In this document: positions 1 through 64,000 of the stretch, piece after piece
How positions within the stretch are numbered: the first letter of the stretch is position 1
How the letters are laid out: the number at the start of each line of letters is the position of its first letter
The notes under the pieces: model-generated
The model's input: only the letters and a program-made list of their open reading frames with translations
Databases searched by the model: none
Told to the model about the DNA's origin: nothing
Translations under genes and position numbers: made by a program
Source: Cytobacillus oceanisediminis 2691
GTDB taxonomy: Bacteria; Bacillota; Bacilli; Bacillales; Cytobacillaceae
Assembly (NCBI RefSeq): GCF_007678455.1
Contig: NZ_VEEP01000002.1
Span: 291,535 to 355,534, forward strand
Direction of reading: 5' to 3'
Length of the DNA stretch: 64,000 bases

Positions 1-225
1 ACCTCCATTTACCAACTGGAATGAACGGAGCATAGTATCACCAGGCTTAATATTGTTAACATCAATGATTGTTGTTGGATTAACACTAAGATCCAAAGTA
101 CCTGCTGCAAACTTCGCTGTTGCTTCTGCTGAATCGCTGAAGTAAGCAAATGTTCCGCCACCAATTAATGAAATCCCCATTGCTGCAGATGCAATACCCA
201 TACCTAATTTCTTTTTCAAACTCAT
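1..225 (-). CDS. tasA: TasA/camelysin family fibre protein (5' part only)
   Basis: This is the first 75 residues of a TasA/CalY-type secreted protein, the major amyloid-like matrix fibre subunit in Bacillus; the rest lies beyond the window edge. A signal peptide is visible (MSLKKK, then a Gly/Ala/Ile-rich core to about residue 27), followed by the AYFSDS box typical of SipW-processed substrates and a start of mature chain rich in Thr/Ala. The ATG at 225-223 follows a GAGGAGG ribosome site at 234-240. It is the third gene of a leftward tapA-sipW-tasA operon, with an 81-bp gap after sipW. Whether it is TasA itself or the paralogue CalY cannot be settled from the N-terminus; gene order favours TasA. 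Confidence 0.85.
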   Translation of the reverse strand, partial: MSLKKKLGMGIASAAMGISLIGGGTFAYFSDSAEATAKFAAGTLDLSVNPTTIIDVNNIKPGDTMLRSFQLVNGG

Positions 226-306
226 TACAATTTCCTCCTCTTACCCCATTTGGGTATGTATAATTTTATATATTGACCCTTGTTTGAAACAAAGAGTGCA
301 ACCATG

Positions 307-885
307 TTAAGCAGTTTTTCCTTCTGGATCATTTTTTTTCTGTTTTGGGTCTATCTCTCTAAGTGCTTGGAATATAGAGAAACCTGCGTAACCAAGAAGC
401 AGTAGTCCAGGTCCGATTAATAATAATGCGCTTCCCTCTTTTGATTGAGCAAAACCTATGAAATAACCTACATAAGGAATAGTAAAACCTGAATACAATG
501 CTTTTACATTTGCTGAAAGTACTGGCTCCATGTCAGCAGTTTTGTTGTTATCACCTTTTGTCTCGTACATCACATTTTTTCCACTTGTTTTTACGCCAAT
601 GATTCGGTGGGTAACAAGTTTATCTTCACTTGCTTGGAAGGTGATGACATCACCTTCTTTTAGGGTTTCTCTTTCCTTTGAATCAACTGGCTTGACTGCA
701 ATAATTGATCCTGTTTTAAAAGTAGGTTCCATGGAACCCGAGAGGACAGTCTTTAACTGGTAACCAAATGCCTGAGGCTCTCCACCGGATGCTTTAGAGG
801 AAACAACCAGAAAAGCCATAAGTATTAGATTGATAAATAAGACAGCAGTTATAAGATTGCTAAATATTTTTATTGCTTTTTTCAA
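307..885 (-). CDS. sipW: ER-type signal peptidase I SipW
   Basis: SipW is the membrane signal peptidase that cleaves TapA and TasA precursors. It belongs to the archaeal/ER-type branch, using a Ser-His rather than Ser-Lys dyad. The sequence shows an N-terminal membrane segment (about 5-28), SGSMEP with catalytic Ser51, THR with His93, GDNN at 112, and a C-terminal membrane helix (about 152-173). I take the TTG at 885-883 as the start: AAGGAGGG lies just upstream and the TTG begins one base after the tapA stop. A longer reading from 933 would overlap tapA by 47 bases and has no obvious ribosome site. The result is 192 aa, normal for SipW. Confidence 0.9.
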   Translation of the reverse strand: MKKAIKIFSNLITAVLFINLILMAFLVVSSKASGGEPQAFGYQLKTVLSGSMEPTFKTGSIIAVKPVDSKERETLKEGDVITFQASEDKLVTHRIIGVKTSGKNVMYETKGDNNKTADMEPVLSANVKALYSGFTIPYVGYFIGFAQSKEGSALLLIGPGLLLLGYAGFSIFQALREIDPKQKKNDPEGKTA

Positions 886-886
886 A

Positions 887-1750
887 CTAGTTACCCTCCT
901 TAGAACTCTGTTCATGGCTTTCAGTACTATCAATATTTTCAGTAATAACTTCTTCTTGATTAGCAGGCTGATCTGATGTTTTTACATTTTCATCTTGCTT
1001 TTTATCTTCTTGGGTCTTGCCGTCTGCTCCCTCGTTCTGTTCCTGCGCAGGTTGCTCCTCAATTTTCTCTACACTGGATTTTTCTTTGTCAGTATCTTTG
1101 ACCGCATCATCGCTTCTACTACCCTCTTCAACCTTTGTTTTTCCTTGCTCTATCTGATCTCCATTCTCGTCTTTCTTTTCATCATTGGCAGGTTGAGAAA
1201 CCTTATTCATACTGACGATAATCTCATCACTCCATAGCTCTCCTCCACCAGGATGGTCTTTATGTTGGTATGCTTTAAACATATATTTACCACTTAATTC
1301 AGGTGTAAATGTTAACGTAAATTCTTCGTCTTTTTTCAGAGCTTTAAAAGAAATAGTTTCAGAAAGTTTCTGATCTTTTTTTGGATTTATATTTTCACTA
1401 AAATAAACTTCGTATCTCCCACCAGTCTTCATATCAGATCCCGTGTTCTTAATAGTAGCGATTATAAATTGTCCATCAAATTTACTGTTAGTAAACTTCA
1501 ATGAACTACAATCCCAATCTCCATGTTTCTTACCATCTGAACACCCACTCTTGTCCTGCGTCTCCCATATTCCAGCTTTTATAGTGCCACTTACTGAATT
1601 TGAGTCACTGAAATAGGCACCCGTTTGACCTGTTATTGTGGAAGATATCCCTATGAGTAAGTACCATACAGCCAAAAATTTTATGAAAAGAAAATGATAA
1701 CTATTTTTCTTTCTAAACTTTCTTAGTCTACCGTACCTTATAGGGACCAC
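887..1750 (-). CDS. tapA: TapA-like amyloid fibre anchoring/assembly protein
   Basis: TapA (YqxM) anchors and nucleates TasA fibres at the cell surface. The 287-aa product has a basic N-terminus, a hydrophobic segment (about 19-40), the GAYFSDS processing box (about 44-50), a beta-rich domain with two cysteines (C70, C81), and a long Glu/Lys/Gln/Asp-rich low-complexity tail from about 185, the same plan as B. subtilis TapA. The start is uncertain: GTG at 1750 sits almost on top of the GGAGG motif, and no better ATG/GTG/TTG follows. It is first in the tapA-sipW-tasA operon. Identity rests on domain plan and gene order rather than strong sequence recall. Confidence 0.82.
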   Translation of the reverse strand: MVPIRYGRLRKFRKKNSYHFLFIKFLAVWYLLIGISSTITGQTGAYFSDSNSVSGTIKAGIWETQDKSGCSDGKKHGDWDCSSLKFTNSKFDGQFIIATIKNTGSDMKTGGRYEVYFSENINPKKDQKLSETISFKALKKDEEFTLTFTPELSGKYMFKAYQHKDHPGGGELWSDEIIVSMNKVSQPANDEKKDENGDQIEQGKTKVEEGSRSDDAVKDTDKEKSSVEKIEEQPAQEQNEGADGKTQEDKKQDENVKTSDQPANQEEVITENIDSTESHEQSSKEGN

Positions 1751-1770
1751 CTCCAGTCAGTAACCGTTCG

Positions 1771-1951
1771 TTCGGTTGTTCTCTTTAACGAACTTTATAT
1801 TGTGAGTATATGGCAACAAACTAGTTTTGAAAAACCCGAAATCCAGCCATTTTTTCTTAATAACGTACAAAAATCGTTCGTTATCTCTTATTATCTTCCA
1901 TATTCTTAATATTTGTAATTTAAAAAGGACAATTCGTTATATATAAAGAAC
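1771..1951 (-). promoter_or_regulatory. SinR-like operator cluster upstream of tapA
   Basis: The 250-bp region before tapA holds several copies of the core GTTCTYT/GTTCG that resembles the SinR operator: GTTCTCT at 1778-1784, an inverse AAAGAAC at 1945-1951, and CGTTCGTT-type repeats near 1765-1774 and 1872. In B. subtilis the biofilm repressor SinR binds such boxes ahead of tapA. Assignment is by motif resemblance only; the promoter hexamers are not clear. Confidence 0.45.
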
Positions 1952-1964
1952 AATAATTGTACAG

Positions 1965-1996
1965 AAAAAGCGCCTCCTGAATAAGGAGACGCTTTT
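1965..1996 (-). terminator. Terminator after the acyl-CoA dehydrogenase gene
   Basis: Leftward hairpin AAAAGCGTCTCCT / AGGAGGCGCTTTT with a 5-base loop and T-rich 3' end, directly after the stop at 2003. Confidence 0.8.
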
Positions 1997-2002
1997 GCAT
2001 GG

Positions 2003-3679
2003 CTATTTTACCAAGGATTTGTCTTGAGGTAAGGATTCGCTAACTATCTCATGAAAATAATCCACTGGTTTTAATTGTTCACTAAATTCATATCCTGAAT
2101 TCCAAGTTTCTTCTATATAAACTTCCTTTACGTTCACTGCCCGTTCATCTCCACCTGCACCATACTCCAGCGCATTCACACTCTCAAAGATCTTCACCAT
2201 CAATTCAGCAACACGCTTGGAGTGAAATGTCTTATGGTCATATGATGCGGTCTGGAGAGACACCAGCAGTTTCTCGAGCTGCTCTATTCCACCACGTACT
2301 TGGTCGACATGCTCTCCGTTCATTCCAGCAATTCGCACCTTCATCTCCTCCAAAAACAAACCTCCGGCATTAAACTTCTCCATCAATCTCAATACCTCAA
2401 GTCCGAGAATATTCGCCGTACCTTCCCATACGGTCAACACTTGCGCATCTCTTAACAACCTTGGTGTAACAAAGTCTTCAATATACCCATTCCCACCATA
2501 CATTTCAATGGCTTCATGTGCAAAGTGGACAGCTTGTTCTGCGGTTTCTTTTTTCAAAAGTGCGATGTAGAGCCTATTCAAAACGATGTCTTTTTCCGAT
2601 ACTCCTGGCTCATTCCTCATAACTTTCTCAAATAGTGGCAGATACTTGAAGACGGTTCGTGTTTCGATTTCGAGTTTTACGGCCATTTTAACCAGTGAGT
2701 CTTTGATCATTGGGAAGTCGGCGAGCTTCTTGCCGAAGGCGTCACGTTTCAATGCGTATTGTCTTGCTTCGCTATAAGCACGGCGCATGATTCCGAGTGA
2801 GGCGACGGTATTGCAGACTCGAGAAAGATTGAGTGCTTCCATCATGTAATAAAAGCCTTTTGTTGGATCGCCAACTACATAAGCTTCTGCGCCTTCAAAT
2901 TCGACTTCTGCTGATGGGACTGCCCTAACGCCGAGCTTATCTTTTAGCCTTCGGATTTTGATGCTGTTCAGTTTTCCGTCATCTTTGCGCCACGGTGCGG
3001 CGAACAATGTCAAACCTTTTGTGCCAGCTGGGGCTCCTTCTTTTCTTGCAAGCACCATTGCGACGCCGCACATTCCTGCGTTGGAGGCGAAGTATTTTTC
3101 ACCGTAGAGCTTGTAGCCGTCACTAGTCTGGACTGCCTTAACTAAATTCGCACCAACGTCGGATCCACCCTGGCGTTCGGTCAGGAATGTCGCGCCTTCG
3201 TATAGTGTTTTTTCTCCTGTTGATATCACATGTGGCAAGAACTTTTCTTTTAACTCGGGGGATGCGTACTGGTCCAATAAATAAGCTGTTGCCATAGTCA
3301 GTGTCACTGGACAGTAAAAGCCGGGCTCCGTTTGGGACAGAAGATAGCCCTGGGCATAGGAATATATATAATTCCCGCGACGCCCGAGCTCGGGAATTTC
3401 TTTATGGACATAGCCGACAATCCCGGTGTTATAGGAATTTTCAACCGTTTTCCGGTAGCCATCGTTCACCCAAACTTCTGAGATGTCGTCGCCATAGGCA
3501 TCGAATTTGATTAGCTTCGGCTGGCCTTCTCGGTCAGTGAACCTGGCGCGCTGGTCGATTTCGTTGGCGCATTTTTCGCCGAACGCAAGGAGCTCCCGAT
3601 CTGCGTACTCAAAAAATTCTTCATCCATTAAATCCTTCAATAAAGCCCGAAGCTGCGGGTCTTCCTCGTAAAAATTCAT
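2003..3679 (-). CDS. AidB-type acyl-CoA dehydrogenase
   Basis: This is a flavin-dependent acyl-CoA dehydrogenase of the long AidB-like branch (558 aa; E. coli AidB is about 540). Visible signatures are FLTERQGGSDVG at 165-176, RDAFGKKL at 312-319, and YGGNGYIEDF at 394-403 followed by VWEGTAN (417-423), where Glu419 aligns with the region supplying the catalytic base in AidB relatives. The ATG overlaps the upstream MerR gene stop by four bases (ATGA), so the two are translationally coupled. A fatty-acid or branched-chain acyl substrate is likely; the physiological one cannot be read from the sequence. E. coli AidB also binds DNA in the adaptive response, but nothing here shows that role. Confidence 0.85.
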   Translation of the reverse strand: MNFYEEDPQLRALLKDLMDEEFFEYADRELLAFGEKCANEIDQRARFTDREGQPKLIKFDAYGDDISEVWVNDGYRKTVENSYNTGIVGYVHKEIPELGRRGNYIYSYAQGYLLSQTEPGFYCPVTLTMATAYLLDQYASPELKEKFLPHVISTGEKTLYEGATFLTERQGGSDVGANLVKAVQTSDGYKLYGEKYFASNAGMCGVAMVLARKEGAPAGTKGLTLFAAPWRKDDGKLNSIKIRRLKDKLGVRAVPSAEVEFEGAEAYVVGDPTKGFYYMMEALNLSRVCNTVASLGIMRRAYSEARQYALKRDAFGKKLADFPMIKDSLVKMAVKLEIETRTVFKYLPLFEKVMRNEPGVSEKDIVLNRLYIALLKKETAEQAVHFAHEAIEMYGGNGYIEDFVTPRLLRDAQVLTVWEGTANILGLEVLRLMEKFNAGGLFLEEMKVRIAGMNGEHVDQVRGGIEQLEKLLVSLQTASYDHKTFHSKRVAELMVKIFESVNALEYGAGGDERAVNVKEVYIEETWNSGYEFSEQLKPVDYFHEIVSESLPQDKSLVK

Positions 3680-4041
3680 TCCATTAGCCTCCTTTTAAAA
3701 TCCTTCATCAGCCTTTCGATTTCTTCCCTGATTTCAACCAGTTCACATATTCTTTCATTCACTTCTGCCAGCTTCTCTTCCCCGTACTCAATCGTCCGTT
3801 TCAACTGCTTTTCACCTGTCCTGTCCTCGTCAAATAACAGCACCATTTCCCTGATTTCCTCAAGTGAAAAACCAAATCTCTTCCCTCGAAGAACAAGCTT
3901 TAACCTTGCCAGGTCGCTGCTTGAGTAAAGACGGCGGCCCCCTTCAGAACGTTCTGGATTCAGGAGACCAAGTTCCTCATAATACCGGATGGTCCGAGTT
4001 GTGACGCCAAATTCTTCAGCCAAATCAGAAATCGAATACAT
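3676..4041 (-). CDS. MerR-family transcriptional regulator
   Basis: A 121-aa MerR-type regulator: N-terminal winged helix (YSISDLAEEFGV, TRTIRYYEELGLL) followed by a long dimerising coiled coil, with no cysteines and thus no sign of metal sensing. It probably controls the overlapping acyl-CoA dehydrogenase gene, as MerR regulators of acyl-CoA catabolism do in Bacillus (LiuR-like). I prefer the ATG at 4041 because AGAGG lies 8 bases upstream; the TTG two codons earlier is too close to it. Confidence 0.88.
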   Translation of the reverse strand: MYSISDLAEEFGVTTRTIRYYEELGLLNPERSEGGRRLYSSSDLARLKLVLRGKRFGFSLEEIREMVLLFDEDRTGEKQLKRTIEYGEEKLAEVNERICELVEIREEIERLMKDFKRRLME

Positions 4042-4109
4042 AAGCAAAACCTCTATTTTTACAGAATAGTCAGTTAATTAATTATACCATTGACGTTAAC
4101 GTAAAGAGC

Positions 4110-4138
4110 AAGCCAGATTTCCAAAGGAAACCTGGCTT
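4110..4138 (-). terminator. Hairpin after the M23 peptidase gene
   Basis: AAGCCAG / CTGGCTT stem with further pairing in a TTTCC/GGAAA core. The T-run is strong on the plus strand and weak on the minus strand, and the stem includes the peptidase stop codon. It may work in both directions. Confidence 0.55.
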
Positions 4139-5297
4139 ATTTTTTCACATATTGCAGCGGGTCGACGCTGTTTGATTTTTCATAGTTCCACTGACCTTCG
4201 TGGATTTCGAAGTGGAGATGCTTGCCGCGGCTGTCACCGGTATTGCCCATGTAGCCAAGCATTTCCCCTTTATTAATGCTCTGTCCGGTTATCACTGTGC
4301 TTTTTTCCAGATGGGCGTATAGTGTGGTGAAGGTCTTGCCTTTAATCTTGTGGGTGATCAGGACGCAGTTTCCGTATGTCGCAGAATAATAGGATCGGAT
4401 GACGGTTCCGGATGCTGCGGCGACAACGGATGAATCTGGAGATTCATCGGCAATGTCGATTCCAGCATGCAGCCTTCCCCATCTTGGACCGTAGCCGGAT
4501 GTCAAATCGCCTCTGGCTGGCATGATGAATCCCTCTTCTGGTTGAGTGCTACTAAACTCCACTCTCTGTTTTTCTTTCAAAATCGCAATCTCCTGGGATG
4601 CCAGGTTGACATAGACTTCATACATATCCATCAGCTCGGATTCGTTCTCCTGTTTCTGCTTCTGAACCGAATCAAGCAAACGCTGTTTCTCTTTGACCCT
4701 CTTTTGCAATTCAGCCTCCAGTGAATCCAATTCAAGCTGGTCTTTTTCCAGCAAAACAATTTTCCGCTCCAACTCTGATCCCTGCTTTTTTTTCAACTCC
4801 AGGTCTGCCTGATGCTTTGCAAGTAAATCTTTATCTGCTTTAATGAAGGTGCTGACAGCGGTTGCCGCATCAAACAACTGGGATAGATTTTTCGAATCAA
4901 AAATCAGATCCACATACAAGCCTAATCCGTCCTGATTCTGCATGGTCTGCAGACGCTTTTTGATTAATTGCTCTCGATGCTTTATGTTGTGAGCCAGCTT
5001 ATCGATTTCAATTTTCATATCTGCTGCAATTATCTCCGCCTCATCCATTATGCTTTGCAGATCACGGATTTCCTGATTAATCCTCGACACCTCGTCATCC
5101 AGTGCCTTCAGTTCAGAAAGATATTTTTGCTCCGCCGCATCCATTGATTTAATTTGCTTTTCTTTCTCAGTGAAATCCTGTTTCAGGTCAAAACGTTTCT
5201 GACGGATTTCGGGCAGATCCTCCGTTGCTTCAGCATAGGCTGAACTCGTGCCAGCCAGTCCAATCGTCACTGCGAGAAATACACTTCGTTTAAACAC
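4137..5297 (-). CDS. Secreted coiled-coil M23 metallopeptidase (EnvC-like)
   Basis: A 386-aa exported peptidoglycan hydrolase or hydrolase activator. It has a signal peptide (cleavage probably after AYA, residue 22), a long coiled coil (about 27-245) and a C-terminal LytM/M23 domain. The zinc-binding and catalytic residues are present: HAGID (H277, D281), LYAHL (H329) and KHLHFEI (H360, H362). Coiled coil plus LytM is the EnvC/PcsB-like plan, but here the LytM site is intact, so direct endopeptidase activity is expected. It stands alone between two terminators. Confidence 0.88.
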   Translation of the reverse strand: MFKRSVFLAVTIGLAGTSSAYAEATEDLPEIRQKRFDLKQDFTEKEKQIKSMDAAEQKYLSELKALDDEVSRINQEIRDLQSIMDEAEIIAADMKIEIDKLAHNIKHREQLIKKRLQTMQNQDGLGLYVDLIFDSKNLSQLFDAATAVSTFIKADKDLLAKHQADLELKKKQGSELERKIVLLEKDQLELDSLEAELQKRVKEKQRLLDSVQKQKQENESELMDMYEVYVNLASQEIAILKEKQRVEFSSTQPEEGFIMPARGDLTSGYGPRWGRLHAGIDIADESPDSSVVAAASGTVIRSYYSATYGNCVLITHKIKGKTFTTLYAHLEKSTVITGQSINKGEMLGYMGNTGDSRGKHLHFEIHEGQWNYEKSNSVDPLQYVKK

Positions 5298-5404
5298 CCT
5301 TTTCCTCCGTTTTTCAAGTCTGCTTGACTGATTCTATGTATTCTTTCATCCAGTATATAGTAGTGAAGGTGCTAAATCTGTCGACTTTTAGGTTCAGGGA
5401 AAAG

Positions 5405-5432
5405 TAAAAAACCACCCTCGATAGAGAGTGGC
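5405..5432 (-). terminator. Terminator after sdaAA
   Basis: Leftward stem CCACTCTC / GAGGGTGG (one T-G pair) with a 4-base loop and TTTTTT, just past the sdaAA stop. Confidence 0.85.
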
Positions 5433-5437
5433 TTACA

Positions 5438-6343
5438 TTACTTCTGAATCAAATAATCTACGAGTTTTTCCTTTGGCTTCCCAAAGATTTCTTGCTCCAG
5501 GCGACGGCCTGTTGGTGTTGCCGCGAGTCCGCCTTCTGCTGTTTCCCTAAGCGCTGATGGCATTGTCTGGCCGATGGCATACATCGCGCCGATGACTTCG
5601 TCGCAAGGGATTCTGCTTGTGATGCCGGCAAGTGCCATGTCGGCAGCAGTGATTGCATTCGAGGCACCCATTGCGTTTCTTTTTACACATGGAACTTCGA
5701 CCAGCCCTGCAACAGGGTCGCAGACCAAGCCAAGCATATTTTTCATCGTGATCGCAAATGCTTCAGATGATTGCTGTGGTGTTCCGCCGGCCATTTCAAC
5801 GATTGCCGCCGCGGCCATACTTGCAGCTGAGCCTACTTCTGCTTGACAGCCACCCGCAGCTCCGGAAATCGAAGCGTTGTTGGCAACGACAAAACCGAAT
5901 GCAGCTGTCGTGAATAGATACTCGATCATTTCCATACGTGTCGGGTTCAATTTTTCCTTTACGGCAAAAAGTGTTCCCGGAACGACGCCTGCTGATCCTG
6001 CAGTCGGTGTCGCACAGATGATGCCCATTGCCGCATTCACTTCATTCGTCGCGACTGCCTTGCTGACAGCATCCAATAATAGATTACCACCCAAAGATTT
6101 TCCACTCGCGATATAGTTTTGCAGCAAGACTGCGTCTCCGCCGGTCAGGCCGGTCTGGGATTTAACGCCAGCCAAACCTCTTTCCACAGCGCGTTCCATG
6201 ACCTGCAGGTTATTGTCCATCTGGGCAATGATTTCCTCGCGGGAACGGCCTGAAACTTCTATTTCCTGCCGAATCATGATTTCGGCGATCTTCACGTTAT
6301 TTTTTTCAGCTAATTCAACAAGCTCCGCAACATTACGAAACAT
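5438..6343 (-). CDS. sdaAA: L-serine dehydratase, alpha subunit (Fe-S)
   Basis: The catalytic subunit of the oxygen-sensitive [4Fe-4S] L-serine ammonia-lyase that converts L-serine to pyruvate and ammonia. At 301 aa it has the normal subunit length. Cysteines fitting cluster ligation are C110 (GIICATPTAGSAG), C166, C208 (VCDPVAG) and C219 (VEVPC). Family members use three of such conserved cysteines, leaving the fourth iron for serine. It follows sdaAB by 27 bases with its own ribosome site and ends at a strong terminator, so the two-gene operon makes one heteromeric enzyme. Confidence 0.95.
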   Translation of the reverse strand: MFRNVAELVELAEKNNVKIAEIMIRQEIEVSGRSREEIIAQMDNNLQVMERAVERGLAGVKSQTGLTGGDAVLLQNYIASGKSLGGNLLLDAVSKAVATNEVNAAMGIICATPTAGSAGVVPGTLFAVKEKLNPTRMEMIEYLFTTAAFGFVVANNASISGAAGGCQAEVGSAASMAAAAIVEMAGGTPQQSSEAFAITMKNMLGLVCDPVAGLVEVPCVKRNAMGASNAITAADMALAGITSRIPCDEVIGAMYAIGQTMPSALRETAEGGLAATPTGRRLEQEIFGKPKEKLVDYLIQK

Positions 6344-6370
6344 GGCTTGCCCTCCTGATGTTCCTCATAT

Positions 6371-7036
6371 TTAGTCAACGAGACGGATGACCTGGTCAAC
6401 GCCATCAAGGGCAGTTAACTCCGCATAAACTCCGTCCTCGAGTTTGTGGTCCATTTCGATGACCATGACGGCGATATCTCCCTTGTCTTTGCGGGAAACC
6501 TCCATATGGCCGATGTTAATTTGATATTTGGATAACACAGATGTCACGGCTGAAATCAGCCCGAACCTGTCATGATGGACGACAAGGATCGCCGGGTTAG
6601 CGCCGGACAGCTTCAGCTTGAACGAATTGATTTCAGTGATCTCAATCGTTCCGCCGCCGATGGAAATCCCGACAATTTCAAGCTCCTTGCCCTGTCCATC
6701 GTAAAGATTTATTTTTACCGTGTTGGGATGCTCTGTGACCGCATCCTCGGTAATGAATTCCACTTCGAGCCCGGATTGCTCCGCGATTTTCAAAGCATCT
6801 GGAATTCTTTCATCAAATGTATCAAAGTCCATGATTCCGGCAACAAGTGCCAAATCTGTTCCATGTCCTTTATAAGTTTTAGCAAAAGAGCCGTACAGGG
6901 AGATGACGGCCTTTGTCGGCTGTTTTTCGAACAATGTGCGCGCAACGCGGCCAATCCTTGCAGCGCCGGCTGTATGCGAACTCGATGGCCCGATCATCAC
7001 CGGACCTATAATATCAAATGCAGAACGATATTTCAT
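6371..7036 (-). CDS. sdaAB: L-serine dehydratase, beta subunit (ACT domain)
   Basis: The beta subunit (221 aa) pairs with SdaAA. It carries the family motif GPSSSHTAGAARIG at 17-30 and a C-terminal ACT domain (about 148-220) that usually senses L-serine. The ATG at 7036 is preceded by AAAGGAGC. It is first in the leftward sdaAB-sdaAA operon, the order seen in B. subtilis. Confidence 0.95.
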   Translation of the reverse strand: MKYRSAFDIIGPVMIGPSSSHTAGAARIGRVARTLFEKQPTKAVISLYGSFAKTYKGHGTDLALVAGIMDFDTFDERIPDALKIAEQSGLEVEFITEDAVTEHPNTVKINLYDGQGKELEIVGISIGGGTIEITEINSFKLKLSGANPAILVVHHDRFGLISAVTSVLSKYQINIGHMEVSRKDKGDIAVMVIEMDHKLEDGVYAELTALDGVDQVIRLVD

Positions 7037-7160
7037 GGTGCACTGCTCCTTTTACCAATCTATTGAAAGCGATTTCATATACTTATATTTTGTAAGAACC
7101 CTAACCATAGTTATCTTACCACATTATCTATATAGTTTAATCATTTATTGTTGGAAATTT

Positions 7161-7190
7161 AAAAACCATCCCAGAACAATCAGGATGGTT
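7161..7190 (-). terminator. Terminator after the GGDEF gene
   Basis: Leftward stem AACCATCC / GGATGGTT followed by TTTAAATTT; the upstream arm overlaps the last codons of the gene. Confidence 0.75.
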
Positions 7191-8214
7191 CCTTCACGCT
7201 GACTTTATTTCTGCCGCTGTTTTTCGATGCATATAATGCTTCATCGGCACGGTTCAGCAATGAGTCAATATTATCGCCGGACTGGAATTCCGTTACTCCG
7301 AAGCTCGCAGTCAGGCTGCCTGCTCCTTTAAAGCAATGGTTTTCGACGATTTTGCGTAAATGTTCTGCCTTTTCATACACTTGTCCGCCGGTATCATTGA
7401 TGATCAGCATGAATTCCTCTCCGCCCCAGCGGCCGAAATGGTCTCCGTCTGTTAGATTGCCAGCGATGATGGCAGACAATTCCTTGAGCACACAGTCACC
7501 GATTTTATGGCCGAACTCATCATTCACTTTTTTAAAATGGTCAATATCGAAAAAAATGATCGAAAATGGCTTCTTATCATCTTCTGCAGCTGCGAGCTTT
7601 ACCTCTAGCCAGGCGTCAATCTGATGGCGATTGGCAACGCGTGTCAGGGAATCGATATAAGCGTGCTTTTTAAAGAAATCTCTTTCTGTAAAAGCACGGA
7701 ACATATTTTGCGCATAAAAAAGTACAAGAATATAGACGATGTTCGCTGCATGAAATTGAGTCAGGGAATCGATCGGTTCTGATGTCAATTGTCCGCTGTG
7801 GATCACCGCGATGGTTAAGGTAATAAGGAAGATGAAGATCGAGAAATACAACCCTCTTCTTGTTCCCAGCACAAGAAAGAAAAACATGATGATCAGCGGC
7901 ATCCAGACGATGAAATCACCGAGAGAACCGCCGGTTGTCGCCAAATCGTTGTGGACAACGTCAAACAAGGTAAAGACATGATATATACTGACTAATAATA
8001 AATTGGAATACTCTCCAAACCGGATTCCCCGATTGATAAATGCCAGGACCCAGCTAACAGAAAACCAAAAAATAAGTGTAGAGTTTATGATCATATCAAC
8101 TTGGCTCTGCTTATTCAGGAAGCTATTGATGACAAGGGCAACCGTGATGATCGGCAGCATCCACATGTAGACGCTTCGTTTCAATTCGTCAATACTATCA
8201 AATTTATTAAACAT
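7180..8214 (-). CDS. Membrane-anchored diguanylate cyclase (GGDEF)
   Basis: This 344-aa protein should make cyclic di-GMP from two GTP. The N-terminal half has about six hydrophobic segments, a membrane sensor of unknown ligand; the C-terminal GGDEF domain has DIDHFKK (about 223-229) and an intact GGEEF active site (about 264-268). No RxxD inhibitory site lies in the usual place just upstream, so product inhibition may be absent. There is no EAL domain. I chose the ATG at 8214, which has GGGGAG 9 bases upstream; earlier in-frame starts lack a spaced ribosome site. Confidence 0.88.
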   Translation of the reverse strand: MFNKFDSIDELKRSVYMWMLPIITVALVINSFLNKQSQVDMIINSTLIFWFSVSWVLAFINRGIRFGEYSNLLLVSIYHVFTLFDVVHNDLATTGGSLGDFIVWMPLIIMFFFLVLGTRRGLYFSIFIFLITLTIAVIHSGQLTSEPIDSLTQFHAANIVYILVLFYAQNMFRAFTERDFFKKHAYIDSLTRVANRHQIDAWLEVKLAAAEDDKKPFSIIFFDIDHFKKVNDEFGHKIGDCVLKELSAIIAGNLTDGDHFGRWGGEEFMLIINDTGGQVYEKAEHLRKIVENHCFKGAGSLTASFGVTEFQSGDNIDSLLNRADEALYASKNSGRNKVSVKEPS

Positions 8215-8405
8215 CCTTCTCATCTCCCCAGCCGCCAGACAACGGTAACGATCCAGCACGCTCTGCCAAGCTTTCCCTCGAAAATAATTATTATGAATTT
8301 AGAATAAATGGGTGTCTTATACGAAGATTACAGCGGGAAACAGCTGTCCATCCTCTGCTTCTATTGTACTAGAAAACACTATTTTAGTATATTTCCAACT
8401 GCAAA

Positions 8406-8445
8406 AGAAGAAGCAAAAGTCCTAGGAAAGACTCCTGCTTCTTCT
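8406..8445 (-). terminator. Terminator after the anti-sigma gene
   Basis: Long leftward stem of 16 positions (AGAAGAAGC.. / ..GCTTCTTCT, two G-T pairs) with an 8-base loop and a short T-run. Confidence 0.75.
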
Positions 8446-8455
8446 TAAATTTATC

Positions 8456-9457
8456 TTATTCCTTCGTCCAGTTCCAGTACGTCATATCCCCAAGATTGGC
8501 ACCCTGGATTTGCTCATTTTCTTTCAGCTTGAGCAGTTCTTTTACAGGTCCGGTCACGACAGCGCCGTAAACCTGGAAGCCTTCCTTCATTAAGTAATTG
8601 TACCGCTCCTCTAGATGGGAAAGGCCTAGGAAATTTTCACGGTAGCTGGTTGATTCGTCTTCGAGCAGGTTTTTCATTTGTTGCAGCATCAGTTTCTTAT
8701 TCTCCTCAGTGAATTTCTTGTCCAGGCTTAATTTGCTCTGCGAATTGTAGTCATCCCCTGCTTCACGTCCGCCTGTGAAACCAATTGAGTCCACCGACAA
8801 TGTATTTCCGCTGCCACCCCAACCTGGTTCAAACTCTTTCATCTCGCCAGCATACAGAGGCATCCATAGCACATCAAGATCATATGGCTTCAAAAACTCT
8901 AGCATTTCTTCAGGCGTCATATACTCTTTTGTAGAAAAGGAAAGCTCGGCAACCGTACCTTCATGAACCTTCTCTAGCTTCGTCCAGACCGAAGGATTCT
9001 CATCTGCCTTAAGCTTGTTCCCGGTCTTCGGATGCTCCGGAAGATAAAAACGGTATTCACTTTCCGTTTTCGGTTTGAGGAATTCCATCGTATTCGTTGA
9101 ATACATCGGAATTATGCGTTTGGCCAACTGCTTTGTACCAACAAGTTCTGGCTCTTTTCCCACCATCTTGAAGACTGGATAGGAAATCTTTTGCGTAAAT
9201 AAAGGTGTGATTTCCGCTGATTCGATGCTGCCAAACTCCTCCTGCATATTCGGCTGCGTCCAGTCCATCGCCACCCTGCTGTAAAAAATATGTTTCTTAT
9301 CAAGACCGAGCGCATCATAGCTGATCGAAATCACCAGCATATACAGCCAGAAGAGGAACAGCACGGCTGCGATGACTCTGATCACCTTCACCGTCAATGT
9401 GAATCGATATTTTAACAGGATTTTCTTTTCCTTGTCTTTATTCCATTCCATGTTCAT
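8456..9457 (-). CDS. Membrane anti-sigma factor (sigma regulator N/C domain type)
   Basis: A 333-aa single-pass protein: a short cytoplasmic N-terminus, a membrane helix at about 25-46, and a large extracytoplasmic domain of the kind found in Bacillus anti-sigma proteins with 'sigma factor regulator' N and C domains. It overlaps the upstream ECF sigma gene by 20 bases, so expression is coupled. By analogy it holds the sigma factor at the membrane until an envelope signal arrives. No zinc-binding HxxxCxxC motif is seen, so it is not a ZAS-type anti-sigma. The start could be ATG 9457 or ATG 9451. Confidence 0.8.
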   Translation of the reverse strand: MNMEWNKDKEKKILLKYRFTLTVKVIRVIAAVLFLFWLYMLVISISYDALGLDKKHIFYSRVAMDWTQPNMQEEFGSIESAEITPLFTQKISYPVFKMVGKEPELVGTKQLAKRIIPMYSTNTMEFLKPKTESEYRFYLPEHPKTGNKLKADENPSVWTKLEKVHEGTVAELSFSTKEYMTPEEMLEFLKPYDLDVLWMPLYAGEMKEFEPGWGGSGNTLSVDSIGFTGGREAGDDYNSQSKLSLDKKFTEENKKLMLQQMKNLLEDESTSYRENFLGLSHLEERYNYLMKEGFQVYGAVVTGPVKELLKLKENEQIQGANLGDMTYWNWTKE

Positions 9458-9983
9458 CGTCCTTCCATCCCTGTTTTTTCGCCATTTGCGCGAGCTTTTT
9501 CCGTGCCCGATGCAGTGTCACCTTCACCTGGTTCTCCGACAGGTCAAGTGCTTCCTGTATTTCCTGATAACTGAACATTTCGACCTCGCGCAAATAGAGG
9601 ATCGACCGATACTGCTCCGGCAAAAAAGTCATCAGCTGCTGCAGGTCATCGAAAGTCTCCGCCTGTATCGCCTCATCCTCTGGCAGCCCATAAGGACTTG
9701 CCATCTCATCCTTCGCAAACAAATAATCGGCAAATGGCACCCATTTCCTTCGCTGCCTCTTGCGCCATTCATCCAGGTAAGCATTGCGCGCCACCTTGAA
9801 CAGCCAGGCCCTGACATCCTCATTCTCATAAAAAGAAAGCGAAATCGTTGCCCGGACAAATGTTTCCTGCGTCAAATCCTCGGCCAGCTGCGTCGACCCT
9901 GAAAGCTTCAGCAAAAAATAATACAGGGGCTTCGTGTACTTCCTATACAAATTTTCGAGTTCATTCCTTCTGCTGTCGTCCAT
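9438..9983 (-). CDS. ECF-type RNA polymerase sigma factor
   Basis: A 181-aa extracytoplasmic-function sigma factor. Region 2 (about 10-75) includes AEDLTQETFVRA and VRAWLFKVARNAYLDEWR, which contact the -10 element and core enzyme; region 4 (about 115-165) includes LPEQYRSILYLREVEMFSYQ and a helix-turn-helix. It heads an operon with its anti-sigma gene and has an AAGGGG ribosome site. The upstream region contains a matching ECF promoter, so it very likely activates its own transcription. It is not assigned to a named B. subtilis ECF factor. Confidence 0.92.
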   Translation of the reverse strand: MDDSRRNELENLYRKYTKPLYYFLLKLSGSTQLAEDLTQETFVRATISLSFYENEDVRAWLFKVARNAYLDEWRKRQRRKWVPFADYLFAKDEMASPYGLPEDEAIQAETFDDLQQLMTFLPEQYRSILYLREVEMFSYQEIQEALDLSENQVKVTLHRARKKLAQMAKKQGWKDDEHGME

Positions 9984-10017
9984 ACAATTGCCCCTTAATT
10001 TAAAATCCCGCTACTAA

Positions 10018-10043
10018 AACGATGAACTATGTAAAATGTTACA
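10018..10043 (-). promoter_or_regulatory. ECF autoregulatory promoter
   Basis: On the minus strand TGTAAC (10043-10038) is followed after exactly 16 bases by CGTT (10021-10018). AAC-N16-CGT is the spacing characteristic of Bacillus ECF promoters. It lies 35 bases upstream of the sigma gene start. Confidence 0.7.
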
Positions 10044-10163
10044 CTCTATTTCCGGTTTTTTGGAAAAAACTTTAAAAAACACTATTTTCACGTTGATTGG
10101 CTTGGCTTTCTTTTTTAAAAATATGGTACATTAGATAGGAACATACGGAAGGGAGTTTTTTCA

Positions 10164-10508
10164 ATGACTGAACAAAACAATGCTTTGCCGCCAAAAACAT
10201 GTGAGATCGAGCGTCTGATTACAATGGAAGACGATATTAATTTAGTGCTGGAAGGCAAGAAAACAGCGACTCGCCGTAACGGCCGTTATGCCGATGTAGG
10301 CGAAATCATGGAGTTAAAAGGAAAGAAATTCGTCGTGGACAATGTCTACTCACAATCACTTGGCGAATTGACAGATGCCGATGCACAGCGCGAAGGCTTT
10401 GAAACAGTCGAGGAGTACAAGCAGTCGATCCTAGCTTATCACCCGGGAATGCCATGGCTTCCGCAAATGCGCGTTTGGGTGCATGAATTCAGCCCTGTCG
10501 AAGAATAA
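10164..10508 (+). CDS. ASCH-domain protein
   Basis: A 114-aa protein with an ASCH fold, a small beta-barrel related to PUA and thought to bind RNA. Family-typical signs are the N-terminal hydrophobic strand, the GKKTATRR segment (about 31-38), the conserved EIMELKGKKFVVDNVY strand pair, and the C-terminal WVHEFSPV strand. Several ASCH proteins are RNA-binding or amidohydrolase-like, but the role here is unknown. Start: ATG 10164 after GGAAGGGAG. The membrane-protein gene follows within four bases. Confidence 0.75.
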   Translation: MTEQNNALPPKTCEIERLITMEDDINLVLEGKKTATRRNGRYADVGEIMELKGKKFVVDNVYSQSLGELTDADAQREGFETVEEYKQSILAYHPGMPWLPQMRVWVHEFSPVEE

Positions 10509-10511
10509 AAA

Positions 10512-10952
10512 ATGGATTTATTGTACCGAATCATCATTTATCTTCACGTCGCAAGCGTGATTGCGTCAATCGGACCTTTCTTCATATTGATGCCGATTGT
10601 AAAAAAACTGCCTGATGCTGTGGGAAGAGAACTGGAAGCCCACTTGGCTTTGCTGAAATCAGTCGTGCGTATGTCCAAGCACGCCGGCCACGTACTGATT
10701 GGATCGGGAGTGCTGCTCGTCATCCTCGGCCCATGGACATGGAAAACACCATGGATTGTCGGGACCCTGGCGCTGCTGTTCGCTTCCCTGTTTTTCCTGG
10801 CACGGGCATTCTCGCCAACACTTCGGAAATTTGCCGAAGAAGGTGCAAACAAAATTGAGCTCGCCGCTAAGCTGAAGCGCACCATCTGGACCTACATCAT
10901 CTTATTGATGTCGATGCTTTGGTTCATGGTCGTGAAGCCGAATTTGTGGTGA
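10512..10952 (+). CDS. Four-helix integral membrane protein (DUF2269-like)
   Basis: A 146-aa protein with about four membrane helices (near 5-28, 55-73, 78-97 and 123-143) and histidines in the helices (H12, H57, H60), resembling the DUF2269/CopD-like group of small membrane proteins. No function can be assigned. It starts four bases after the ASCH gene stop without a strong ribosome site, so it is probably translated by coupling. A strong terminator follows. Confidence 0.65.
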   Translation: MDLLYRIIIYLHVASVIASIGPFFILMPIVKKLPDAVGRELEAHLALLKSVVRMSKHAGHVLIGSGVLLVILGPWTWKTPWIVGTLALLFASLFFLARAFSPTLRKFAEEGANKIELAAKLKRTIWTYIILLMSMLWFMVVKPNLW

Positions 10953-10961
10953 ATAAGTGGA

Positions 10962-10990
10962 AGCCCGGGCTGCGTAACCGGGCTTTTTTT
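10962..10990 (+). terminator. Terminator after the ASCH/membrane-protein operon
   Basis: AGCCCGG / CCGGGCT stem with a 9-base loop and T8. Confidence 0.9.
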
Positions 10991-11005
10991 TAGTGGAATG
11001 ACCGA

Positions 11006-11130
11006 CTTGGTCGATATAATTGGAAATGTGGTCGAATTAATTCAAAATGTGGTCGATATATTCCAAAATCCGCCGATAAACTCAAAAATGTGGTCGATAT
11101 ATTTAAAAATTCGCCAATAAATTAAATTGG
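11006..11130. repeat. Tandem array A: six degenerate units of 20-21 bp
   Basis: Six units start at 11006, 11027, 11048, 11069, 11089 and 11110 (steps 21, 21, 21, 20, 21). The common pattern is TGTGGTCGATATA followed by an A/T-rich half ending in AAAA; units 4 and 6 are a variant beginning CCGCCGATAAA or TCGCCAATAAA. It fills the gap between the convergent ends of the membrane-protein and metallophosphoesterase genes. The 20-bp step and in-frame stops argue against coding. From 11131 to 11234 nothing recognisable is seen. Confidence 0.8.
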
Positions 11131-11234
11131 CAGTTTGAAAGTTTAGTTTTTTTCAATGAGATAATTAACTACATGGCAGATGATTTCCCTTTTTCAACAG
11201 TCTCACCAGCATAATTCATACATAATACATAGAC

Positions 11235-11267
11235 AAAGGCTGTCCTCCATCATAAAGGACAGCCTTC
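11235..11267 (-). terminator. Hairpin after the metallophosphoesterase gene
   Basis: AAGGCTGTCC / GGACAGCCTT perfect 10-bp stem; only a weak T-run follows on the minus strand. Confidence 0.6.
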
Positions 11268-11273
11268 GTTCAA

Positions 11274-13046
11274 CTATTTACCTATTTTGATCGTTTCCTC
11301 GCTGTTCGCGGGAACCGTCAATTCTATTTCAAGATATTGCTTTTCTCCATCACTGTAATTTTGTTTTACAGTACCTGATGAAGCCTGGTAACTTCCCGCA
11401 GCCATGTAAAATGGAACCGTTACAGTAATCGCCTTTTCCAGCCTGTTTGTCACGGTTGCTTCCTGGCTGGAGGCTTGTCCATTATTAGGCAGGCTATAGC
11501 TCGCTTCGAATGACATGACTCCGCTTTTTGTATCTCCATTTTGGTAGACTGGCGTGGAGTGTCCCTGGTCATCATATTTATGGGATGTGACCTCGCCGTT
11601 CTTCACTTTGAAATTTCTGAATCCTACCCACGGTTTTCCTGTCAGTTCAATCGCAGTTGTGGTTGTATACAGGATTCCGTCCTTCTCTGTAACATCATCA
11701 GTGTGGGTGTGTCCATGCAGACTAAGATTCACATTGAATTGTTTCATAACATCTGTCAGTTCCTGGGCATTTTCACCGTGCCATTGCTGGTCATACTTGA
11801 TTCCAAGCTTTTCCCCAAGCAATAAAGTCGTCAATGACCGCGGATTATGCTTGGCATCATACTGCTTCCAATAGCTCTGGACCTCTGGGTCGCTTTGCGG
11901 CCAAATATCACGGTCACGCCATAGTGGATTGTGGTGTGAAAACAACCCTTTAATCTGGCCAGATCCAGCTGTCCTTGCATTGGCGGCCAGGTCTCCCTTA
12001 ATCCAGTTCAGCTGTTCTTCCCTGATTTGCCCGCCCCATGTCGGAACGGAAACAGTTCCTGTGCCGCTGCGGTCAAATTTGTGCCAATCAAAGGAGTTGT
12101 AGCCAATATAATGGGCATATGGGCCATAATCAAATGAGAAATACTGCGGGCCAAAGTACTGTTCCCAATACTTTGCACCATCTGCAAGTGTTGCATCCTG
12201 GGCATAATAGTCATGATTGCCAGGGACGATGTAAACAGGGACATTCAGTTTTTGCAGAACACGGAATGTCTCTTCATACTCATAAATATATTCCTGCGGG
12301 TTCATCTGTCCATACATCATGTCGCCAGTCACGACAACAAAATCTGGATTCGAAAGATTTACTTCTTTAATCGCCTTCTGGAGATATAACCAGCGTTTAC
12401 TTTCATCCGGATCCCACATGCCAGCTTCTTTAGCGATAGCTGGATCCACTCCGGAAGGATCATCGGGATCACCTAGATTACGGGGAGAACCCACATGTGT
12501 ATCTGTCAGATGTAAAAAAGTGAAATCCTTTTTAAATTGGTCAACAACCTTAACGGAGTGTGGCTGTTCATCCGTTATACGCTTGCCGTTCCCTGTAAAA
12601 GAGACCTCCAGATCGTATAATTTTTCCGGGACATTGTCAGGGATTTGTACTGTCACATCATAAATAGTGCTGCTCTTTTTCCAGTAAGAATTACTTTCAA
12701 CAGCCTTTTGTACCGGAAGATTGTATTCTGTGGTCAAAGCAGAATGATTCGTTTGTTTTAATTTTACATTCCAGCCACCTGCAACGGCGCCTTTGCTGTC
12801 TACTTTCACAGTCAGGGTTTGGCCCTTCTGTTTGATTGCCGGTGTTGCAAAAAGAGGGTAAATGATTTCGTTTACTTTTGGATCAATTGCGATGTTCGGT
12901 GCAGAACCCAAGAAATTTGTGCTGTTTCCGATGCCGCCATCCTTAGACCCTGCAGCATTCAGTAAGCTGCCATTCGCTATAGTGGATACAGGCAAAATGG
13001 CAACAAGAAAAGAACCGATGAACAATTTCATTAATATCTTTTTCAC
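11274..13046 (-). CDS. Secreted metallophosphoesterase
   Basis: A 590-aa exported calcineurin-like phosphoesterase. After a signal peptide and an N-terminal beta-sandwich region (to about 175) comes a complete two-metal site: TDTHV (about 181-185), GD at 241-242, GNHD at 276-279, SHHN at about 370-373 and GHTH at 445-448. A C-terminal beta-rich domain follows. The substrate (nucleotide, phosphodiester or protein phosphate) is not evident. Start: GTG 13046 with AAAAGGAGG 10 bases upstream; the longer reading to 13088 would place the ribosome site inside the gene. Confidence 0.88.
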   Translation of the reverse strand: MKKILMKLFIGSFLVAILPVSTIANGSLLNAAGSKDGGIGNSTNFLGSAPNIAIDPKVNEIIYPLFATPAIKQKGQTLTVKVDSKGAVAGGWNVKLKQTNHSALTTEYNLPVQKAVESNSYWKKSSTIYDVTVQIPDNVPEKLYDLEVSFTGNGKRITDEQPHSVKVVDQFKKDFTFLHLTDTHVGSPRNLGDPDDPSGVDPAIAKEAGMWDPDESKRWLYLQKAIKEVNLSNPDFVVVTGDMMYGQMNPQEYIYEYEETFRVLQKLNVPVYIVPGNHDYYAQDATLADGAKYWEQYFGPQYFSFDYGPYAHYIGYNSFDWHKFDRSGTGTVSVPTWGGQIREEQLNWIKGDLAANARTAGSGQIKGLFSHHNPLWRDRDIWPQSDPEVQSYWKQYDAKHNPRSLTTLLLGEKLGIKYDQQWHGENAQELTDVMKQFNVNLSLHGHTHTDDVTEKDGILYTTTTAIELTGKPWVGFRNFKVKNGEVTSHKYDDQGHSTPVYQNGDTKSGVMSFEASYSLPNNGQASSQEATVTNRLEKAITVTVPFYMAAGSYQASSGTVKQNYSDGEKQYLEIELTVPANSEETIKIGK

Positions 13047-13208
13047 TGATTGAATACCTCCTTTTCTGCCATAATCGTAGCATGGCACTGTAAAGGAGGT
13101 ATGAAGGTTTCATGACAAAAACGCAAAGGATATTACATGATTCGGCAGTCTTCCGCAGCTCTGCGAATCTAATTTTTTCCTTTTCATTTGCATACATAGC
13201 CATTTTCC

Positions 13209-13245
13209 ATTTTAAAAAGAAAACAGCCACTTCAGTAGCGGCTGT
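13209..13245 (-). terminator. Terminator after the HesB-like gene
   Basis: ACAGCC / GGCTGT hairpin followed by TTTCTTTTT on the minus strand, beginning right at the final TGA of the HesB-like reading frame. Its placement supports the full-length frame as the ancestral gene. Confidence 0.75.
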
Positions 13246-13499
13246 CAGCAAAAATTCTTATTTGTCAGTACAAAACCACCTTTTACATAGTCAATTGTCA
13301 CCGTTTTTGCTTCATATTCTATTGAAGGATCCACTGCGACCTTGATTCCATCGACGAGCATGATCTCGTCATCTTCGTCCGGCTCATCCAGAGCCAGTCC
13401 AATTCTGGAGCTCCTTCAGCTGATGCCAGCGAAGTAAAGTCGGATGCATGGAATCTGTTCCTTCATTAGTTGCTCGCGTGCGTTGTCCGTTATCTTCAT
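13245..13499 (-). pseudogene. HesB/IscA-like gene with one in-frame TGA (pseudogene or selenoprotein)
   Basis: One continuous reading frame of 84 codons is broken only by TGA at codon 28 (13418-13416). Before it the product reads MKITDNAREQL...CIRLYFAGIS, after it RSSRIGLALDEP, a DGIKVAVDP segment, and it ends GGFVLTNKNFC. This is the small HesB-like family (often labelled 'adhesin' in Bacilli), in which the residue after FAGxx is a conserved Cys, and in some species selenocysteine encoded by TGA. The ATG overlaps the phosphatase gene stop (ATGA) and a terminator follows. Against a working Sec codon, the next residues (RSS) depart from the usual Gly/Pro pattern. I rate a decayed gene slightly more likely than a selenoprotein. 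Confidence 0.65.
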
Positions 13500-13924
13500 T
13501 TTTTCTCAGGGAAGATTCTTTCAAGGGATGTAATCAATTGTGAATCCAAATTCAGTACTTCGCGGACTTCTCTTGCCTTCGACTTCGCTTCCTCGATGCT
13601 GTCTGCTCGATTCAGCTTTAGCAAAGTACCTGCGGCCAGCGTGCCTGTTCTCGTTCTGCCCGTGGAGCAGTGGAAGTAAATATTTTTTCCGGACTCGTAA
13701 GCAGTTGCCACCTCATCCATAGCCTTTTTGACCGACTCATCCTGCTGTGAGTCATTATCAAACATTGGCAGGTGGGTGCGTGGATATTCATACTCCCCTT
13801 CTTTATTTTCCGCACGCAGATCATACACCATATCGATTTTTTCATTTTCAAGTAATTCGGGGATTGCGTTTTCGCCCCCGATAAAAATCCTGCCTGGAAT
13901 TAACGCCTGATAGTTCTTGCTCAT
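13496..13924 (-). CDS. Dual-specificity/tyrosine protein phosphatase
   Basis: A 142-aa cysteine-dependent phosphatase of the DSP fold with the P-loop HCSTGRTRTG: nucleophile C86 and phosphate-binding R92 (CX5R). D56 or D58, upstream in the FDND segment, may serve as general acid. The substrate is unknown. It lies downstream of arsC behind a hairpin and upstream of the HesB-like gene, whose start it overlaps. It has its own strong AAGGAGG ribosome site. Its place in an arsenic operon is unusual; arsenate and phosphate mimicry is a possible link, but that is speculation. Confidence 0.85.
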   Translation of the reverse strand: MSKNYQALIPGRIFIGGENAIPELLENEKIDMVYDLRAENKEGEYEYPRTHLPMFDNDSQQDESVKKAMDEVATAYESGKNIYFHCSTGRTRTGTLAAGTLLKLNRADSIEEAKSKAREVREVLNLDSQLITSLERIFPEKK

Positions 13925-13942
13925 TCACTATTCCTCCTTTTT

Positions 13943-13968
13943 TAAAAGCCAGGAGTTTCCCCCTGGCT
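13943..13968 (-). terminator. Hairpin between arsC and the phosphatase gene
   Basis: AGCCAGG / CCTGGCT stem followed by TTTT then A-rich sequence on the minus strand. It may end or only attenuate the ars transcript before the phosphatase gene. Confidence 0.6.
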
Positions 13969-13975
13969 ACGATAA

Positions 13976-14395
13976 TTATTTCCCTGTCTCAGCAAATGTC
14001 TTGATACGGTCACCGATTTGATCACGCACTCGCTGGAACACGGCCCACTTTTCTTCATCGGTTCCCTCAGCCTTCGCCGGGTCATCAAAGCCCCAGTGTT
14101 CACGTCTAACATGCGGTGGTGTTGTTGGGCAATGCTCGTCCGCATGGCCGCAAAGTGTAACAACAAGGTCAGAGTTGTTCAGGATTTCAGAATCAATAAC
14201 ATCGGAAGTGTGGCCTTTAATATCGATGCCGATTTCGTGCATAGCATTGATGGCATTGGGATTCAAGCCGTGCGCCTCAAGACCGGCACTCTTAACTTCC
14301 CACTCGTCACCCAAGTATTTTTTTGCCCAGCCTTCAGCCATCTGGCTTCTGCAAGAGTTTCCCGTACATAGGAAGTAGATTGTTTTTTTAGCCAT
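13976..14395 (-). CDS. arsC: Thioredoxin-dependent arsenate reductase
   Basis: ArsC reduces arsenate to arsenite in the cytoplasm, passing electrons through a cysteine relay to thioredoxin. At 139 aa it has the family length and all key residues: P-loop CTGNSCRS with C10 and R16, then C82 and C89 in LCGHADEHC, which form the relay disulfide of the S. aureus/B. subtilis type. It follows arsB by 18 bases, so the arsenite it makes can be pumped out by the neighbouring transporter. Confidence 0.96.
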
Positions 14396-14413
14396 AGCAG
14401 ATTCGCTCCCTTG

Positions 14414-15709
14414 TTAGATAATTAGCAACCAAATATATAGACCTACCAATGTGATGAACAAAGTAGGAATGGTTAAGATAATTCCTGTTTTAAAATAAGT
14501 GCCCCAAGAAATTTTGACGCCTTTCAATGAAAGGACATGCAGCCACAATAGTGTTGCCAGTGATCCAATCGGCGTGATTTTCGGTCCTAGATCAGAGCCT
14601 ATGACATTCGCATATATCAACGCTTCGCGGATGACACCTGTTGTGTTAGTATCCGCAATTGCCAGCGCATCAATCATGACAGTTGGCATATTGTTCATGA
14701 TTGAAGAAAGGATCGCAGCGATGAAGCCCATACCGATTGTAGCAACAAACAAGCCCTGGTCAGCCGCTGCCTGGATGACATCAGCAAGGATGTTTGTCAA
14801 TCCTGCGTTACGCAGTCCGTAAACGACTACATACATGCCAATTGAGAAGAATACAATCGCCCATGGCGCGCCTTTTACGACAGTGGAGGTATGGACAGCC
14901 GGACTTCTTCTCGCCATCATCAAGAAGAAAATCGCAACAACCCCGGCAATGAAGGAAACAGGGATGTTCAGGAATTCACTGCCGAAATAGCCGGCAAGCA
15001 GGACGGCCAACACAATCCATGATAAGCGGAACATCTTCATATCCTTGATTGCCTCAGCGGGCTTTTTCAAATCTGACATCTCGTAATTTTTCGGAATGCT
15101 CTTTCGGAAAAATAAATACAAGACCAGAATACTTGCACCCAGCGAGAAGAAGTTCGGCACGATCATGCGTGATGCATATTCGACGAATCCAATATTAAAG
15201 TAGTCAGCAGAAACAATGTTCACCAGGTTGCTGACGATAAGCGGCAATGATGTCGTATCGGCAATGAACCCGCTCGCCATGATGAATGGAAACACCATTT
15301 TTTCTTCGAATTTCAGGTTCCGCACCATCGCCAGTACAATTGGCGTCAAAATCAATGCTGCACCGTCGTTTGCGAACAATGCCGCTACGCCTGCACCCAG
15401 CAGGGTAACGTAGACAAACATCCTGACTCCGTTTCCTTTTGCAGCACGCGCCATATGTAAAGCCGCCCATTCGAAAAATCCGATTTCATCGAGTATAAGT
15501 GAGATAATAATCAGTGCAATAAATGTAAGGGTTGCATTCCAGACGATTCCTGTAACGTCGATTACGTCCTGGAAAGTAACAACACCAAATAATAAAGCGA
15601 TTAGCGCCCCACCGATGGCAGACCAGCCAATGCTAAGCCCTTTTGGCTGCCAAATGACCAATGTCAGCGTCACGAGAAAGATCAGTGAAGCAATGATTGC
15701 TGTCGACAA
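14414..15709 (-). CDS. arsB: Arsenite efflux permease ArsB
   Basis: A 431-aa polytopic membrane protein of the ArsB/NhaD superfamily with about 12 helices, matching E. coli ArsB in length. Typical segments are [15 protein letters not shown] (about 110-124), [19 protein letters not shown] and [11 protein letters not shown]. It exports arsenite or antimonite using the proton-motive force. It lies between arsR (15 bases upstream) and arsC (18 bases downstream), a standard arsRBC order. Confidence 0.95.
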
Positions 15710-15724
15710 TTTTCATACCCTCCG

Positions 15725-16069
15725 TTATTCACAGGAAATCCGTTTTCCCTGCTTTTCTAGTTCTATTAATTTTTCATCCTGGCTTGGCAGTGCATCCAAG
15801 AGCAATTGAACAAAATCGAAATGCTCAAATTGCCGGTTCAGTGAGTAAAATATCCACTGGCCCCTCCTGCTTTCTTTTACCAGACCTGCGTCTTTCAGCT
15901 TACGGATATGCTGGCTGATCGCCGGCTGGCTCGCCTCGAATATTGCCACAAACTCACACACGCAGCAATCCTGATCAGCCAGAATCCTCATCATCGTCAG
16001 ACGAGTCTTATCACCAAGCAGCTTCAGCAAAGCAGCAGCCTGATCCATTTCAATACTTTGCTTAATCAA
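15725..16069 (-). CDS. arsR: ArsR-family repressor of the arsBC operon
   Basis: A 114-aa winged-helix repressor that should leave DNA when arsenite binds. The metal site is DCCVCEF with C35, C36 and C38, equivalent to the ELCVCDL motif. The recognition helix is SQPAISQHIRKLKDAGLV. The TTG at 16069 has GGAGAG five bases upstream and is preferred to ATG 16048, which lacks a site. It heads the leftward arsR-arsB-arsC operon and is divergent from a second arsR. Confidence 0.92.
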   Translation of the reverse strand: MIKQSIEMDQAAALLKLLGDKTRLTMMRILADQDCCVCEFVAIFEASQPAISQHIRKLKDAGLVKESRRGQWIFYSLNRQFEHFDFVQLLLDALPSQDEKLIELEKQGKRISCE

Positions 16070-16096
16070 TTACTCTCCACCTCCAATTACCGTATC

Positions 16097-16125
16097 ATCA
16101 TATAATGATTTGCTTATATGTTCAA
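16097..16125 (-). promoter_or_regulatory. arsRBC promoter with embedded operator
   Basis: On the minus strand TTGAAC (-35, 16125-16120) and TATGAT (-10, 16102-16097) are 17 bases apart. A perfect inverted repeat CATATAA-N8-TTATATG (16099-16120) fills the spacer, a fitting place for ArsR. Its sequence differs from the ATCAA-type sites of the divergent operon, suggesting the two ArsR proteins do not share targets. Confidence 0.7.
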
Positions 16126-16154
16126 TACTTATTTATGAATCCTTTACCAAAAAT

Positions 16155-16174
16155 AAATCAAAAATTTTTGATTT
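16155..16174. promoter_or_regulatory. Perfect 20-bp palindrome, ArsR-type operator
   Basis: AAATCAAAAA followed by its exact complement TTTTTGATTT. It contains ATCAA-N6-TTGAT, the same pattern found before three other points of this operon. It lies 73 bases upstream of the rightward arsR gene. Confidence 0.75.
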
Positions 16175-16215
16175 AACAGTTGCAAACTGGTTTTATAGGA
16201 AATATAATACAATAC

Positions 16216-16231
16216 ATCAAGAGATTTTGAT
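16216..16231 (+). promoter_or_regulatory. ATCAA-N6-TTGAT operator just before the second arsR
   Basis: ATCAAGAGATTTTGAT sits directly upstream of the AAGGAGAG ribosome site of the arsR gene at 16247, so bound repressor would block the promoter or early elongation. Confidence 0.7.
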
Positions 16232-16246
16232 TAAGGAGAGCTGAAA

Positions 16247-16606
16247 GTGGAAAAATTCATTCCTTTAACAGACCTGACTACTGCCAACCAAACCGCTAAG
16301 GAACTGCCGCTACAAAGCACCTTTGAAAAATATGAAAAGAAGTTCAAAGCCCTTGCCGACCAAAAACGCCTGCATATTCTTAACCTCCTATGCCAGCAAG
16401 ACTCCAGCTGCGTTTGCGATCTAAGTGAACTGATTGACATGCCGCAATCAAAATTATCATACCATTTAAAAATTTTGCTTGATGCCAATCTGATCCAAAA
16501 AGAAACAAAGGGAACCTGGAGCTACTACACCGTAAACACCACAGAGATCAACCACCTGCTATCTCCAGAGCTTTGCTGCCTTTTCAGACCTAGCAACTGT
16601 TGTTAG
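16247..16606 (+). CDS. ArsR-family metalloid repressor of the ArsP operon
   Basis: A 119-aa ArsR/SmtB repressor with the classic arsenic/cadmium site SCVCDLSE (C55, C57; C49 nearby) and recognition helix SQSK-like PQSKLSYHLKILLDANLI. It also ends in two cysteine pairs, C110-C111 and C118-C119, which could add thiolate ligands. Start: GTG 16247 after AAGGAGAG. It begins a rightward operon with two Cys-tailed mini-proteins and a permease, and repeated ATCAA-N6-TTGAT sites are its likely targets. Confidence 0.88.
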   Translation: MEKFIPLTDLTTANQTAKELPLQSTFEKYEKKFKALADQKRLHILNLLCQQDSSCVCDLSELIDMPQSKLSYHLKILLDANLIQKETKGTWSYYTVNTTEINHLLSPELCCLFRPSNCC

Positions 16607-16626
16607 GTTTACTTTTCAAAATATTA

Positions 16627-16664
16627 ATCAATTTTTTTTGATAAATAAATCAACATATTTTGAT
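16627..16664 (+). promoter_or_regulatory. Two ATCAA-N6-TTGAT operators between arsR and the first mini-gene
   Basis: Copies at 16627-16642 and 16649-16664 are 22 bp apart (start to start), about two helical turns, so two ArsR dimers could bind on one face. The second copy ends at the ribosome site of the 56-aa gene. Confidence 0.7.
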
Positions 16665-16680
16665 TAAGGAGAGGATATAC

Positions 16681-16851
16681 ATGTTTTATCAAGATTATCA
16701 AACACTGGCACAGTTAAAACAGCAGGAAGTTGAAAAAAAAGCTAGACACGCGTGGAAGTTCTTTGAACAGCCTCAAATGAAAAAATACCCAAGAATTTCC
16801 CGAAAACTAGAACAGCAGCCAAAATGCTGCCAAGTACCAGCCAATTGCTAA
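16681..16851 (+). CDS. 56-aa mini-protein with Cys-rich tail
   Basis: A small, mostly helical, basic protein ending PKCCQVPANC (C49, C50, C56). I do not recognise the family. The ATG at 16681 has a clear AAGGAGAGG site; a longer frame from 16660 runs through the operator and is unlikely. Its position between an ArsR gene and an ArsP-type permease, with an operator in front, suggests a metalloid-binding accessory or chaperone role. That is inference from cysteines and context. Confidence 0.7.
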   Translation: MFYQDYQTLAQLKQQEVEKKARHAWKFFEQPQMKKYPRISRKLEQQPKCCQVPANC

Positions 16852-16870
16852 AGGAAGAAGGTAGAAGATA

Positions 16871-17734
16871 ATGATCGAATTTCTAAAAAGTTTTTTATGG
16901 ATTGCTGTTGAATTAACCTTGCTGTTCATAGGGATATCCTTTTTAATCAGTCTCCTCCAGGGCTATATCCCTTACGAAAAAATCGAGAAAAAATTAACTG
17001 GACGCAATAAGTTGCTCGCAAGCTTCGCCGCCATCCTGTTCGCCTTTATCACACCTTTTTGTTCCTGCTCGACGATACCCGTAGTTGTTAATATGCTGAA
17101 AAAGAAAATCCCGTTTTCAATCGTCATGGTTTTCCTCTTCGCTTCTCCTGTGCTTGACCCAACAATCTTAACGATCATGGGGGTCGTGATGGGCTGGAAG
17201 GTGACGATTTTGTATACGGTCATAACAAGTATTTTTTCTGTCATCATAGGTTTCACCCTTGATAAACTCGGCTTCCAGCGCTATGTAAAAAACGTCATCA
17301 TGTCTGGATATGAAGAAAGCAACCAAAAATTCAATTGGCGGTTCGCTGTAAATGAAACCTGGTCGCTGATGAAAAGCGTGTATCCATACTTGCTGATAGG
17401 TGCTGCGATTGGTGCTGTCATTCACGGTTTGGTTCCGACAGAGTTCATCACAAAGTGGTTTGGGCACGATGCATGGTGGTTGATTCCGGTTGCCGCTATC
17501 GCAGGCATCCCATTGTACATCCGTTTATCAAGCATGATCCCTATCTCACAAATGCTGATTTTAAAAGGAATGGCCCTTGGCCCGGTGATGGCGATGATGA
17601 TCAGTTCAGCTGGTGCTAGCTTGCCGGAAGTCATCCTGCTAAAATCGATCTTTAAAAAGCAGCTTGTGATTGCCTTCATTGCATCCGTGATCACAATGTC
17701 CACCATATCTGGTTTTGTATTCTATTTTGTTTAA
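16871..17734 (+). CDS. arsP: ArsP-type permease (COG0701 family)
   Basis: A 287-aa membrane protein with about eight helices and the hallmark TPFCSCSTIP (C64, C66) of the COG0701/DUF318 permeases that include ArsP, an exporter of trivalent organoarsenicals. The second half repeats a related GxPLYIRLSSMIPIS segment. It follows the 56-aa gene by 19 bases. Cys residues in the membrane and the linked ArsR repressor fit efflux of a thiophilic metalloid; whether the substrate is methylarsenite, arsenite or another ion cannot be read. Confidence 0.8.
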   Translation: MIEFLKSFLWIAVELTLLFIGISFLISLLQGYIPYEKIEKKLTGRNKLLASFAAILFAFITPFCSCSTIPVVVNMLKKKIPFSIVMVFLFASPVLDPTILTIMGVVMGWKVTILYTVITSIFSVIIGFTLDKLGFQRYVKNVIMSGYEESNQKFNWRFAVNETWSLMKSVYPYLLIGAAIGAVIHGLVPTEFITKWFGHDAWWLIPVAAIAGIPLYIRLSSMIPISQMLILKGMALGPVMAMMISSAGASLPEVILLKSIFKKQLVIAFIASVITMSTISGFVFYFV

Positions 17735-17737
17735 TAA

Positions 17738-17753
17738 ATCAATTTTTCTTGAT
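17738..17753 (+). promoter_or_regulatory. ATCAA-N6-TTGAT site before the last mini-gene
   Basis: ATCAATTTTTCTTGAT lies between the permease stop and the AAAGGAGGTG ribosome site of the 43-aa gene; fifth copy of the motif in this operon. Confidence 0.65.
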
Positions 17754-17771
17754 GAAAGGAGGTGAAAATCA

Positions 17772-17903
17772 ATGTCTAACTTTATTAAAATCTTGATGGG
17801 CAGCAACTCAAAGTCTGATTGCTGCGGCGTGGAAATCAAGGAAGTCCAGGAAACAGAAGATAAAGCTGAAGCTTGCTGCGGCGGGGAAACAGCTTGCTGC
17901 TAG
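17772..17903 (+). CDS. 43-aa Cys-pair mini-protein
   Basis: A very short gene with a near-ideal ribosome site (AAAGGAGGTG). The 43-aa product starts MSNFIKILMG and has three cysteine pairs, C17-C18, C35-C36 and C42-C43, separated by acidic stretches. Paired cysteines recall the C-terminal pairs of ArsD metallochaperones, but the rest is too short for ArsD. It is last in the ArsR/ArsP operon and has its own upstream operator copy. A role in binding or handing over a metalloid is plausible but inferred. Confidence 0.75.
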   Translation: MSNFIKILMGSNSKSDCCGVEIKEVQETEDKAEACCGGETACC

Positions 17904-17926
17904 GTTTTCACAGTAAAGGGAAGACT

Positions 17927-18030
17927 GTGCAATTAGCGATTTTCACCGTGCAATTCCCATCATTGTGCGTGCACTTCCCTGCTTTACAGTGCAATTACAG
18001 GCAGTATCCGTGCAAATCTCAATTATCATC
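17927..18030. repeat. Tandem array B: five degenerate units of 20-21 bp
   Basis: The core GTGCAATT (or GTGCACTT, GTGCAAAT) recurs at 17927, 17948, 17969, 17989 and 18010, steps of 21, 21, 20 and 21, while the remaining 12-13 bases of each unit vary. It fills the convergent gap between the 43-aa gene and the CNNM transporter gene. The core is unrelated to array A although the spacing is the same. Confidence 0.75.
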
Positions 18031-18043
18031 AAGAGCAGTAAAC

Positions 18044-18090
18044 AAAAAAGGTGGAACCAGGCATCTAAAACGCCTGATTCCACCTTCTTT
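18044..18090 (-). terminator. Bidirectional terminator after the CNNM gene
   Basis: AAGGTGGAA-CAGGC / GCCTG-TTCCACCTT stem with T-runs on both sides, serving the leftward CNNM gene and possibly the rightward arsP operon. Confidence 0.85.
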
Positions 18091-18091
18091 T

Positions 18092-19357
18092 TTACTCTTC
18101 CACCTCTAAAATGGGCAGGATATCCACTTTTATTTTACGAATGCGGTGATTTTCTACTTCCTTGACGATGATTCTGAGGTTTTCATAATCAAATGAATCA
18201 CCGTTTACCGGTATGCTTTCCAATGTTTCAAAAATCCAGCCGCCGAGGTTATGATAAGACGTTTCTGGCATCGGCACCTTGAACAATTCGGCAAAATCAT
18301 CAAGATCATATGCCGCATCGAATTCATATGTGTTTTCATCGATCTTCGTCATGATGTTGACTTTCTCATCATGCTCATCCCAAATCTCGCCGACCAGCTC
18401 TTCAAGGATGTCTTCGAGGGTGATCACGCCGCTCGTGCCGCCAAACTCATCAACGACGATGGCCATATGGCTCTTCGTCCTCTGCAGTTCAGGCAGCAGT
18501 GTAGCGATTTTCATCGACTTCACCACAAACATCGGCTGGCGCAGCATCTCACGGACATTGACTTCTTTATTCTGGATCAGTTCTGCAAAAAATTCACGTT
18601 CGGATAAGAATCCGATGATATTATCTATATTGTCTTCGTAAACCGGCACCCTTGAAAAACGTTCCTCAAGGAATATTTGCTTGATTTCCTCAAGTGGCTG
18701 GCTTACTTCGATTGTAATCATATCCATTCGATGTGTTAAAATTTCGCCGACAAGAACATCGTTGAATTCCAGGGAACGGTGTACAAGCTCCCTCTCCTCA
18801 TTGTTGATGACGCCCTCTTCTTCACTGATGTCGACCATCACCTTGATTTCCTCTTCTGTAACAGATGGCTGGACTTCCCCATCCTTCGAAAAGACCTTCG
18901 ATACAAATGCCTTTAGTTTACTGAACAGGAAATTAATTGGCGTCAGGATTTTGATCAGCAACAGCAGAATACCAGATATTTTTAACGAATAAGTTTCTGC
19001 ATGTTCCTTTGCGATCGACTTCGGCAGGATTTCACCAAAAATCAGGATCAAGATTGTCATACCAAAAGTACTGATGATAAGACCCGTGCTTGCTCCAAAG
19101 ATATCAACAGCAACCTTTGATGAAATACTCGCCGCCGCAATATTGACGATATTATTACCTACTAGAATAGTAGACAGCGCGTCATCGAAATTCTCAGCAA
19201 TATACAGAGCATTCTTGCTTCCAGCGCGGCCCTCAGACTCATAGTTTCTCAGCCTGATTCTATTGACACTGGAAAAAGCGGTTTCTGCCGATGAAAAGAA
19301 GGCAGACAAAAGAATTAAAACACCTAATAAAATGACTAAACCTATGGGAACTTCCAA
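18092..19357 (-). CDS. CNNM/CorC-family (hemolysin-like) transporter
   Basis: A 421-aa protein with the order DUF21 membrane domain (1 to about 170), two CBS domains (about 205-330, including LTHRMDMITIE and EFGGTSGVITLEDILEELVGEI) and a C-terminal CorC/HlyC domain (about 345-420). Such proteins (YhdP/MpfA, YqhB) export magnesium or are required for magnesium resistance; the CBS pair probably binds ATP-Mg. The gene stands alone with a terminator behind. Confidence 0.9.
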   Translation of the reverse strand: MEVPIGLVILLGVLILLSAFFSSAETAFSSVNRIRLRNYESEGRAGSKNALYIAENFDDALSTILVGNNIVNIAAASISSKVAVDIFGASTGLIISTFGMTILILIFGEILPKSIAKEHAETYSLKISGILLLLIKILTPINFLFSKLKAFVSKVFSKDGEVQPSVTEEEIKVMVDISEEEGVINNEERELVHRSLEFNDVLVGEILTHRMDMITIEVSQPLEEIKQIFLEERFSRVPVYEDNIDNIIGFLSEREFFAELIQNKEVNVREMLRQPMFVVKSMKIATLLPELQRTKSHMAIVVDEFGGTSGVITLEDILEELVGEIWDEHDEKVNIMTKIDENTYEFDAAYDLDDFAELFKVPMPETSYHNLGGWIFETLESIPVNGDSFDYENLRIIVKEVENHRIRKIKVDILPILEVEE

Positions 19358-19479
19358 AAAAATTCACTCTCCGAAAAAAAATTTGTCAGAATATATTTTA
19401 CTTGTCTGGCACAAATAAATCAAATAACTCTACCTCAGCCTCACCTATGTACGGTTTACCCGGCACAAAGGTTTCATAA

Positions 19480-20043
19480 TCAGAGATTCTTCATTTCTTC
19501 GCCTGTCAATTTATTCTTATTCGTCAACTTAATCGTTGGAATCAAGCGGTAGCCCAGATAAGCAAATGCTGATCCAAGAATCGCCCCGACAAGGATGTCG
19601 GCAGGGTAATGCACACCGACCCATATTCGTGAAAAACCAACGACCAGAGCAAGTAATATCCATAAGTATGTATGCTTTCTTTTAAACAGCCAGAACGTAA
19701 CCGCCATTGTGAAAAAGATAATCGTATGGTCACTCGGAAATGAATTGTTCACTTCCATATCGATCAATTTATTTACATCGGCCAGCTCAGCAAATGGCTG
19801 GTTGTTCGAATGAAACATGCCAGCTATCTTCCCGGTGATTTCCGCTAAAATCAGTGCTGCCAAGCCGCTCATAATCATCAATCGGTTTTCATCCTTCCGG
19901 CTGAACAAGTAGATTATCACTGCTAACGCCAGAAGATAAATCGTATTTTTTGCAATCAGGACCATAATCGGATTCAAAAACGTGAATTCCTTTCCTAGGT
20001 CATTGACCATTTTGAAAAGTTCAATATTCATATAGTGATGCAC
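19480..20043 (-). CDS. PAP2-family undecaprenyl-diphosphatase (BcrC-like)
   Basis: A 187-aa membrane phosphatase with several helices and the PAP2 signature: a K..N-QP segment (about 71-83), SFPSDHT (about 101-107) and SRIWVGVHYPADI (about 137-149). BcrC-like members recycle undecaprenyl pyrophosphate on the outer face of the membrane and give bacitracin tolerance. The start is unclear: GTG 20043 lies close to GGGGAG, while ATG 20031 matches the usual MNxELFK beginning of the family but is spaced further away. Confidence 0.85.
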   Translation of the reverse strand: MHHYMNIELFKMVNDLGKEFTFLNPIMVLIAKNTIYLLALAVIIYLFSRKDENRLMIMSGLAALILAEITGKIAGMFHSNNQPFAELADVNKLIDMEVNNSFPSDHTIIFFTMAVTFWLFKRKHTYLWILLALVVGFSRIWVGVHYPADILVGAILGSAFAYLGYRLIPTIKLTNKNKLTGEEMKNL

Positions 20044-20094
20044 ACACTCCCCATGACAAATTAATATGATTATACAATATTTCCCCTGTCGAAA

Positions 20095-20127
20095 AACAAA
20101 AAACGAAGGCTTTAATCAAAGCCTTCG
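20095..20127 (-). terminator. Terminator after the flavodoxin gene
   Basis: CGAAGGCTTT / AAAGCCTTCG perfect stem with a 4-base loop and TTTTTT. Confidence 0.9.
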
Positions 20128-20130
20128 ATC

Positions 20131-20631
20131 CTAAACAGGGATATATTTATGATTGTGATTGAATGCATCGGCGAACTCATGAATCGCTTCCACATCGAAC
20201 CTTGATAGATCTTCCGTCTCACCATTCACACTTTTCGCGATGATTTTTTCAAAGAAATTCATTTTCGAAAAAATGAACTCGCCGCCGAAAAGCCCTTTCG
20301 CTATTGCAGCTTCTCTCAGATTGGCCGGAAACGCCGCTTCAAACTGTTCCTGCGCTTCCTTCCCTTCCCTCATGCAGCAGAGAAATAATCCAAGATTCTT
20401 CCTCTGAAGCACATCCTCATGCTCCTTCATGAATTTCTTGACTTTCCCCTGAATGCTGCCGCCGTGGATGGACCCGCCAATCATCACCGAATCAAACAGC
20501 TCCAAATCTGAATGAAGCCTCGTTTTATCAAGATTGATGGCAATCACATCCCCCTCAATCCGCTTTCGTAAAAGATGCACCGCCTTTGCTGTCGTACCAT
20601 GTGTTGAGCAGTAAACAATCAAACTTTTCAT
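20131..20631 (-). CDS. Flavodoxin-domain protein (HemG-like)
   Basis: A 166-aa flavodoxin fold protein of the flavodoxin_5/HemG-like type. The FMN phosphate loop is CSTHGTT (about 8-14), and GGSIHGGSI (about 52-60) and CCMREGK (about 84-90) line the flavin site. HemG relatives act as protoporphyrinogen oxidases, but many homologues are of unknown role. The ATG at 20631 has GGGGG upstream; the reading from 20673 has none. Confidence 0.8.
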   Translation of the reverse strand: MKSLIVYCSTHGTTAKAVHLLRKRIEGDVIAINLDKTRLHSDLELFDSVMIGGSIHGGSIQGKVKKFMKEHEDVLQRKNLGLFLCCMREGKEAQEQFEAAFPANLREAAIAKGLFGGEFIFSKMNFFEKIIAKSVNGETEDLSRFDVEAIHEFADAFNHNHKYIPV

Positions 20632-20793
20632 TAGATCGCCCCCATCACTCTCTGGTATTCTGCAATCGTCCATTTGGGTTCATTATAGCTGTTGGGTGCA
20701 GAAAAAGTGTGAGAGATGTATGACAGATTTCTTACAAAATCATTCCAATACATCAGGAATACTTCACTTAGTGAAAAAGATTTGGTCTTCTCA

Positions 20794-21105
20794 CCACGGT
20801 AGCCTTAATCTCTCTGTTTTTGCAGGGCAGCTTCTCCATTTCTCCGACCGTAACCTTGAGCTTCCTTCTTTTTCGGGCGGAGCTTCCCTCTTTCTCCGAC
20901 CGTAACCTTGAGCTTCCTTCTTTTTCGGGCGCAGCTTCTCTCTTTCTCCGACCGTAACCTTGAGATTCCTTCTTTTTCGGGCGGAGCTTCTCCCTTTCTC
21001 CGACCGTAACCTTGAGCTTCCTTCTTTTTCGGGCGGAGCTTCTCTCTTTCTCCGACCGTACCTTCGAGATTCCTTCTTTTTCGGGCGGAGCTTCTACTTT
21101 TCTAC
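20794..21105. repeat. Tandem array C: six units of exactly 52 bp
   Basis: Five near-identical 52-bp units begin with GACCGTAACCTTGAG at 20846, 20898, 20950, 21002 and 21054, preceded by one degenerate unit from 20794. Each contains TTCCTTCTTTTTCGGGCGG and ends TTTCTCC, giving a strong pyrimidine bias on the plus strand. The 52-bp unit is not a multiple of three, so the open frames across it are accidental. It fills most of the 508-bp gap between the ogt stop and the flavodoxin start. Confidence 0.9.
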
Positions 21106-21139
21106 TACTAATATCCTAATACCCACCAACTTCTGCACC

Positions 21140-21643
21140 TTACCCCTTACTTTGTGCTTTCTCCAGCTCCAACAAATGCTGCTTCATCTCAATTCCGCCA
21201 CGATACCCTGTGATCGCCCCATTTTTCCCGATGACTCGGTGACAGGGAACTGTAATCAGGACCGGGTTTGCGCCGATAGCGGTTCCGACTGCTCTTACTG
21301 CGGCAGGCTTCCCGATTTTTACGGCAATTTCGGAGTATGTATATGTCGCACCATAAGGGATTTCTCTCAATGCTGTCCAAACGGCTTCCTGGAATGGGGT
21401 TCCTTTTACATCCACTGGCAGGGAAAAATCAGTGCGTCCTCCCTCCAGATATTCCTTCAATTCGTTTGCGTATGGTTCCATTGCTTCTGAATTCTCTGCG
21501 AAATCCGCGGCCGGGAACCGTTTTACCATATGTTCGAAGTCTTCCTCAGGCGAACCAACATAGCATAAGCCTTGAGGCGTTGCTGCAATATAGATTGGGC
21601 CATGCTCAAACTCAATAATCCCCCAATGAATTATTTGTTCCAT
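21140..21643 (-). CDS. ogt: Methylated-DNA--protein-cysteine methyltransferase
   Basis: A 167-aa suicide repair protein that removes methyl groups from O6-methylguanine (and O4-methylthymine). The acceptor motif PCHRVIG is present with C134, preceded by the helix-turn-helix region TYTYSEIAVKIGKPAAVRAVG and the conserved GAITGYRGG after it. It lacks the Ada regulatory N-terminus, so it is the constitutive Ogt type. No linked alkA or ada. Confidence 0.93.
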   Translation of the reverse strand: MEQIIHWGIIEFEHGPIYIAATPQGLCYVGSPEEDFEHMVKRFPAADFAENSEAMEPYANELKEYLEGGRTDFSLPVDVKGTPFQEAVWTALREIPYGATYTYSEIAVKIGKPAAVRAVGTAIGANPVLITVPCHRVIGKNGAITGYRGGIEMKQHLLELEKAQSKG

Positions 21644-21710
21644 GTAGCCTCACTCCTCTTTTTTCTTCATTATATCGAAAAATCTTGCAAACTAAATAGA
21701 TTGAATTTTC

Positions 21711-21739
21711 TTTACACTAGCAAATTTTCCCTTTACGAT
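21711..21739 (+). promoter_or_regulatory. Sigma-A-like promoter for the GNAT operon
   Basis: TTTACA (21711-21716), 17-bp spacer, TACGAT (21734-21739), about 50 bases upstream of the mini-ORF. Confidence 0.5.
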
Positions 21740-21789
21740 GAAGATGGAGTGCTTAGTACACTCCCATTAAAACAAAGGAGGTTATAAAC

Positions 21790-21843
21790 ATGGACAATGC
21801 AAAAAAGCAGCTTATTTTATCTAAAAAGGAAGATGGCCCGTAG
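21790..21843 (+). CDS. 17-codon leader ORF
   Basis: ATG with an optimal AAAGGAGG site at 21776-21783 opens a 17-codon frame (MDNAKKQL...KKEDGP) ending 19 bases before the GNAT start. It may be a leader peptide coupling translation or the remnant of a larger gene. No runs of one regulatory amino acid suggest attenuation. Confidence 0.4.
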   Translation: MDNAKKQLILSKKEDGP

Positions 21844-21862
21844 TTAAGAGAGGAGAATGGAC

Positions 21863-24800
21863 GTGACACAATTGAACAAGGTGATTCAAATTGAGAAATA
21901 CCACGAAGGATTGGCGGCAGGAGTCGCGAAGATGTGGAACCTGAGCCGGGATGGCTGGGGCGGCGATACGCGAGTCATGACGGAGGAGCAGGTCAAGAAG
22001 AAGGAAGCGAACTCGGACAATATCGAGCTGTACCTGGCGCTGGACGGAGAAGAAGTCGTCGGTTACTGCGGTCTGTCGGAGTACAAGGAGGATACAGGTT
22101 CGCTGTATATTCCCCTGCTCAATGTACGCCCGGATTATCAAGGCCACAAGATCGGCAAGAAGCTGGTGCTAGAGGCGCTGAAAAAAACCGTTGAGCTTGG
22201 CTGGCCGCGTCTTGATCTTTATACATGGGCCGGTAACACGAAGGCCGTTCCGCTTTATAAGAAATGCGGTTTTTTCTGGGAAGATAGGGATGATTCAACC
22301 CATTTGATGAATTTCATTCCGCAAGTGCTGAACACGCCGCTGTTACAGCCAGTGTTCGAAGTGCTGAATTGGTATGAGGATAGTACGAGAATGATAGAAG
22401 TGAAGCCGGACGGAATCAGGAAAAATGGTTTTATCTTCTATGAATATAGATGGCAGAACGGAAACACGAATGCCCGGGTTCAATTCGAGAGAACGAGCCG
22501 TGGTATGTCGCTGGTTGAAACAGATGACTTCCTTATCGAAATGAAGATGGCCGACCATGAAGTCATCCAGGAGGAAGAACGAAAATTTGAAATCAGGATT
22601 GTCAACAAGAGCGGCGAGCCACTCAGATTCAAAGCAAGCGGCGCCTCCGAAGGCCGTGTCTCTTACCAATTCGACTCCGAAAAAGTAGTACTTGATGAAT
22701 CTACTATTTCGGCAGCTTTTACCGTTAAAAAAGGTGAGGAACCAAGCAACTGGCGGACCCACCCAAGCGTTAATGCTACGGTCTTGGTAAACGGGCTTGA
22801 ATGCGAGCTGAAACTGGGAATCTTCCCAATCGATCCGGCAAAAATCGAAGCCAGTTACAATGGCAATCTCAGTTTTCTAAACAAAGAAACTACTATTCAA
22901 GTGGAAGTGAAAAATAATCTCCAGGATGACGCGGAGTTCCTTTTACAATTCCCTGATACGGAACAGATAGTTTTAGAGAATGATACTTACCGTGTAAATG
23001 TCCCCGCGAAAGGTCGGAATACCATCACAGTTCCTTTAACGGTAAAAGAACATGGTTTTTACAACCCTGAACTTAAGATTACCGCCACAAAAGAAAACGG
23101 TGAGCAGTTGACATTTGAACAGAATATTTCTGTTGCCTTCAAAGGGCTGGGCAAAAAATTCGGTGGTGAATCGAAGGATTTTTGGCATATCTTCAATGGT
23201 CTCGGGCAAATCAATGTCCGCAAGCGGGACCTGTTGACGACCGCAGCTAAAAATACCAAAAGACAGCAGCCATTTGCATTCCTGACACCGAAGCTCGGGA
23301 AACCTTATTCACTCGAGTTCACGAAAAAAAGCCCGGAAGCAGTCACCTGGGAGGCAAATGATTCTTTCATCGATCTGAAAATAAAACTGGAATCAGGCGA
23401 AATGGAAGGCCTTATTTTAACTCAGACCTACCGTTTGTTTGGGGACGGCATCATCCATACGTGGGCCGAAATAGAAAACCGGGGAACAGTGGTCCACGAG
23501 AACGTTGCATTCAGCCAGCCTGTCTATCAGGAGATCGAGCAGGCTTATTTCCCGCTCGACAATCAGGTTGTCCATTTTTCTGGAAATCGCATCATCGAGT
23601 TCGGGGATCTGGATTCCAAGATGATCACAGGAAACTGGTATTTTTCCGAGGGTTCTTCAGGTCCAATCGGGCTGAGCTGGTCTGAAAAAAGCAACGCAGC
23701 TCCTGAGGGCTGGCAGTTTGTCATTGAAGACCAATTCGGCAAAATGGAACCTGGTGCGAAGGCGTTTTCTGAAACAATCACGCTGTCACTTGGAGCATTC
23801 CAGAACTTCGAGGAATTCATTGCCTATGCAAAGCAGTCTCCAGTTTCTAAAAAGCCGGAGACGACGGGCGAATTTGGATTCCAGGCAGAACGGCTGGTCG
23901 TCCGTCCTGATGCCGAGCCAACTTTTAGGTTGAAAACGTTCAGGAACAGTTACCTGGATGGCACGCTTACCGTTGGAAATGAAAGTCATGCTATCAACTC
24001 TGATTTGGAGAAGACGTCTCATTCTGTTACCTCCCAACTGCAATGGAATCCCATTTCCATCGTTGAAGCTTTTTATGGAGGAAACGGGACTGAGGCAAGA
24101 TTCTCAGAATTGCTGCTGTCTCCTGCTGGCACAGTTTCTTCTGGCATTGAGGGCGGAGGTTTCACTGTTGATAATGGTGTCATTAAGATGAAGGCAGACC
24201 CTGATTTTTATCCAGGAGTATTCTCCCTCCAGTTGAACGGCCAGGAATGGCTCGCCCATTCTTACCCAGAACCGACAGCGAAAAGCTGGTGGAATCCATG
24301 GGCAGGCGGCATGAAAACAGCTCCAAACGGAATCAACACCTTCTCATTGTTAAAAGAAAACAGCACCGCTTCCGTGGTCGAGCGGAAGGACAATGATGGC
24401 AACAAGTGGATGGGCCTTGCGATCACTACCGAGTTCAAGGAGCATAAAGACTGGAAAGGCGTTCAATATGTCCAATATTATTTATTGCTTCCAGGCGTGC
24501 CGGTAGTCGTTTCTTTTGCCGAGGTCGTGAATGATGGCGGCAAAAATATTTCCAGGGAAGTGTGGATGACAGACATCTTTGCCGGAGCCGATAATCTGAC
24601 GAATTTCAGGATTTCTGTTAATGAAGGTAAAACTATGTGTTCCTACCATGCTGGCAGTGAGGAGATTCCGCTTCTGCTTGAAGGCGACTCCTATATCGAG
24701 TCGGTTCATTCACAGGATAAGCTTTATTTTGTTCCAAACAACGACGCGGGACTTACCGAGGCTTATACGAATAAAGAGGTGCTTCAGCTTGCTTCCAAAC

Positions 24801-24901
24801 ACCAGGGCAATTTTGAAAAAAGCGCCCCGCTGTTCCTGTTGTTTGATGATCGTAAATTGTCCGCAGATCTGTTGAAAAAACTGAGAAGAGTTCAATTTTA
24901 A
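21863..24901 (+). CDS. Large GNAT-fusion protein
   Basis: About 1012 aa. The first 150 residues form a GNAT acetyltransferase domain: a beta4-alpha3 acetyl-CoA segment LNVRPDYQGHKIGKKL (near 88-103) and a GNTKAVPLYKKCGF helix typical of the family end. The remaining 850 residues are beta-rich without a signal peptide or a motif I can name, with aromatic stretches such as SWWNPWAGGM. The acetyl acceptor is unknown. GTG 21863 has GGAG seven bases upstream; the ATG six bases earlier is too close to it. An amidohydrolase gene follows after 11 bases, so they may act on one substrate. Confidence 0.75.
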   Translation: MTQLNKVIQIEKYHEGLAAGVAKMWNLSRDGWGGDTRVMTEEQVKKKEANSDNIELYLALDGEEVVGYCGLSEYKEDTGSLYIPLLNVRPDYQGHKIGKKLVLEALKKTVELGWPRLDLYTWAGNTKAVPLYKKCGFFWEDRDDSTHLMNFIPQVLNTPLLQPVFEVLNWYEDSTRMIEVKPDGIRKNGFIFYEYRWQNGNTNARVQFERTSRGMSLVETDDFLIEMKMADHEVIQEEERKFEIRIVNKSGEPLRFKASGASEGRVSYQFDSEKVVLDESTISAAFTVKKGEEPSNWRTHPSVNATVLVNGLECELKLGIFPIDPAKIEASYNGNLSFLNKETTIQVEVKNNLQDDAEFLLQFPDTEQIVLENDTYRVNVPAKGRNTITVPLTVKEHGFYNPELKITATKENGEQLTFEQNISVAFKGLGKKFGGESKDFWHIFNGLGQINVRKRDLLTTAAKNTKRQQPFAFLTPKLGKPYSLEFTKKSPEAVTWEANDSFIDLKIKLESGEMEGLILTQTYRLFGDGIIHTWAEIENRGTVVHENVAFSQPVYQEIEQAYFPLDNQVVHFSGNRIIEFGDLDSKMITGNWYFSEGSSGPIGLSWSEKSNAAPEGWQFVIEDQFGKMEPGAKAFSETITLSLGAFQNFEEFIAYAKQSPVSKKPETTGEFGFQAERLVVRPDAEPTFRLKTFRNSYLDGTLTVGNESHAINSDLEKTSHSVTSQLQWNPISIVEAFYGGNGTEARFSELLLSPAGTVSSGIEGGGFTVDNGVIKMKADPDFYPGVFSLQLNGQEWLAHSYPEPTAKSWWNPWAGGMKTAPNGINTFSLLKENSTASVVERKDNDGNKWMGLAITTEFKEHKDWKGVQYVQYYLLLPGVPVVVSFAEVVNDGGKNISREVWMTDIFAGADNLTNFRISVNEGKTMCSYHAGSEEIPLLLEGDSYIESVHSQDKLYFVPNNDAGLTEAYTNKEVLQLASKHQGNFEKSAPLFLLFDDRKLSADLLKKLRRVQF

Positions 24902-24912
24902 AAGGAGAAAAC

Positions 24913-25767
24913 ATGAAAATCATCGATGCCCATATCCATCTATCAAATATAAAATCCTTTTATGAAACGGCCGAGAAGCTGTCGTTTGTCGACTATTCCG
25001 CTGCCGGCATCCAGCAGGAATTCAAGGATGCCAATGTGGTTCTCGGGATTGGCATGGGGTTGACCGAAACCGACAAAAGGGGGTTTCCGGACTATGAAGC
25101 CCGGACTCCGATGGGACTGGATTTAGAGTCTGAAGTGCCAGCTAATATCTTCTGGTGTGCCGGGGTAAATCCATACGACCTAGATGAGGCAGCACTCAAC
25201 CGGCTTGAGGATGAACTTCAACATCCAAAGACAGTCGGAATCAAGATTTATCTTGGATACTATCCTTTTTATGCCTATGACGATGTGTATGAACCAGTCT
25301 ACAAGCTTGCGGCAAAATACCAGCTCCCGGTCGTGTTCCATACAGGCGATACTTATTCCGAACGCGGATACCTGAAATATTCCCATCCGATGGCGATTGA
25401 CGAGGTCGCGGTCAATCATCGTGATGTTAATTTCATGATGGCCCATTTTGGAGATCCATGGACCCTGACCGGAGCGGAAATCATTTATAAGAATCCAAAT
25501 GTTTTTGCTGATTTGTCAGGGTTGATTGTCGGCACAAAGGAAGACTTGGATAAACGCAGCAAGGGACGTTTCCTTGATCACCTGCGCCATGCACTGGAAT
25601 TCGCTGATTCCTATGATAAGCTGCTGTTCGGCACAGATTGGCCGTTGATTCCAATCGGACCGTACATCGAGTTTATCAAAGCTTTGATTCCGCCGGAGCA
25701 TCATGAGGATGTATTTTACAATACGGCACTTAAGTTATTTCCGAAAATCAGGCCGTTTGTTGAGTAA
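24913..25767 (+). CDS. Amidohydrolase family protein (TIM barrel)
   Basis: A 284-aa metal-dependent hydrolase or decarboxylase of the amidohydrolase_2 (ACMSD-like) type. The metal-binding signature is spread along the chain: DAHIH (5-9), FHTGD (about 142-146), MMAHFGD (about 174-180) and FGTDWP (about 237-242). The substrate is not evident. It is translated from an AAAGGAG site 11 bases after the GNAT-fusion gene and ends at a terminator, forming a two-gene operon. Confidence 0.83.
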   Translation: MKIIDAHIHLSNIKSFYETAEKLSFVDYSAAGIQQEFKDANVVLGIGMGLTETDKRGFPDYEARTPMGLDLESEVPANIFWCAGVNPYDLDEAALNRLEDELQHPKTVGIKIYLGYYPFYAYDDVYEPVYKLAAKYQLPVVFHTGDTYSERGYLKYSHPMAIDEVAVNHRDVNFMMAHFGDPWTLTGAEIIYKNPNVFADLSGLIVGTKEDLDKRSKGRFLDHLRHALEFADSYDKLLFGTDWPLIPIGPYIEFIKALIPPEHHEDVFYNTALKLFPKIRPFVE

Positions 25768-25812
25768 AGAAAACATTCAGCATGTAGTGTACTTTTCCCA
25801 TAAAACATGAAG

Positions 25813-25850
25813 AAGTCCCGTTACCACTATGGTAATGGGACTTTATTTTC
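25813..25850 (+). terminator. Terminator after the amidohydrolase gene
   Basis: AGTCCCGTTACC / GGTAATGGGACT stem, 5-base loop, then TTATTTTC. Confidence 0.88.
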
Positions 25851-25992
25851 ACCGCCGCCGGAAAGAAGGACCATTCCTGCTGCGGCCTGATTGTGTTCAG
25901 GGCAGCACTGATCAAGCATCCTTCACTGTGTCCCATGATGATGATCTTGCTTCCATCGACCTAGGATGAGCCGCAAGCATATCAAGAAATTT
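25851..25992 (-). pseudogene. Remnant of an alpha/beta-hydrolase
   Basis: Read leftward with two single-base frame changes this stretch gives KFLDMLAAHPR, then VDGSKIIIMGHSEGCLISA, then PEHNQAAAGMVLLSGGGE. GHSEG is the nucleophile elbow (GxSxG) of the alpha/beta-hydrolase fold, and the flanking pieces match the usual order around it. Frameshifts lie near 25953-25958 and 25895. Both ends are missing: a terminator sits on either side. It is a decayed internal fragment. Confidence 0.65.
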
Positions 25993-26000
25993 TCACCAAC

Positions 26001-26031
26001 TAAAAAGCCCATCCTTTTTATTGGATGGGCT
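26001..26031 (-). terminator. Terminator after the chromate transporter genes
   Basis: AGCCCATCC / GGATGGGCT stem with TTTTTA on the minus strand. Confidence 0.88.
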
Positions 26032-26038
26032 GCCACAG

Positions 26039-26566
26039 TTATAGGAATAAACCGCCATAGGCTAACGATGCTGTAATGACATATGCGGGATGAACTTTCC
26101 ATTTTTCCAATAGCAAGTAGCTGACAGCAATTAAGAGGACTGTTTGTATCATTCCACTGTCTACATAAGAGCTAAAGAAAAAGTTAAAAGTCATGACACC
26201 CAGCAATACTGCAATGATTGGTCTGATATAATTCGTCATTCTTTTAACCTTTGGGGAATCTTTATAACGGTACAAGACTCCAAGGAGAAAAATCATTAAG
26301 ATCAGTGAAGGGGCGACTGTTGCGAATATGCCGACTGCAGCTCCTAGTATCCCTCCCTGTTCATATCCAATATATCCTGCCAGTTTAGTGGCGATTGGTC
26401 CTGGCAGGGCGTTTCCGATTGCGAGAACTTCGCTGAATTCCGGTACTGTCATCCAGCCATAGCGGTCGACCACCTCATTTTCTACCAGAGGAATCGATGC
26501 CGGTCCTCCTCCATAACCCAGTATTCCCGGAATGAAAAAGGCGAGGAATATATGCCAATAAATCAT
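26039..26566 (-). CDS. chrA: Chromate transporter, half-size subunit 2
   Basis: A 175-aa CHR-family protein with six or so helices, the size of one half of full-length ChrA. The family motifs GYGGGPASIPLV (about 17-28) and GNALPGPIATKLAGYIG (about 51-67) are intact. Half-size CHR proteins work as a pair, and the partner lies directly upstream with a one-base overlap (TAATG). In B. subtilis the matching pair is ywrB/ywrA. Chromate export is the known activity of such pairs; the natural substrate may be another anion. Confidence 0.9.
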   Translation of the reverse strand: MIYWHIFLAFFIPGILGYGGGPASIPLVENEVVDRYGWMTVPEFSEVLAIGNALPGPIATKLAGYIGYEQGGILGAAVGIFATVAPSLILMIFLLGVLYRYKDSPKVKRMTNYIRPIIAVLLGVMTFNFFFSSYVDSGMIQTVLLIAVSYLLLEKWKVHPAYVITASLAYGGLFL

Positions 26567-27144
26567 TAGCCTACCCCTCTTTCACTCTTATTCTCCACCC
26601 CAGGAGCCTTATCCTTTTTAGCTATTGCAAGAATTAACAATACAAGAATAAGGATAGCAGGATGGATGTTAAGTACTTCCATCAGTATTAGTCCTCCAAC
26701 AATCATCAAACCTGCATTCACTTTTCCCAGAGTTTCATTTGATTTCTTGAAAAAGTCCCATGTCATGGTTGCCAGCATTACACCAACCACCGGTACCACA
26801 GCTTTTGTCATCCCGTCAACCCAGGGTAAATCTTTAAACGAAGATAGGGAGGTTAATAATATAATCATCAACAAGATTGTCGGAACGATTGTTGCTGCTG
26901 TGGCGTTCACCATTCCTGTAAAACCAGCCACACGGTAGCCGATATATCCAGCCATCTTTGTAGCAATCGGGCCTGGAAGGGTATTACCTAAAGCTAATAC
27001 ATCAGCGAATTCATCATCATTCATCCATTTATATTTTTCGACAACCTCTTTATGAACGAGCGGGATGGATGATGGTCCGCCGCCATACCCCAGCATTCCT
27101 ACTCGGAAGAATGCCAGGAATAGATCGAGCTGCTTCATTTTCAT
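26566..27144 (-). CDS. chrA: Chromate transporter, half-size subunit 1
   Basis: A 192-aa CHR-family half transporter with GYGGGPSSIPLVHKEV (about 18-33) and GNTLPGPIATKMAGYIGY (about 53-70). It overlaps the second half gene by one base and begins 18 bases after the gamma-glutamyltransferase stop, so it is probably co-transcribed with it. The N- and C-half proteins are expected to insert in opposite orientations and form a heterodimer. Confidence 0.9.
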   Translation of the reverse strand: MKMKQLDLFLAFFRVGMLGYGGGPSSIPLVHKEVVEKYKWMNDDEFADVLALGNTLPGPIATKMAGYIGYRVAGFTGMVNATAATIVPTILLMIILLTSLSSFKDLPWVDGMTKAVVPVVGVMLATMTWDFFKKSNETLGKVNAGLMIVGGLILMEVLNIHPAILILVLLILAIAKKDKAPGVENKSERGVG

Positions 27145-27162
27145 TCAACACCTTTTTTGAGA

Positions 27163-28773
27163 TTACCAAGCTGCGATTGCACCGTCAGTCCTCGACTCTG
27201 TTCCGCCCGAAAGCACTCCAGTGGCAGGGTCTCTCCAGATAATTTGGCCCCTTCCAAATCCTCCTCCATCCAATGCGAATTGGATTTCGTGCCCTTTCCT
27301 GGCAAGTGCCTGGGCAATGTGGGCAGGGAAGGTATTCTCTACAACTACCTTATTGCCCTTCATCCATTGCCAGCGAGGGGAATCAAGCGCAGCCTGTGGA
27401 TTGAGGTTGAAGTCGATTGTGTTCATGATGACCTGGGCGTGCCCCTGTGGCTGCATGTATCCTCCCATGACTCCGAACGGACCGACTGCTTCATTATCCT
27501 TTGTCAAGAACCCCGGAATGATGGTATGGTATGTCTTCTTGCCAGGTTCAAGGCAGTTATCATGAGATGGATCTAATGAAAAATCGGCACCTCGGTTTTG
27601 CAGCGCGATTCCTGTTCCTGGTACGACGATTCCCGATCCGAAGCCCATATAATTACTCTGGATGAATGAAATCATGTTTCCTTCCTCATCCGCTGCAGCG
27701 AGATAAACGGTTCCGCCCTTTGGAGGTGTGCCAGGCTCCGGCAGTCTTGCGGATTCACCGATCAAGCTTCTTCTTGTTTCGGCATATTCGTCCGATAATA
27801 GCTGTTCAGAGGATACTGTCATTTTCTCAGGGTCGGTAACATATTTCTTTGCATCCGCAAATGCAAGCTTCATTGCTTCGATTTGCTTGTGGTATGTATC
27901 CACAGACTCTTTTTCATTCAGTTCATAGCCCTTCAGCATGTTCAGCGCCATTAAAGCAACAATTCCCTGGCCATTCGGCGGGATTTCCCATACATCATAG
28001 CCTCTGTAATTGACTTTGATCGGCTGTACCCATTCAGGCTTATATGAGGCTAAATCCTCTTTTGAAATAAAGCCGCCATGCTGCTTTGAAAATTCATCTA
28101 TTCTTTCAGCCAGTCCCCCGCGATAAAAACTTTCAGCATTGGTTTCGGCAATTTCACGCAAAGTGCTTGCGTGGCCTTCAGATTTCCACACTTCGCCTAT
28201 TTTCGGCGCCTGCCCATTTGGAGCAAATGTATCAAACCAGCCTTTGTATTCGTCACCTTTAAAGATTTCTTTGAATTTTTCAAAGGCAATATTCCAATAC
28301 TTGCCGAGGACTGGCGATAAAGGATATCCCTTTTCTGCATATTCAATCGCCGGCTGCAAAACTTCGGTCAGCGGCAGCTTGCCAAAGCGTCTTGACAGCT
28401 CCGCCCATGCTGCCGGTACACCGGGAACGGTAACAGGAACCAGGCCAAAGGTCGGCATTTTTTCATGACCTTTTTCCTTAACAGCATCGATTGAGATGTT
28501 TTTTGGAGCAGGACCGCTGGCGTTAAGACCGTGGAGCTCACCTTTTACCCAGACTAATGCGAATGCATCCCCTCCAATGCCATTGGAAGTTGGCTCAACT
28601 ACGGTTAAGCATGCTGCTGTTGCAATGGCAGCATCAATGGCATTTCCCCCCTTTTTCAAAATATCCAGTCCCGCCTGTGCCGCCAGCGGCTGAGAAGTAG
28701 CAACCATGCCTTTCCTGGCAAAGGTTACCGTTCTTTGTGAATGGTATGGATAATTTAAATAATCTAAGTTCAT
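27163..28773 (-). CDS. Gamma-glutamyltransferase-like protein (YwrD type)
   Basis: A 536-aa Ntn-hydrolase of the gamma-glutamyltranspeptidase family. The self-cleavage site is KGGTVYLAAAD, with Thr355 as expected nucleophile of the small subunit; NRGADFSL and GGYMQPQGHAQV are substrate-pocket signatures. There is no signal peptide, unlike secreted Ggt, which matches YwrD, a ywrA/B neighbour in B. subtilis. Adjacent peptide uptake genes suggest it processes imported gamma-glutamyl compounds. Start: ATG 28773 after GAGGGAGG; 28797 lacks a site. Confidence 0.88.
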   Translation of the reverse strand: MNLDYLNYPYHSQRTVTFARKGMVATSQPLAAQAGLDILKKGGNAIDAAIATAACLTVVEPTSNGIGGDAFALVWVKGELHGLNASGPAPKNISIDAVKEKGHEKMPTFGLVPVTVPGVPAAWAELSRRFGKLPLTEVLQPAIEYAEKGYPLSPVLGKYWNIAFEKFKEIFKGDEYKGWFDTFAPNGQAPKIGEVWKSEGHASTLREIAETNAESFYRGGLAERIDEFSKQHGGFISKEDLASYKPEWVQPIKVNYRGYDVWEIPPNGQGIVALMALNMLKGYELNEKESVDTYHKQIEAMKLAFADAKKYVTDPEKMTVSSEQLLSDEYAETRRSLIGESARLPEPGTPPKGGTVYLAAADEEGNMISFIQSNYMGFGSGIVVPGTGIALQNRGADFSLDPSHDNCLEPGKKTYHTIIPGFLTKDNEAVGPFGVMGGYMQPQGHAQVIMNTIDFNLNPQAALDSPRWQWMKGNKVVVENTFPAHIAQALARKGHEIQFALDGGGFGRGQIIWRDPATGVLSGGTESRTDGAIAAW

Positions 28774-28874
28774 GATTTTCCTCCCTCTTACTTTCATTTG
28801 TAAGTTAATTTACCTTATTAGCTTTACAAATGAATTATTCTCTTTTTATAAAACAGCATTTCATTTTCATATCG

Positions 28875-28905
28875 AAAGAAACGTCCTTACCTCCCTGGTA
28901 AGGAC
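28875..28905 (-). terminator. Terminator after the peptide transporter operon
   Basis: GTCCTTACC / GGTAAGGAC perfect stem, 5-base loop, then GTTTCTTTC on the minus strand. It separates the transporter operon from the gamma-glutamyltransferase gene. Confidence 0.75.
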
Positions 28906-28913
28906 CTTGCACA

Positions 28914-29903
28914 TTATGCATAATGGCAAGCAGCAAAATGATTCTCGCTTACCTCTCGAAAAGCCGGCTCCTCTGCCCTGCATCGCTCCGTAGCCAGCGG
29001 GCATCTTGTATGGAAACGACAGCCGCTCGGAACATTGATTGGACTCGGGACATCACCTTTTAAGATGACCCTTTCCCTCTTCTTATCTTCTTTGGTTGAA
29101 GGTATGGCAGAAAGCAATGCCTTTGTATAAGGGTGGAGCGGATTATCGTAAAGTTCTCTCTTATCAGCCAGCTCGACCATTTTCCCTAAATACATAACGG
29201 CGACTCTGTCGCTCACATGCTTCACAACACTAAGATCGTGAGAAATAAATAAGTATGTCAGTTGATGTTCCTTTTTCAAACGCTGCAGCAGGTTAAGGAT
29301 TTGGGACTGGACGGATACATCCAATGCAGAGACCGCCTCATCGCACACAATTAATTTCGGGTTTGTGCAAAGTGCACGAGCAATGCTCACACGCTGCCGC
29401 TGTCCTCCTGAAAATTCGTGCGGGAAGCGATAATAATGCTGTTCTGAAAGGCCAACTTCGACAAGCAGATTGCAGACATAATCATATAGCTCTTTCTTCG
29501 GTACAATTTTGTGAGTTTCTACGATTTCTGACAACATGGATCCAACAGTCATTCGCGGATTGAGTGAACCGTAAGGATCCTGGAAAATAATCTGCATATC
29601 TTTCCGATTATCGCGCATCTGACGCTTGGAAACCCTGGTAATATCCACTCCGTCATAAACGATTGTTCCAGAGCTTGGTTCATGAAGTCTGAGGATTGCT
29701 CTCCCCATCGTAGATTTACCGCACCCAGATTCTCCTACAATTCCCAGCGTTTCCCCTCTTTTCAGAGCAAAGGTGATACCATCCAATGCCTTTACCACCT
29801 GTTTTTCTCCAAAGAACCCTTGATCACCGACAGGAAAGTGTTTCTTCAAGTCCTGTACATCAAGAAGATTTTCCGACGGCAACTTCGCTAATGGCTGGCC
29901 CAT
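28914..29903 (-). CDS. Peptide ABC transporter ATPase (DppF/OppF-like)
   Basis: A 329-aa ABC ATPase powering oligo- or dipeptide import. It shows Walker A GESGCGKST, signature FSGGQRQRVSIARAL, Walker B LIVCDEAVSALD and the Opp/Dpp C-terminal extension with a Cys-rich FHTRCPLA...C end. The ATG at 29903 has GGGAGGAAGGTGAG upstream and overlaps the end of the partner ATPase gene by 44 bases. The frame extends to 30053, but that part only overlaps the neighbour. It is the last gene of the operon before a terminator. Confidence 0.93.
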   Translation of the reverse strand: MGQPLAKLPSENLLDVQDLKKHFPVGDQGFFGEKQVVKALDGITFALKRGETLGIVGESGCGKSTMGRAILRLHEPSSGTIVYDGVDITRVSKRQMRDNRKDMQIIFQDPYGSLNPRMTVGSMLSEIVETHKIVPKKELYDYVCNLLVEVGLSEQHYYRFPHEFSGGQRQRVSIARALCTNPKLIVCDEAVSALDVSVQSQILNLLQRLKKEHQLTYLFISHDLSVVKHVSDRVAVMYLGKMVELADKRELYDNPLHPYTKALLSAIPSTKEDKKRERVILKGDVPSPINVPSGCRFHTRCPLATERCRAEEPAFREVSENHFAACHYA

Positions 29904-30894
29904 TTTTCTCACCTTCCTCCCATAAATTTGTGTATTTCCAGCAACTGACTGTGTGGTGTGAATCGACTTGCTCAAAATCTGGGGATTGTGCCCTGCAGAT
30001 ATCCTGTACATACGGGCATCGGTCCGCAAATCTGCAGCCTGCTGGCATTGCATCCGGAGATGGCACAGATCCTTTTATCACAAAAAGTTCTTCCACATCT
30101 TCCTCAGCGTCTACATCAGGGATGCACTTCATCAGACCTTGTGTATATGGATGCAGCGGATTGTTGAAAATGGATGTTCTCGAACCATATTCCACCGCTT
30201 TACCGGCATACATAACCAGTACTGTATCTGCCATTTCAGATACAACCGCCAAGTCGTGGGTAATCATAATAATTCCCATATCCAATTCTTTTTGCAGATT
30301 CTTCATGAGATCAAGAATCTGAGCCTGAATCGTCACATCAAGCGCTGTGGTCGGCTCATCTGCAATTAGCAGTTCCGGGTTGCAGCTAAGCGCAATCGCA
30401 ATCATGACCCTTTGCCTCATTCCACCGCTCAGTTCATGAGGATAGGCATCGATTCGTTTGTCCGGTGAAGGGATTCCTACTAGCTGAAGCATTTCAACCG
30501 CCTTCTGGCGCGCTTCTTTTTTGCTTACCTTCTGGTGGAGAATAATGGTCTCAGCAATCTGCTTTCCCACTGTCTGTACAGGATTGAGAGAAGTCATAGG
30601 TTCCTGGAATATCATCGAAATCTGATTGCCCCTGATTTTACTCATCTGCTTCATTGACTTCTCCGTAAGGTTGTCACCCTTTAAAAGAATTTCTCCTTCA
30701 ATTTCCCCTGTCTTAGGAAGCAGGCCCATGACCGAAAGGGAGGTCATACTTTTTCCACAGCCTGATTCCCCAACAATACAAAGGGTTTTCCCTTTTTCCA
30801 CATTAAAGGATAATCCGGCTACAATATTTGTCGTCTTCTTTTTCCCAGCAAAGCTGACCTTAAGATTCTTTACTTCCAATAATGGCTGTGTCAT
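29860..30894 (-). CDS. Peptide ABC transporter ATPase (DppD/OppD-like)
   Basis: A 344-aa ATPase, partner of the DppF-like protein. Walker A GESGCGKS (about 43-50), LSGGMRQRVMIAIAL signature, Walker B LLIADEPTTALD and the C-terminal oligopeptide-type domain with CRFADRCPY. The two ATPases form the heterodimeric motor beneath the two permeases. It overlaps the DUF1028 gene by four bases (ATGA). Confidence 0.94.
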   Translation of the reverse strand: MTQPLLEVKNLKVSFAGKKKTTNIVAGLSFNVEKGKTLCIVGESGCGKSMTSLSVMGLLPKTGEIEGEILLKGDNLTEKSMKQMSKIRGNQISMIFQEPMTSLNPVQTVGKQIAETIILHQKVSKKEARQKAVEMLQLVGIPSPDKRIDAYPHELSGGMRQRVMIAIALSCNPELLIADEPTTALDVTIQAQILDLMKNLQKELDMGIIMITHDLAVVSEMADTVLVMYAGKAVEYGSRTSIFNNPLHPYTQGLMKCIPDVDAEEDVEELFVIKGSVPSPDAMPAGCRFADRCPYVQDICRAQSPDFEQVDSHHTVSCWKYTNLWEEGEKNGPAISEVAVGKSS

Positions 30895-31547
30895 TCGATT
30901 GCCTCCTCCCTTCGTTTTACTAGATTAGCAGTGTATGGAAATAGATCTTCTTGGCATTGTTTATAGATTCTAATTAGTTCTTGGACAGGCTCATGATGTT
31001 CATCCGCTCTGACATCAACCAGAGGATACTCTTCTTGGTCAACAACATAAAGAGCAGCTGACTGCCTTCCACGTTTGTCTCCTCCTGCTTCCTGTCCGCT
31101 GGCAAGAGCCGCTAATAGTCTTTCTGGCAAACTTTCGTTTTTCAGTGCCTGATACGTTTCAAACATGGCATCGATCGTTTCGGGTCCTGTCAGCATATTG
31201 CCAGCGACAACGAACTGAAATCCGATTTTATGTCCTTGCCATGGAACAGTGTCTTTACCTGTAAAACCAGTAGCATTCCCATACTTATCAACGATGGCAC
31301 ATTGCCTTCTCTCCGGATCCGGGTCTGAAGCCAGTAATTGCTCCAGCACTTCAGCTGGTAATTTTCCTTCAGCTAAAAGCTTGATTCCGTCAAGGCCATA
31401 AAACGGATTAACAGTTGCTTGGGTTGCTATTGCTCCTATACCGGTTTTCACATAAGGGACTAGTGAGCCGACTGCTGGTCTTGCAGTTGATACCGCGACG
31501 CCCAGCATTCCTGTTTTCTCACATCTAGCAGTTATCGAAAATGTCAT
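30891..31547 (-). CDS. DUF1028 family protein
   Basis: A 218-aa DUF1028 protein, a family with an Ntn-hydrolase-like fold. Typical segments are TFSITARCEKTGMLGVAVST (2-21), AIATQATVNPFYG (about 39-51), and GQEAGGDKRGRQSAAL (about 151-166). DUF1028 genes are often found with peptide or amino-acid uptake systems, and here it lies inside the transporter operon, between permease C and ATPase D. A hydrolase acting on an imported amide or peptide is a fair guess, not shown. Confidence 0.88.
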   Translation of the reverse strand: MTFSITARCEKTGMLGVAVSTARPAVGSLVPYVKTGIGAIATQATVNPFYGLDGIKLLAEGKLPAEVLEQLLASDPDPERRQCAIVDKYGNATGFTGKDTVPWQGHKIGFQFVVAGNMLTGPETIDAMFETYQALKNESLPERLLAALASGQEAGGDKRGRQSAALYVVDQEEYPLVDVRADEHHEPVQELIRIYKQCQEDLFPYTANLVKRREEAIE

Positions 31548-31557
31548 TCTAATAACC

Positions 31558-32451
31558 TCACTTCAGCTTCGGATCTAATGCATCACGCAGTCCATCACCA
31601 AATAAGTTGATTGATAGAACCGTTAAAAAGATAAACAGTCCAGGAAACAACGAAATCCATGGCGCGTCACCAAGATACCCTTGTCCCATTGAAAGCATGG
31701 CACCCCAGCTTGGTGTTGGAGGCTGAGTACCAAGCCCCAAATAGCTTAATGAAGCTTCAGAAATGATTGCCGCGGCAATCGATAGAGTAGCCTGGACCAG
31801 AATGGGCGGCATGCAGTTCGGCAGGATATGCTTGAAAATGATTTTAAAATCACTGATCCCGGATGCTTTAGCAGCCGTAACATATTCCCGCTCTCTCTGG
31901 CTCAATACCTCTCCCCTGACCAGACGGATAAAGTTAGGGGTAAAAATGATTCCAATCGCAATCATGGCATTTTGCAATCCAGCTCCCAATACAGCTGCAA
32001 GAGAAAGCGCCAGTACCAGCGGCGGGAATGAAAGCAGGGCATCCGTAAAACGCATGACAACAAATTCATCTAAAACTCCGCGATAATATCCTGAAAAAAG
32101 ACCGATCGGGATTCCAATCAATAATGCGATGCCTACCGAAATTATCCCGGCCTGGATTGACACTCTCGCCCCATAAATGATCCTGCTGAAAATATCACGG
32201 CCAAGCTCATCTGTCCCAAGAAGATTCTCTGAATTCGGGCTTTGGAGGAATTTTGCATAATCTTGCTCACCAGGATTATAAGGGGCGGCCACCGGAGCAA
32301 AAACTGCCATAAGGATCAACAGCAATGTAAAAATACCACCAGCTACAGCCAATTTATTTTGAAAAAAGCGGGAACTCATCTCTTTCATTCTGCGCTTTTT
32401 CGGGCTCTCAACAACTGTCATTTTTTGATTCAACTGTGCTTCCATGGTCAC
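31558..32451 (-). CDS. Peptide ABC transporter permease (DppC-like)
   Basis: A 297-aa inner-membrane permease with an N-terminal OppC_N helix (about 33-55), LLGTDELGRDIFSRIIYGARVS (about 89-110, a hallmark of DppC/OppC) and the EAA loop EREYVTAAKASG. About six helices. It overlaps the DppB-like gene: the GTG at 32451 shares bases with its stop, while the ATG at 32445 has a better-spaced AGGGGG site; either may be used. Confidence 0.94.
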   Translation of the reverse strand: MTMEAQLNQKMTVVESPKKRRMKEMSSRFFQNKLAVAGGIFTLLLILMAVFAPVAAPYNPGEQDYAKFLQSPNSENLLGTDELGRDIFSRIIYGARVSIQAGIISVGIALLIGIPIGLFSGYYRGVLDEFVVMRFTDALLSFPPLVLALSLAAVLGAGLQNAMIAIGIIFTPNFIRLVRGEVLSQREREYVTAAKASGISDFKIIFKHILPNCMPPILVQATLSIAAAIISEASLSYLGLGTQPPTPSWGAMLSMGQGYLGDAPWISLFPGLFIFLTVLSINLFGDGLRDALDPKLK

Positions 32452-33401
32452 TGGCCCCCTGTTAGCTTAATTCTCGGATCTAGAATCGAATAAAGAACAT
32501 CAATAAAGAAGTTAACCACTACAACAGCGATAGCCATGAACAGCACGGCACCCTGCACAACCGGAAAATCCCTTGTCATGATGGCATCGATGACAAGCCT
32601 TCCGAGTCCCGGAATTGCAAAAATCGTTTCGGTGATCACCGCACCTCCAAGGAAGGTGGCTAATTGTAATCCGCTAACTGTCACGACAGGAATAAGTGCA
32701 TTCTTCAAAGCATGGCCAATTACGACTCCTCTTTCAAGAACACCTTTCGCATAGGCGGTCCTAATGTAATCAGCCTCCAGTACTTCAAGCATGCTTGAAC
32801 GCAGCATCCTTGTGATTTCTGCACTCAATCTGACCCCTACTGCTAGGGCTGGCATAATCATTAAAAGCATGCTTTGTTTAAAATTCGTCCATGGCTCCAC
32901 ATACCCTGAAGGTGCCAGCCATCCCAATGAAATCGAAAAGATGAAAATCAGTAAAATTCCCAGGAAAAACGGTGGAACTGAAACCCCTGACAATGCAAAT
33001 GTTGTTCCAAAGTAATCCCAGAAAGTCCCTTTTCTTGTAGCTGAAATAATACCGGCTGGAATGGCAATCAGCATAGCAATGATAAATGACATGATGGATA
33101 GCTGGATTGTTACCGGCAGCTTCTGAAGCAGCACGGTAAGAACCGGAGTATTATCTTTCAATGAATTCCCAAGATCTCCCTGAAGGACATTTGTTACCCA
33201 GTTAAAATACTGGACATAAAGAGGATCATTCAGGCCCATCTGCTCCCTCAATGCCTGCAGCGCTTCTTCAGTGGCCTCCTGCCCGAGAATCATCCTTGCA
33301 GGGTCGCCTGGTGTGAGATGAACGAGTGAAAAAACGATTATGCTTACTAAAAATAAGATAACGACCATAAGTCCTAATCGACGAAGCAAAAACTTTACCA
33401 C
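32448..33401 (-). CDS. Peptide ABC transporter permease (DppB-like)
   Basis: A 317-aa permease with about six helices: the N-terminal MVKFLLRRLGLMVVILFLVS helix, VHLTPGDPARMILG (about 27-40) and the EAA-type loop EVLEADYIRTAYAKG, all standard for DppB/OppB. It forms the membrane channel with the DppC-like protein. The lipoprotein gene lies 78 bases upstream with a gap lacking a clear terminator, so one operon is likely. Confidence 0.94.
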   Translation of the reverse strand: MVKFLLRRLGLMVVILFLVSIIVFSLVHLTPGDPARMILGQEATEEALQALREQMGLNDPLYVQYFNWVTNVLQGDLGNSLKDNTPVLTVLLQKLPVTIQLSIMSFIIAMLIAIPAGIISATRKGTFWDYFGTTFALSGVSVPPFFLGILLIFIFSISLGWLAPSGYVEPWTNFKQSMLLMIMPALAVGVRLSAEITRMLRSSMLEVLEADYIRTAYAKGVLERGVVIGHALKNALIPVVTVSGLQLATFLGGAVITETIFAIPGLGRLVIDAIMTRDFPVVQGAVLFMAIAVVVVNFFIDVLYSILDPRIKLTGGQ

Positions 33402-33479
33402 GCTGCTCCCTCCTTTTTTTTAAGGTTCAAAAGTATTTCGGCCTGGAGACGGGTCTCCAAGCCGAATCAAGTAAATTGC

Positions 33480-35039
33480 TTATTTAAATGAAACGTCATG
33501 GAAGCGCATCATTTGATCCGCTATGTGTTTATAGCCTTGCAGGTTGTTCTTATATGCTTTGTAATCCTTCTCATGATAAATGAAGATGAACGGAACTTCT
33601 TCCTGGCCAAGCTTTGTAGCTTCTGAGTAAATCTTCTTTCTTTCCTTTTGATCCGTCTCCACACGGGCCTGTTCTAATAGCTCGTCCATTTTTGGATTGG
33701 AATAACCATAGTTGATTGAACCTTCAGTATTGAATAGCGCGTAGATATTTCCATCTGGATCGGTTCTTCCGCTCCAGCCCAAACGGACAGCATCAAATTT
33801 GAAGTTATCCATATTATCAAGCATGGTTCCAAACTCAACCATTTCAAGATTCACCTTTATCCCTGCTTCTTTAGCCATGGATTGGATCATTTGCGAGATT
33901 TGTTCCTCGACCGGCTTTGGAGACAACTGCAGCGTGAACTCGAATCCATCCGGATAACCTGCGTCAGCCATAATTTTCTTCGCTTTTTCAATATCCTTCT
34001 TCTTCGGCTTGATACTTTCATCATATGCCCATGTTCCAGGAGGGATTGCTCCCGCTGAAGCTACTGCTGTATCGCGAAGGGCAACCTTGATAATCGCTTC
34101 ACGGTCGATGACTAAGTCAAGTGCCTGGCGAAGTGCTTTGTTATTGAATGGTTCACTCTTATGGTTCAAATACAGACCCTGGAATCCAAGAGCTCCCGTT
34201 TCAGATAAGGTAAGGTTTGAATCATTCTTAAGCTTCTCGACATCCTTTGGCGGAACCTTGCTGATGATGTCAACATCACCTGATGTAAGGTTTGTCAGTC
34301 TGACGTTTTCATCAGCATAGGGACGATAAACAATCTTTTCAAACTTTGGTGCTCCACCCCAATAGTCTGCATTCTTTTCTACTACGATTTTGTCTTGCTT
34401 AACACGAGACACAAACTTGAATGGACCAGTACCTACAGGTGAATTAGCGAAGTCTTTGCCCTTTTCCTTTACTGCTGTTGGTGAAACCATCATCCCTGCA
34501 CGGTCAGATAACGCCGCAAGGAATGGGCTGTAAGGCTCGGAAAGCACAACCTTCAATGTTGTGTCGTCGACTACTTCAATCTTTTCAATAGAAGATAATT
34601 CAGATGCACGCGGTGAACCAGTATTAGGATCCATCATGCGTTCAAAGTTGAATTTAACCGCTTCTGCATTAAACGGAGTTCCATCATGGAACTTTACGTC
34701 CTTTTGCAAGGTAAAGGTGTATGTCTTACCGTCTTCGGAGATGTCCCATTTTTCAGCAAGCATTGGCACAAAATTAAGCTCTTCATCAACATCAACTAGC
34801 TTGTCATAGATACTGTGGAAGACTTGTCGGTCAACAGCAGCTGTAGAAAAGTGAGGATCCAATTGCGGCGGATCATCATCCAATCCAACCACCATTTCTG
34901 ATTTGTCCGTTTTCGCCGGAGCGCTGGCAGTTGTTGATTTTTCTGTTCCTGTACTGGAAGAATTACTATTGCTGCATCCAGTCAGAAACAATAAAAAACT
35001 CATAAATACTGCTGCAAATACTTTTACCTTTTTACTCAC
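33480..35039 (-). CDS. Peptide-binding lipoprotein (SBP family 5)
   Basis: A 519-aa solute-binding lipoprotein that delivers peptides to the transporter. Lipobox LFLTGC places the lipidated Cys at residue 22, followed by a Ser/Thr-rich linker. Family-5 marks include the DPPQLDPHFST strand, WDISEDGKTYTFTLQKDVKFHDGTPFNAEAV (about 100-130, read in pieces) and VGTGPFKF. It is the first gene of the leftward transporter operon. Ligand preference (dipeptide, glutathione or gamma-glutamyl peptide) is not visible; a glutamyl substrate would fit the linked transferase. Confidence 0.92.
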   Translation of the reverse strand: MSKKVKVFAAVFMSFLLFLTGCSNSNSSSTGTEKSTTASAPAKTDKSEMVVGLDDDPPQLDPHFSTAAVDRQVFHSIYDKLVDVDEELNFVPMLAEKWDISEDGKTYTFTLQKDVKFHDGTPFNAEAVKFNFERMMDPNTGSPRASELSSIEKIEVVDDTTLKVVLSEPYSPFLAALSDRAGMMVSPTAVKEKGKDFANSPVGTGPFKFVSRVKQDKIVVEKNADYWGGAPKFEKIVYRPYADENVRLTNLTSGDVDIISKVPPKDVEKLKNDSNLTLSETGALGFQGLYLNHKSEPFNNKALRQALDLVIDREAIIKVALRDTAVASAGAIPPGTWAYDESIKPKKKDIEKAKKIMADAGYPDGFEFTLQLSPKPVEEQISQMIQSMAKEAGIKVNLEMVEFGTMLDNMDNFKFDAVRLGWSGRTDPDGNIYALFNTEGSINYGYSNPKMDELLEQARVETDQKERKKIYSEATKLGQEEVPFIFIYHEKDYKAYKNNLQGYKHIADQMMRFHDVSFK

Positions 35040-35114
35040 TTTTGCTTATCCCCCTTTTTTCGCAAAACAACTTCCTTAACATAAGCAGGCAAAAAGTTAC
35101 AATCACCTACTTTA

Positions 35115-35128
35115 TGAAAGCGTTTTAC
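35115..35128. promoter_or_regulatory. Weak cre-like site between the lipoprotein and Lrp genes
   Basis: TGAAAGCGTTTTAC matches 12 of 14 positions of the CcpA box consensus, missing the last two. The 279-bp divergent region otherwise is AT-rich (35150-35280) and probably holds both promoters; no Lrp box could be picked out with confidence. Confidence 0.25.
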
Positions 35129-35318
35129 TACTTTTAATTTCATTTCGAATTTCGTATTATTATAATACAGGGAATTTAAAAAATCTATATAATATTCAGA
35201 AAATATTAAGATTTTTTTCTACTATAATTATTTGAATCTTTTTCCAATTTTTATTGATAATCCTCTCATTTGTAAGCTAAGATAAATCTACTAATTCTAA
35301 TGGAAAAGTGGTGTTTGG

Positions 35319-35768
35319 ATGAATATTGATGAAACGGACCGTATGATCTTGCAACTTTTATCTGAAAATGGACGAATGTCCTATGTAGATATCGGTAAGG
35401 AGTTGAATCTATCCAGGGTATCAATCCGGGAGAGAGTCAATCAATTAATAGAGGATGGTGTCATAGAAAAGTTTTCCGTCGTAATCAATTCGGAAAAAGT
35501 AGGAAAAGCTGTATCTGCCTTTTTTGAGGTTGATTGTGAACCCTCTTCTCTCGTAAAAGTAGCAGAAGCGCTCGCCAACAATCCAAGTGTCGCAAGCTGT
35601 TATCAGATGACAGGGCCAAGCACCCTGCACATGCATGTTTTAGTAGAGGACTTTATCAGGCTGGAGAATTTTATTAACGAAGAACTGTATAGCCTGGAAG
35701 GGATCACAAGAGTCGAAAGCCATATTTTGCTTCGGAGATTCAAAAGCCGTACCGGTATGAAATTGTAG
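35319..35768 (+). CDS. Lrp/AsnC-family regulator
   Basis: A 149-aa regulator: N-terminal helix-turn-helix (DRMILQLLSENGRMSYVDIGKELNLSR, read in parts) and a C-terminal RAM/ligand domain (about 65-145). It is divergent from the peptide transporter operon, which it probably controls. B. subtilis ywrC, an Lrp-family gene, lies in the ywrABCD cluster that shares the chromate-transporter and glutamyltransferase genes seen here, so this may be its counterpart. Confidence 0.9.
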   Translation: MNIDETDRMILQLLSENGRMSYVDIGKELNLSRVSIRERVNQLIEDGVIEKFSVVINSEKVGKAVSAFFEVDCEPSSLVKVAEALANNPSVASCYQMTGPSTLHMHVLVEDFIRLENFINEELYSLEGITRVESHILLRRFKSRTGMKL

Positions 35769-35800
35769 ATGGGGGCTGCGAAAGTTAAGGCAGAAATTGA

Positions 35801-35837
35801 AAAACGACACAGGCAAATTTCGTCTGTGTCGTTTTTT
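35801..35837. terminator. Bidirectional terminator between lrp and the AspT-like gene
   Basis: AACGACACAG / CTGTGTCGTT stem with a T-run on the plus strand and, read the other way, TTTTTCAATTTC on the minus strand. Confidence 0.85.
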
Positions 35838-35842
35838 ATATT

Positions 35843-37441
35843 TTATAAAAAGAAAACCAAAACCTGTGATGCAATCGCGACTGAGATAAGCGCAAATGGA
35901 TAGGCCGCGGCATAAGCGATGGATGGATCTTCGGAGTCCATCAGCTGGTTGGCTGCACCAAGTCCGGGGGTGCTTGTCATTCCGCCGCATAATGCGCCTA
36001 ATGAGTGAATGATGCTGAGCCTAAAAAGCTTTCTTGCGATGAAAAAGCCGGCGATCACAGGCAGAATGGTTATGATTGCTCCGCCGATGACGAGATTGAA
36101 CCCTTCCTGCTGGATGACCTGGACGATGCCTTTTCCGGCGGTCGTACCGGCACCGGCAAGGAAAAGGACTAGACCGATATCACGGATGACCTGGTTCGAC
36201 GGCTGGTAATAGCGCGCGTGGATCGGTCCAAGTCTTCCGAAGTGGCCGATGATCAGGGCAATGAACAAAGGCCCGCCGGCGACGCCGAATGTAATCGTCC
36301 CGAGTTTCGGGAAGTGAATCGGCACCATCCCGGCAAGGACGCCGAGCAGCAGCACGAGACTGAGCGACAGGATGTGAATATTGGTTACGGTCAGTTTTTT
36401 TCTGCTGAATAATTTTTCGACGTCATCCAATCGGTCCTTGCTGCTGACTAGAGTCAGGACATCGCCGCGTTCAAGGCGCCACTTTGGATTTTGGTTGAAT
36501 TCGAAACCGCTGCGCTCAATTCTTGTGACTGTGACACCGTATGTGCGCCTCAATTCAAGTTCCTTGATCGTTTTTCCAATCAATTCAAGCGCATCGACCG
36601 TGACTTTGCGAAGCTCCACATTGTCATGGTTTACGGTGTTCGTCTCCACTTCACGGCCGATATCCCCGCAAAGCTTTTTCAAATCGTTTGGCAATCCGAC
36701 AGCGACAAGCCTGTCCCCCACCAGAATAACTGTATCATTGAGAGCGATGATATTTCGGTCGCCGCGGATAACCCGGCTGATGACGACAGAATTGTTTCGG
36801 TTGAATTTGAGCTCTTTTAGTGTCCGTTTATTAATGGAAGGGCTAGTGACCTCTATGGTTATTACTTCAGGCGACTCATCATTGCGGACAGGTCCTGATT
36901 TCTTTTTCAGATCCTCCGCCAGATCTACCTTCAGCACCCGCGGCAACAGCTGCACGAACAGCACAACTGCTAGGACGCCGAAAGGATAGGCAATCCCGTA
37001 TCCGACAGAGGCAAGCGGATCTCCAGTGGCCTGGAGGGCGGCAGCAAGACCGGGCGTACTCGTCAGCGCGCCCGTCATGATGCCGATGCTCAATGCCGGG
37101 GACAGATGGAACAGTTTGGACACGATAATCGTCGTAATGGAAGCAACCAGGACAATCAGTAAGCTGATGACGCCAAACACGATTCCGCTCGTTTTCATCA
37201 TCCGGAAAAAGCGCGGACCGGCTGATAGACCTACTGCAACAATAAATAAACCAAGTCCCAGCTGCTGGATGACCGGTGACACCTGGTAGCCGAAATGGCC
37301 GAACACCATTGCCGCCAATAATACTCCCGATGTCCCCAGGCTTAATCCTCGTATTTTGATTTCACCCAGCGCCGAGCCAAGAAATAGTATGACAAATAAT
37401 AAAATTAACGGTTCCTCAAGCAAACCCTTCATGCCGTCCAC
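35843..37441 (-). CDS. AspT/YidE-family antiporter-like transporter
   Basis: A 532-aa membrane protein with two AspT/YidE/YbjL duplication halves (each ending in a TSTPGLAAA or TSTPGLGAA motif) separated by two TrkA_C (RCK_C) domains (about 205-365). AspT exchanges aspartate for alanine, and related proteins move dicarboxylates or amino acids; substrate here is open. Start: GTG 37441 with TTGGAGG 8 bases upstream. A TTG at 37456 would contain the ribosome site itself. Confidence 0.88.
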   Translation of the reverse strand: MDGMKGLLEEPLILLFVILFLGSALGEIKIRGLSLGTSGVLLAAMVFGHFGYQVSPVIQQLGLGLFIVAVGLSAGPRFFRMMKTSGIVFGVISLLIVLVASITTIIVSKLFHLSPALSIGIMTGALTSTPGLAAALQATGDPLASVGYGIAYPFGVLAVVLFVQLLPRVLKVDLAEDLKKKSGPVRNDESPEVITIEVTSPSINKRTLKELKFNRNNSVVISRVIRGDRNIIALNDTVILVGDRLVAVGLPNDLKKLCGDIGREVETNTVNHDNVELRKVTVDALELIGKTIKELELRRTYGVTVTRIERSGFEFNQNPKWRLERGDVLTLVSSKDRLDDVEKLFSRKKLTVTNIHILSLSLVLLLGVLAGMVPIHFPKLGTITFGVAGGPLFIALIIGHFGRLGPIHARYYQPSNQVIRDIGLVLFLAGAGTTAGKGIVQVIQQEGFNLVIGGAIITILPVIAGFFIARKLFRLSIIHSLGALCGGMTSTPGLGAANQLMDSEDPSIAYAAAYPFALISVAIASQVLVFFL

Positions 37442-37707
37442 AGTTGATTCCTCCAAATTAAATCCGTTTGTGAAAATCTACACAACATAGAATAGCACGA
37501 CAAATGATCATTTCCTAACCAAGACATTGACGAATTTATTACAAAAACAACATCCCCCTGGTGAAAACGCTTTTCTATGCGTTTTCCTTAAAGGAGGAAT
37601 CTGTAAACTAAAATTATTGCGGCTTTTGTTAAAAATTACAGAGTTCCATGTAAAAGGTCTCTCTTTGACAAGCCAATTTTTCATAAAATCGTTGCTAACG
37701 AACGCTT

Positions 37708-37800
37708 TATAGCGAAATTTTAGTTTATATAGCGACTTTTCTTTTTATATAGCGAGTTTTCTATTTATATAGCGAGTTTTTCATTTTTATAGCGAGTTGG
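37708..37800. repeat. Tandem array D: five units of 20 bp
   Basis: TATAGCGA recurs at 37708, 37728, 37748, 37768 and 37788, exactly 20 bp apart; the variable part of each unit is T-rich (TTTTCTTTT-like). The array lies upstream of the AspT-like gene start and beyond the end of a decayed gene. Nothing else recognisable is seen from 37442 to 37707 apart from a GAAAACGCTTTTC palindrome near 37562-37574, nor from 37801 to 37851. Confidence 0.85.
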
Positions 37801-37851
37801 AAAAAAACGCAGATTTTTTCCAATTGAAAAAGAGACTCTAAATTGATTCAC

Positions 37852-38009
37852 TTAAATCATTTCATAAACCCCCTCCGAGGATTCAAAGATATAGTCTGGC
37901 TTTGGCTGGCTGATATTGTTTTTTGTGTCCGGCGATGTGGTCAGGGTGCTTCTCCCAATTTTTCCAGTCCTGTTCATTTTGCCAGTTGATCATAACCCGT
38001 GTCTTGATA
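37852..38009 (-). pseudogene. Remnant of an ABM-type monooxygenase
   Basis: Read leftward it gives RVMINWQNEQDWKNWEKHPDH followed, after a one-base slip in an A-run near 37921-37928, by NISQPKPDYIFESSEGVYEM and a stop. The NWQN-DWKNWEKHPDH pattern resembles the C-terminal half of antibiotic-biosynthesis-monooxygenase (HmoA-like) proteins. The N-terminal half is missing, cut off where the terminator of the next gene begins. It is a truncated, frameshifted remnant. Confidence 0.55.
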
Positions 38010-38011
38010 CG

Positions 38012-38035
38012 AAAAAAAGCCCCTAATCAGGAGCT
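38012..38035 (-). terminator. Terminator after the aromatic acid exporter gene
   Basis: AGCTCC / GGGGCT stem (one T-G pair) with T7 on the minus strand; it includes the gene's stop codon. Confidence 0.8.
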
Positions 38036-39085
38036 AATATCCAATGATTTTTCAAGTAGTTTTTGATGCCTGAGTTCGAATTGGTGGATGTGATTTAATT
38101 CTTCGAGCAGGTCATGGATCGATACCAGTTCATAATAGATGATCGTTTCTTCGGAGAACCGATGGGCGTCTGCTTCCCGCTCATCTACCTCAAGTCTTAA
38201 TAAGCCGAGTAATTCATTGACAACGGCATCATGCTCCTCGTCCAGCAAGAAGTCGGGATGATGGAGTGCGGTCTTGATCGATTTCACCATCGCTTCTACT
38301 ACACTCGCCTTAGTCTCCGATAAATGAATCGAAGGCAGCGAAAAAAGATTTCCGACATGGTAATGGATTTGTCTCAAAATTGTCAGCTTCTTGAATTCGT
38401 AATGGATATTCCGCATGTTCTTCCGGTCGAATTGATGCAGCTTCCATTCTTTCTTTTGGTATTTGCACAATGTTTCAATACTTTCCATGTCTTTGAGGAC
38501 CCTTTGGAAGTCTGATCTCGTTTCCCGGTGCAGAGGCTGCTGCCTCGTGATTTCTGTTCCTCTGCTGGCAATCAGGTTCCCTGTCTCATGGATCAGTTGC
38601 TGAATTTTACTCTTGATGGTCCTGGAGTAATCAGGGCGGATCACCAAAAGGTTCACAAGCGTCGAGACCGTCAGCCCTGTCAATGTTGTTCCCAGGCGGA
38701 TGAAAAAGCTCGACAAATAGTGGTCATTGACGGTGGAAACCATCGCCACTCCTGTCAGCACCGCCACCAAAGCCCCGTCGTGCAGCTTCAGACGGTGACA
38801 GACAATGATGGTCGCGACTGCAACGAGCATATATGTAAGTGGACTGTGCCCAAATGCAAAATTGAACACGACGGAAAACCCTGCGCCGATCGCTGATGCC
38901 GGGAATCGGACATATGCTTTTCTTATTGAATCAGCCGCTGTTGGTTCGATTGTCACAATTGCCGTGATGACTGCGAACATTGGCGGCCAGCCAAGCAGGT
39001 CACAAATCAGTGCAGTAATGAAGACAGCAATTCCCGTTTTAAGGACCCTGCCCCCAACAAAGTTGAATTTTTTCAATAAAGCCAT
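38027..39085 (-). CDS. Aromatic acid exporter family membrane protein (DUF939/FUSC-like)
   Basis: A 352-aa protein with about six N-terminal membrane helices (to about 155) and a long helical cytoplasmic part. The segments KTGIAVFITALICDLLGWPPMFAVITAIVTIEPT (in parts) and RLGTTLTGLTVSTLVNLLV are typical of the ArAE_1/FUSC group, which export aromatic acids in some bacteria. The actual substrate is unknown. ATG 39085 has GAGGAATGA upstream; the ATG at 39100 overlaps this site. Confidence 0.83.
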   Translation of the reverse strand: MALLKKFNFVGGRVLKTGIAVFITALICDLLGWPPMFAVITAIVTIEPTAADSIRKAYVRFPASAIGAGFSVVFNFAFGHSPLTYMLVAVATIIVCHRLKLHDGALVAVLTGVAMVSTVNDHYLSSFFIRLGTTLTGLTVSTLVNLLVIRPDYSRTIKSKIQQLIHETGNLIASRGTEITRQQPLHRETRSDFQRVLKDMESIETLCKYQKKEWKLHQFDRKNMRNIHYEFKKLTILRQIHYHVGNLFSLPSIHLSETKASVVEAMVKSIKTALHHPDFLLDEEHDAVVNELLGLLRLEVDEREADAHRFSEETIIYYELVSIHDLLEELNHIHQFELRHQKLLEKSLDISS

Positions 39086-39164
39086 TTTCTCATTCCTCAT
39101 TTTTTAAAAACGTATACCGCACTATTATAACGTATGGATCCTGATATACGAAAACACCATAAAA

Positions 39165-39195
39165 AAAGAAACCCCCTCAAGGAGGAGTCTCCTAT
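39165..39195 (-). terminator. Terminator after the YtrA-type ABC operon
   Basis: Leftward GAGACTCCTC / GAGGGGGTTTC hairpin (one bulge) followed by TTTTTTT; it includes the stop of the last gene. Confidence 0.75.
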
Positions 39196-39884
39196 TCGTT
39201 GATCACATATCCATTCCCGGAGACTTCAGTATTCATTGGAACCTTGATATAGATGAAATTCAGTCCCTGCATCATTCCGTAACCGCCGTTGAACTGCTCT
39301 CCATTTTCAGCGAACTGGTTAAAAGGAAAGGCATTCGTGTATTTTACAAGTTTGACGTTCACAGGCTCTTGAGGGAATACTTTCAGAGTTGTCTCGCTAA
39401 GTTGGATTTCCGGTGAAGTGAAACGATCCGTGATATCGATATTATCTATATATGAAAAAGTGGAGTAATGAGTCACTTCGACCTGATTCTCGAGAGATTT
39501 TACCTTCTCGATGAATACCGTGGCATTGATGCTCAACGCATTAATATTCAAAGATTTTCCTTCCAGCGGGAATTCCCATGATTTCATTTTTGTAAGCCCT
39601 TCTGCTTCCTCAATTTTTCCAGACTCGACAATCGAATAAACATCACCGTTTATTCGTTCATTTTGCTGAATTTCTTCGTCGGTCAAATAATCTCCCTGAT
39701 AGGATTCACCCTTTGGAAGAATGAAGGAAATGATTCCAGTGCAAAGCAAGACAACCAGGTAGCCTGTAAATACCTTTGTGGTGCGGCTCCCGTTCATGAA
39801 CCTCGGACTTATGAACTTATTGGAGAAACTTCCGTAACTAATCATGGCCAATATGATAATAAAGATCAATAAAATAAAACTCAT
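39192..39884 (-). CDS. Membrane-anchored protein of the YtrA-type ABC operon
   Basis: A 230-aa protein of unknown family with two membrane helices near the N-terminus (about 2-18 and 38-57) and an extracytoplasmic beta-rich domain of about 170 residues. Its ATG overlaps the stop of the permease gene (ATGA), and it is the last gene of the GntR-ATPase-permease operon, so it is probably an accessory part of that transporter. Confidence 0.7.
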   Translation of the reverse strand: MSFILLIFIIILAMISYGSFSNKFISPRFMNGSRTTKVFTGYLVVLLCTGIISFILPKGESYQGDYLTDEEIQQNERINGDVYSIVESGKIEEAEGLTKMKSWEFPLEGKSLNINALSINATVFIEKVKSLENQVEVTHYSTFSYIDNIDITDRFTSPEIQLSETTLKVFPQEPVNVKLVKYTNAFPFNQFAENGEQFNGGYGMMQGLNFIYIKVPMNTEVSGNGYVINE

Positions 39885-40630
39885 TTCCTCACCTCCAGAC
39901 TGTCCGAAATCAATATAGCCGATCCAAATGCAATGGCCGATGTAAATAGAACCTTTAACAGGAACAGCAGAAGGGAGGTTTCCTTCACAAAAATTTGTCC
40001 AATATCAATCACCAGGGTCGATTCGCTGCCCACAAACACATTGATAAATATGCTTCCGAAAAACAATGCAGGAAGAATGATAATGAAAATTCTGTTTCTT
40101 TGGACGAGCATCCCGACCAGGTAGCCAAGTGCCGTGAAAAGGAACAGATACAGGATGGTTCCGGCAAGGCCTTCTGCCATCTGCAGCGTTGATAATCGCT
40201 GGCTTTCGATGAACTCCCGCTCCTGCAGGAACAAGACAGATAGCTTCAGCGACTGGCTCGCCAGCAGGAAGGTCACTCCGCCAATGACACTTGCCCAGGC
40301 GAGGAACAGGATATTCGCAATATGGCTGCTCATTCTGTTGGCCACAAACGCATAATCATCAAACCGATACGCCTGGGTCGTAACGACAATCGCCGAAATG
40401 AAAGCCCAGATCATCATGAAGGCAAGGACGATATTCCCGGAATAATTTTTCATATCATAACTGAAATTTTCAGTACTACCACCGCCGCCTCCTTCTCCGG
40501 CAAGCGAAAACAGAATTCCGATGATTTGCAGGATCATCAGTGAAGTGAACATCCCCCGGTAGGATTTCAGTTTGAATCGGAATTGCTTTTTTACAATATC
40601 CCAGAGGTTAATCTTTGTTAAAGACATCAT
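39881..40630 (-). CDS. ABC transporter permease of the YtrA-type operon
   Basis: A roughly 249-aa integral membrane protein with six helices and a Gly/Ser-rich loop (GEGGGGGS near 47-54), fitting the membrane partner of the ATPase encoded just upstream, whose 3' end it overlaps. I do not see a named permease family motif. Starts at ATG 40630 or 40627 are equally possible; the AAGGCGGG stretch lies just before them. Confidence 0.75.
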   Translation of the reverse strand: MMSLTKINLWDIVKKQFRFKLKSYRGMFTSLMILQIIGILFSLAGEGGGGGSTENFSYDMKNYSGNIVLAFMMIWAFISAIVVTTQAYRFDDYAFVANRMSSHIANILFLAWASVIGGVTFLLASQSLKLSVLFLQEREFIESQRLSTLQMAEGLAGTILYLFLFTALGYLVGMLVQRNRIFIIILPALFFGSIFINVFVGSESTLVIDIGQIFVKETSLLLFLLKVLFTSAIAFGSAILISDSLEVRK

Positions 40631-41513
40631 CAATCCCGCCTTTCTCCTGGCTCGTCAAGTATAGACAGAGATCTTCGTTTGAAATCGTCGAGAACTCCAG
40701 GTCGTTTTTCATTGCTGCTGTAACCTGGTCATCAGACAAGTCGTTGCGGATGACCGCATAGCTCCTGCCAAAACCAGCACTGCTACGATGGAATATCTCA
40801 TGTCCGCTAAGCCAGTCGTTCAGCATTTCTTCTTTCCCGCTGACAACGACCGCATACTCCCGCAGGTCCTCAACCGTCATATGCAAAAATTGCTTTCCAT
40901 CCTTTAGGAGCAGGATGTCTTCAAGGATGTCCTCGACCTCATTGAGATGATGGCTTGAAATGATGATTGTCCGTGGGTTGGCAATATAGTCTTTTAGCAG
41001 CGCCCGGTAAAAGTCTTTTCTGACGCCAGCATCCATCCCGTTTGTCGGCTCATCAAAGATTGTCAGCGGACAGCGGGAAGCCAGCCCCAAAATCGCATTG
41101 AAGGTATTCTTCATTCCCTTCGACAGCCCGGTATGGTGCTGTTTCAGGTCAAGATGGAAATATTCAACTAGGTTCCTGGCAAATTTCATGTCCCAGTTAT
41201 CATAAAAACTCGCTGCCGTTTCCAAAAGTTCATCAAGATTCAGCGCGGCTGGCAGATTCATATCGTTATCGACCATGATCATGTTCGCTGACACAGACAG
41301 GTTATTGAACGGGTTTTCCCCAAATACCCTTACTACACCTGAACTCTCACGCATGAAACCAGCGGCGATTTTCAGCATCGTCGTCTTGCCGGCTCCGTTC
41401 CTGCCAATCAGGCCTGTGATTTTATTCTCCCCGATTGAAAACGTCAGCTCATCCAGTGCTTTTTTCCTTCCATAGGTCTTTGTTACATTTTCGAATTCCA
41501 GCACACTCATCAT
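40608..41513 (-). CDS. ABC transporter ATPase (YtrB-like)
   Basis: A 301-aa ABC-2-type ATPase: Walker A GRNGAGKTT (37-45), Walker B CPLTIFDEPTNGMDAG and H-loop SSHHL. The signature loop reads LSKGMKN, a degenerate LSGGQ common in YtrB/BcrA relatives. YtrB partners respond to cell-wall antibiotics in B. subtilis. It overlaps the GntR gene by four bases and the permease gene by 23. Confidence 0.9.
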   Translation of the reverse strand: MMSVLEFENVTKTYGRKKALDELTFSIGENKITGLIGRNGAGKTTMLKIAAGFMRESSGVVRVFGENPFNNLSVSANMIMVDNDMNLPAALNLDELLETAASFYDNWDMKFARNLVEYFHLDLKQHHTGLSKGMKNTFNAILGLASRCPLTIFDEPTNGMDAGVRKDFYRALLKDYIANPRTIIISSHHLNEVEDILEDILLLKDGKQFLHMTVEDLREYAVVVSGKEEMLNDWLSGHEIFHRSSAGFGRSYAVIRNDLSDDQVTAAMKNDLEFSTISNEDLCLYLTSQEKGGIDDVFNKD

Positions 41514-41893
41514 GTATCCCCCTTCAAGTCCCGCTTGGCTTCCTGGATCATCGCGATCAATTCCTCCTCAGTCACCTGGAGATGCTCCGCCTCCCGCACC
41601 AACTCTAGCACCAATGACTTCAATGTCTGGTTCCTCCGTTTCGCTGTGATAATCTTTTTCGCATCCTCCGATACAAACATGCCGAGACCGCGTTTTTTAT
41701 AAAGAATGTTTTCATCCGCTAAAATATTCAACCCTTTTGCCGCTGTCGCCGGATTGATATTCAGCATTTCCGCAAGCTGATATTGTGAATGAACCTTCTC
41801 ATCCTTCTTGATGCTTTCGCTGAGAATTTCCGTTTCCAGCCACTCAGCAATCTGGACATAAATCGGTTTCATGCTATCTGAATTAAGTATCAA
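41510..41893 (-). CDS. YtrA-subfamily GntR repressor
   Basis: A 127-aa GntR regulator of the short YtrA type: winged helix (PIYVQIAEWLETEI, YQLAEMLNINPATAAKGLNIL) and a brief C-terminal dimerisation part instead of a ligand domain. Start: TTG 41893, seven bases after GGAGG. It heads the ABC operon and very likely represses it through the palindrome at 41920-41947. In B. subtilis, YtrA is lifted by lipid-II-binding antibiotics. Confidence 0.9.
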   Translation of the reverse strand: MILNSDSMKPIYVQIAEWLETEILSESIKKDEKVHSQYQLAEMLNINPATAAKGLNILADENILYKKRGLGMFVSEDAKKIITAKRRNQTLKSLVLELVREAEHLQVTEEELIAMIQEAKRDLKGDT

Positions 41894-41919
41894 CCCCGCA
41901 CCTCCTCTAACAGGTCATA

Positions 41920-41965
41920 TAGTGCATTACTGTTGTAATGTACTATATTATATATTATGCAATTA
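41920..41965 (-). promoter_or_regulatory. Promoter and operator of the YtrA-type operon
   Basis: On the minus strand TTGAGT-N17-TATAGT forms a promoter whose -10 overlaps the inverted repeat ATAGTaCATTAC-N4-GTAATGcACTAT (41920-41947; 11 of 12 positions paired). Binding there would block RNA polymerase. Confidence 0.75.
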
Positions 41966-42023
41966 CTCAAGGGATATTTAACCAATTTTATAAAAATGTT
42001 TAAATTAAGGGGATTTCTCTCCA

Positions 42024-42054
42024 TAAAAAAACCCCCTCGCATTACACGAGAGGG
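42024..42054 (-). terminator. Terminator after the 72-aa gene
   Basis: CCCTCTCG / CGAGGGGG stem with a 7-base loop and T7 on the minus strand. Confidence 0.88.
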
Positions 42055-42060
42055 CAGCTG

Positions 42061-42279
42061 CTATAATACATGCGTCTTATCCAGCGGGCTTTCCAGCTTT
42101 GATAGGTCCAGCTTCATTTTTTCTGTTTCCAGCAGGTAGTTTTCATGCTTGAGCCGTTCAAGTTCAATTTCGTCTTTAATCATGTTGTGTTTGATTTTGG
42201 CAACTCTTTGATAATGGCTTGTTAAGATTGCGACGAGCGGAATCGAAAACACCATTATAATCGTTATGGTTCCGGTCAT
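42061..42279 (-). CDS. 72-aa membrane/coiled-coil protein
   Basis: A small protein with one N-terminal membrane helix (about 3-19) and a charged coiled coil (about 30-65), the same overall plan as PspB-like envelope proteins, though no PspB signature is certain. It has a GGAGTGA site and its own terminator, and sits alone between the GntR operon and the Sav1866-like gene. Function unknown. Confidence 0.7.
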   Translation of the reverse strand: MTGTITIIMVFSIPLVAILTSHYQRVAKIKHNMIKDEIELERLKHENYLLETEKMKLDLSKLESPLDKTHVL

Positions 42280-42345
42280 GGAACGTCACTCCAAACTATC
42301 ATGATTTTATTTTCATCATAGCAAAATAGGTAAAATAAACCAACC

Positions 42346-44067
42346 CTAAATAGAAGTTTCGAATTGGACCTTGTGAAGCTTGGCAAAAATGCCGCCTTGC
42401 TCGATCAGTTCATCATGAGTACCCTGTTCGGCGATTCCATCCTCGGTGACAACGACGATTCGATCGGCACTTCTGATCGTTGCCAGTCTGTGCGCAATGA
42501 CCAGCGTTGTCCGGTTCTTTGATAGTTCTGCGAGTGCTTTTTGAATGATCCTTTCCGTCTCGGTATCAAGCGCTGATGTCGCTTCATCGAGAATCAGGAT
42601 TGGCGGATTTTTCAAGAACATCCTAGCGATGGCAATTCTTTGCTTTTGCCCGCCTGACAATTTTAAGCCCCGTTCCCCAATTTGTGTTTCATAGCCATCT
42701 GGCAATGCAGCGATAAAGTCCTCAAGATGTGCCTGTTTTGCGGATCTGACAATATCCTCATGTGTGGCCCCCAATGAACCATATGCAATATTCTCTCGCA
42801 GCGTCCCGGTAAAAAGGAACACATCCTGCTGGACGATCCCGATTTGCGAGCGCAATGATTTTTTTGTCATGTCGCGAAGGTCGATGCCATCGATTGTGAT
42901 GGTGCCACTGTTCACATCGTAAAAACGGGGGATCAACGAGCAAATCGTCGTCTTCCCTGCCCCCGACGGACCAACGAACGCAACTGTCTCGCCATGGTTG
43001 ATTTCCAAATCAATTCCTTCCAAAACGGGTTTGTTCTGCTCATAGCTGAAGGTGACATTCCTGAATTCGATATCCCCTTTCAAATGCGGGACCACAATCG
43101 CGTCCTCACAATCGACGACGTCCGGATTCTGGTCCATCAGCTCGGTAAACCGCTTAAAGCCTGCCATTCCTTTCGGATACAATTCAAGAATCGCACTGAT
43201 TTTATCAATTGGTTTAAACAGGACATTCACATACAGGACAAACCCGACAAGTTCTCCATAGCTCAGGCTGCCTTGAAAACTCAGCCATGCACCATAAACC
43301 AGGACAACAAGGACAATCAGCCTTGTCAGCATATAAATACCGGACGAACTGAACGACATCACCTTATAGGCCGTCAACTTGGCACGGCGGAACTTTCGGT
43401 TGTTCTTTGTGAATCTCTCAATCTCATAATCTTCATTTGTAAAAGACTGAACCACCCGAATTCCTGAAACGCTATCTTCGACCCTGGCATTGACGTCGGC
43501 AATATCTGTGTACATGTTTTTCCAGGCAGCGTTCATTTTCAAATTTGAATACGTAATCAGCCAAATCAGGAATGGTACGATGATCATCGTGATCAGCGCC
43601 AGCTTCACATTGATCGTCAGCATGATCCAAAACGCGCCAACAAATGTCATCACGGCAATGAATAAATCCTCAGGGCCGTGGTGTGCGAGTTCCCCCAGAT
43701 CAAACAGGTCATTGGTGATCCGGCTCATGATGTGCCCGGTTTTCGTATTATCGAAAAAGCGGAAGGACTGCTTTTGTACGTGCTGGAACAGCTGCTGCCT
43801 CATGTCCGTCTCAATATTAATGCCAAGCTTGTGGCCCCAATAATTGACGATGAACTGGAGCAAGGTGCTGATGATGTATAACAGCAGCAATCCGATGCTC
43901 ACACTGACGATCATGTTCCAGTTGCCGCCTGGGAGCAAGGTATCAATGAACCACTGGACCGCGAGAGGGAATGCCAGCTCCAGCAGGGCAACGATGACGG
44001 CACTACTGAAATCAATAACGAAAAGCCTGCGATGCGGCCGGTAATAGGTAAAAAATCTTCGTATCAT
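42346..44067 (-). CDS. ABC exporter, Sav1866/MsbA-like half transporter
   Basis: A 573-aa protein with an N-terminal six-helix exporter domain (to about 320) and a C-terminal ATPase: Walker A GPSGAGKTT, Q-loop QQDVFLF, signature LSGGQKQRIAIAR, Walker B ILILDEATSALD and H-loop AHRLAT. Length and sequence style match Sav1866 of S. aureus and its Bacillus relatives, homodimeric multidrug or lipid exporters. Start: ATG after AAAGGAGAA. It is probably a single-gene unit. Confidence 0.92.
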   Translation of the reverse strand: MIRRFFTYYRPHRRLFVIDFSSAVIVALLELAFPLAVQWFIDTLLPGGNWNMIVSVSIGLLLLYIISTLLQFIVNYWGHKLGINIETDMRQQLFQHVQKQSFRFFDNTKTGHIMSRITNDLFDLGELAHHGPEDLFIAVMTFVGAFWIMLTINVKLALITMIIVPFLIWLITYSNLKMNAAWKNMYTDIADVNARVEDSVSGIRVVQSFTNEDYEIERFTKNNRKFRRAKLTAYKVMSFSSSGIYMLTRLIVLVVLVYGAWLSFQGSLSYGELVGFVLYVNVLFKPIDKISAILELYPKGMAGFKRFTELMDQNPDVVDCEDAIVVPHLKGDIEFRNVTFSYEQNKPVLEGIDLEINHGETVAFVGPSGAGKTTICSLIPRFYDVNSGTITIDGIDLRDMTKKSLRSQIGIVQQDVFLFTGTLRENIAYGSLGATHEDIVRSAKQAHLEDFIAALPDGYETQIGERGLKLSGGQKQRIAIARMFLKNPPILILDEATSALDTETERIIQKALAELSKNRTTLVIAHRLATIRSADRIVVVTEDGIAEQGTHDELIEQGGIFAKLHKVQFETSI

Positions 44068-44233
44068 AACTTGTTCTCCTTTAATATCTTCAAGTGATTA
44101 TATGTCAAGCAGTGCCACTTTTTCAATAATAATGAAAAATAAACCGAATGAATTTCTTATTTTTATACCTGATTAAAGTTTCTAATTTATGGCTAGTTTA
44201 TAGAAGGATTAAATGGATTTGAGGTGAAGACAT

Positions 44234-44713
44234 CTGAAGATTACGAAGAGGCATTTCGTTTTTAATCTTGTATTGATTATTGTTCCATGGTTGTCGTTAC
44301 TGTTCATCGGCAAAAGAAGCTTCAAACGCTACTCTTTTGCAGGCATTTTTATCATTGTTTTTGAAATTTTTAACCATATGTATGGCCACAAGCGGAACTG
44401 GTGGAAGTTTTACAATAAACGAAAGTCATTTATGCGGGATGAACTCCCTTTCAGCATTGGACCTTATATGCCGCTGTCGATGTGGCTTCTGAAGATTTCA
44501 GAGGGGAACTTCAAAAAATTCATCACACTCAATGCGATTGCCGACGGCGCATTTGCGTTCTTCTTGATTGATGTGCTAAAGAGGCTTAAAATCATCAGGC
44601 TGAACAAATTGAGCCATATACAGTTCTTTTTCTATTTGCATTACAAAGCATACTTACTGTATGGGTTCCAGTATCTTTTTGAAAAGTGGCGCGGTTATCG
44701 CGTGTATATGTAG
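44234..44713 (+). CDS. Hypothetical membrane protein, probable CTG start
   Basis: A 159-aa basic protein with membrane helices near 9-23, 30-45 and 95-115 and aromatic-rich loops. I do not recognise the family. GAGGTGA (44221-44227) is correctly spaced only from the CTG at 44234, and a TGA at 44225-44227 blocks any earlier start; the first ATG/GTG/TTG in frame (TTG 44273) has no site. A terminator follows at once. Confidence 0.65.
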   Translation: MKITKRHFVFNLVLIIVPWLSLLFIGKRSFKRYSFAGIFIIVFEIFNHMYGHKRNWWKFYNKRKSFMRDELPFSIGPYMPLSMWLLKISEGNFKKFITLNAIADGAFAFFLIDVLKRLKIIRLNKLSHIQFFFYLHYKAYLLYGFQYLFEKWRGYRVYM

Positions 44714-44715
44714 AA

Positions 44716-44750
44716 AGAAAGCTCCCGGAGTAAACTTCCGGGAGCTTTCT
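44716..44750. terminator. Bidirectional terminator between the membrane-protein gene and proC
   Basis: AGAAAGCTCCCGGA / TCCGGGAGCTTTCT perfect 14-bp stem, 7-base loop, serving the convergent genes. Confidence 0.88.
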
Positions 44751-44755
44751 CTATA

Positions 44756-45604
44756 TTAAGATGGAACGAGGACGCCTTCGAGTTCTTTATTGATTTCTTT
44801 CGACCGGTTTGCCGCATGGCTGACTGCCTGGGAAATTGCCGTACCGCCGTTATATTTTCTCAAGGCGTTCAGTCCGGAGGCTGTCGTTCCATTCGGAGAG
44901 GTTACATTTTTCCTTAGTACCTCTGGTGTTTCATCCTTTTCGAAAATCATTTTCGCCGCACCGAGGATGGTCTGGGCAATGATTTCACGGGCCATTTTTT
45001 CGTCCAGGCCGTTTTCTTTGCCGACTCGCTCCATGTGCTCCATCAAATAATAAAAATAAGCAGGGCCGCTGCCGGCCAATCCAGTGAAGATATCCATCTG
45101 TTCCTCTTCAATCAGGAACACCTTGCCCATGCTGCTTAACAGTTCTTTTGCATCCTCTATATTTTCGTTCGTTGTATGTCTGCCTGGAGACATCGCAGTG
45201 GCAGATTCCTGGATCATGCTTGATGTGTTCGGCATGACGCGGATCACCTGCTGGCCACGGTTTAGATTTTCTTCCATAAACCCAGTTGATATACCCGCCA
45301 GAACCGAAACAACCACCTGGCCAGGCACTACTTTGCCTTTCAAATCCGCAAGCGCATCCGCTGCTCCTTTTGGCTTCATCGCTAAAATAAATAGATCTAT
45401 TTCTTCATATGGCAATTCAGCCTGAGGCATCGCAATGATTCCATATCTGGATTCCAGTCGTTCCAGTCTGGCTGCATTGCTTTTGTTCGTAACATAAACT
45501 TGTTCTGCACGCATTTTCCCTGACTTGACCACACCAGAAATCATCGCTTCCGCCATTGATCCTGCACCTAAAAACGCTACTTTTTTATGTTTTAACAACC
45601 GCAT
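44756..45604 (-). CDS. proC: Pyrroline-5-carboxylate reductase
   Basis: A 282-aa NAD(P)H-dependent reductase making the last step of proline synthesis. The Rossmann start is VAFLGAGSMAEAMISG (9-24). The C-terminal part has GLAGSGPAYFYYLME (about 174-188) and NVTSPNGTTASGLNAL, the classic P5CR signature. It is a single gene, close to B. subtilis ProI in type. The ATG at 45604 lies very near GAGGTGA; a TTG at 45598 is possible. Confidence 0.93.
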   Translation of the reverse strand: MRLLKHKKVAFLGAGSMAEAMISGVVKSGKMRAEQVYVTNKSNAARLERLESRYGIIAMPQAELPYEEIDLFILAMKPKGAADALADLKGKVVPGQVVVSVLAGISTGFMEENLNRGQQVIRVMPNTSSMIQESATAMSPGRHTTNENIEDAKELLSSMGKVFLIEEEQMDIFTGLAGSGPAYFYYLMEHMERVGKENGLDEKMAREIIAQTILGAAKMIFEKDETPEVLRKNVTSPNGTTASGLNALRKYNGGTAISQAVSHAANRSKEINKELEGVLVPS

Positions 45605-45642
45605 TCACCTCATCACTTTTATTTCCGTTCGCTTTTTATCAA

Positions 45643-45738
45643 GGCTCTTTTCTCAAACTTTGTTGCTTTTGGCTACAAAATTGGATTGAATGACCTATGT
45701 TTCTTCACAAGATTTATGCTAATTATGAGAAAAGAGCC
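45643..45738. repeat. Palindromic intergenic repeat element
   Basis: A perfect 13-bp inverted repeat, GGCTCTTTTCTCA (45643-45655) and TGAGAAAAGAGCC (45726-45738), encloses 70 bp. The rest of the 433-bp gap between proC and the UvrC-like gene holds smaller inversions (GTTAC/GTAAC near 45837-45851). A 90-codon frame (45686-45958) runs through it without a ribosome site or recognisable protein character, so I do not call it a gene. The sequence style resembles dispersed non-coding repeats of Bacillus. Confidence 0.55.
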
Positions 45739-46037
45739 TGCTCACTTCATTCCGAACTTCAAAATGGCTTCTTATCACGTTAAAATCGGCTTTAGGATTT
45801 TAACAACAATCTTTACGAAAACAGCCTTTATCAACGTTACTTATGGTAACATCCTGAGTATAAGTTTCAAGGGATACGAGGTGATTCGCGAGCATATGGC
45901 CGAGATAGTGAATGAAAGCGGGAACATTCTAAAGAATTACACCTTTATTTGCTTATAAAGAGTCTTAATCACCTATTATGCTAAAATATGAAGATATATA
46001 AGGATTCAAAAAATTAGAGATAATTGAGGGGGCGGAC

Positions 46038-47105
46038 ATGAATTTAAAAGAAAAGGTCAAAAACCTTCCTTTGACTCCTGGGGTTTACCTTATGAAAGAT
46101 CAAAAGGGCACAGTGATTTATGTCGGGAAAGCGAAAAGCCTCAAGAAACGGGTCCAAACTTATTTTCAAAACTCTGCAGCCCATCCGCAAAAAATTAAAA
46201 AGATGGTTGCTAACATAAATGATTTTCATGTTCTGCATACTGATACGGAATTCGAGGCATTCTTGCTTGAGTGCAAGCTCATCAAAGAATTACAGCCTCT
46301 TTTTAACAAGAAAATGAAGAGCCACCTTCCTTACTCTTATATTGCAATTAAGATGGACGGGCCTTACCGGAAAATTTCAATTGCTTCTGAAAAATCCGAA
46401 GGTAGCGGCACAATTTATTTTGGACCCTATACCAGCATGATTTATGTGAAAAAAGCAATTGAGAACTTGAAGGAGTATTTTAAAATAAATTGTCTTCAGC
46501 CACTCAAGGGTTCCCCTTGCCTGAACTATACCCTGGGGAAGTGTAATGGTCTGTGTTTAGGAGGAACAGAGGTTGAGCAATACAATAGGATCGTGGAAAG
46601 GTTCATTACTTTCCTTCAGGGATCTAATGAAGAGATCTTGGACGAATTAGAGCAGAAAATGAATCAGGCCTCCGAAGAAAACCAATTTGAAGAAGCAGCA
46701 AAATTCAGGAATTACATGAAATCACTCTCCATCCTTTTGTATAAAGAAAATATGATCCAATTCACTGGAGGAAATAAAAACATTGTTGTGGTTGAAAGGA
46801 TCAATGACCGCACACTGAAGGTTTTCCTGATCAAAGGGCATAAAGTCATTTTTAGCAAGGAATACCATTCAGAGAAGTTCAGGCAGCTAGCAGTGGAGAT
46901 CAGGGACAACATCTTTTACTTCTTCCAGCAGAGTAAGAAAAGGAAATCTGTCATCATCGGCAAGGAGGAACTTGATGAAGCTCAAATCATCTATAGTTAT
47001 TTAAATGGGGGCAACGCCAGATTCATTACCATTCCAGAAGAATGGCTGGATGGCAGTGAATCTGAAAAACTGGATGTATCTATTAATCAATTACTAAACG
47101 CTTAA
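46038..47105 (+). CDS. UvrC N-terminal-half homologue (GIY-YIG nuclease)
   Basis: A 355-aa protein matching only the first part of UvrC (about 590 aa). It has a GIY-YIG domain (GVYLMKDQKGTVIYVGKAK from about 15, E76 region TEFEAFLLE), the Cys cluster C153, C161, C169, C173 region (CLQPLKGSPCL, GKCNGLC) and a UVR/UvrB-binding helix pair (about 198-232). The RNase H-like endonuclease and HhH domains that make the 5' incision are absent. It could make 3' incisions with UvrB, like E. coli Cho. Start: ATG 46038 after GAGGGGG. Confidence 0.85.
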   Translation: MNLKEKVKNLPLTPGVYLMKDQKGTVIYVGKAKSLKKRVQTYFQNSAAHPQKIKKMVANINDFHVLHTDTEFEAFLLECKLIKELQPLFNKKMKSHLPYSYIAIKMDGPYRKISIASEKSEGSGTIYFGPYTSMIYVKKAIENLKEYFKINCLQPLKGSPCLNYTLGKCNGLCLGGTEVEQYNRIVERFITFLQGSNEEILDELEQKMNQASEENQFEEAAKFRNYMKSLSILLYKENMIQFTGGNKNIVVVERINDRTLKVFLIKGHKVIFSKEYHSEKFRQLAVEIRDNIFYFFQQSKKRKSVIIGKEELDEAQIIYSYLNGGNARFITIPEEWLDGSESEKLDVSINQLLNA

Positions 47106-47136
47106 GTGGGCTGCAAAGATAGATGCAGACCTTTTC

Positions 47137-48546
47137 TTATGTTTCTTTTGGCCACAGTAATGAAAAGGTCGTGCCGCTTGAATTGCTCTCCTTTAAAATC
47201 AAGTCTGCCCCGAGCGACCGGGCAAGCATTTTACTGAAAGGAAGCCCCAGTCCAAGTCCCCTGACCTTTAGTTTTTTCGTCTCACCACGGAAGAACCGTT
47301 CAAATACTAGCGTCTGCTCTTCCTCTGGTATGCCTGAACCCGTATCTTTTACATCTATTCTTTCTTCAGACAGGATGATGGAGATTGAGCCTGAATCGCC
47401 TATAGCCTGATGGGAGTTATTCAACAGGTTGATGAGGATTTGCTGCAGCCGGAGCGGATCAGTCATTCTGTATACCGATGATTCCGGTGTGATCACCCTG
47501 AGGTCAACTGGTTCAGTTTGTGTCAGCTGCCATTGTCGGCCAATGTCCTCAACCAGCTTGTTCAGATCGCAATTTTCCGGCCGAATGGTAATGGCGCCGG
47601 CAGCCAGGGAATTGAAGTCGAGCAAATCGGAAATCATGCTCTGCAATCTTTGGATTTCTTTCAGCGTGATATCCAGGAATTCCTGGCGCTCCTCCCCTGT
47701 GACGATTCCATCCCGAACTGCCTGGACAAGGCCGCTGATCGAAGTAACAGGCGTTTTCAGATCATGCGTCACACCAGCCAGCAGCTCGGCACGCATTTGC
47801 TCCAGCTGTGTAAGACGATTGGTCATTTCTTTAAAGGAAGTTACAAGTTGATGTATCTCAAGTTCTTTTGGATTAGAATCCAGTTTGATGTCATAATCTC
47901 CTTCCCGTACCTGTGCCGCAGCCTGTGCGACATCCTGGATGGGCTTGAGGATTTTTTTTGTAAGAAGATAAATGACGACCCAGCCAAGCAAACCCAATCC
48001 AAGCAATAAAACGATCAACAAACGGTATTCCTGATTGACATCGGCCAATTCGTCCGCACTCTGCATCACAACTACCCAGCCGGTTTGAAGTTCATTCATT
48101 AAGATAGGAGATTTAACGGCATAGATTTGCTGACCATTTATACTCTGCTTGTTAATTGTATCTTCATTTTTAAACACGGAGGCAGGAACTTCTCCCGATG
48201 TGTGATGAGGACCTCCTCCGCCCTTCATCGGCCCCGAATTAAGGATATTGCCTTCCAAATCAGTAATGAAAAGCTGAGGCTGATTTTCCATTTGAAGGAT
48301 TCTGGCTCTGTCCTGCAGCCTGCGGTCAAGGCGTCCATAATCATTATTTGCCGTGGATTGCCCGAATCGATCCGCTGTTTCGACCGCCAGATACTCCATT
48401 AAATTCAACCGGTTCTCCAGCGTGGTTTGCCTGATCCACCACATTGACCCGGCCCCTAGCAACAGCAGTCCGACAACAAGGGTAAAAAGATACCTGGTTG
48501 TCCAATATCTCAGAAGAGTTGTTGGTTTGTTATTTGTCGTAAACAC
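47137..48546 (-). CDS. Sensor histidine kinase
   Basis: A 469-aa membrane kinase: helices at about 20-37 and 176-196, an extracytoplasmic sensor between them containing a GGGGPHH stretch (about 110-115), HAMP (about 197-250), HisKA with phospho-acceptor H261 (GVTHDLKTP), and HATPase_c with N box NLLNNSHQA, DTGSGIPEE and GLGLGLPF. It overlaps the response regulator gene by 17 bases. The ligand is unknown. The linked exported repeat protein may be its target gene. Confidence 0.92.
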   Translation of the reverse strand: MFTTNNKPTTLLRYWTTRYLFTLVVGLLLLGAGSMWWIRQTTLENRLNLMEYLAVETADRFGQSTANNDYGRLDRRLQDRARILQMENQPQLFITDLEGNILNSGPMKGGGGPHHTSGEVPASVFKNEDTINKQSINGQQIYAVKSPILMNELQTGWVVVMQSADELADVNQEYRLLIVLLLGLGLLGWVVIYLLTKKILKPIQDVAQAAAQVREGDYDIKLDSNPKELEIHQLVTSFKEMTNRLTQLEQMRAELLAGVTHDLKTPVTSISGLVQAVRDGIVTGEERQEFLDITLKEIQRLQSMISDLLDFNSLAAGAITIRPENCDLNKLVEDIGRQWQLTQTEPVDLRVITPESSVYRMTDPLRLQQILINLLNNSHQAIGDSGSISIILSEERIDVKDTGSGIPEEEQTLVFERFFRGETKKLKVRGLGLGLPFSKMLARSLGADLILKESNSSGTTFSLLWPKET

Positions 48547-49216
48547 TGAACTGATACCCCAATCCTCTTAATGTCCTGATTTCACCCTGTTCTGCAGGCC
48601 AAGCCGCCAATGATTGGCGTATGCGTTTGACGGACAGGTCCACAGCCCGGTCGCTCCCGTCATAATCCATTCCCCAGACACTTTCAATTAAATCTTCCCT
48701 CGTAAAGGTCCGGTTTGGCCTCTCAGCCAGGAATAACAGCAAACTGAGGTCCTTTGGCGTCAGCACCACTTTTTCACCATTGACTGTGACAACATGTGAA
48801 TCCATATTGATTTTCAGGCTGCCAAATTGTTTCTCATTTTCGGTATCGAGGACATTGGAGGAACGGCGCAGCACCGCATTGACTCTGGCAACCACTTCTT
48901 CGCCGACGAATGGCTTGGAGATATAGTCGTCCGCCCCCTGATTCAAACCTTTTAGACGATAGTCAATATCTCCGAGGGCTGTCAGCATGATGACCGGACA
49001 GGCACTGGTTTTACGGATTTCCTTTAAAATAGACCAGCCGTCCATTCCCGGCAGCATGACATCCAGCAGCACAAGATCAGGCTTACGCTGAGCAAACAAT
49101 CCCAGCCCTTCGCCGCCATCATAGGCTTGTAGCACCTCATATCCTTCATGCTTCAAGTAAACCGCCAGCACTCTCGAAATCGTTTCTTCGTCTTCTACTA
49201 TTAAGATCGTCTTCAT
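48530..49216 (-). CDS. OmpR/PhoB-family response regulator
   Basis: A 228-aa regulator with a receiver domain (acidic pair E8-D9, phospho-acceptor D52 in LLDVMLPGMDG, T/S near 80 and K102 region) and a C-terminal winged helix (about 130-225). It pairs with the kinase encoded just downstream. ATG 49216 has AGGGGGAG upstream; the frame's earlier part to 49249 lacks a site. OmpR-type proteins bind direct repeats about 11 bp apart, and such a pair occurs at 50540-50561. Confidence 0.94.
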   Translation of the reverse strand: MKTILIVEDEETISRVLAVYLKHEGYEVLQAYDGGEGLGLFAQRKPDLVLLDVMLPGMDGWSILKEIRKTSACPVIMLTALGDIDYRLKGLNQGADDYISKPFVGEEVVARVNAVLRRSSNVLDTENEKQFGSLKINMDSHVVTVNGEKVVLTPKDLSLLLFLAERPNRTFTREDLIESVWGMDYDGSDRAVDLSVKRIRQSLAAWPAEQGEIRTLRGLGYQFSVYDK

Positions 49217-49320
49217 TGCCGCTCCCCCTGTTATCCTTAAAAGCCTCATTGCCTAAACGTCCCGGCAATCGCTGAAGCTGGAACTACTCGAACTGAATAT
49301 CTATATTATCATCTTACAAG

Positions 49321-49345
49321 AAAATCCCCCGTTTTTACCGGGGGA
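49321..49345 (-). terminator. Terminator after the 28-residue-repeat protein gene
   Basis: TCCCCCG / CGGGGGA stem with a 7-base loop and ATTTTC on the minus strand. Confidence 0.8.
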
Positions 49346-49391
49346 CTTTGACAATATTTTTTAAAAAGGGGCTTTTAAAGGCAGCAGGTTA

Positions 49392-50462
49392 TTAAAAGCC
49401 CTGACCGGCACCATTATTATGCATGCCGCCACGGCCGCCTTTACCGCCGAACCCGCCATTTTGACCCATTTCACCATGGCCGCTGAATCCGCCTTTTTGT
49501 CCCATTCCACCATGGCCGCCGCCGAATCCCTCGCCGTGTCCAAAGCCGCCGCCAATGCCTTTCATACCAAAGCGGCCCATTCCATCTTCAAACAGCTCAT
49601 CAAGCTTGTCAGCATCCTTGTCCCTAATCTCCTGGATCAGTTCCTGTGAATCCTTATCAGTAGTGGAAATACCAAGTTCCTTCGCCAGATTCACGACTTT
49701 CTTTTCCTGGACTTCCTGGGCGATTTCCCCGATCGTCTTGCCATCGATGGTGATGTTCAGTTCCTTTGCATCTGCTTTTACTTTTGCAGTCTGGACTTCT
49801 TGCATGATTTCGCGGATATCCTTGCCTTCTACTGTAACTCCATACTTTTTCGCCTGTTGATTGATATAGGCAGTATGGACTTCCTGCTGAAGCGTCTGCA
49901 GGTCTTTTCCTTCCGTAGAAACGCCCAGCTCTTTCGCTTTTTTATTCAAGTTCGCTGTACGGATATCTTCCATTAAAGTTTGAACATCCTTGTTATCGGT
50001 AGACACCCCAAGTTCCTTCGCTTTACCCTTAAGGTTTGCTAACCGGATGGCATCGCGAAGCTCATCTGCATCCTTCCCATCTGCAGAAATGCCGAGATCC
50101 TTCGCTTTTGCCTTCAGATTGGCCAACTGTACTTCCTCGGCAAGTGCTGTGATATCCTTGCCGTCTGTCTTGATTCCCAGATCTTTGGCTTCATTTTTGA
50201 TTGTTGCTTCCCGGATCTCACTCATCAATGTTTCTGCTGTTTTACCTGAAGTGCTGATTCCAAGTTCTTTAGCCTTTTCAATCAAGGCTTCGGAGTTGCC
50301 TCCCATATATCCTTTATGGCCAAACCCTTTTCCAAAGAAGCTTTTAACTGTGCTTGCGGCTGTGCTGGTGGAGCTATCAAAATTCGCTAATGATGTGGTA
50401 GCATAGCCTCCCAGCAATAATGCACCCGCGATGGTGAATCCTATGACTGATTTCTTTTTCAT
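49392..50462 (-). CDS. Exported protein with eight 28-residue repeats and Gly-rich tail
   Basis: A 356-aa protein with a signal peptide or anchor (about 5-27), then eight consecutive repeats of exactly 28 residues (64-287), pattern AKELGISTDGKDxxxLxxEI followed by a helical stretch. Each unit looks like a helix-turn-helix hairpin resembling SAP-like or tandem small helical modules. The tail (from about 298) is rich in Gly, His and Met (GGGHGGMGQKGG-like). I do not recognise a function. ATG 50462 is 9 bases from GGAGG. It sits upstream of a two-component operon and probably belongs to its regulon. Confidence 0.8.
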   Translation of the reverse strand: MKKKSVIGFTIAGALLLGGYATTSLANFDSSTSTAASTVKSFFGKGFGHKGYMGGNSEALIEKAKELGISTSGKTAETLMSEIREATIKNEAKDLGIKTDGKDITALAEEVQLANLKAKAKDLGISADGKDADELRDAIRLANLKGKAKELGVSTDNKDVQTLMEDIRTANLNKKAKELGVSTEGKDLQTLQQEVHTAYINQQAKKYGVTVEGKDIREIMQEVQTAKVKADAKELNITIDGKTIGEIAQEVQEKKVVNLAKELGISTTDKDSQELIQEIRDKDADKLDELFEDGMGRFGMKGIGGGFGHGEGFGGGHGGMGQKGGFSGHGEMGQNGGFGGKGGRGGMHNNGAGQGF

Positions 50463-50539
50463 TTCTGACATCCTCCTATAAACAATCTTTTTTTCAGATC
50501 CGTGATGGACATGGACCTTATACTTATAATTTACAGAGT

Positions 50540-50561
50540 GAATATGTCAGGAAAATGTCAG
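50540..50561 (-). promoter_or_regulatory. 11-bp direct repeat at the promoter of the repeat-protein gene
   Basis: CTGACATTTTC and CTGACATATTC stand head to tail with an 11-bp step on the minus strand, the layout bound by OmpR/PhoB regulators. CTGACA of the second copy may also be a -35, with TATAAG 16 bases further. A third CTGACAT lies at 50664-50670. Confidence 0.55.
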
Positions 50562-50675
50562 GCGAAAAAAAGAAGTAAAAATTTCAGGCAAGTTGACAGT
50601 GATCTGGAATAGCGAGTTTCAGCCTGCCTGTTTTGCTATTTAGAGTTTTTTCATGTCCGGAAGATGTCAGAGACA

Positions 50676-50697
50676 AAATACCCGGCACACCCCGGGT
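50676..50697 (-). terminator. Hairpin after the DUF4352 gene
   Basis: ACCCGG / CCGGGT stem followed by ATTTTG on the minus strand. Confidence 0.65.
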
Positions 50698-50704
50698 TTT
50701 GACT

Positions 50705-51358
50705 CTATTTCAGCTGCACTTTCTCGCCGCCTACCTCGATGAACCATTTACCTGCAGCAAAGCTTTCCTTTGATACTTCAAATACTTTCGTATCAGTCAC
50801 AGTGATGCCAGGGTTCAGGTCGCTCGCAATCTTGGCGTTATCAACATTGGTTTCAATCGCGTAATTGGAAGATGCATCAATGTCCGCGTCATACTCTGTT
50901 CCTTCTTCATCGACAAGGCTGACAGCAGGGTAGTCGAACATTCCAACCGGTTTTTTTGAAGTGTTCTTGATCTTATATTGGATCGCTACGAAGGTGCCCC
51001 CTTCGGATACTGCCTTGTTGACGAACTCATTGCCTACCTGGTCTTTTTCTTCAAATTTAGTGACGGTGATTTCCACTTTATCTGTCTGAACAGCTTCTCC
51101 CAACTTATATACTTTTTCTTCTTTTGCCGGGGCTGCCGCGGTTGTTGCTGTAGCACCGTCTGCCTTACCCTCTTCCTCTTCCCCTCCACTAAGTGCTGAA
51201 CCGACGATTCCAAACAAAATCAATATGCCTATGAAACTCAAAATTTTATGCCTTCCAAAAAAGCTGCGCTGGTCTTTGCCGCAATGAGAACATTTTTTCA
51301 CACCTTTGGCGATTTCCTTTCCGCAAGTCTTGCAGTTCCCCAATTTATTGTTCATCAT
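50705..51358 (-). CDS. Zinc-ribbon membrane protein with DUF4352 domain
   Basis: A 217-aa protein in three parts: an N-terminal zinc ribbon (C9, C12, C23, C26: CKTCGKE, CSHCGKD), one membrane helix (about 38-56), an acidic/Ala linker, and an extracellular DUF4352 immunoglobulin-like domain (about 85-215) with the VAIQYKIKNTSKKP strand typical of it. DUF4352 proteins are often surface or lipoproteins of unknown role. It ends the short VWA-gene unit downstream. Confidence 0.8.
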   Translation of the reverse strand: MMNNKLGNCKTCGKEIAKGVKKCSHCGKDQRSFFGRHKILSFIGILILFGIVGSALSGGEEEEGKADGATATTAAAPAKEEKVYKLGEAVQTDKVEITVTKFEEKDQVGNEFVNKAVSEGGTFVAIQYKIKNTSKKPVGMFDYPAVSLVDEEGTEYDADIDASSNYAIETNVDNAKIASDLNPGITVTDTKVFEVSKESFAAGKWFIEVGGEKVQLK

Positions 51359-51375
51359 GATCCTGCCTCCTGATT

Positions 51376-51960
51376 TTATTTCATTCTTTTTTCAATGATT
51401 GATTCTGAAACCATCTCATACATCATTTCGATGCCTTTTTCAGAGGCTTCAAAGTTAAAAGAGTTATCAAGGTTGATTCCGAGATTTTCAGCTTCATAGG
51501 CAACATCGATATTGGCGCCCATGAAGATGAACTCCCAGCTGTACTTTTCCTGTTGGTGCTGGATCAGTTCCTTCACTTTTCCATATGTGAACTCCCGGCT
51601 CGCATTCTCCATTCCATCCGTGGTGATGACGAAGATGATTTTGCCAGGCTTGCGGTCTTCCGAGGTCTTTGCCAGCCGGCAGCCGACATCCAGGATGGTT
51701 TTCCCGACGGCATCCAGCAGTGCAGTGGTACCGCGGACAAAATACTCGTCTTCTGTCAGCTTTGCATGCCTGGCATCGATTCCATTCCAAAGGACCTCAT
51801 ATTCATCATCAAAGAGTACGGTTGTCAGGACCGTTTCGCCTGCAAGCTCCGACTGTTTTTTCACAAAAGCATTGAAGCCGCCTACCGTGTCGCTCTCAAG
51901 CCCTGCCATCGAACCGCTGCGATCGAGCAAAAAAATGATTTCTGTTAAATTCTTGTTCAT
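51376..51960 (-). CDS. VWA-domain protein
   Basis: A 194-aa von Willebrand factor type A protein with an intact MIDAS metal site: DRSGSM (D13, S15, S17), RGTTALLDAVG (T near 78) and ITTDGMEN (D near 114). No signal peptide, so it is cytoplasmic. Similar proteins are found in tellurite-resistance-like (TerY) and chaperone-type complexes. ATG 51960 is 9 bases from GGAGG. It is divergent from an HTH gene, with which it may form a regulatory pair. Confidence 0.85.
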   Translation of the reverse strand: MNKNLTEIIFLLDRSGSMAGLESDTVGGFNAFVKKQSELAGETVLTTVLFDDEYEVLWNGIDARHAKLTEDEYFVRGTTALLDAVGKTILDVGCRLAKTSEDRKPGKIIFVITTDGMENASREFTYGKVKELIQHQQEKYSWEFIFMGANIDVAYEAENLGINLDNSFNFEASEKGIEMMYEMVSESIIEKRMK

Positions 51961-52056
51961 GTCTATCATCCTCCTAAGCTGAATCTGATATAATCATATC
52001 TAGATTCATCCATATATTGGTCGCCTGTTAAGCGACATTTTAAGGAGGCTGGCCAC

Positions 52057-52554
52057 ATGCTGGATCACAGGATAATGGAAGAACTGCAGCAGTATATTGA
52101 GCGCAATATGATTTATGTTGTATGTGAAAAGTCAATGGCCCCAATCGAGGATTATGTGCTCGAAAGCATTTCCCCGATGGAAATTGAAAGTTTCATCGAG
52201 CAAAAACGGAAGCCGACATTGCACAAGGTACTGTTTGGCTTGATTGATAAAAAAGGGGTCACCGACGCTGAGGTTTATAAAAAGGCGGGCATTGACAGAA
52301 GACTTTTTTCAAAAATCCGTTCGAACCGTGACTACAGACCGGGCAAGAATACAGTGATCGCCCTTGCGCTGGGACTGGAATTGGACAAAAAAGAAACCGA
52401 CAAGCTGTTAAGCTCTGCCGGCTACTCTTTATCGGACAGCGAAACCTCCGACCTTGTCATTCAATTTTGCATTGAAAGAAATATTTATGACATCCACCAG
52501 GTCAATTACGCATTGGATTATTTCAGCCAGAAGCCTTTGGGCGGAGTCTTATAA
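52057..52554 (+). CDS. Helix-turn-helix protein divergent from the VWA gene
   Basis: A 165-aa protein with a short N-terminal segment and an XRE-like helix-turn-helix region (about 65-130: VTDAEVYKKAGIDRRLFSKI, RPGKNTVIALALGLEL), a pattern shared with proteins found beside VWA, macro-domain or kinase genes. It may regulate or partner the divergent VWA gene 96 bases away. ATG 52057 follows TAAGGAGG. DNA binding is not certain, since residues of the recognition helix differ from typical XRE repressors. Confidence 0.7.
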   Translation: MLDHRIMEELQQYIERNMIYVVCEKSMAPIEDYVLESISPMEIESFIEQKRKPTLHKVLFGLIDKKGVTDAEVYKKAGIDRRLFSKIRSNRDYRPGKNTVIALALGLELDKKETDKLLSSAGYSLSDSETSDLVIQFCIERNIYDIHQVNYALDYFSQKPLGGVL

Positions 52555-52582
52555 GAAGAGTGTGTCATTATCGGCAAACACA

Positions 52583-52612
52583 TAAAAAGAGCCTGGAGAA
52601 TCTCCAGGCTCT
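52583..52612 (-). terminator. Terminator after the 60-aa gene
   Basis: AGAGCCTGGAG / CTCCAGGCTCT perfect 11-bp stem with a 3-base loop and TTTTTAT on the minus strand. Confidence 0.88.
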
Positions 52613-52617
52613 GGCTG

Positions 52618-52800
52618 TTAATGAATGGCTGTGCCGCGCTCAAAATGATTCATGCAGGTCAATTCTATAATGTAATCATAGTTGGCAATCGCTCTCTGAA
52701 GTTCGTTTTTTTCTTCAATAGACAGGTCTGGATGCTGCATCTTATTCGCCAGCTGCATTTGCAATGCTTCTAATTGAGATTTGACTTCTTGATAGTTCAT
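52618..52800 (-). CDS. 60-aa helical protein of unknown function
   Basis: A small, helical, soluble protein (MNYQEVKSQLEALQMQLANK at its start, ends FERGTAIH) with one pair of cysteine-free helices and a late Cys. ATG 52800 has GGAAGGG upstream. The open frame to 52956 gives implausible sequence and is not used. Single-gene unit with its own terminator. No family recognised. Confidence 0.7.
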   Translation of the reverse strand: MNYQEVKSQLEALQMQLANKMQHPDLSIEEKNELQRAIANYDYIIELTCMNHFERGTAIH

Positions 52801-52882
52801 GTCCAACACCCTTCCTTGAAATGAAATCGCTTTCTTTCTTATCATTATTATATATCGATAACCCCTTTGGGTATCAATGGAT

Positions 52883-53023
52883 TTATTGATAATTTGTGAA
52901 ACTTTTATTAGGACCCAGCCTTTTACACGCAGCCTCAAATTTATTTTCTTCAGCATATTTCATCAGCAGCCTGAGAACGCGGTTTGTTCCCAGGCTTTCC
53001 TTTATTAAATAAAAGTCGATTAG
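52883..53023 (-). pseudogene. Possible gene remnant
   Basis: An open stretch of 46 codons without a proper start reads protein-like at its end (LLMKYAEENKFEAACKRLG, then PNKSFTNYQ and a stop). It also contains a 13-base imperfect hairpin (52971-52999). It may be the 3' end of a lost gene. The rest of the 52801-53132 gap shows only AT-rich sequence that should carry the dbpA promoter. Confidence 0.25.
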
Positions 53024-53132
53024 TCAGGCGTTTGAAGTATAATGAATACTATTCAGTTTATGCATATGACGATTCGTTGCGAGAATCCTATATATAAATA
53101 AGTGGGATAATAAAATAAAAAGAGGTTTTTAT

Positions 53133-54578
53133 ATGAGTAGAAGAAGTTTTGACGATTACAACTTAAGCGACGAAATTAAACGCGCCCTGACAGTGTTGAA
53201 ATATGAATCGCCAACAGAGGTTCAGGAAGAAGTCATTCCGTTAGCATTGGAAAAGCAAGATCTTGTTGTTAAATCCCCGACAGGAAGCGGAAAGACGGCT
53301 TCATTCGGAATTCCCATTTGCGATATGGTTGAGTGGGAGGAAAAAAATCCACAAGCGTTGATTCTCACTCCAACCAGGGAGCTGGCTGTTCAGGTTCGTG
53401 AAGATATCACGAATATCGGGCGGTTCAAAAGGATCAAGGCTATGGCCGTTTATGGCAAGGAGCCTTTCTCGAAACAGAAAGAGGAATTGAAGCAAAAAAC
53501 TCATGTCGTCGTCGGAACCCCTGGCCGTGTGATCGACCATATTGAAAGAGAAACACTCGTTTTAGACAAAGTAAAATATCTGATCATCGATGAAGCAGAT
53601 GAAATGCTGAACATGGGGTTCATTGAAGCTGTTGAATGGATCATCGAAGAACTTCCACAAGACAGGGTAACGATGGTTTTTTCTGCGACTTTACCTAAGG
53701 ATGTTGAAAATCTCTGCCATAAGTATATGAAGGAACCTGTTAATATTGAAATTGCTTCTACCGGTGTGACAACGAGTACCATTAAACATTCATTGATTGA
53801 GGTAAAGGAAGAAGAGAAAATTTCGCTTCTGAAGGACATTACCGTTGTTGAAAACCCTGACAGCTGCATCATTTTTTGCAGGACGAAGGAAAATGTCGAT
53901 ACCGTGTTTGCCGAGCTTGAGGGTGCCAATTATTCCTGTGAAAGACTTCATGGCGGATTAGAGCAGGAAGATCGCTTCGCCGTAATGGATGGCTTCAAAA
54001 TGGGAAATTTCCGTTATCTAGTGGCTACCGATGTTGCTTCGCGCGGCATTGACGTCGATAATGTTTCGCTTGTCATAAACTATGACGTTCCTATGGAAAA
54101 AGAGAGCTATGTGCACCGGACAGGCCGAACGGGGCGCGCAGGAAACAAAGGAAAAGCGATTACGCTTGCTACACCTTATGAAGGAAAATTCATCAGGGCA
54201 ATCGAACGATACATTGGCTTTGAGATTCCTGTCACAGAAGCTCCGGGCAAGCAGGACGTTGCAAGAAACCAGGCTGATTTCGATGAAAAAATAAGCGGGC
54301 GCCGCGTCGTGAAAAACAACAAAACAGCCCGCATCAACCAGGATATCATGAAGCTCCATTTTAGCGGCGGCAAAAAGAAGAAGCTCCGCGCCGTCGACTT
54401 CGTGGGTACAATCGCAAAAATCCCTGGAGTAACTGCAGACGATATCGGCATCATCACCATCCACGATACCATGTCCTATGTAGATATCCTGAATGGAAAA
54501 GGCTCACTTGTCATTCAGGCGATGGAGAATGGAACAATCAAAGGAAAGAAGCTTAGAGTTAGTAAGGCGATTAAATAG
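53133..54578 (+). CDS. dbpA: DEAD-box RNA helicase DbpA (YxiN)
   Basis: A 481-aa ATP-dependent RNA helicase of the DbpA/YxiN type, which acts on hairpin 92 of 23S rRNA during 50S assembly. Motifs: Q-motif near 20-33, I SPTGSGKT (48-55), Ia PTRELA, II DEAD (about 152-155), [28 protein letters not shown]. The C-terminal RNA-binding domain (about 405-480) ends [11 protein letters not shown], giving 23S specificity. Its length matches B. subtilis YxiN (479 aa). A repeat element follows. Confidence 0.93.
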
Positions 54579-54584
54579 AACAAA

Positions 54585-54820
54585 AAGCGGAAGCGCCTCG
54601 TTCAGCCCCGACAAGCGCTGGAGGGCCTGACAGTGAAGTCGTTCTTTGACTTCATTGGCAGGACCGAAACCGAAAAGTATAGCCGACTGTCCAGAAACGC
54701 AGAAACTGGAGACTCCGACAAAGAAGCGCTTTTTGCTTCTGCCGGCGGAGTTGAAGTTTCGGAGTTTCTAGGAGGCGACACTAGACAAGCGTCTCGAGGG
54801 GCTAAGCGCTGGAGCTGGAT
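54585..54820. repeat. Bacillus-type structured intergenic repeat element
   Basis: About 236 bp of GC-richer, heavily self-complementary DNA after dbpA. It opens AAAGCGGAAGCGCC and ends GCTAAGCGCTGGAGCTGG; AAGCGCTGGAG occurs as a direct repeat (54614, 54804), GCCCC/GGGGC and GCAGAAAC-type inversions fold the middle, and AAGAAGCGCTTTTTGCTTCT is a tight hairpin. I recall sequences of this kind as dispersed in many Bacillaceae genomes. No gene is apparent. Confidence 0.7.
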
Positions 54821-54835
54821 TCCTAAACAAGAAGA

Positions 54836-54866
54836 AAGGACGATTATGACAAGCATAATCGTCCTT
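54836..54866. terminator. Bidirectional terminator before the methylase gene end
   Basis: AAGGACGATTATG / CATAATCGTCCTT perfect 13-bp stem with a 5-base loop, AATTTTT on the plus side and TCTTCTTG on the minus side. Confidence 0.85.
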
Positions 54867-54874
54867 AATTTTTA

Positions 54875-55825
54875 TTATTTTTTACATACAATAATCTCGC
54901 GTTCGAAGGTCCCTTTTCTCACGACACAGCGATCAGCAATTTCAAAGCTAGCATCTAGTATGATAGAGTCGATTGGTTCAATCGTGACGATGACTACTTT
55001 ATCAGCGAATCCGTATGTGCTTTGGAGCATCTCGAGCTGCTCTTCGGGTGTGATGACCGAGCACAGATTGTACGGCATATCAATAATCGCCACATCATAG
55101 CTCCCATTGACCCTGCGGATGTCCTTAAAAGTCACTTCCGTTGCATAGCCAAAATGCGCGATATTCTCCCTTGTTCCAGGCAGGATGAGCGGGTTGATAT
55201 CACTGGCAACGATGTCGATCCCCATCGACAATGCTTCCACCACTACCGTTCCTATTCCGCAGCATGGATCGATCGCTTTAACACCAGCTGGATCAGGAAC
55301 GGCAATATTGGCGACGGCTCTTGCGATACGGGTGCTTAATGAAGTTGAGTAGCTATGCGGTTTTTGCTGATGGTTCAACCAGACCGCTTCACTGCTGTGG
55401 TATTCACCAAAAACCCAACGCTCGTTTACATTCATGATACCAAACAGCACATCTGGATTCACGAGCTCCGGCTCACCGGGAATTTGCAGTCCCACTTTGC
55501 GTTCGATTCGGCGCCTCTCTTCAAAATCCACCTTTTCAGGTCCAGACACTTTTACATACATCACTTTAAAAGTAGAGGCATTCAATTCTATCTTCTTCAC
55601 TTGCTCAATAAGGTCCTCCAATTTCTCACCTTCAAGAATGACATCCATACGTCCCCTCATGAACGGACTTCGGCTTGGATCAATTTTCAAAGTGCTCTCC
55701 ATGATGCTGGATTCAGTATCCTCTCCAAAAAATGATCGCATTTCCAGTGCGCACAACTCTTTTTCTTCACCAGGATAAGCATAATTATATATAAAAAACT
55801 TAGGTTCAAAGTTAGTGAATTCCAA
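54875..55825 (-). CDS. Trm11-like RNA/DNA methyltransferase
   Basis: A 316-aa AdoMet-dependent methylase of the THUMP/UPF0020-Trm11 type. An N-terminal part (to about 150) is followed by the AdoMet motif AIDPCCGIGTVVVEAL (about 188-203), SDINPLILPGTREN and the catalytic IIDMPYNL, a variant of the N/DPPY motif that methylates exocyclic amines in nucleic acids. The likely substrate is tRNA guanine, by family resemblance only. TTG 55825 is a weak start; the spacing to AAAGGA is 12. Confidence 0.8.
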   Translation of the reverse strand: MEFTNFEPKFFIYNYAYPGEEKELCALEMRSFFGEDTESSIMESTLKIDPSRSPFMRGRMDVILEGEKLEDLIEQVKKIELNASTFKVMYVKVSGPEKVDFEERRRIERKVGLQIPGEPELVNPDVLFGIMNVNERWVFGEYHSSEAVWLNHQQKPHSYSTSLSTRIARAVANIAVPDPAGVKAIDPCCGIGTVVVEALSMGIDIVASDINPLILPGTRENIAHFGYATEVTFKDIRRVNGSYDVAIIDMPYNLCSVITPEEQLEMLQSTYGFADKVVIVTIEPIDSIILDASFEIADRCVVRKGTFEREIIVCKK

Positions 55826-55900
55826 TCAATTTCAAATCCTTTCGCTGCACAAAACAGCTTTTATCATTCCACATCATATAACCCGCCTTCTGGAAATCGA

Positions 55901-55930
55901 AATAAAAATGACTTACCCCTTGGGCAAGTC
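55901..55930 (-). terminator. Terminator after the 63-aa gene
   Basis: GACTTGCCC / GGTAAGTC hairpin followed by ATTTTTATTT on the minus strand; includes the stop codon. Confidence 0.8.
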
Positions 55931-56104
55931 AAGTGCTTGGTATGCGTGCTGATACTTTCCGCCTTCAGCTACTTCAGAATGATACAAAGCCTTAAGGGCA
56001 AAGCTTTTCTCTAAATCATGTTCTTTTATCAAACTGGATAAGCGCGTTTGAAGTTCTGGGTTATCCTTAATCAATTGTTTCATTTGAGATTTTACAAACT
56101 TCAT
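55913..56104 (-). CDS. 63-aa protein of unknown function
   Basis: A small basic, helical protein (starts MKFVKSQMKQLIKDNPELQ, ends YQALDLPKG) with a good AAAGGTAA site before ATG 56104 and its own terminator. The final Tyr/His/Pro-rich turn is distinctive, but no family is recognised. Monocistronic. Confidence 0.65.
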   Translation of the reverse strand: MKFVKSQMKQLIKDNPELQTRLSSLIKEHDLEKSFALKALYHSEVAEGGKYQHAYQALDLPKG

Positions 56105-56191
56105 CAATTTTTACCTTTACCTTTCGAAATCTAATAGTTCCGCTAAGTATAGCATGAACAAGTCTATAGTCGTTCATAACTTTATTCTTGA

Positions 56192-57061
56192 TCAATCCGG
56201 CTCCACATGAACATGGACGTCATAAATGTCGAAGTCTTCCATCAGCTTTTGTTCGACCCTTGTGGAAATATCATGTGCAGTGCTGATATCAATTGACGGA
56301 TTCACTGTAATCACACAGTCGACGACGATATTATTGCCGTAGTTTCGTGCCTTTAGATCATTAATTCCTTTTACGCCAGGAATATTGCAGATGGTTTGTT
56401 TATATTCTTTAATTAGGTCTACATCAAAGCCGTCTGTCAGCTGGTGTGATGCTTCGCGGAAAATGTCCCAGCCTGTTTTCAGGATCAACCCGCCAACGAT
56501 GACGGCGGTGACAGGGTCAAGCCAGGGCAAGCCGAACTGGGACCCGATGATGCCGACTGCTGTTCCGATACTTACCCACGAATCGGACAGGTTATCTTTA
56601 GCAGCAGCCATGACCGAGTGGCTTTTTATTTTGCGCGCGAGGTTTCGATTATAGCGATAGACGGTATACATCACTAATGCAGAGAACAAACCTGTCCAGG
56701 CGGCAATCAGATCGGGCGCTTCCCTGGTTCCTTCAAAAACCGAGGTGAATGCACTGATTAAAACCTCGACGCCGACAAGGATCATGATAAAGGACGCAAC
56801 CATCGAAGCGACCATTTCTGACTTCCAGTGGCCGTACAGATGATCCTCATCTGCCGGCTTTTGCGACAGCCTGAGTCCGATCAGGACAGATACCGAGGCC
56901 AAAATATCAGTCGTATTATTCAATCCATCCGCCTTCAATGCCTCTGAACCGCTGATATAGCCAACAAATAATTTTAAAGCGGACAGCAATATGTATGCAG
57001 CGATACTTATGATCGCACCACGTTCGCCTTGTTTTAAATTTGAATACCGTTGTTCATTCAA
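56192..57061 (-). CDS. Cation diffusion facilitator, probable Mn(II) exporter
   Basis: A 289-aa CDF transporter with six membrane helices (to about 205) and a C-terminal cytoplasmic dimer domain ending DVHVHVEPD. The transport site has the pattern NxxxD in helix 2 (LNNTTD) and DxxxD in helix 5 (KDNLSD). Zinc exporters use DxxxD and HxxxD, while manganese-type CDFs (MntE, MneP/MneS) carry Asn and no His, so Mn(II) is favoured. Start: TTG 57061, eight bases after GGAGG. The TTG at 57076 overlaps that site. Confidence 0.87.
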   Translation of the reverse strand: MNEQRYSNLKQGERGAIISIAAYILLSALKLFVGYISGSEALKADGLNNTTDILASVSVLIGLRLSQKPADEDHLYGHWKSEMVASMVASFIMILVGVEVLISAFTSVFEGTREAPDLIAAWTGLFSALVMYTVYRYNRNLARKIKSHSVMAAAKDNLSDSWVSIGTAVGIIGSQFGLPWLDPVTAVIVGGLILKTGWDIFREASHQLTDGFDVDLIKEYKQTICNIPGVKGINDLKARNYGNNIVVDCVITVNPSIDISTAHDISTRVEQKLMEDFDIYDVHVHVEPD

Positions 57062-57323
57062 TGGACCAGCCTCCAATCAACTGCTAGAACATTTTAACAA
57101 TCAGAAAGCGAGTGAGTCTATAGAAACCTTTTTACCTTTATGCACGTATATAATATGCGGGCAAAAAAGTTTACTTAATCAAACTAACACATTTTGCCAG
57201 GAACGGCAGCGCCAACTCCGCAGTACAATAACTATCGGAAAAGAATGCGACTTTGGTACAGCTACAAATCTACTTATGTTTATGGTAAAATGTAAGCTTC
57301 AATAGATTCCTAGGAGGGATTGC

Positions 57324-59186
57324 ATGGGGACAAATAAGAACAAATTGTCCATAAGTTTTGTCTTGATTGCCATTGTTTTATTATGGCTTAAAACCTACGC
57401 TGTTTATAAATTTAATTTTGATATAGATATTGAAAATAAAATGCAGGAATTCATTCTGTTCATTAATCCATTAAGCTTCCTGATGTTCGTACTGGGGCTT
57501 GGGATATTCATGGCAGGAACGAAACAGAAGATCTTTGTCATTGCGACAAGCTTTATCACTTCCTTCGTTTTGTATGCCAATGTGGTTTATTATCGCGAAT
57601 TCAGCGATTTCATCACGATACCGCTCCTGACTCAGACAAGCAATATGGGTGATTTGAAGAGCAGTGTCGGAGAGTTGATTGGATGGGGCGACATCGTTTA
57701 TTTTGCGGATGCGCTGCTGATTCTGGCACTGGCCTTTGTAAAAACGCCAAAGATTACGTATAAAAAATATAAAAACATCTACGCTGCTGCTTTTTACTTC
57801 AGTGCGATCGGCCTGGCATTTTTCAATCTTGGCCTTTCTGAATCAGAGCGTCCTGAATTATTGACTCGTACTTTTGACAGGGAAATCCTTGTGAAAAATA
57901 TCGGGACTTACAATCACCATATTTATGATGCCTATTTACAAACAAAGACGACAGCACAAAGAGCTCTGGCAGATGGCAACCAGCTCACCGAAATCGAGAA
58001 CTATACTAGAGCTCAATACTCAGAACCATCCAAGGAATTATTTGGAGCCGCTAAAGGCAAGAATATTATTGTGATCTCAATGGAATCTACCCAGAACTTT
58101 GTCATCGGCCAGAAGGTGAATGGCCAGGAAATCACGCCATTCCTGAATGATTTCATCAAGGACAGCTATTACTTTGATAACTTTTACCATCAGACAGCTC
58201 AGGGTAAAACATCCGATTCAGAGTTCTTGTTGGAAAACTCGTTATATCCGCTCGGCCGTGGTGCAGTATTTTTCACCCACTCCGGGAACGAATATAACTC
58301 ACTCGCTGAAAAGCTGAAAGAGAATTCGTATTACACAGCGAAGCTTCACGCGAACAACAAGAGCTTCTGGAACCGCGATGTCATGTACAACAACTTCGGC
58401 TATGACCGTTTTTACTCATTGCCAGATTATGAAGTGAATGACGAAAATTCAGTAGGCTGGGGCATGAAGGACATGGATTTCTTTGACCAGTCGGTTGAAC
58501 ACTTGAAAGAAATGCCGAAACCGTTCTTCGCAAAGTTCATCACGCTGACAAACCACTTCCCATTCGAATTGGATGAAGAAGATAAGTTCATCGATGAATA
58601 TGATTCAAACAGCGGTACCTTGAACCGTTACTTCCCGACCGTCCGCTACACGGATGAAGCATTGAAACAATTCATCGAGAAATTGAAGGCAGAAGGACTT
58701 TACGAAGATTCAATCATCGTGATTTACGGTGACCACTATGGTATTTCCGAAAACCACAACAAGGCAATGTCACAATATCTTGGAAAAGAAATCACGCCAT
58801 TTGTTTCAACACAATTGCAGCGTGTTCCGTTGATCATCCACATTCCGGGACAGGAAGGCAAGACAATCTCTACTGTTAGTGGCCAGATTGACCTTCGCCC
58901 AACATTGTTGAGCCTTGCCGGTATTGATACGAAGCAGGATATCGAGTTCGGCGGAGACTTGTTCTCCAAAAAGCAGGATAACTTCGTAGTCCTGAGAGAC
59001 GGAAGCTTCATCACTGAAGACCTCGTTTACACAAAAGGTACTTGCTACGATAAAGCGACAGAAGAGCCTACAGACATGGCAAGCTGTGAACCATATATCG
59101 AGACCGCCAAAGATGAATTGAGCTACTCAGACCAGATCATTTACGGCGATTTGCTTCGCTTTTATGGCAAGCAGGAAGAAGAATAA
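57324..59186 (+). CDS. ltaS: Lipoteichoic acid synthase family protein
   Basis: A 620-aa membrane enzyme that polymerises glycerol-phosphate from phosphatidylglycerol onto a glycolipid. Five N-terminal helices (to about 175) are followed by a linker with ALA-D (214-217), which resembles the signal peptidase cleavage site of S. aureus LtaS, and an extracellular sulfatase-fold domain. Active-site residues: E254 (SMEST), nucleophile T296 (QGKTSDSE), and YGDHYG near 472-477 for Mn binding. Which of the Bacillus LtaS paralogues it is cannot be told. Start after TAGGAGGG. Confidence 0.93.
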
Positions 59187-59197
59187 CTAAAACTGGC

Positions 59198-59230
59198 AGC
59201 CCCACTGATTTTTCTGGTGGGGCTTTTTTG
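59198..59230 (+). terminator. Terminator after ltaS
   Basis: AGCCCCAC / GTGGGGCT stem with an 11-base loop and T6. Confidence 0.88.
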
Positions 59231-59255
59231 TGGTTATTGATTAGCATGGTGAGAG

Positions 59256-60020
59256 GCTTCAGACAATTATTCGCGTGTGTGGCTGCGTTTTGTCCGAACC
59301 TGGAGCGACTTCGGACAATTCTGCGAGTTCGTCACCCCATTTTTGTCCGAACTTGGGGTCACTTCGGACATTTTCTCGAGTTAGTGCACTCGTTTTGTCC
59401 GAACCTGGAGCGACTTCGGACAATTCTGCTAGTTCGTCACCCCATTTTGTCCGAACTGGGGGTGACTTCGGACAATTCCTCGAGTTCGTCGCCGCGTTTT
59501 GTCTGAACTTGGGGTCACTTCGGCCAATTTCTCGAGTTCGTCGCCGCGTTTTGTCTGAACCTGGGGTAACTTCGGACATTTTCTCGAGTTAGTGCACTCG
59601 TTTTGTCCGAACCTGGAGCGACTTCGGACAATTCTGCGAGTTCGTCGCCGCATTTTGTCCGACTGGGGGTCACTTCGGACAATTCCTCGAGTTCGCGGCC
59701 CCGTTTTGTCCGAACATGGGGTCACTTCGGACAATTTCTCGAGTTCGTCGCCGCGTTTTGTCTGAACTTGGGGTCACTTCGGACATTTTCTCGAGTTAGT
59801 GCACTCGTTTTGTCCGAACCTGGAGCGACTTCGGACAATTCTACGAGTTCGTCTCCGTGTTTTGTCCGAACCTGGGGTCACTTCGGACAATTTCTCGTGC
59901 TTCTGGCTGCGTTTTGTCCAAACTTGGGATCACTTCGGACAATTTCTCGTGGATATTGACGTGCTATGTCCGAACATGGGATCACTTCAAACAATATCAC
60001 GAATCCCTGACCTCATTTTG
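59256..60020. repeat. Tandem array E: about 15 units of 52 bp with higher-order structure
   Basis: ACTTCGG recurs at 59308, 59361, 59413, 59465, 59517, 59569, 59621, 59672, 59724, 59776, 59828, 59880 and 59932, plus a degenerate unit at each end (59256, 59984). Steps are 52 with single 53 and 51. Units at 59361, 59569 and 59776 are identical to each other and unlike their neighbours (GAGTTAGTGCACTCG), so blocks of four units (about 208 bp) have been copied. Each unit has inverted cores TGTCCGAA and TTCGGACA 11 bp apart. It lies between the convergent ltaS and RNase J genes and accounts for the 879-bp gap. Confidence 0.95.
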
Positions 60021-60031
60021 TCCTAACAAAC

Positions 60032-60058
60032 AAAAAAAACGACCCATAAAGGATCGTT
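60032..60058 (-). terminator. Terminator after the RNase J gene
   Basis: AACGATCC / GGGTCGTT stem (one T-G pair) with T8 on the minus strand. Confidence 0.88.
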
Positions 60059-60065
60059 TTTCGAA

Positions 60066-61730
60066 TTATACTTCCATGATTATCGGCAAGATCATTGGCC
60101 TTCTGCCAGTTTTGCTGTACAGGAATGGGTTTACGACGTCGATGACGGCCTTTTTGATGCTGGACCAGTCTCTTGTGCCGCCTGCCAGTTCTGTTACGAT
60201 TTTATCGGTAATCAGTTCTTCGACATTTTTCATTAGGTCGCCTGATTCTCTGACGTAGACGAATCCTCTTGTGACAACGGTCGGTTTGTTGACAAGCTGC
60301 TTTTTCTCACGGTCGATCATCATCGTGACAATGACCAGTCCGTCCTGAGACAGCACCCTTCTGTCTTTTAACACGATGTGTCCGATATCGCCAATCCCGC
60401 TGCCATCAACATATACAGGCTGTGCCGGTACTTTTCCTGCAACCTGTCCGCCGTCAGCAGATAGCTCAAGAACATCGCCATTATCTAAAATAAAGCTGTT
60501 TTCCCTTGGGATGCCGCACTGCTCTGCCAATCTCACGTGCTGATCCAGCATGCGGTATTCACCGTGAATCGGAATGAAGAACTTTGGATTCAGCAGCTTG
60601 ATCATCAGCTTCTGTTCTTCCTGCTTTCCATGTCCAGAAGTATGGACCTCACTGATTTTATGGTGGATGACATCCGCGCCGATACGGTGCAGTTTATCAA
60701 TTACCCGGTTTACACTGATCGTGTTGCCAGGAATCGGTGATGATGAAAAGACAATCGTGTCTCCAGGTATGACAGCGATTTGCCTGTGCGTGCCGTTGGC
60801 GATTCTCGCAAGCGCCGCCATCGGTTCACCCTGGCTTCCCGTACAGATAATCGTCAGCTCGTGGCTTGGAATCTGGTTGATTTCATTGACACTGACGAAT
60901 GCTTCGTCCGGAGCCGTGATATAGCCTAACCTGCGGCCAATCTCGAATGTTTTTTCCATACTGCGCCCGACAATCGCCATCTTGCGATTATATCGAAGGG
61001 AAGATTTCACCACTTGCTGCACCCGGTCAATATTCGATGCAAACGTAGCGAAAATCACACGGCCGTCCACTGTCTGGAAAATATCCTCGATTGCTTCGCC
61101 AACACGTTTTTCAGAGACAGAAAAGCCTGGCTGTTCACTGTTGGTACTGTCAGATAACAGGCACAGCACTCCTTCACTGCTGATTTCAGCGATCTTCTGG
61201 AAATCAGTGCCCCTTCCAACTGGAGTTAAATCAAATTTGAAGTCGCCAGTGTGGACAATATTCCCCTCGGGAGTTGTCACGACGACACCGAATGAATCGG
61301 CGATACTATGCGTTGTCCGGAAAAAGCGAACCTTGATATTCTGGAACTCGACGACCGTATCATTGTCGATCTGGTGGAACTTGACTCCCTTGATTTTGTG
61401 TTCTTGAAGTTTTGACTTGATTAGCTCGACTGCAAAATCACCGCCATAAATCGGTGCTTTTACATCCTGCAGCAAGAATGGCAAGCCGCCAATATGGTCT
61501 TCATGGCCATGTGTGACGAAAATCCCCACCAACTTGTCCTGGTTTTGCTTCAAATAGGTATAATCAGCGAGCACATAATCAATTCCGAACAATTCGTTAT
61601 CCGGGAACTTGATTCCGCAATCCACCAATACCATTTCATTTTTGTATTCGATTACATACGTATTTTTTCCGATCTCACCAAGCCCGCCCAACGCGAAAAT
61701 CTTGAGATCTTTTTTCAATTTCTTTTCCAT
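60066..61730 (-). CDS. Ribonuclease J (J1-type)
   Basis: A 554-aa metallo-beta-lactamase/beta-CASP RNase with 5'-exo and endonuclease activity in mRNA turnover. Motif 2 THGHEDHIGG (73-82), HTGDFKFD, CTGSQGEP and HTSGHG are present. The C-terminus RRPMILPIIMEV is the RNase J1 ending. In B. subtilis rnjA follows the small gene rpoY/ykzG directly; there is none here, so this may be a second J1-type copy and I give no symbol. Start: ATG after CAGGAGC. Confidence 0.9.
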   Translation of the reverse strand: MEKKLKKDLKIFALGGLGEIGKNTYVIEYKNEMVLVDCGIKFPDNELFGIDYVLADYTYLKQNQDKLVGIFVTHGHEDHIGGLPFLLQDVKAPIYGGDFAVELIKSKLQEHKIKGVKFHQIDNDTVVEFQNIKVRFFRTTHSIADSFGVVVTTPEGNIVHTGDFKFDLTPVGRGTDFQKIAEISSEGVLCLLSDSTNSEQPGFSVSEKRVGEAIEDIFQTVDGRVIFATFASNIDRVQQVVKSSLRYNRKMAIVGRSMEKTFEIGRRLGYITAPDEAFVSVNEINQIPSHELTIICTGSQGEPMAALARIANGTHRQIAVIPGDTIVFSSSPIPGNTISVNRVIDKLHRIGADVIHHKISEVHTSGHGKQEEQKLMIKLLNPKFFIPIHGEYRMLDQHVRLAEQCGIPRENSFILDNGDVLELSADGGQVAGKVPAQPVYVDGSGIGDIGHIVLKDRRVLSQDGLVIVTMMIDREKKQLVNKPTVVTRGFVYVRESGDLMKNVEELITDKIVTELAGGTRDWSSIKKAVIDVVNPFLYSKTGRRPMILPIIMEV

Positions 61731-61983
61731 AGTTCAGCTCCTGTTTCTTTGTGCAAATGTATTTATCAATTCCCATGGGAATCATATTATAAAAAGAATA
61801 GTGAAGAAATTGGTTGGAGAAAATAGAGGGTTGAATTCTTAAAATATATCACAAATTAAGCGTTTCAACAAATAATGCTCATCCCTTTTCCTATTGAGAC
61901 GAGTATTATAGGAGAAAAGTTGCTGAGAGTACTGATTTTTTTTGCTAAAATGCCGGGCAGTACCTCCGCTTATTCCTTCTCCA

Positions 61984-62016
61984 ACAAAAAACACCGCAAC
62001 CGGATAGGCTGCGGTG
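61984..62016 (-). terminator. Terminator after the PAS-chemoreceptor gene
   Basis: CACCGCAGCC / GGTTGCGGTG hairpin with a 5-base loop and TTTTTTG on the minus strand. The rest of 61731-61983 shows no feature I can name. Confidence 0.88.
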
Positions 62017-62026
62017 CTCAACGTCA

Positions 62027-62947
62027 TTACAATATATCTTTAAATGTTTTGGCCTGCTGATCCAACTCACGGGCGGCACTGCCAATTTCTTTAAATGCAG
62101 CAACAGCCTGTTCATTAAGCTTCTGGTTATTGGTAATCCCATTTTGTGAGTGCTTGGTGGCTTCGTTGATCTTGGTGATTTCGCCTGTTATGCCTTCAAT
62201 ATGGTTATTGACTTCCTGGATCGAATCCTGCACCCGGGTCGCGAGCTTCCTGACTTCTCCTGCTACGACATTAAAGCCTCTTCCATGTTCGCCCGCTCTT
62301 GCCGCTTCGATGGCTGCGTTCAGGGCAAGGAGATTGGTTTGGGCGGCAATCTCGCGGATGGTCTGGACGATGCTGCCAATCGACTTTGCCTGGGATTTCA
62401 GTGACTCGAGAATCTCCTGGTTTTCCTTTGATTCCTCCACAAGCCTTGAGGCTGCAATAGCTGCTTCTTCACTTCTCGTAATACCCATTTCTGCCCGGCC
62501 GCTCAGATCTTCCGACATTTGCTGGAGCTGTTCTGCAAGTCTGTTTGCATTCAGTTCACGCTGCGTTATGTCTGTCGCAACCTTAACCACGCCGGCAACC
62601 TTGCCTGCAGAATCGTACACTGGCGTATAGGTCGCTTCCAGCCACAACAGCTTCCCGCTTTTCGTTACTCGCTGGATCTTTTCCTGAAAGCTTTTGCCGC
62701 TCCGGAGGTTTCTCCACAATTCTGCATATCCCCGGCTGCCCGCAAATTCAGGTGTGCAAAACTGTTTATGTAAAAGTCCTGGCATTTCGTCCACTCGATA
62801 GCCCATCGTCTTCGCAAAATTTTCATTAGCCCAGAGAACTTTTCCATTTGGATCGAACTGGATCATCGCCAAAGACCTTTCAATCGCAGCCAGGACAGCG
62901 TCTTCCTCAAAAACCTGTGTACTCTTCTTTTGCGTGCTAATCTGCAT
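62027..62947 (-). CDS. Soluble PAS-domain chemoreceptor-like protein
   Basis: A 306-aa protein without membrane segments: a PAS domain (about 20-130, [14 protein letters not shown], then TDITQRE) and a short MCP signalling domain (about 150-300) with the conserved hairpin tip [22 protein letters not shown] (read in parts) and [15 protein letters not shown]. It probably senses redox state or oxygen through a PAS-bound flavin or heme and passes the signal to CheA. ATG 62947 is after AAGAGGAAA; the frame from 62965 lacks a site. Confidence 0.9.
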
Positions 62948-63112
62948 GTTTTTTCCTCTTATCATTGTGTATTTGTAACTATCGTACTAGTACTGTTGCT
63001 ATTACACAAATCTGAGTATGCTATTTTGTGTATACAATTTCGCTGACGCATAGAAACTCCCGAAGGTCTCATGTTAAGATAATGGATAATCTATGTTAAG
63101 GAAGGGATTCCT

Positions 63113-63676
63113 TTGAATCAAAAAATCTTGCCAGCGTCTTCAAATATGAAAGAGTTTGAGCAGTTCCTGGAAAGCCCTTTTGAAATTGGCGTCATGCTTG
63201 AAGTGCATATCGCCCAATTAAAAAATATTAATGCAATGGCAAAACAATATGGCAAAAAAATGATCTATCATGTCGATATGATCCAGGGGCTGAAAAGTGA
63301 TGATTATTCCACCGAATATCTTTGCCAGGAATACAAACCGTATGGCCTGATTTCCACGAAATCGAGTGTCATTTTAAAGGCAAAACAAAAAGGCGTGCTT
63401 GCTGTGCAAAGGGTATTTCTGATTGATTCCCATGCCCTTGAGAAAAGCTATAAACTTATTGAAAAGACACGCCCGGATTATATTGAGGTTTTACCCGGAG
63501 CCATGCCCTGGATGATCCAGGAGGTTAAGGAACGCGTTAATATTCCGATTTTTGCCGGCGGATTGATTAGAACCCCTGAAGAGGTAGAAAATGCATTGGG
63601 TGCAGGCGCCGCTGCGATTACTACTTCCAAAAGGGAATTATGGGAAATAACGCACTTTCAAGAATCCGACACATGA
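63113..63676 (+). CDS. glpP: Glycerol-3-phosphate-responsive antiterminator GlpP
   Basis: A 187-aa antiterminator that, with glycerol-3-phosphate bound, stops termination in glp leader RNAs. The family is TIM-barrel-like: MIYHVDMIQGLKSDDYSTEYL (in parts, near 50-70), GLISTKSSVILKAKQKG, DYIEVLPGAMPWMI and FAGGLIRTPEEVENALGAGA. Start: TTG 63113 after AAGGAAGGG. It lies directly before the leader and gene of its target, glpD. Confidence 0.93.
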   Translation: MNQKILPASSNMKEFEQFLESPFEIGVMLEVHIAQLKNINAMAKQYGKKMIYHVDMIQGLKSDDYSTEYLCQEYKPYGLISTKSSVILKAKQKGVLAVQRVFLIDSHALEKSYKLIEKTRPDYIEVLPGAMPWMIQEVKERVNIPIFAGGLIRTPEEVENALGAGAAAITTSKRELWEITHFQESDT

Positions 63677-63733
63677 AAATCCCAGTTATCTGTGATACAA
63701 TGATTACAAGTTAATAAATCGGGTAGGAGAAAT

Positions 63734-63792
63734 GGAGAGACCACGATAACATTACGGCTTTTGGTAATGTTGTTTGTGGTCTCTCCTTTTTT
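63734..63792 (+). promoter_or_regulatory. glpD leader terminator controlled by GlpP
   Basis: GGAGAGACCAC (63734-63744) pairs with GTGGTCTCTCC (63776-63786) followed by T6, with an inner ACATTAC/GTAATGT stem. This is a factor-dependent leader terminator in front of glpD; GlpP is expected to prevent its formation. Confidence 0.85.
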
Positions 63793-63814
63793 CATATTCA
63801 AGGAGGCGTATCGT

Positions 63815-64000
63815 ATGAGATTCTCAAATCTCGACCGTAAAAATATAGTGACGAAACTTAAAAATGAGGCATTTGACGTGATTGTCATTGGCGGAGGAAT
63901 TACTGGTGCCGGAATCGCGCTGGATGCCACAACAAGAGGAATGAATATCGCTCTGCTGGAAATGCAGGATTTTGCGGCAGGCACCTCAAGCCGTTCCACA
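63815..64000 (+). CDS. glpD: Glycerol-3-phosphate dehydrogenase (5' part only)
   Basis: The first 62 residues of the FAD-dependent aerobic glycerol-3-phosphate dehydrogenase, cut by the window edge. [18 protein letters not shown] (23-40) is the FAD-binding dinucleotide fold, and GTSSRST (56-62) begins the conserved next motif. ATG 63815 follows AAGGAGG. The upstream GlpP gene and leader hairpin confirm the assignment. Confidence 0.93.

Follow-up and report, generated by a model that had tools for sequence, protein, structure and literature searches.

The last gene of an arsenic resistance (ars) operon in a soil bacterium, Cytobacillus oceanisediminis 2691, carries an apparent mid-gene stop codon that, judging from comparative sequence evidence, is almost certainly read as selenocysteine (Sec). 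This gene, termed hesB, lies in a stretch of 64,000 nucleotides (the window) and encodes a small HesB/IscA-like protein. We have very little doubt that hesB is a selenoprotein gene rather than a gene in decay, and its product is probably a selenoprotein that works in arsenic detoxification. Given that the protein does contain Sec, participation of hesB in the arsenic response appears quite likely.

Eleven HesB-like selenoproteins were counted in the mid-2000s (PMC1794560, available text), and the accessible portion of PMC9312934 lists such proteins under TIGR01911. A 2026 review (PMC13188914), in the portion available, gives their motif as UxGP and describes their functions as largely uncharacterised. 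The occurrence of a HesB-like gene and a phosphatase gene in an ars operon was already known from Bacillus sp. CDB3; the new point is the ars-operon context of the Sec form. No paper joining this form with ars operons was found in the open-licence literature, outside of which most subscription journals lie.

The in-frame TGA of hesB and its conservation

The hesB frame comprises 255 bases on the minus strand (13499-13245; Table 1). An initial annotation had given these coordinates exactly, with the strand unstated, and had correctly placed the ATG (13499-13497) over the stop codon of the gene upstream, which encodes a phosphatase. It had also located the final stop at a terminator, and the terminal TGA (13247-13245) is indeed overlapped by a 10-bp terminator-like hairpin; four sites matching this pattern were found in the region, compared with 3.1 expected in shuffles. 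A single in-frame TGA (13418-13416) specifies residue 28 and is followed by RSSRIGLALDEP. As proposed in that annotation, it occupies the Cys/Sec position, opposite the Cys that is conserved in relatives. Because the terminal codon varies among the genus copies that have RSS after the in-frame TGA (Table 1), the TGA at the end of the gene is regarded as a stop.

Table 1. Positions of hesB, its sequence features and the other ars operon genes in the window.
Feature	Position	Strand	Supporting observations
arsR, ArsR/SmtB-family regulator, first operon gene	15725..16069	-	Relatives found by searching with it
arsB, arsenite efflux transporter	14414..15709	-	Relatives annotated 'arsenic transporter' or ArsB
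arsC, thioredoxin-type arsenate reductase	13976..14395	-	Relatives annotated arsC
DSPc dual-specificity protein phosphatase gene, directly upstream of hesB	13496..13924	-	Adjacent in 18/18 genus copies
hesB(Sec), predicted 84-residue HesB/IscA-like selenoprotein gene, last in ars operon	13245..13499	-	TGA conservation, dN/dS, AlphaFold2, Foldseek
In-frame TGA, predicted Sec residue 28	13416..13418	-	Kept in 18/18 genus copies (own included); opposite Cys in Cys forms
Candidate SECIS hairpin CTGGCTC-TGGAT-GAGCCGG, starting 18 nt past TGA	13379..13397	-	Within bSECIS constraints of PMC13188914
Codon of C-terminal Cys84 (TGC, last sense codon)	13248..13250	-	Cys-final in 78/78 Sec forms and 24/29 Cys forms
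Terminal TGA, read as stop	13245..13247	-	TAA/TAG in 5 and TGA in 4 of the 9 RSS copies
Intrinsic-terminator-like hairpin, 10 bp plus T tail, overlapping hesB stop	13222..13246	-	Pattern match

Profile searches against NCBIfam returned NF038090 (IscA_HesB_Se) as the best match to the window protein (E 5e-12; 46 bits, below the curated cut-off of 85). TIGR01911 (HesB_rel_seleno), the family with which comparison had been suggested initially, also matches, at 28.8 bits against a curated cut-off of 66.35. Like the members of these families, the window protein has a small HesB/IscA domain with Sec predicted at the conserved Cys; unlike them it scores under both cut-offs and has URSS where the listed motif is UxGP.

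The genome that contains the window (4.9 Mb, listed as 100% complete) encodes the components for Sec decoding that the initial annotation had named as worth seeking. Matches were found for SelB (361.7 bits), SelA (568.4 bits) and SelD (397.3 bits), the gene for the last of these itself containing an in-frame TGA, together with two tRNA-Sec genes carrying a UCA anticodon. The two tRNA-Sec genes are situated about 10.6 kb apart (G000:C332:395489-395581 and 406070-406162). The same genome has three HesB-like genes, hesB among them, each with a single TGA at the same site, and one Cys-containing IscA-like gene (paralog L002) whose product bears SCGCG at its C terminus. One of the two further TGA genes (L001, G000:C455:11348-11578; FGGFGUGGPQIGLALEEP), which has similar genes in several genus genomes, adjoins a substrate-binding-protein gene that is TupA-like by eye instead of ars genes. 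The other (L003, G000:C22:211553-211807) is divergent and shares a contig with selA, the two being about 15 kb apart.

A search of 21 genus genomes, the window's included, yielded matches in 20. The window gene or an ortholog of it (56-99% identity) is present in 18, two have a paralog only, and the one without a match is listed at 66% completeness. The TGA is found at the same codon in all 18 copies, the window's included. Since every one of these copies keeps the TGA and three HesB-like genes of a single genome share the site, the codon is not there by chance. The residues that follow it fall into two types: URSS(K/R/N) in nine of the 18 copies, among them the window's, and UG(S/R)P in the other nine.

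Pairwise dN/dS values, calculated with our own Nei-Gojobori script, range from 0.06 to 0.24 in 33 of the 36 pairs of RSS copies; of the others, two are saturated at synonymous sites and one is nearly identical. For the portion of the window gene past the TGA, dN is 0.02-0.18 where dS is 0.15-1.65, leaving aside the near-identical copy L028. These rates indicate that purifying selection is acting on both sides of the TGA. The genome of the same species that carries L028 (G006) has an apparent frameshift in the phosphatase gene, which is either real or a sequencing error.

A pseudogene with a chance stop codon would be in keeping with RSS in place of the usual GxP after Sec, with scores under the curated family cut-offs, and with two damaged relatives, namely a genus ortholog (L044, G007) with an apparent N-terminal frameshift before the TGA, real or a sequencing error, and a family-level relative (L240) with TAA at the site. 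The initial annotation had likewise read RSS as a sign of decay, a reading that does not survive the finding of these residues in half of the genus copies. Together with the TGA in 18/18 copies, the low dN/dS, the constraint on both sides of the TGA and the hairpin retained at synonymous sites (see below), this leads us to reject decay, whose likelihood we rate as negligible.

A candidate SECIS hairpin and the distribution of Sec and Cys forms

A candidate SECIS hairpin (Table 1) has a stem of 7 bp and a loop of 5 nt, UGGAU, with G at loop position 2 and a distance of 25 nt from the UGA to the loop. Folding of this region, a 33-nt stretch, gives -12.2 kcal/mol. According to the available text of PMC13188914, bSECIS elements have a loop of 3-9 nt with G as its first or second base, a stem of 4-16 bp, a UGA-to-loop distance of 16-37 nt and an MFE of at most -7.5 kcal/mol, and the window hairpin falls within all of these limits. 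A different hairpin (GCTC-CAGA/TCTG-GAT-GAGC) had been drawn in the initial annotation. Its loop of 11 nt exceeds the 3-9 nt given in the accessible part of that review, and its CAGA/TCTG arm is, by eye, broken in several orthologs; it was discarded as a SECIS candidate in favour of the conserved hairpin at 13397-13379.

To compare the hairpin among relatives, 109 HesB genes were used (78 with TGA, 29 with Cys, one with Glu and one with TAA at the site), and 200 synonymous recodings were made of each gene. Sec forms gave a mean z of -2.42, with p<0.05 in 65 of 78, compared with a mean of -0.2 and p<0.05 in four of 29 for Cys forms. The two distributions differ by a Mann-Whitney p of 1e-11, a value that overstates independence because the rows are related. 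The 13 Sec forms that miss p<0.05 include L032 (p 0.37), a member of the same group as the window gene. The same preference is visible in individual codons past Sec, which in Sec forms are GCT in 72/72 Ala codons at +8, CTG in 77/78 Leu codons at +9, GAT in 76/77 Asp codons at +10 and GAG in 73/74 Glu codons at +11, and which in Cys forms are scattered over synonyms. Furthermore, at least six of the seven pairs are kept in 25/25 distinct Sec-form stems, some of which have changed on both sides, compared with 1/29 Cys-form stems. These comparisons indicate that the predicted SECIS hairpin is kept in Sec forms and is lost in most Cys forms.

The counts for the hairpin and for the C terminus exclude L081-L087, L089 and L091, which come from the same genomes as Mesobacillus rows already included, as well as a distant IscA-like gene (L092) and the frameshifted L044. 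L198, which has Glu at this position, and L240, which has TAA, are counted as neither U nor C, and L088 and L177 are identical and are both counted. An Rfam scan of four loci gave no match at the gathering score, a result of little weight because Rfam may hold no such hairpin family. In L240 (G030) the TAA stands at the Sec codon and the SECIS hairpin sequence is still there; its close relative L209 has TGA.

The codon at this site was also compared with the presence of selA in 76 genomes, as a test of consistency rather than a survey, the loci having been chosen partly by TGA status. All 56 genomes with a TGA form have selA above the cut-off, as does one (G201) of the 18 order-level genomes whose opened loci are all non-TGA (17 Cys, 1 Glu). 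It is present in addition in G052, with a Cys form, and in G030, with TAA at the site. This pattern suggests that the Sec and Cys versions follow the presence of selA. The comparison of the codon in close strains, proposed at the outset, found TGA in all 18 genus copies; genomes with Cys homologs for the most part have no selA. A tree of 119 rows, built from few columns and with 36 of 115 forks open, gives no count of Sec/Cys switches.

The overall interpretation offered by the initial annotation can now be divided. Its proposal of a selenoprotein is upheld by the decoding machinery, the TGA, the selection, the SECIS hairpin and the Cys homologs; the drawn hairpin and the suspicion of decay are not. 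It made no mention of the ars operon around hesB.

Arsenic resistance genes around hesB

The minus-strand gene order in the window is arsR-arsB-arsC-phosphatase-hesB. In the nine RSS copies arsB and arsC directly precede the phosphatase gene, and the order arsR-arsB-arsC-arsD-arsA-phosphatase-hesB occurs in 7/7 UG(S/R)P copies for which a wider stretch was read, the other two having been read 1.5 kb out. The gene spacing, the terminator and what is known of ArsR suggest that hesB is co-transcribed with its neighbours under ArsR control. Three genus genomes contain another HesB-like TGA gene (L047, L048 and L049), in the order arsA-hesB-phosphatase-trxB.

A comparable arrangement is described in the ars1 operon of Bacillus sp. 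CDB3, arsRYCDATorf7orf8, in which orf7 is HesB-like and orf8 encodes a DSP (PMC4562236 and, alike, PMC5481582, available text). In the former, Zheng et al. (2013) are cited for the finding that E. coli becomes more resistant to arsenate with orf8, which is however no substitute for arsC. The CDB3 and window operons, as far as the accessible descriptions go, share a HesB-like gene and a dual-specificity phosphatase gene at the 3' end; they differ in that the window operon is without arsD, arsA and trxB and in that its phosphatase gene precedes hesB. In the portions of PMC4562236 and PMC5481582 available for this comparison, which is one by description, orf7 and orf8 are not called selenoproteins. 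A hesB gene is also reported in an Exiguobacterium ars operon (PMC8779447, available text).

To place the window operon in a wider context, we examined 80 Bacillales loci at the family and order levels (76 genomes), chosen among the matches listed so as to cover a range of genera and both TGA and non-TGA forms, and hence not a random sample. Of the 80, 46 have a same-strand core ars gene (arsA, arsB, arsC, arsD or ACR3) no more than 6 kb away (order-level TGA 10/20, order-level non-TGA 15/20, family 21/40), and the count is again 46 at a limit of 1.5 kb. By residue, 32 of 61 U forms and 23 of 29 C forms are linked to ars genes, counts that include 10 plasmid loci (nine found with the window HesB protein, L161 with the phosphatase) and L088 and L090, which the 46/80 count leaves out.

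Plasmids exhibit the association as well. All 16 plasmid records that matched the window protein were opened, and 15 have an annotated arsA, arsC or arsD in the stretch opened; the sixteenth has trxB, ArsR and ArsI. The five Cytobacillus plasmid records list no gene under the match in the PLSDB table, from which pseudogenes are omitted, and annotation may therefore overlook genes of this kind.

Linkage of this kind could arise if a selenoprotein with no arsenic role were hitchhiking on mobile resistance islands, and the remaining 34 of the 80 loci, where the 6 kb examined contain no core ars gene on the strand of hesB, would accord with that. We regard hitchhiking as improbable given that ars-linked hesB genes are same-strand and that the nearest upstream listed gene on that strand, for the 47 of 80 loci having one, is arsA (21), the phosphatase gene (16), arsC (7) or arsD (3), in Sec and Cys forms alike. 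The annotated ars genes of 15/16 plasmids argue in the same direction.

Of 28 HesB loci examined among the 30 listed from a longer set of matches in a phylum search, 27 lie outside Bacillales, and core ars genes are absent from the 1.5 kb around every one of these 27; Bacillales reference proteins were used at E 1e-6, so that divergent ars genes could escape. The proposition that all HesB-like selenoproteins are arsenic proteins was rejected on this count. Some relatives not linked to ars genes (L172, L214, L238; L088, L177) neighbour genes identified by eye as CopA-like (P-type ATPase) or Znu-like (ABC), and from the neighbours of these few the biochemistry of hesB may be wider than arsenic. 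A search for neighbours common to the non-ars relatives gave small, mixed clusters only.

Several observations concern the wider distribution of these genes. Record JAGGQZ010000017.1 (L081), titled Chryseobacterium sp. ISL-80, has an ars-hesB locus at 90% identity, and its name looks wrong. A phosphatase relative with ~39-40% identity is also encoded on enterobacterial plasmids. In Citrobacter arsenatis plasmid NZ_CP037863.1 (L162) the phosphatase relative is a few kb from arsC, and no HesB is annotated in the stretch opened.

Possible functions of the window protein

The architectural features of the protein bear on its possible function. An AlphaFold2 model with C for Sec has a mean pLDDT of 89.1 and a pTM of 0.77, with the last four residues averaging 58, and Foldseek matches it best to IscA structures (1x0g_A, E 1.5e-5, query TM 0.70; 1s98_A, E 2.2e-5, query TM 0.75). 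The window protein is thus predicted to have an IscA-like fold. A C-terminal Cys is present in all 78 Sec forms (Cys-Cys in 60) and in 24 of 29 Cys forms (Cys-Cys in 17). In contrast to those 60 Sec forms, the window protein has a single such Cys, and it also has Cys18, a residue found in four of the nine RSS copies.

We propose that SelB, Sec-tRNA and the SECIS hairpin 18 nt downstream would insert Sec28 at the UGA at 13418. The UGA that closes the gene would act as a stop; by our own count, only the terminator hairpin follows it, too close for the SECIS model. As the last product of the operon arsR-arsB-arsC-DSP-hesB, the protein could use Sec28 and its C-terminal Cys as a soft-ligand site that binds arsenite or thiol adducts, relaying or redox-cycling them, and arsenite would thereby be kept from poisoning thiol and Fe-S proteins until its export by ArsB. 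Among the possible modes of action we tentatively favour a site of this composition that binds or passes on As(III). Because the window protein has a single C-terminal Cys, a three-ligand arsenite site would need Cys18 or a partner protein. Both this feature and the large number of relatives that lie elsewhere than in ars operons weaken the case for a strict arsenite-chaperone model. In kind only, the protein resembles SaoC and other metalloid-linked selenoproteins, which, in the accessible text of PMC13188914, pair Sec with a Cys near the C terminus and imply metal or metalloid handling; they belong to different families.

Two other functions were considered for the Sec protein. The first is that of an A-type Fe-S carrier, which would rebuild or deliver Fe-S clusters damaged by arsenite and would handle no arsenic itself, with Sec28 and the C-terminal Cys holding the cluster or iron. 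IscA has a C-terminal Cys-x-Cys and three Cys ligands, and Sec28 stands where, we presume, IscA has a ligand Cys. The predicted fold is shared with the A-type carriers IscA, SufA and ErpA, and weak profile matches to IscA and ErpA models were obtained. Unlike these carriers, the window protein has Sec for Cys and ends in Cys, with no C-terminal Cys-x-Cys of the sort seen in the SCGCG of paralog L002. Sec is an unusual Fe-S ligand, and the genome already has a normal Cys IscA-like protein. A 2.42-fold increase in hesB under DMA, reported for a marine bacterium (PMC6426599, available text), would suit a carrier of this type, which on balance we consider unlikely.

The second is a redox partner, fed by thioredoxin, in which a Sec28/C-terminal Cys selenenylsulfide couple would re-reduce ArsC or the phosphatase, or reduce As(V) adducts. 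The phosphatase neighbour is of the DSP type, whose mechanism is thiol-based, and in Cytobacillus and Sporosarcina these operons include trxB; in addition, the available text of PMC13188914 regards most uncharacterised selenoproteins as redox proteins. Against this, there is no thioredoxin-like fold among the good Foldseek matches and no CxxC-like spacing in the protein, and one hesB operon (L157) has no annotated arsC within the stretch that was opened. We judge a redox partner to be about as doubtful as an Fe-S carrier.

The proposed handling of As(III) by Sec28 and the C-terminal Cys may extend beyond the window. Possibly, Bacillales ars operons contain a dedicated HesB-fold selenoprotein that, together with a partner phosphatase, binds As(III) or passes it on through its Sec and C-terminal Cys, and a Cys version, often Cys-Cys, in species without Sec decoding. 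If true, this would provide a function for part of a selenoprotein family that the 2026 review, in its accessible text (PMC13188914), describes as largely uncharacterised. The recurrent place of hesB in Bacillales ars operons, with Sec and Cys versions that appear to track selA, opens the function of these proteins to direct testing and would tie selenium supply to arsenic tolerance.
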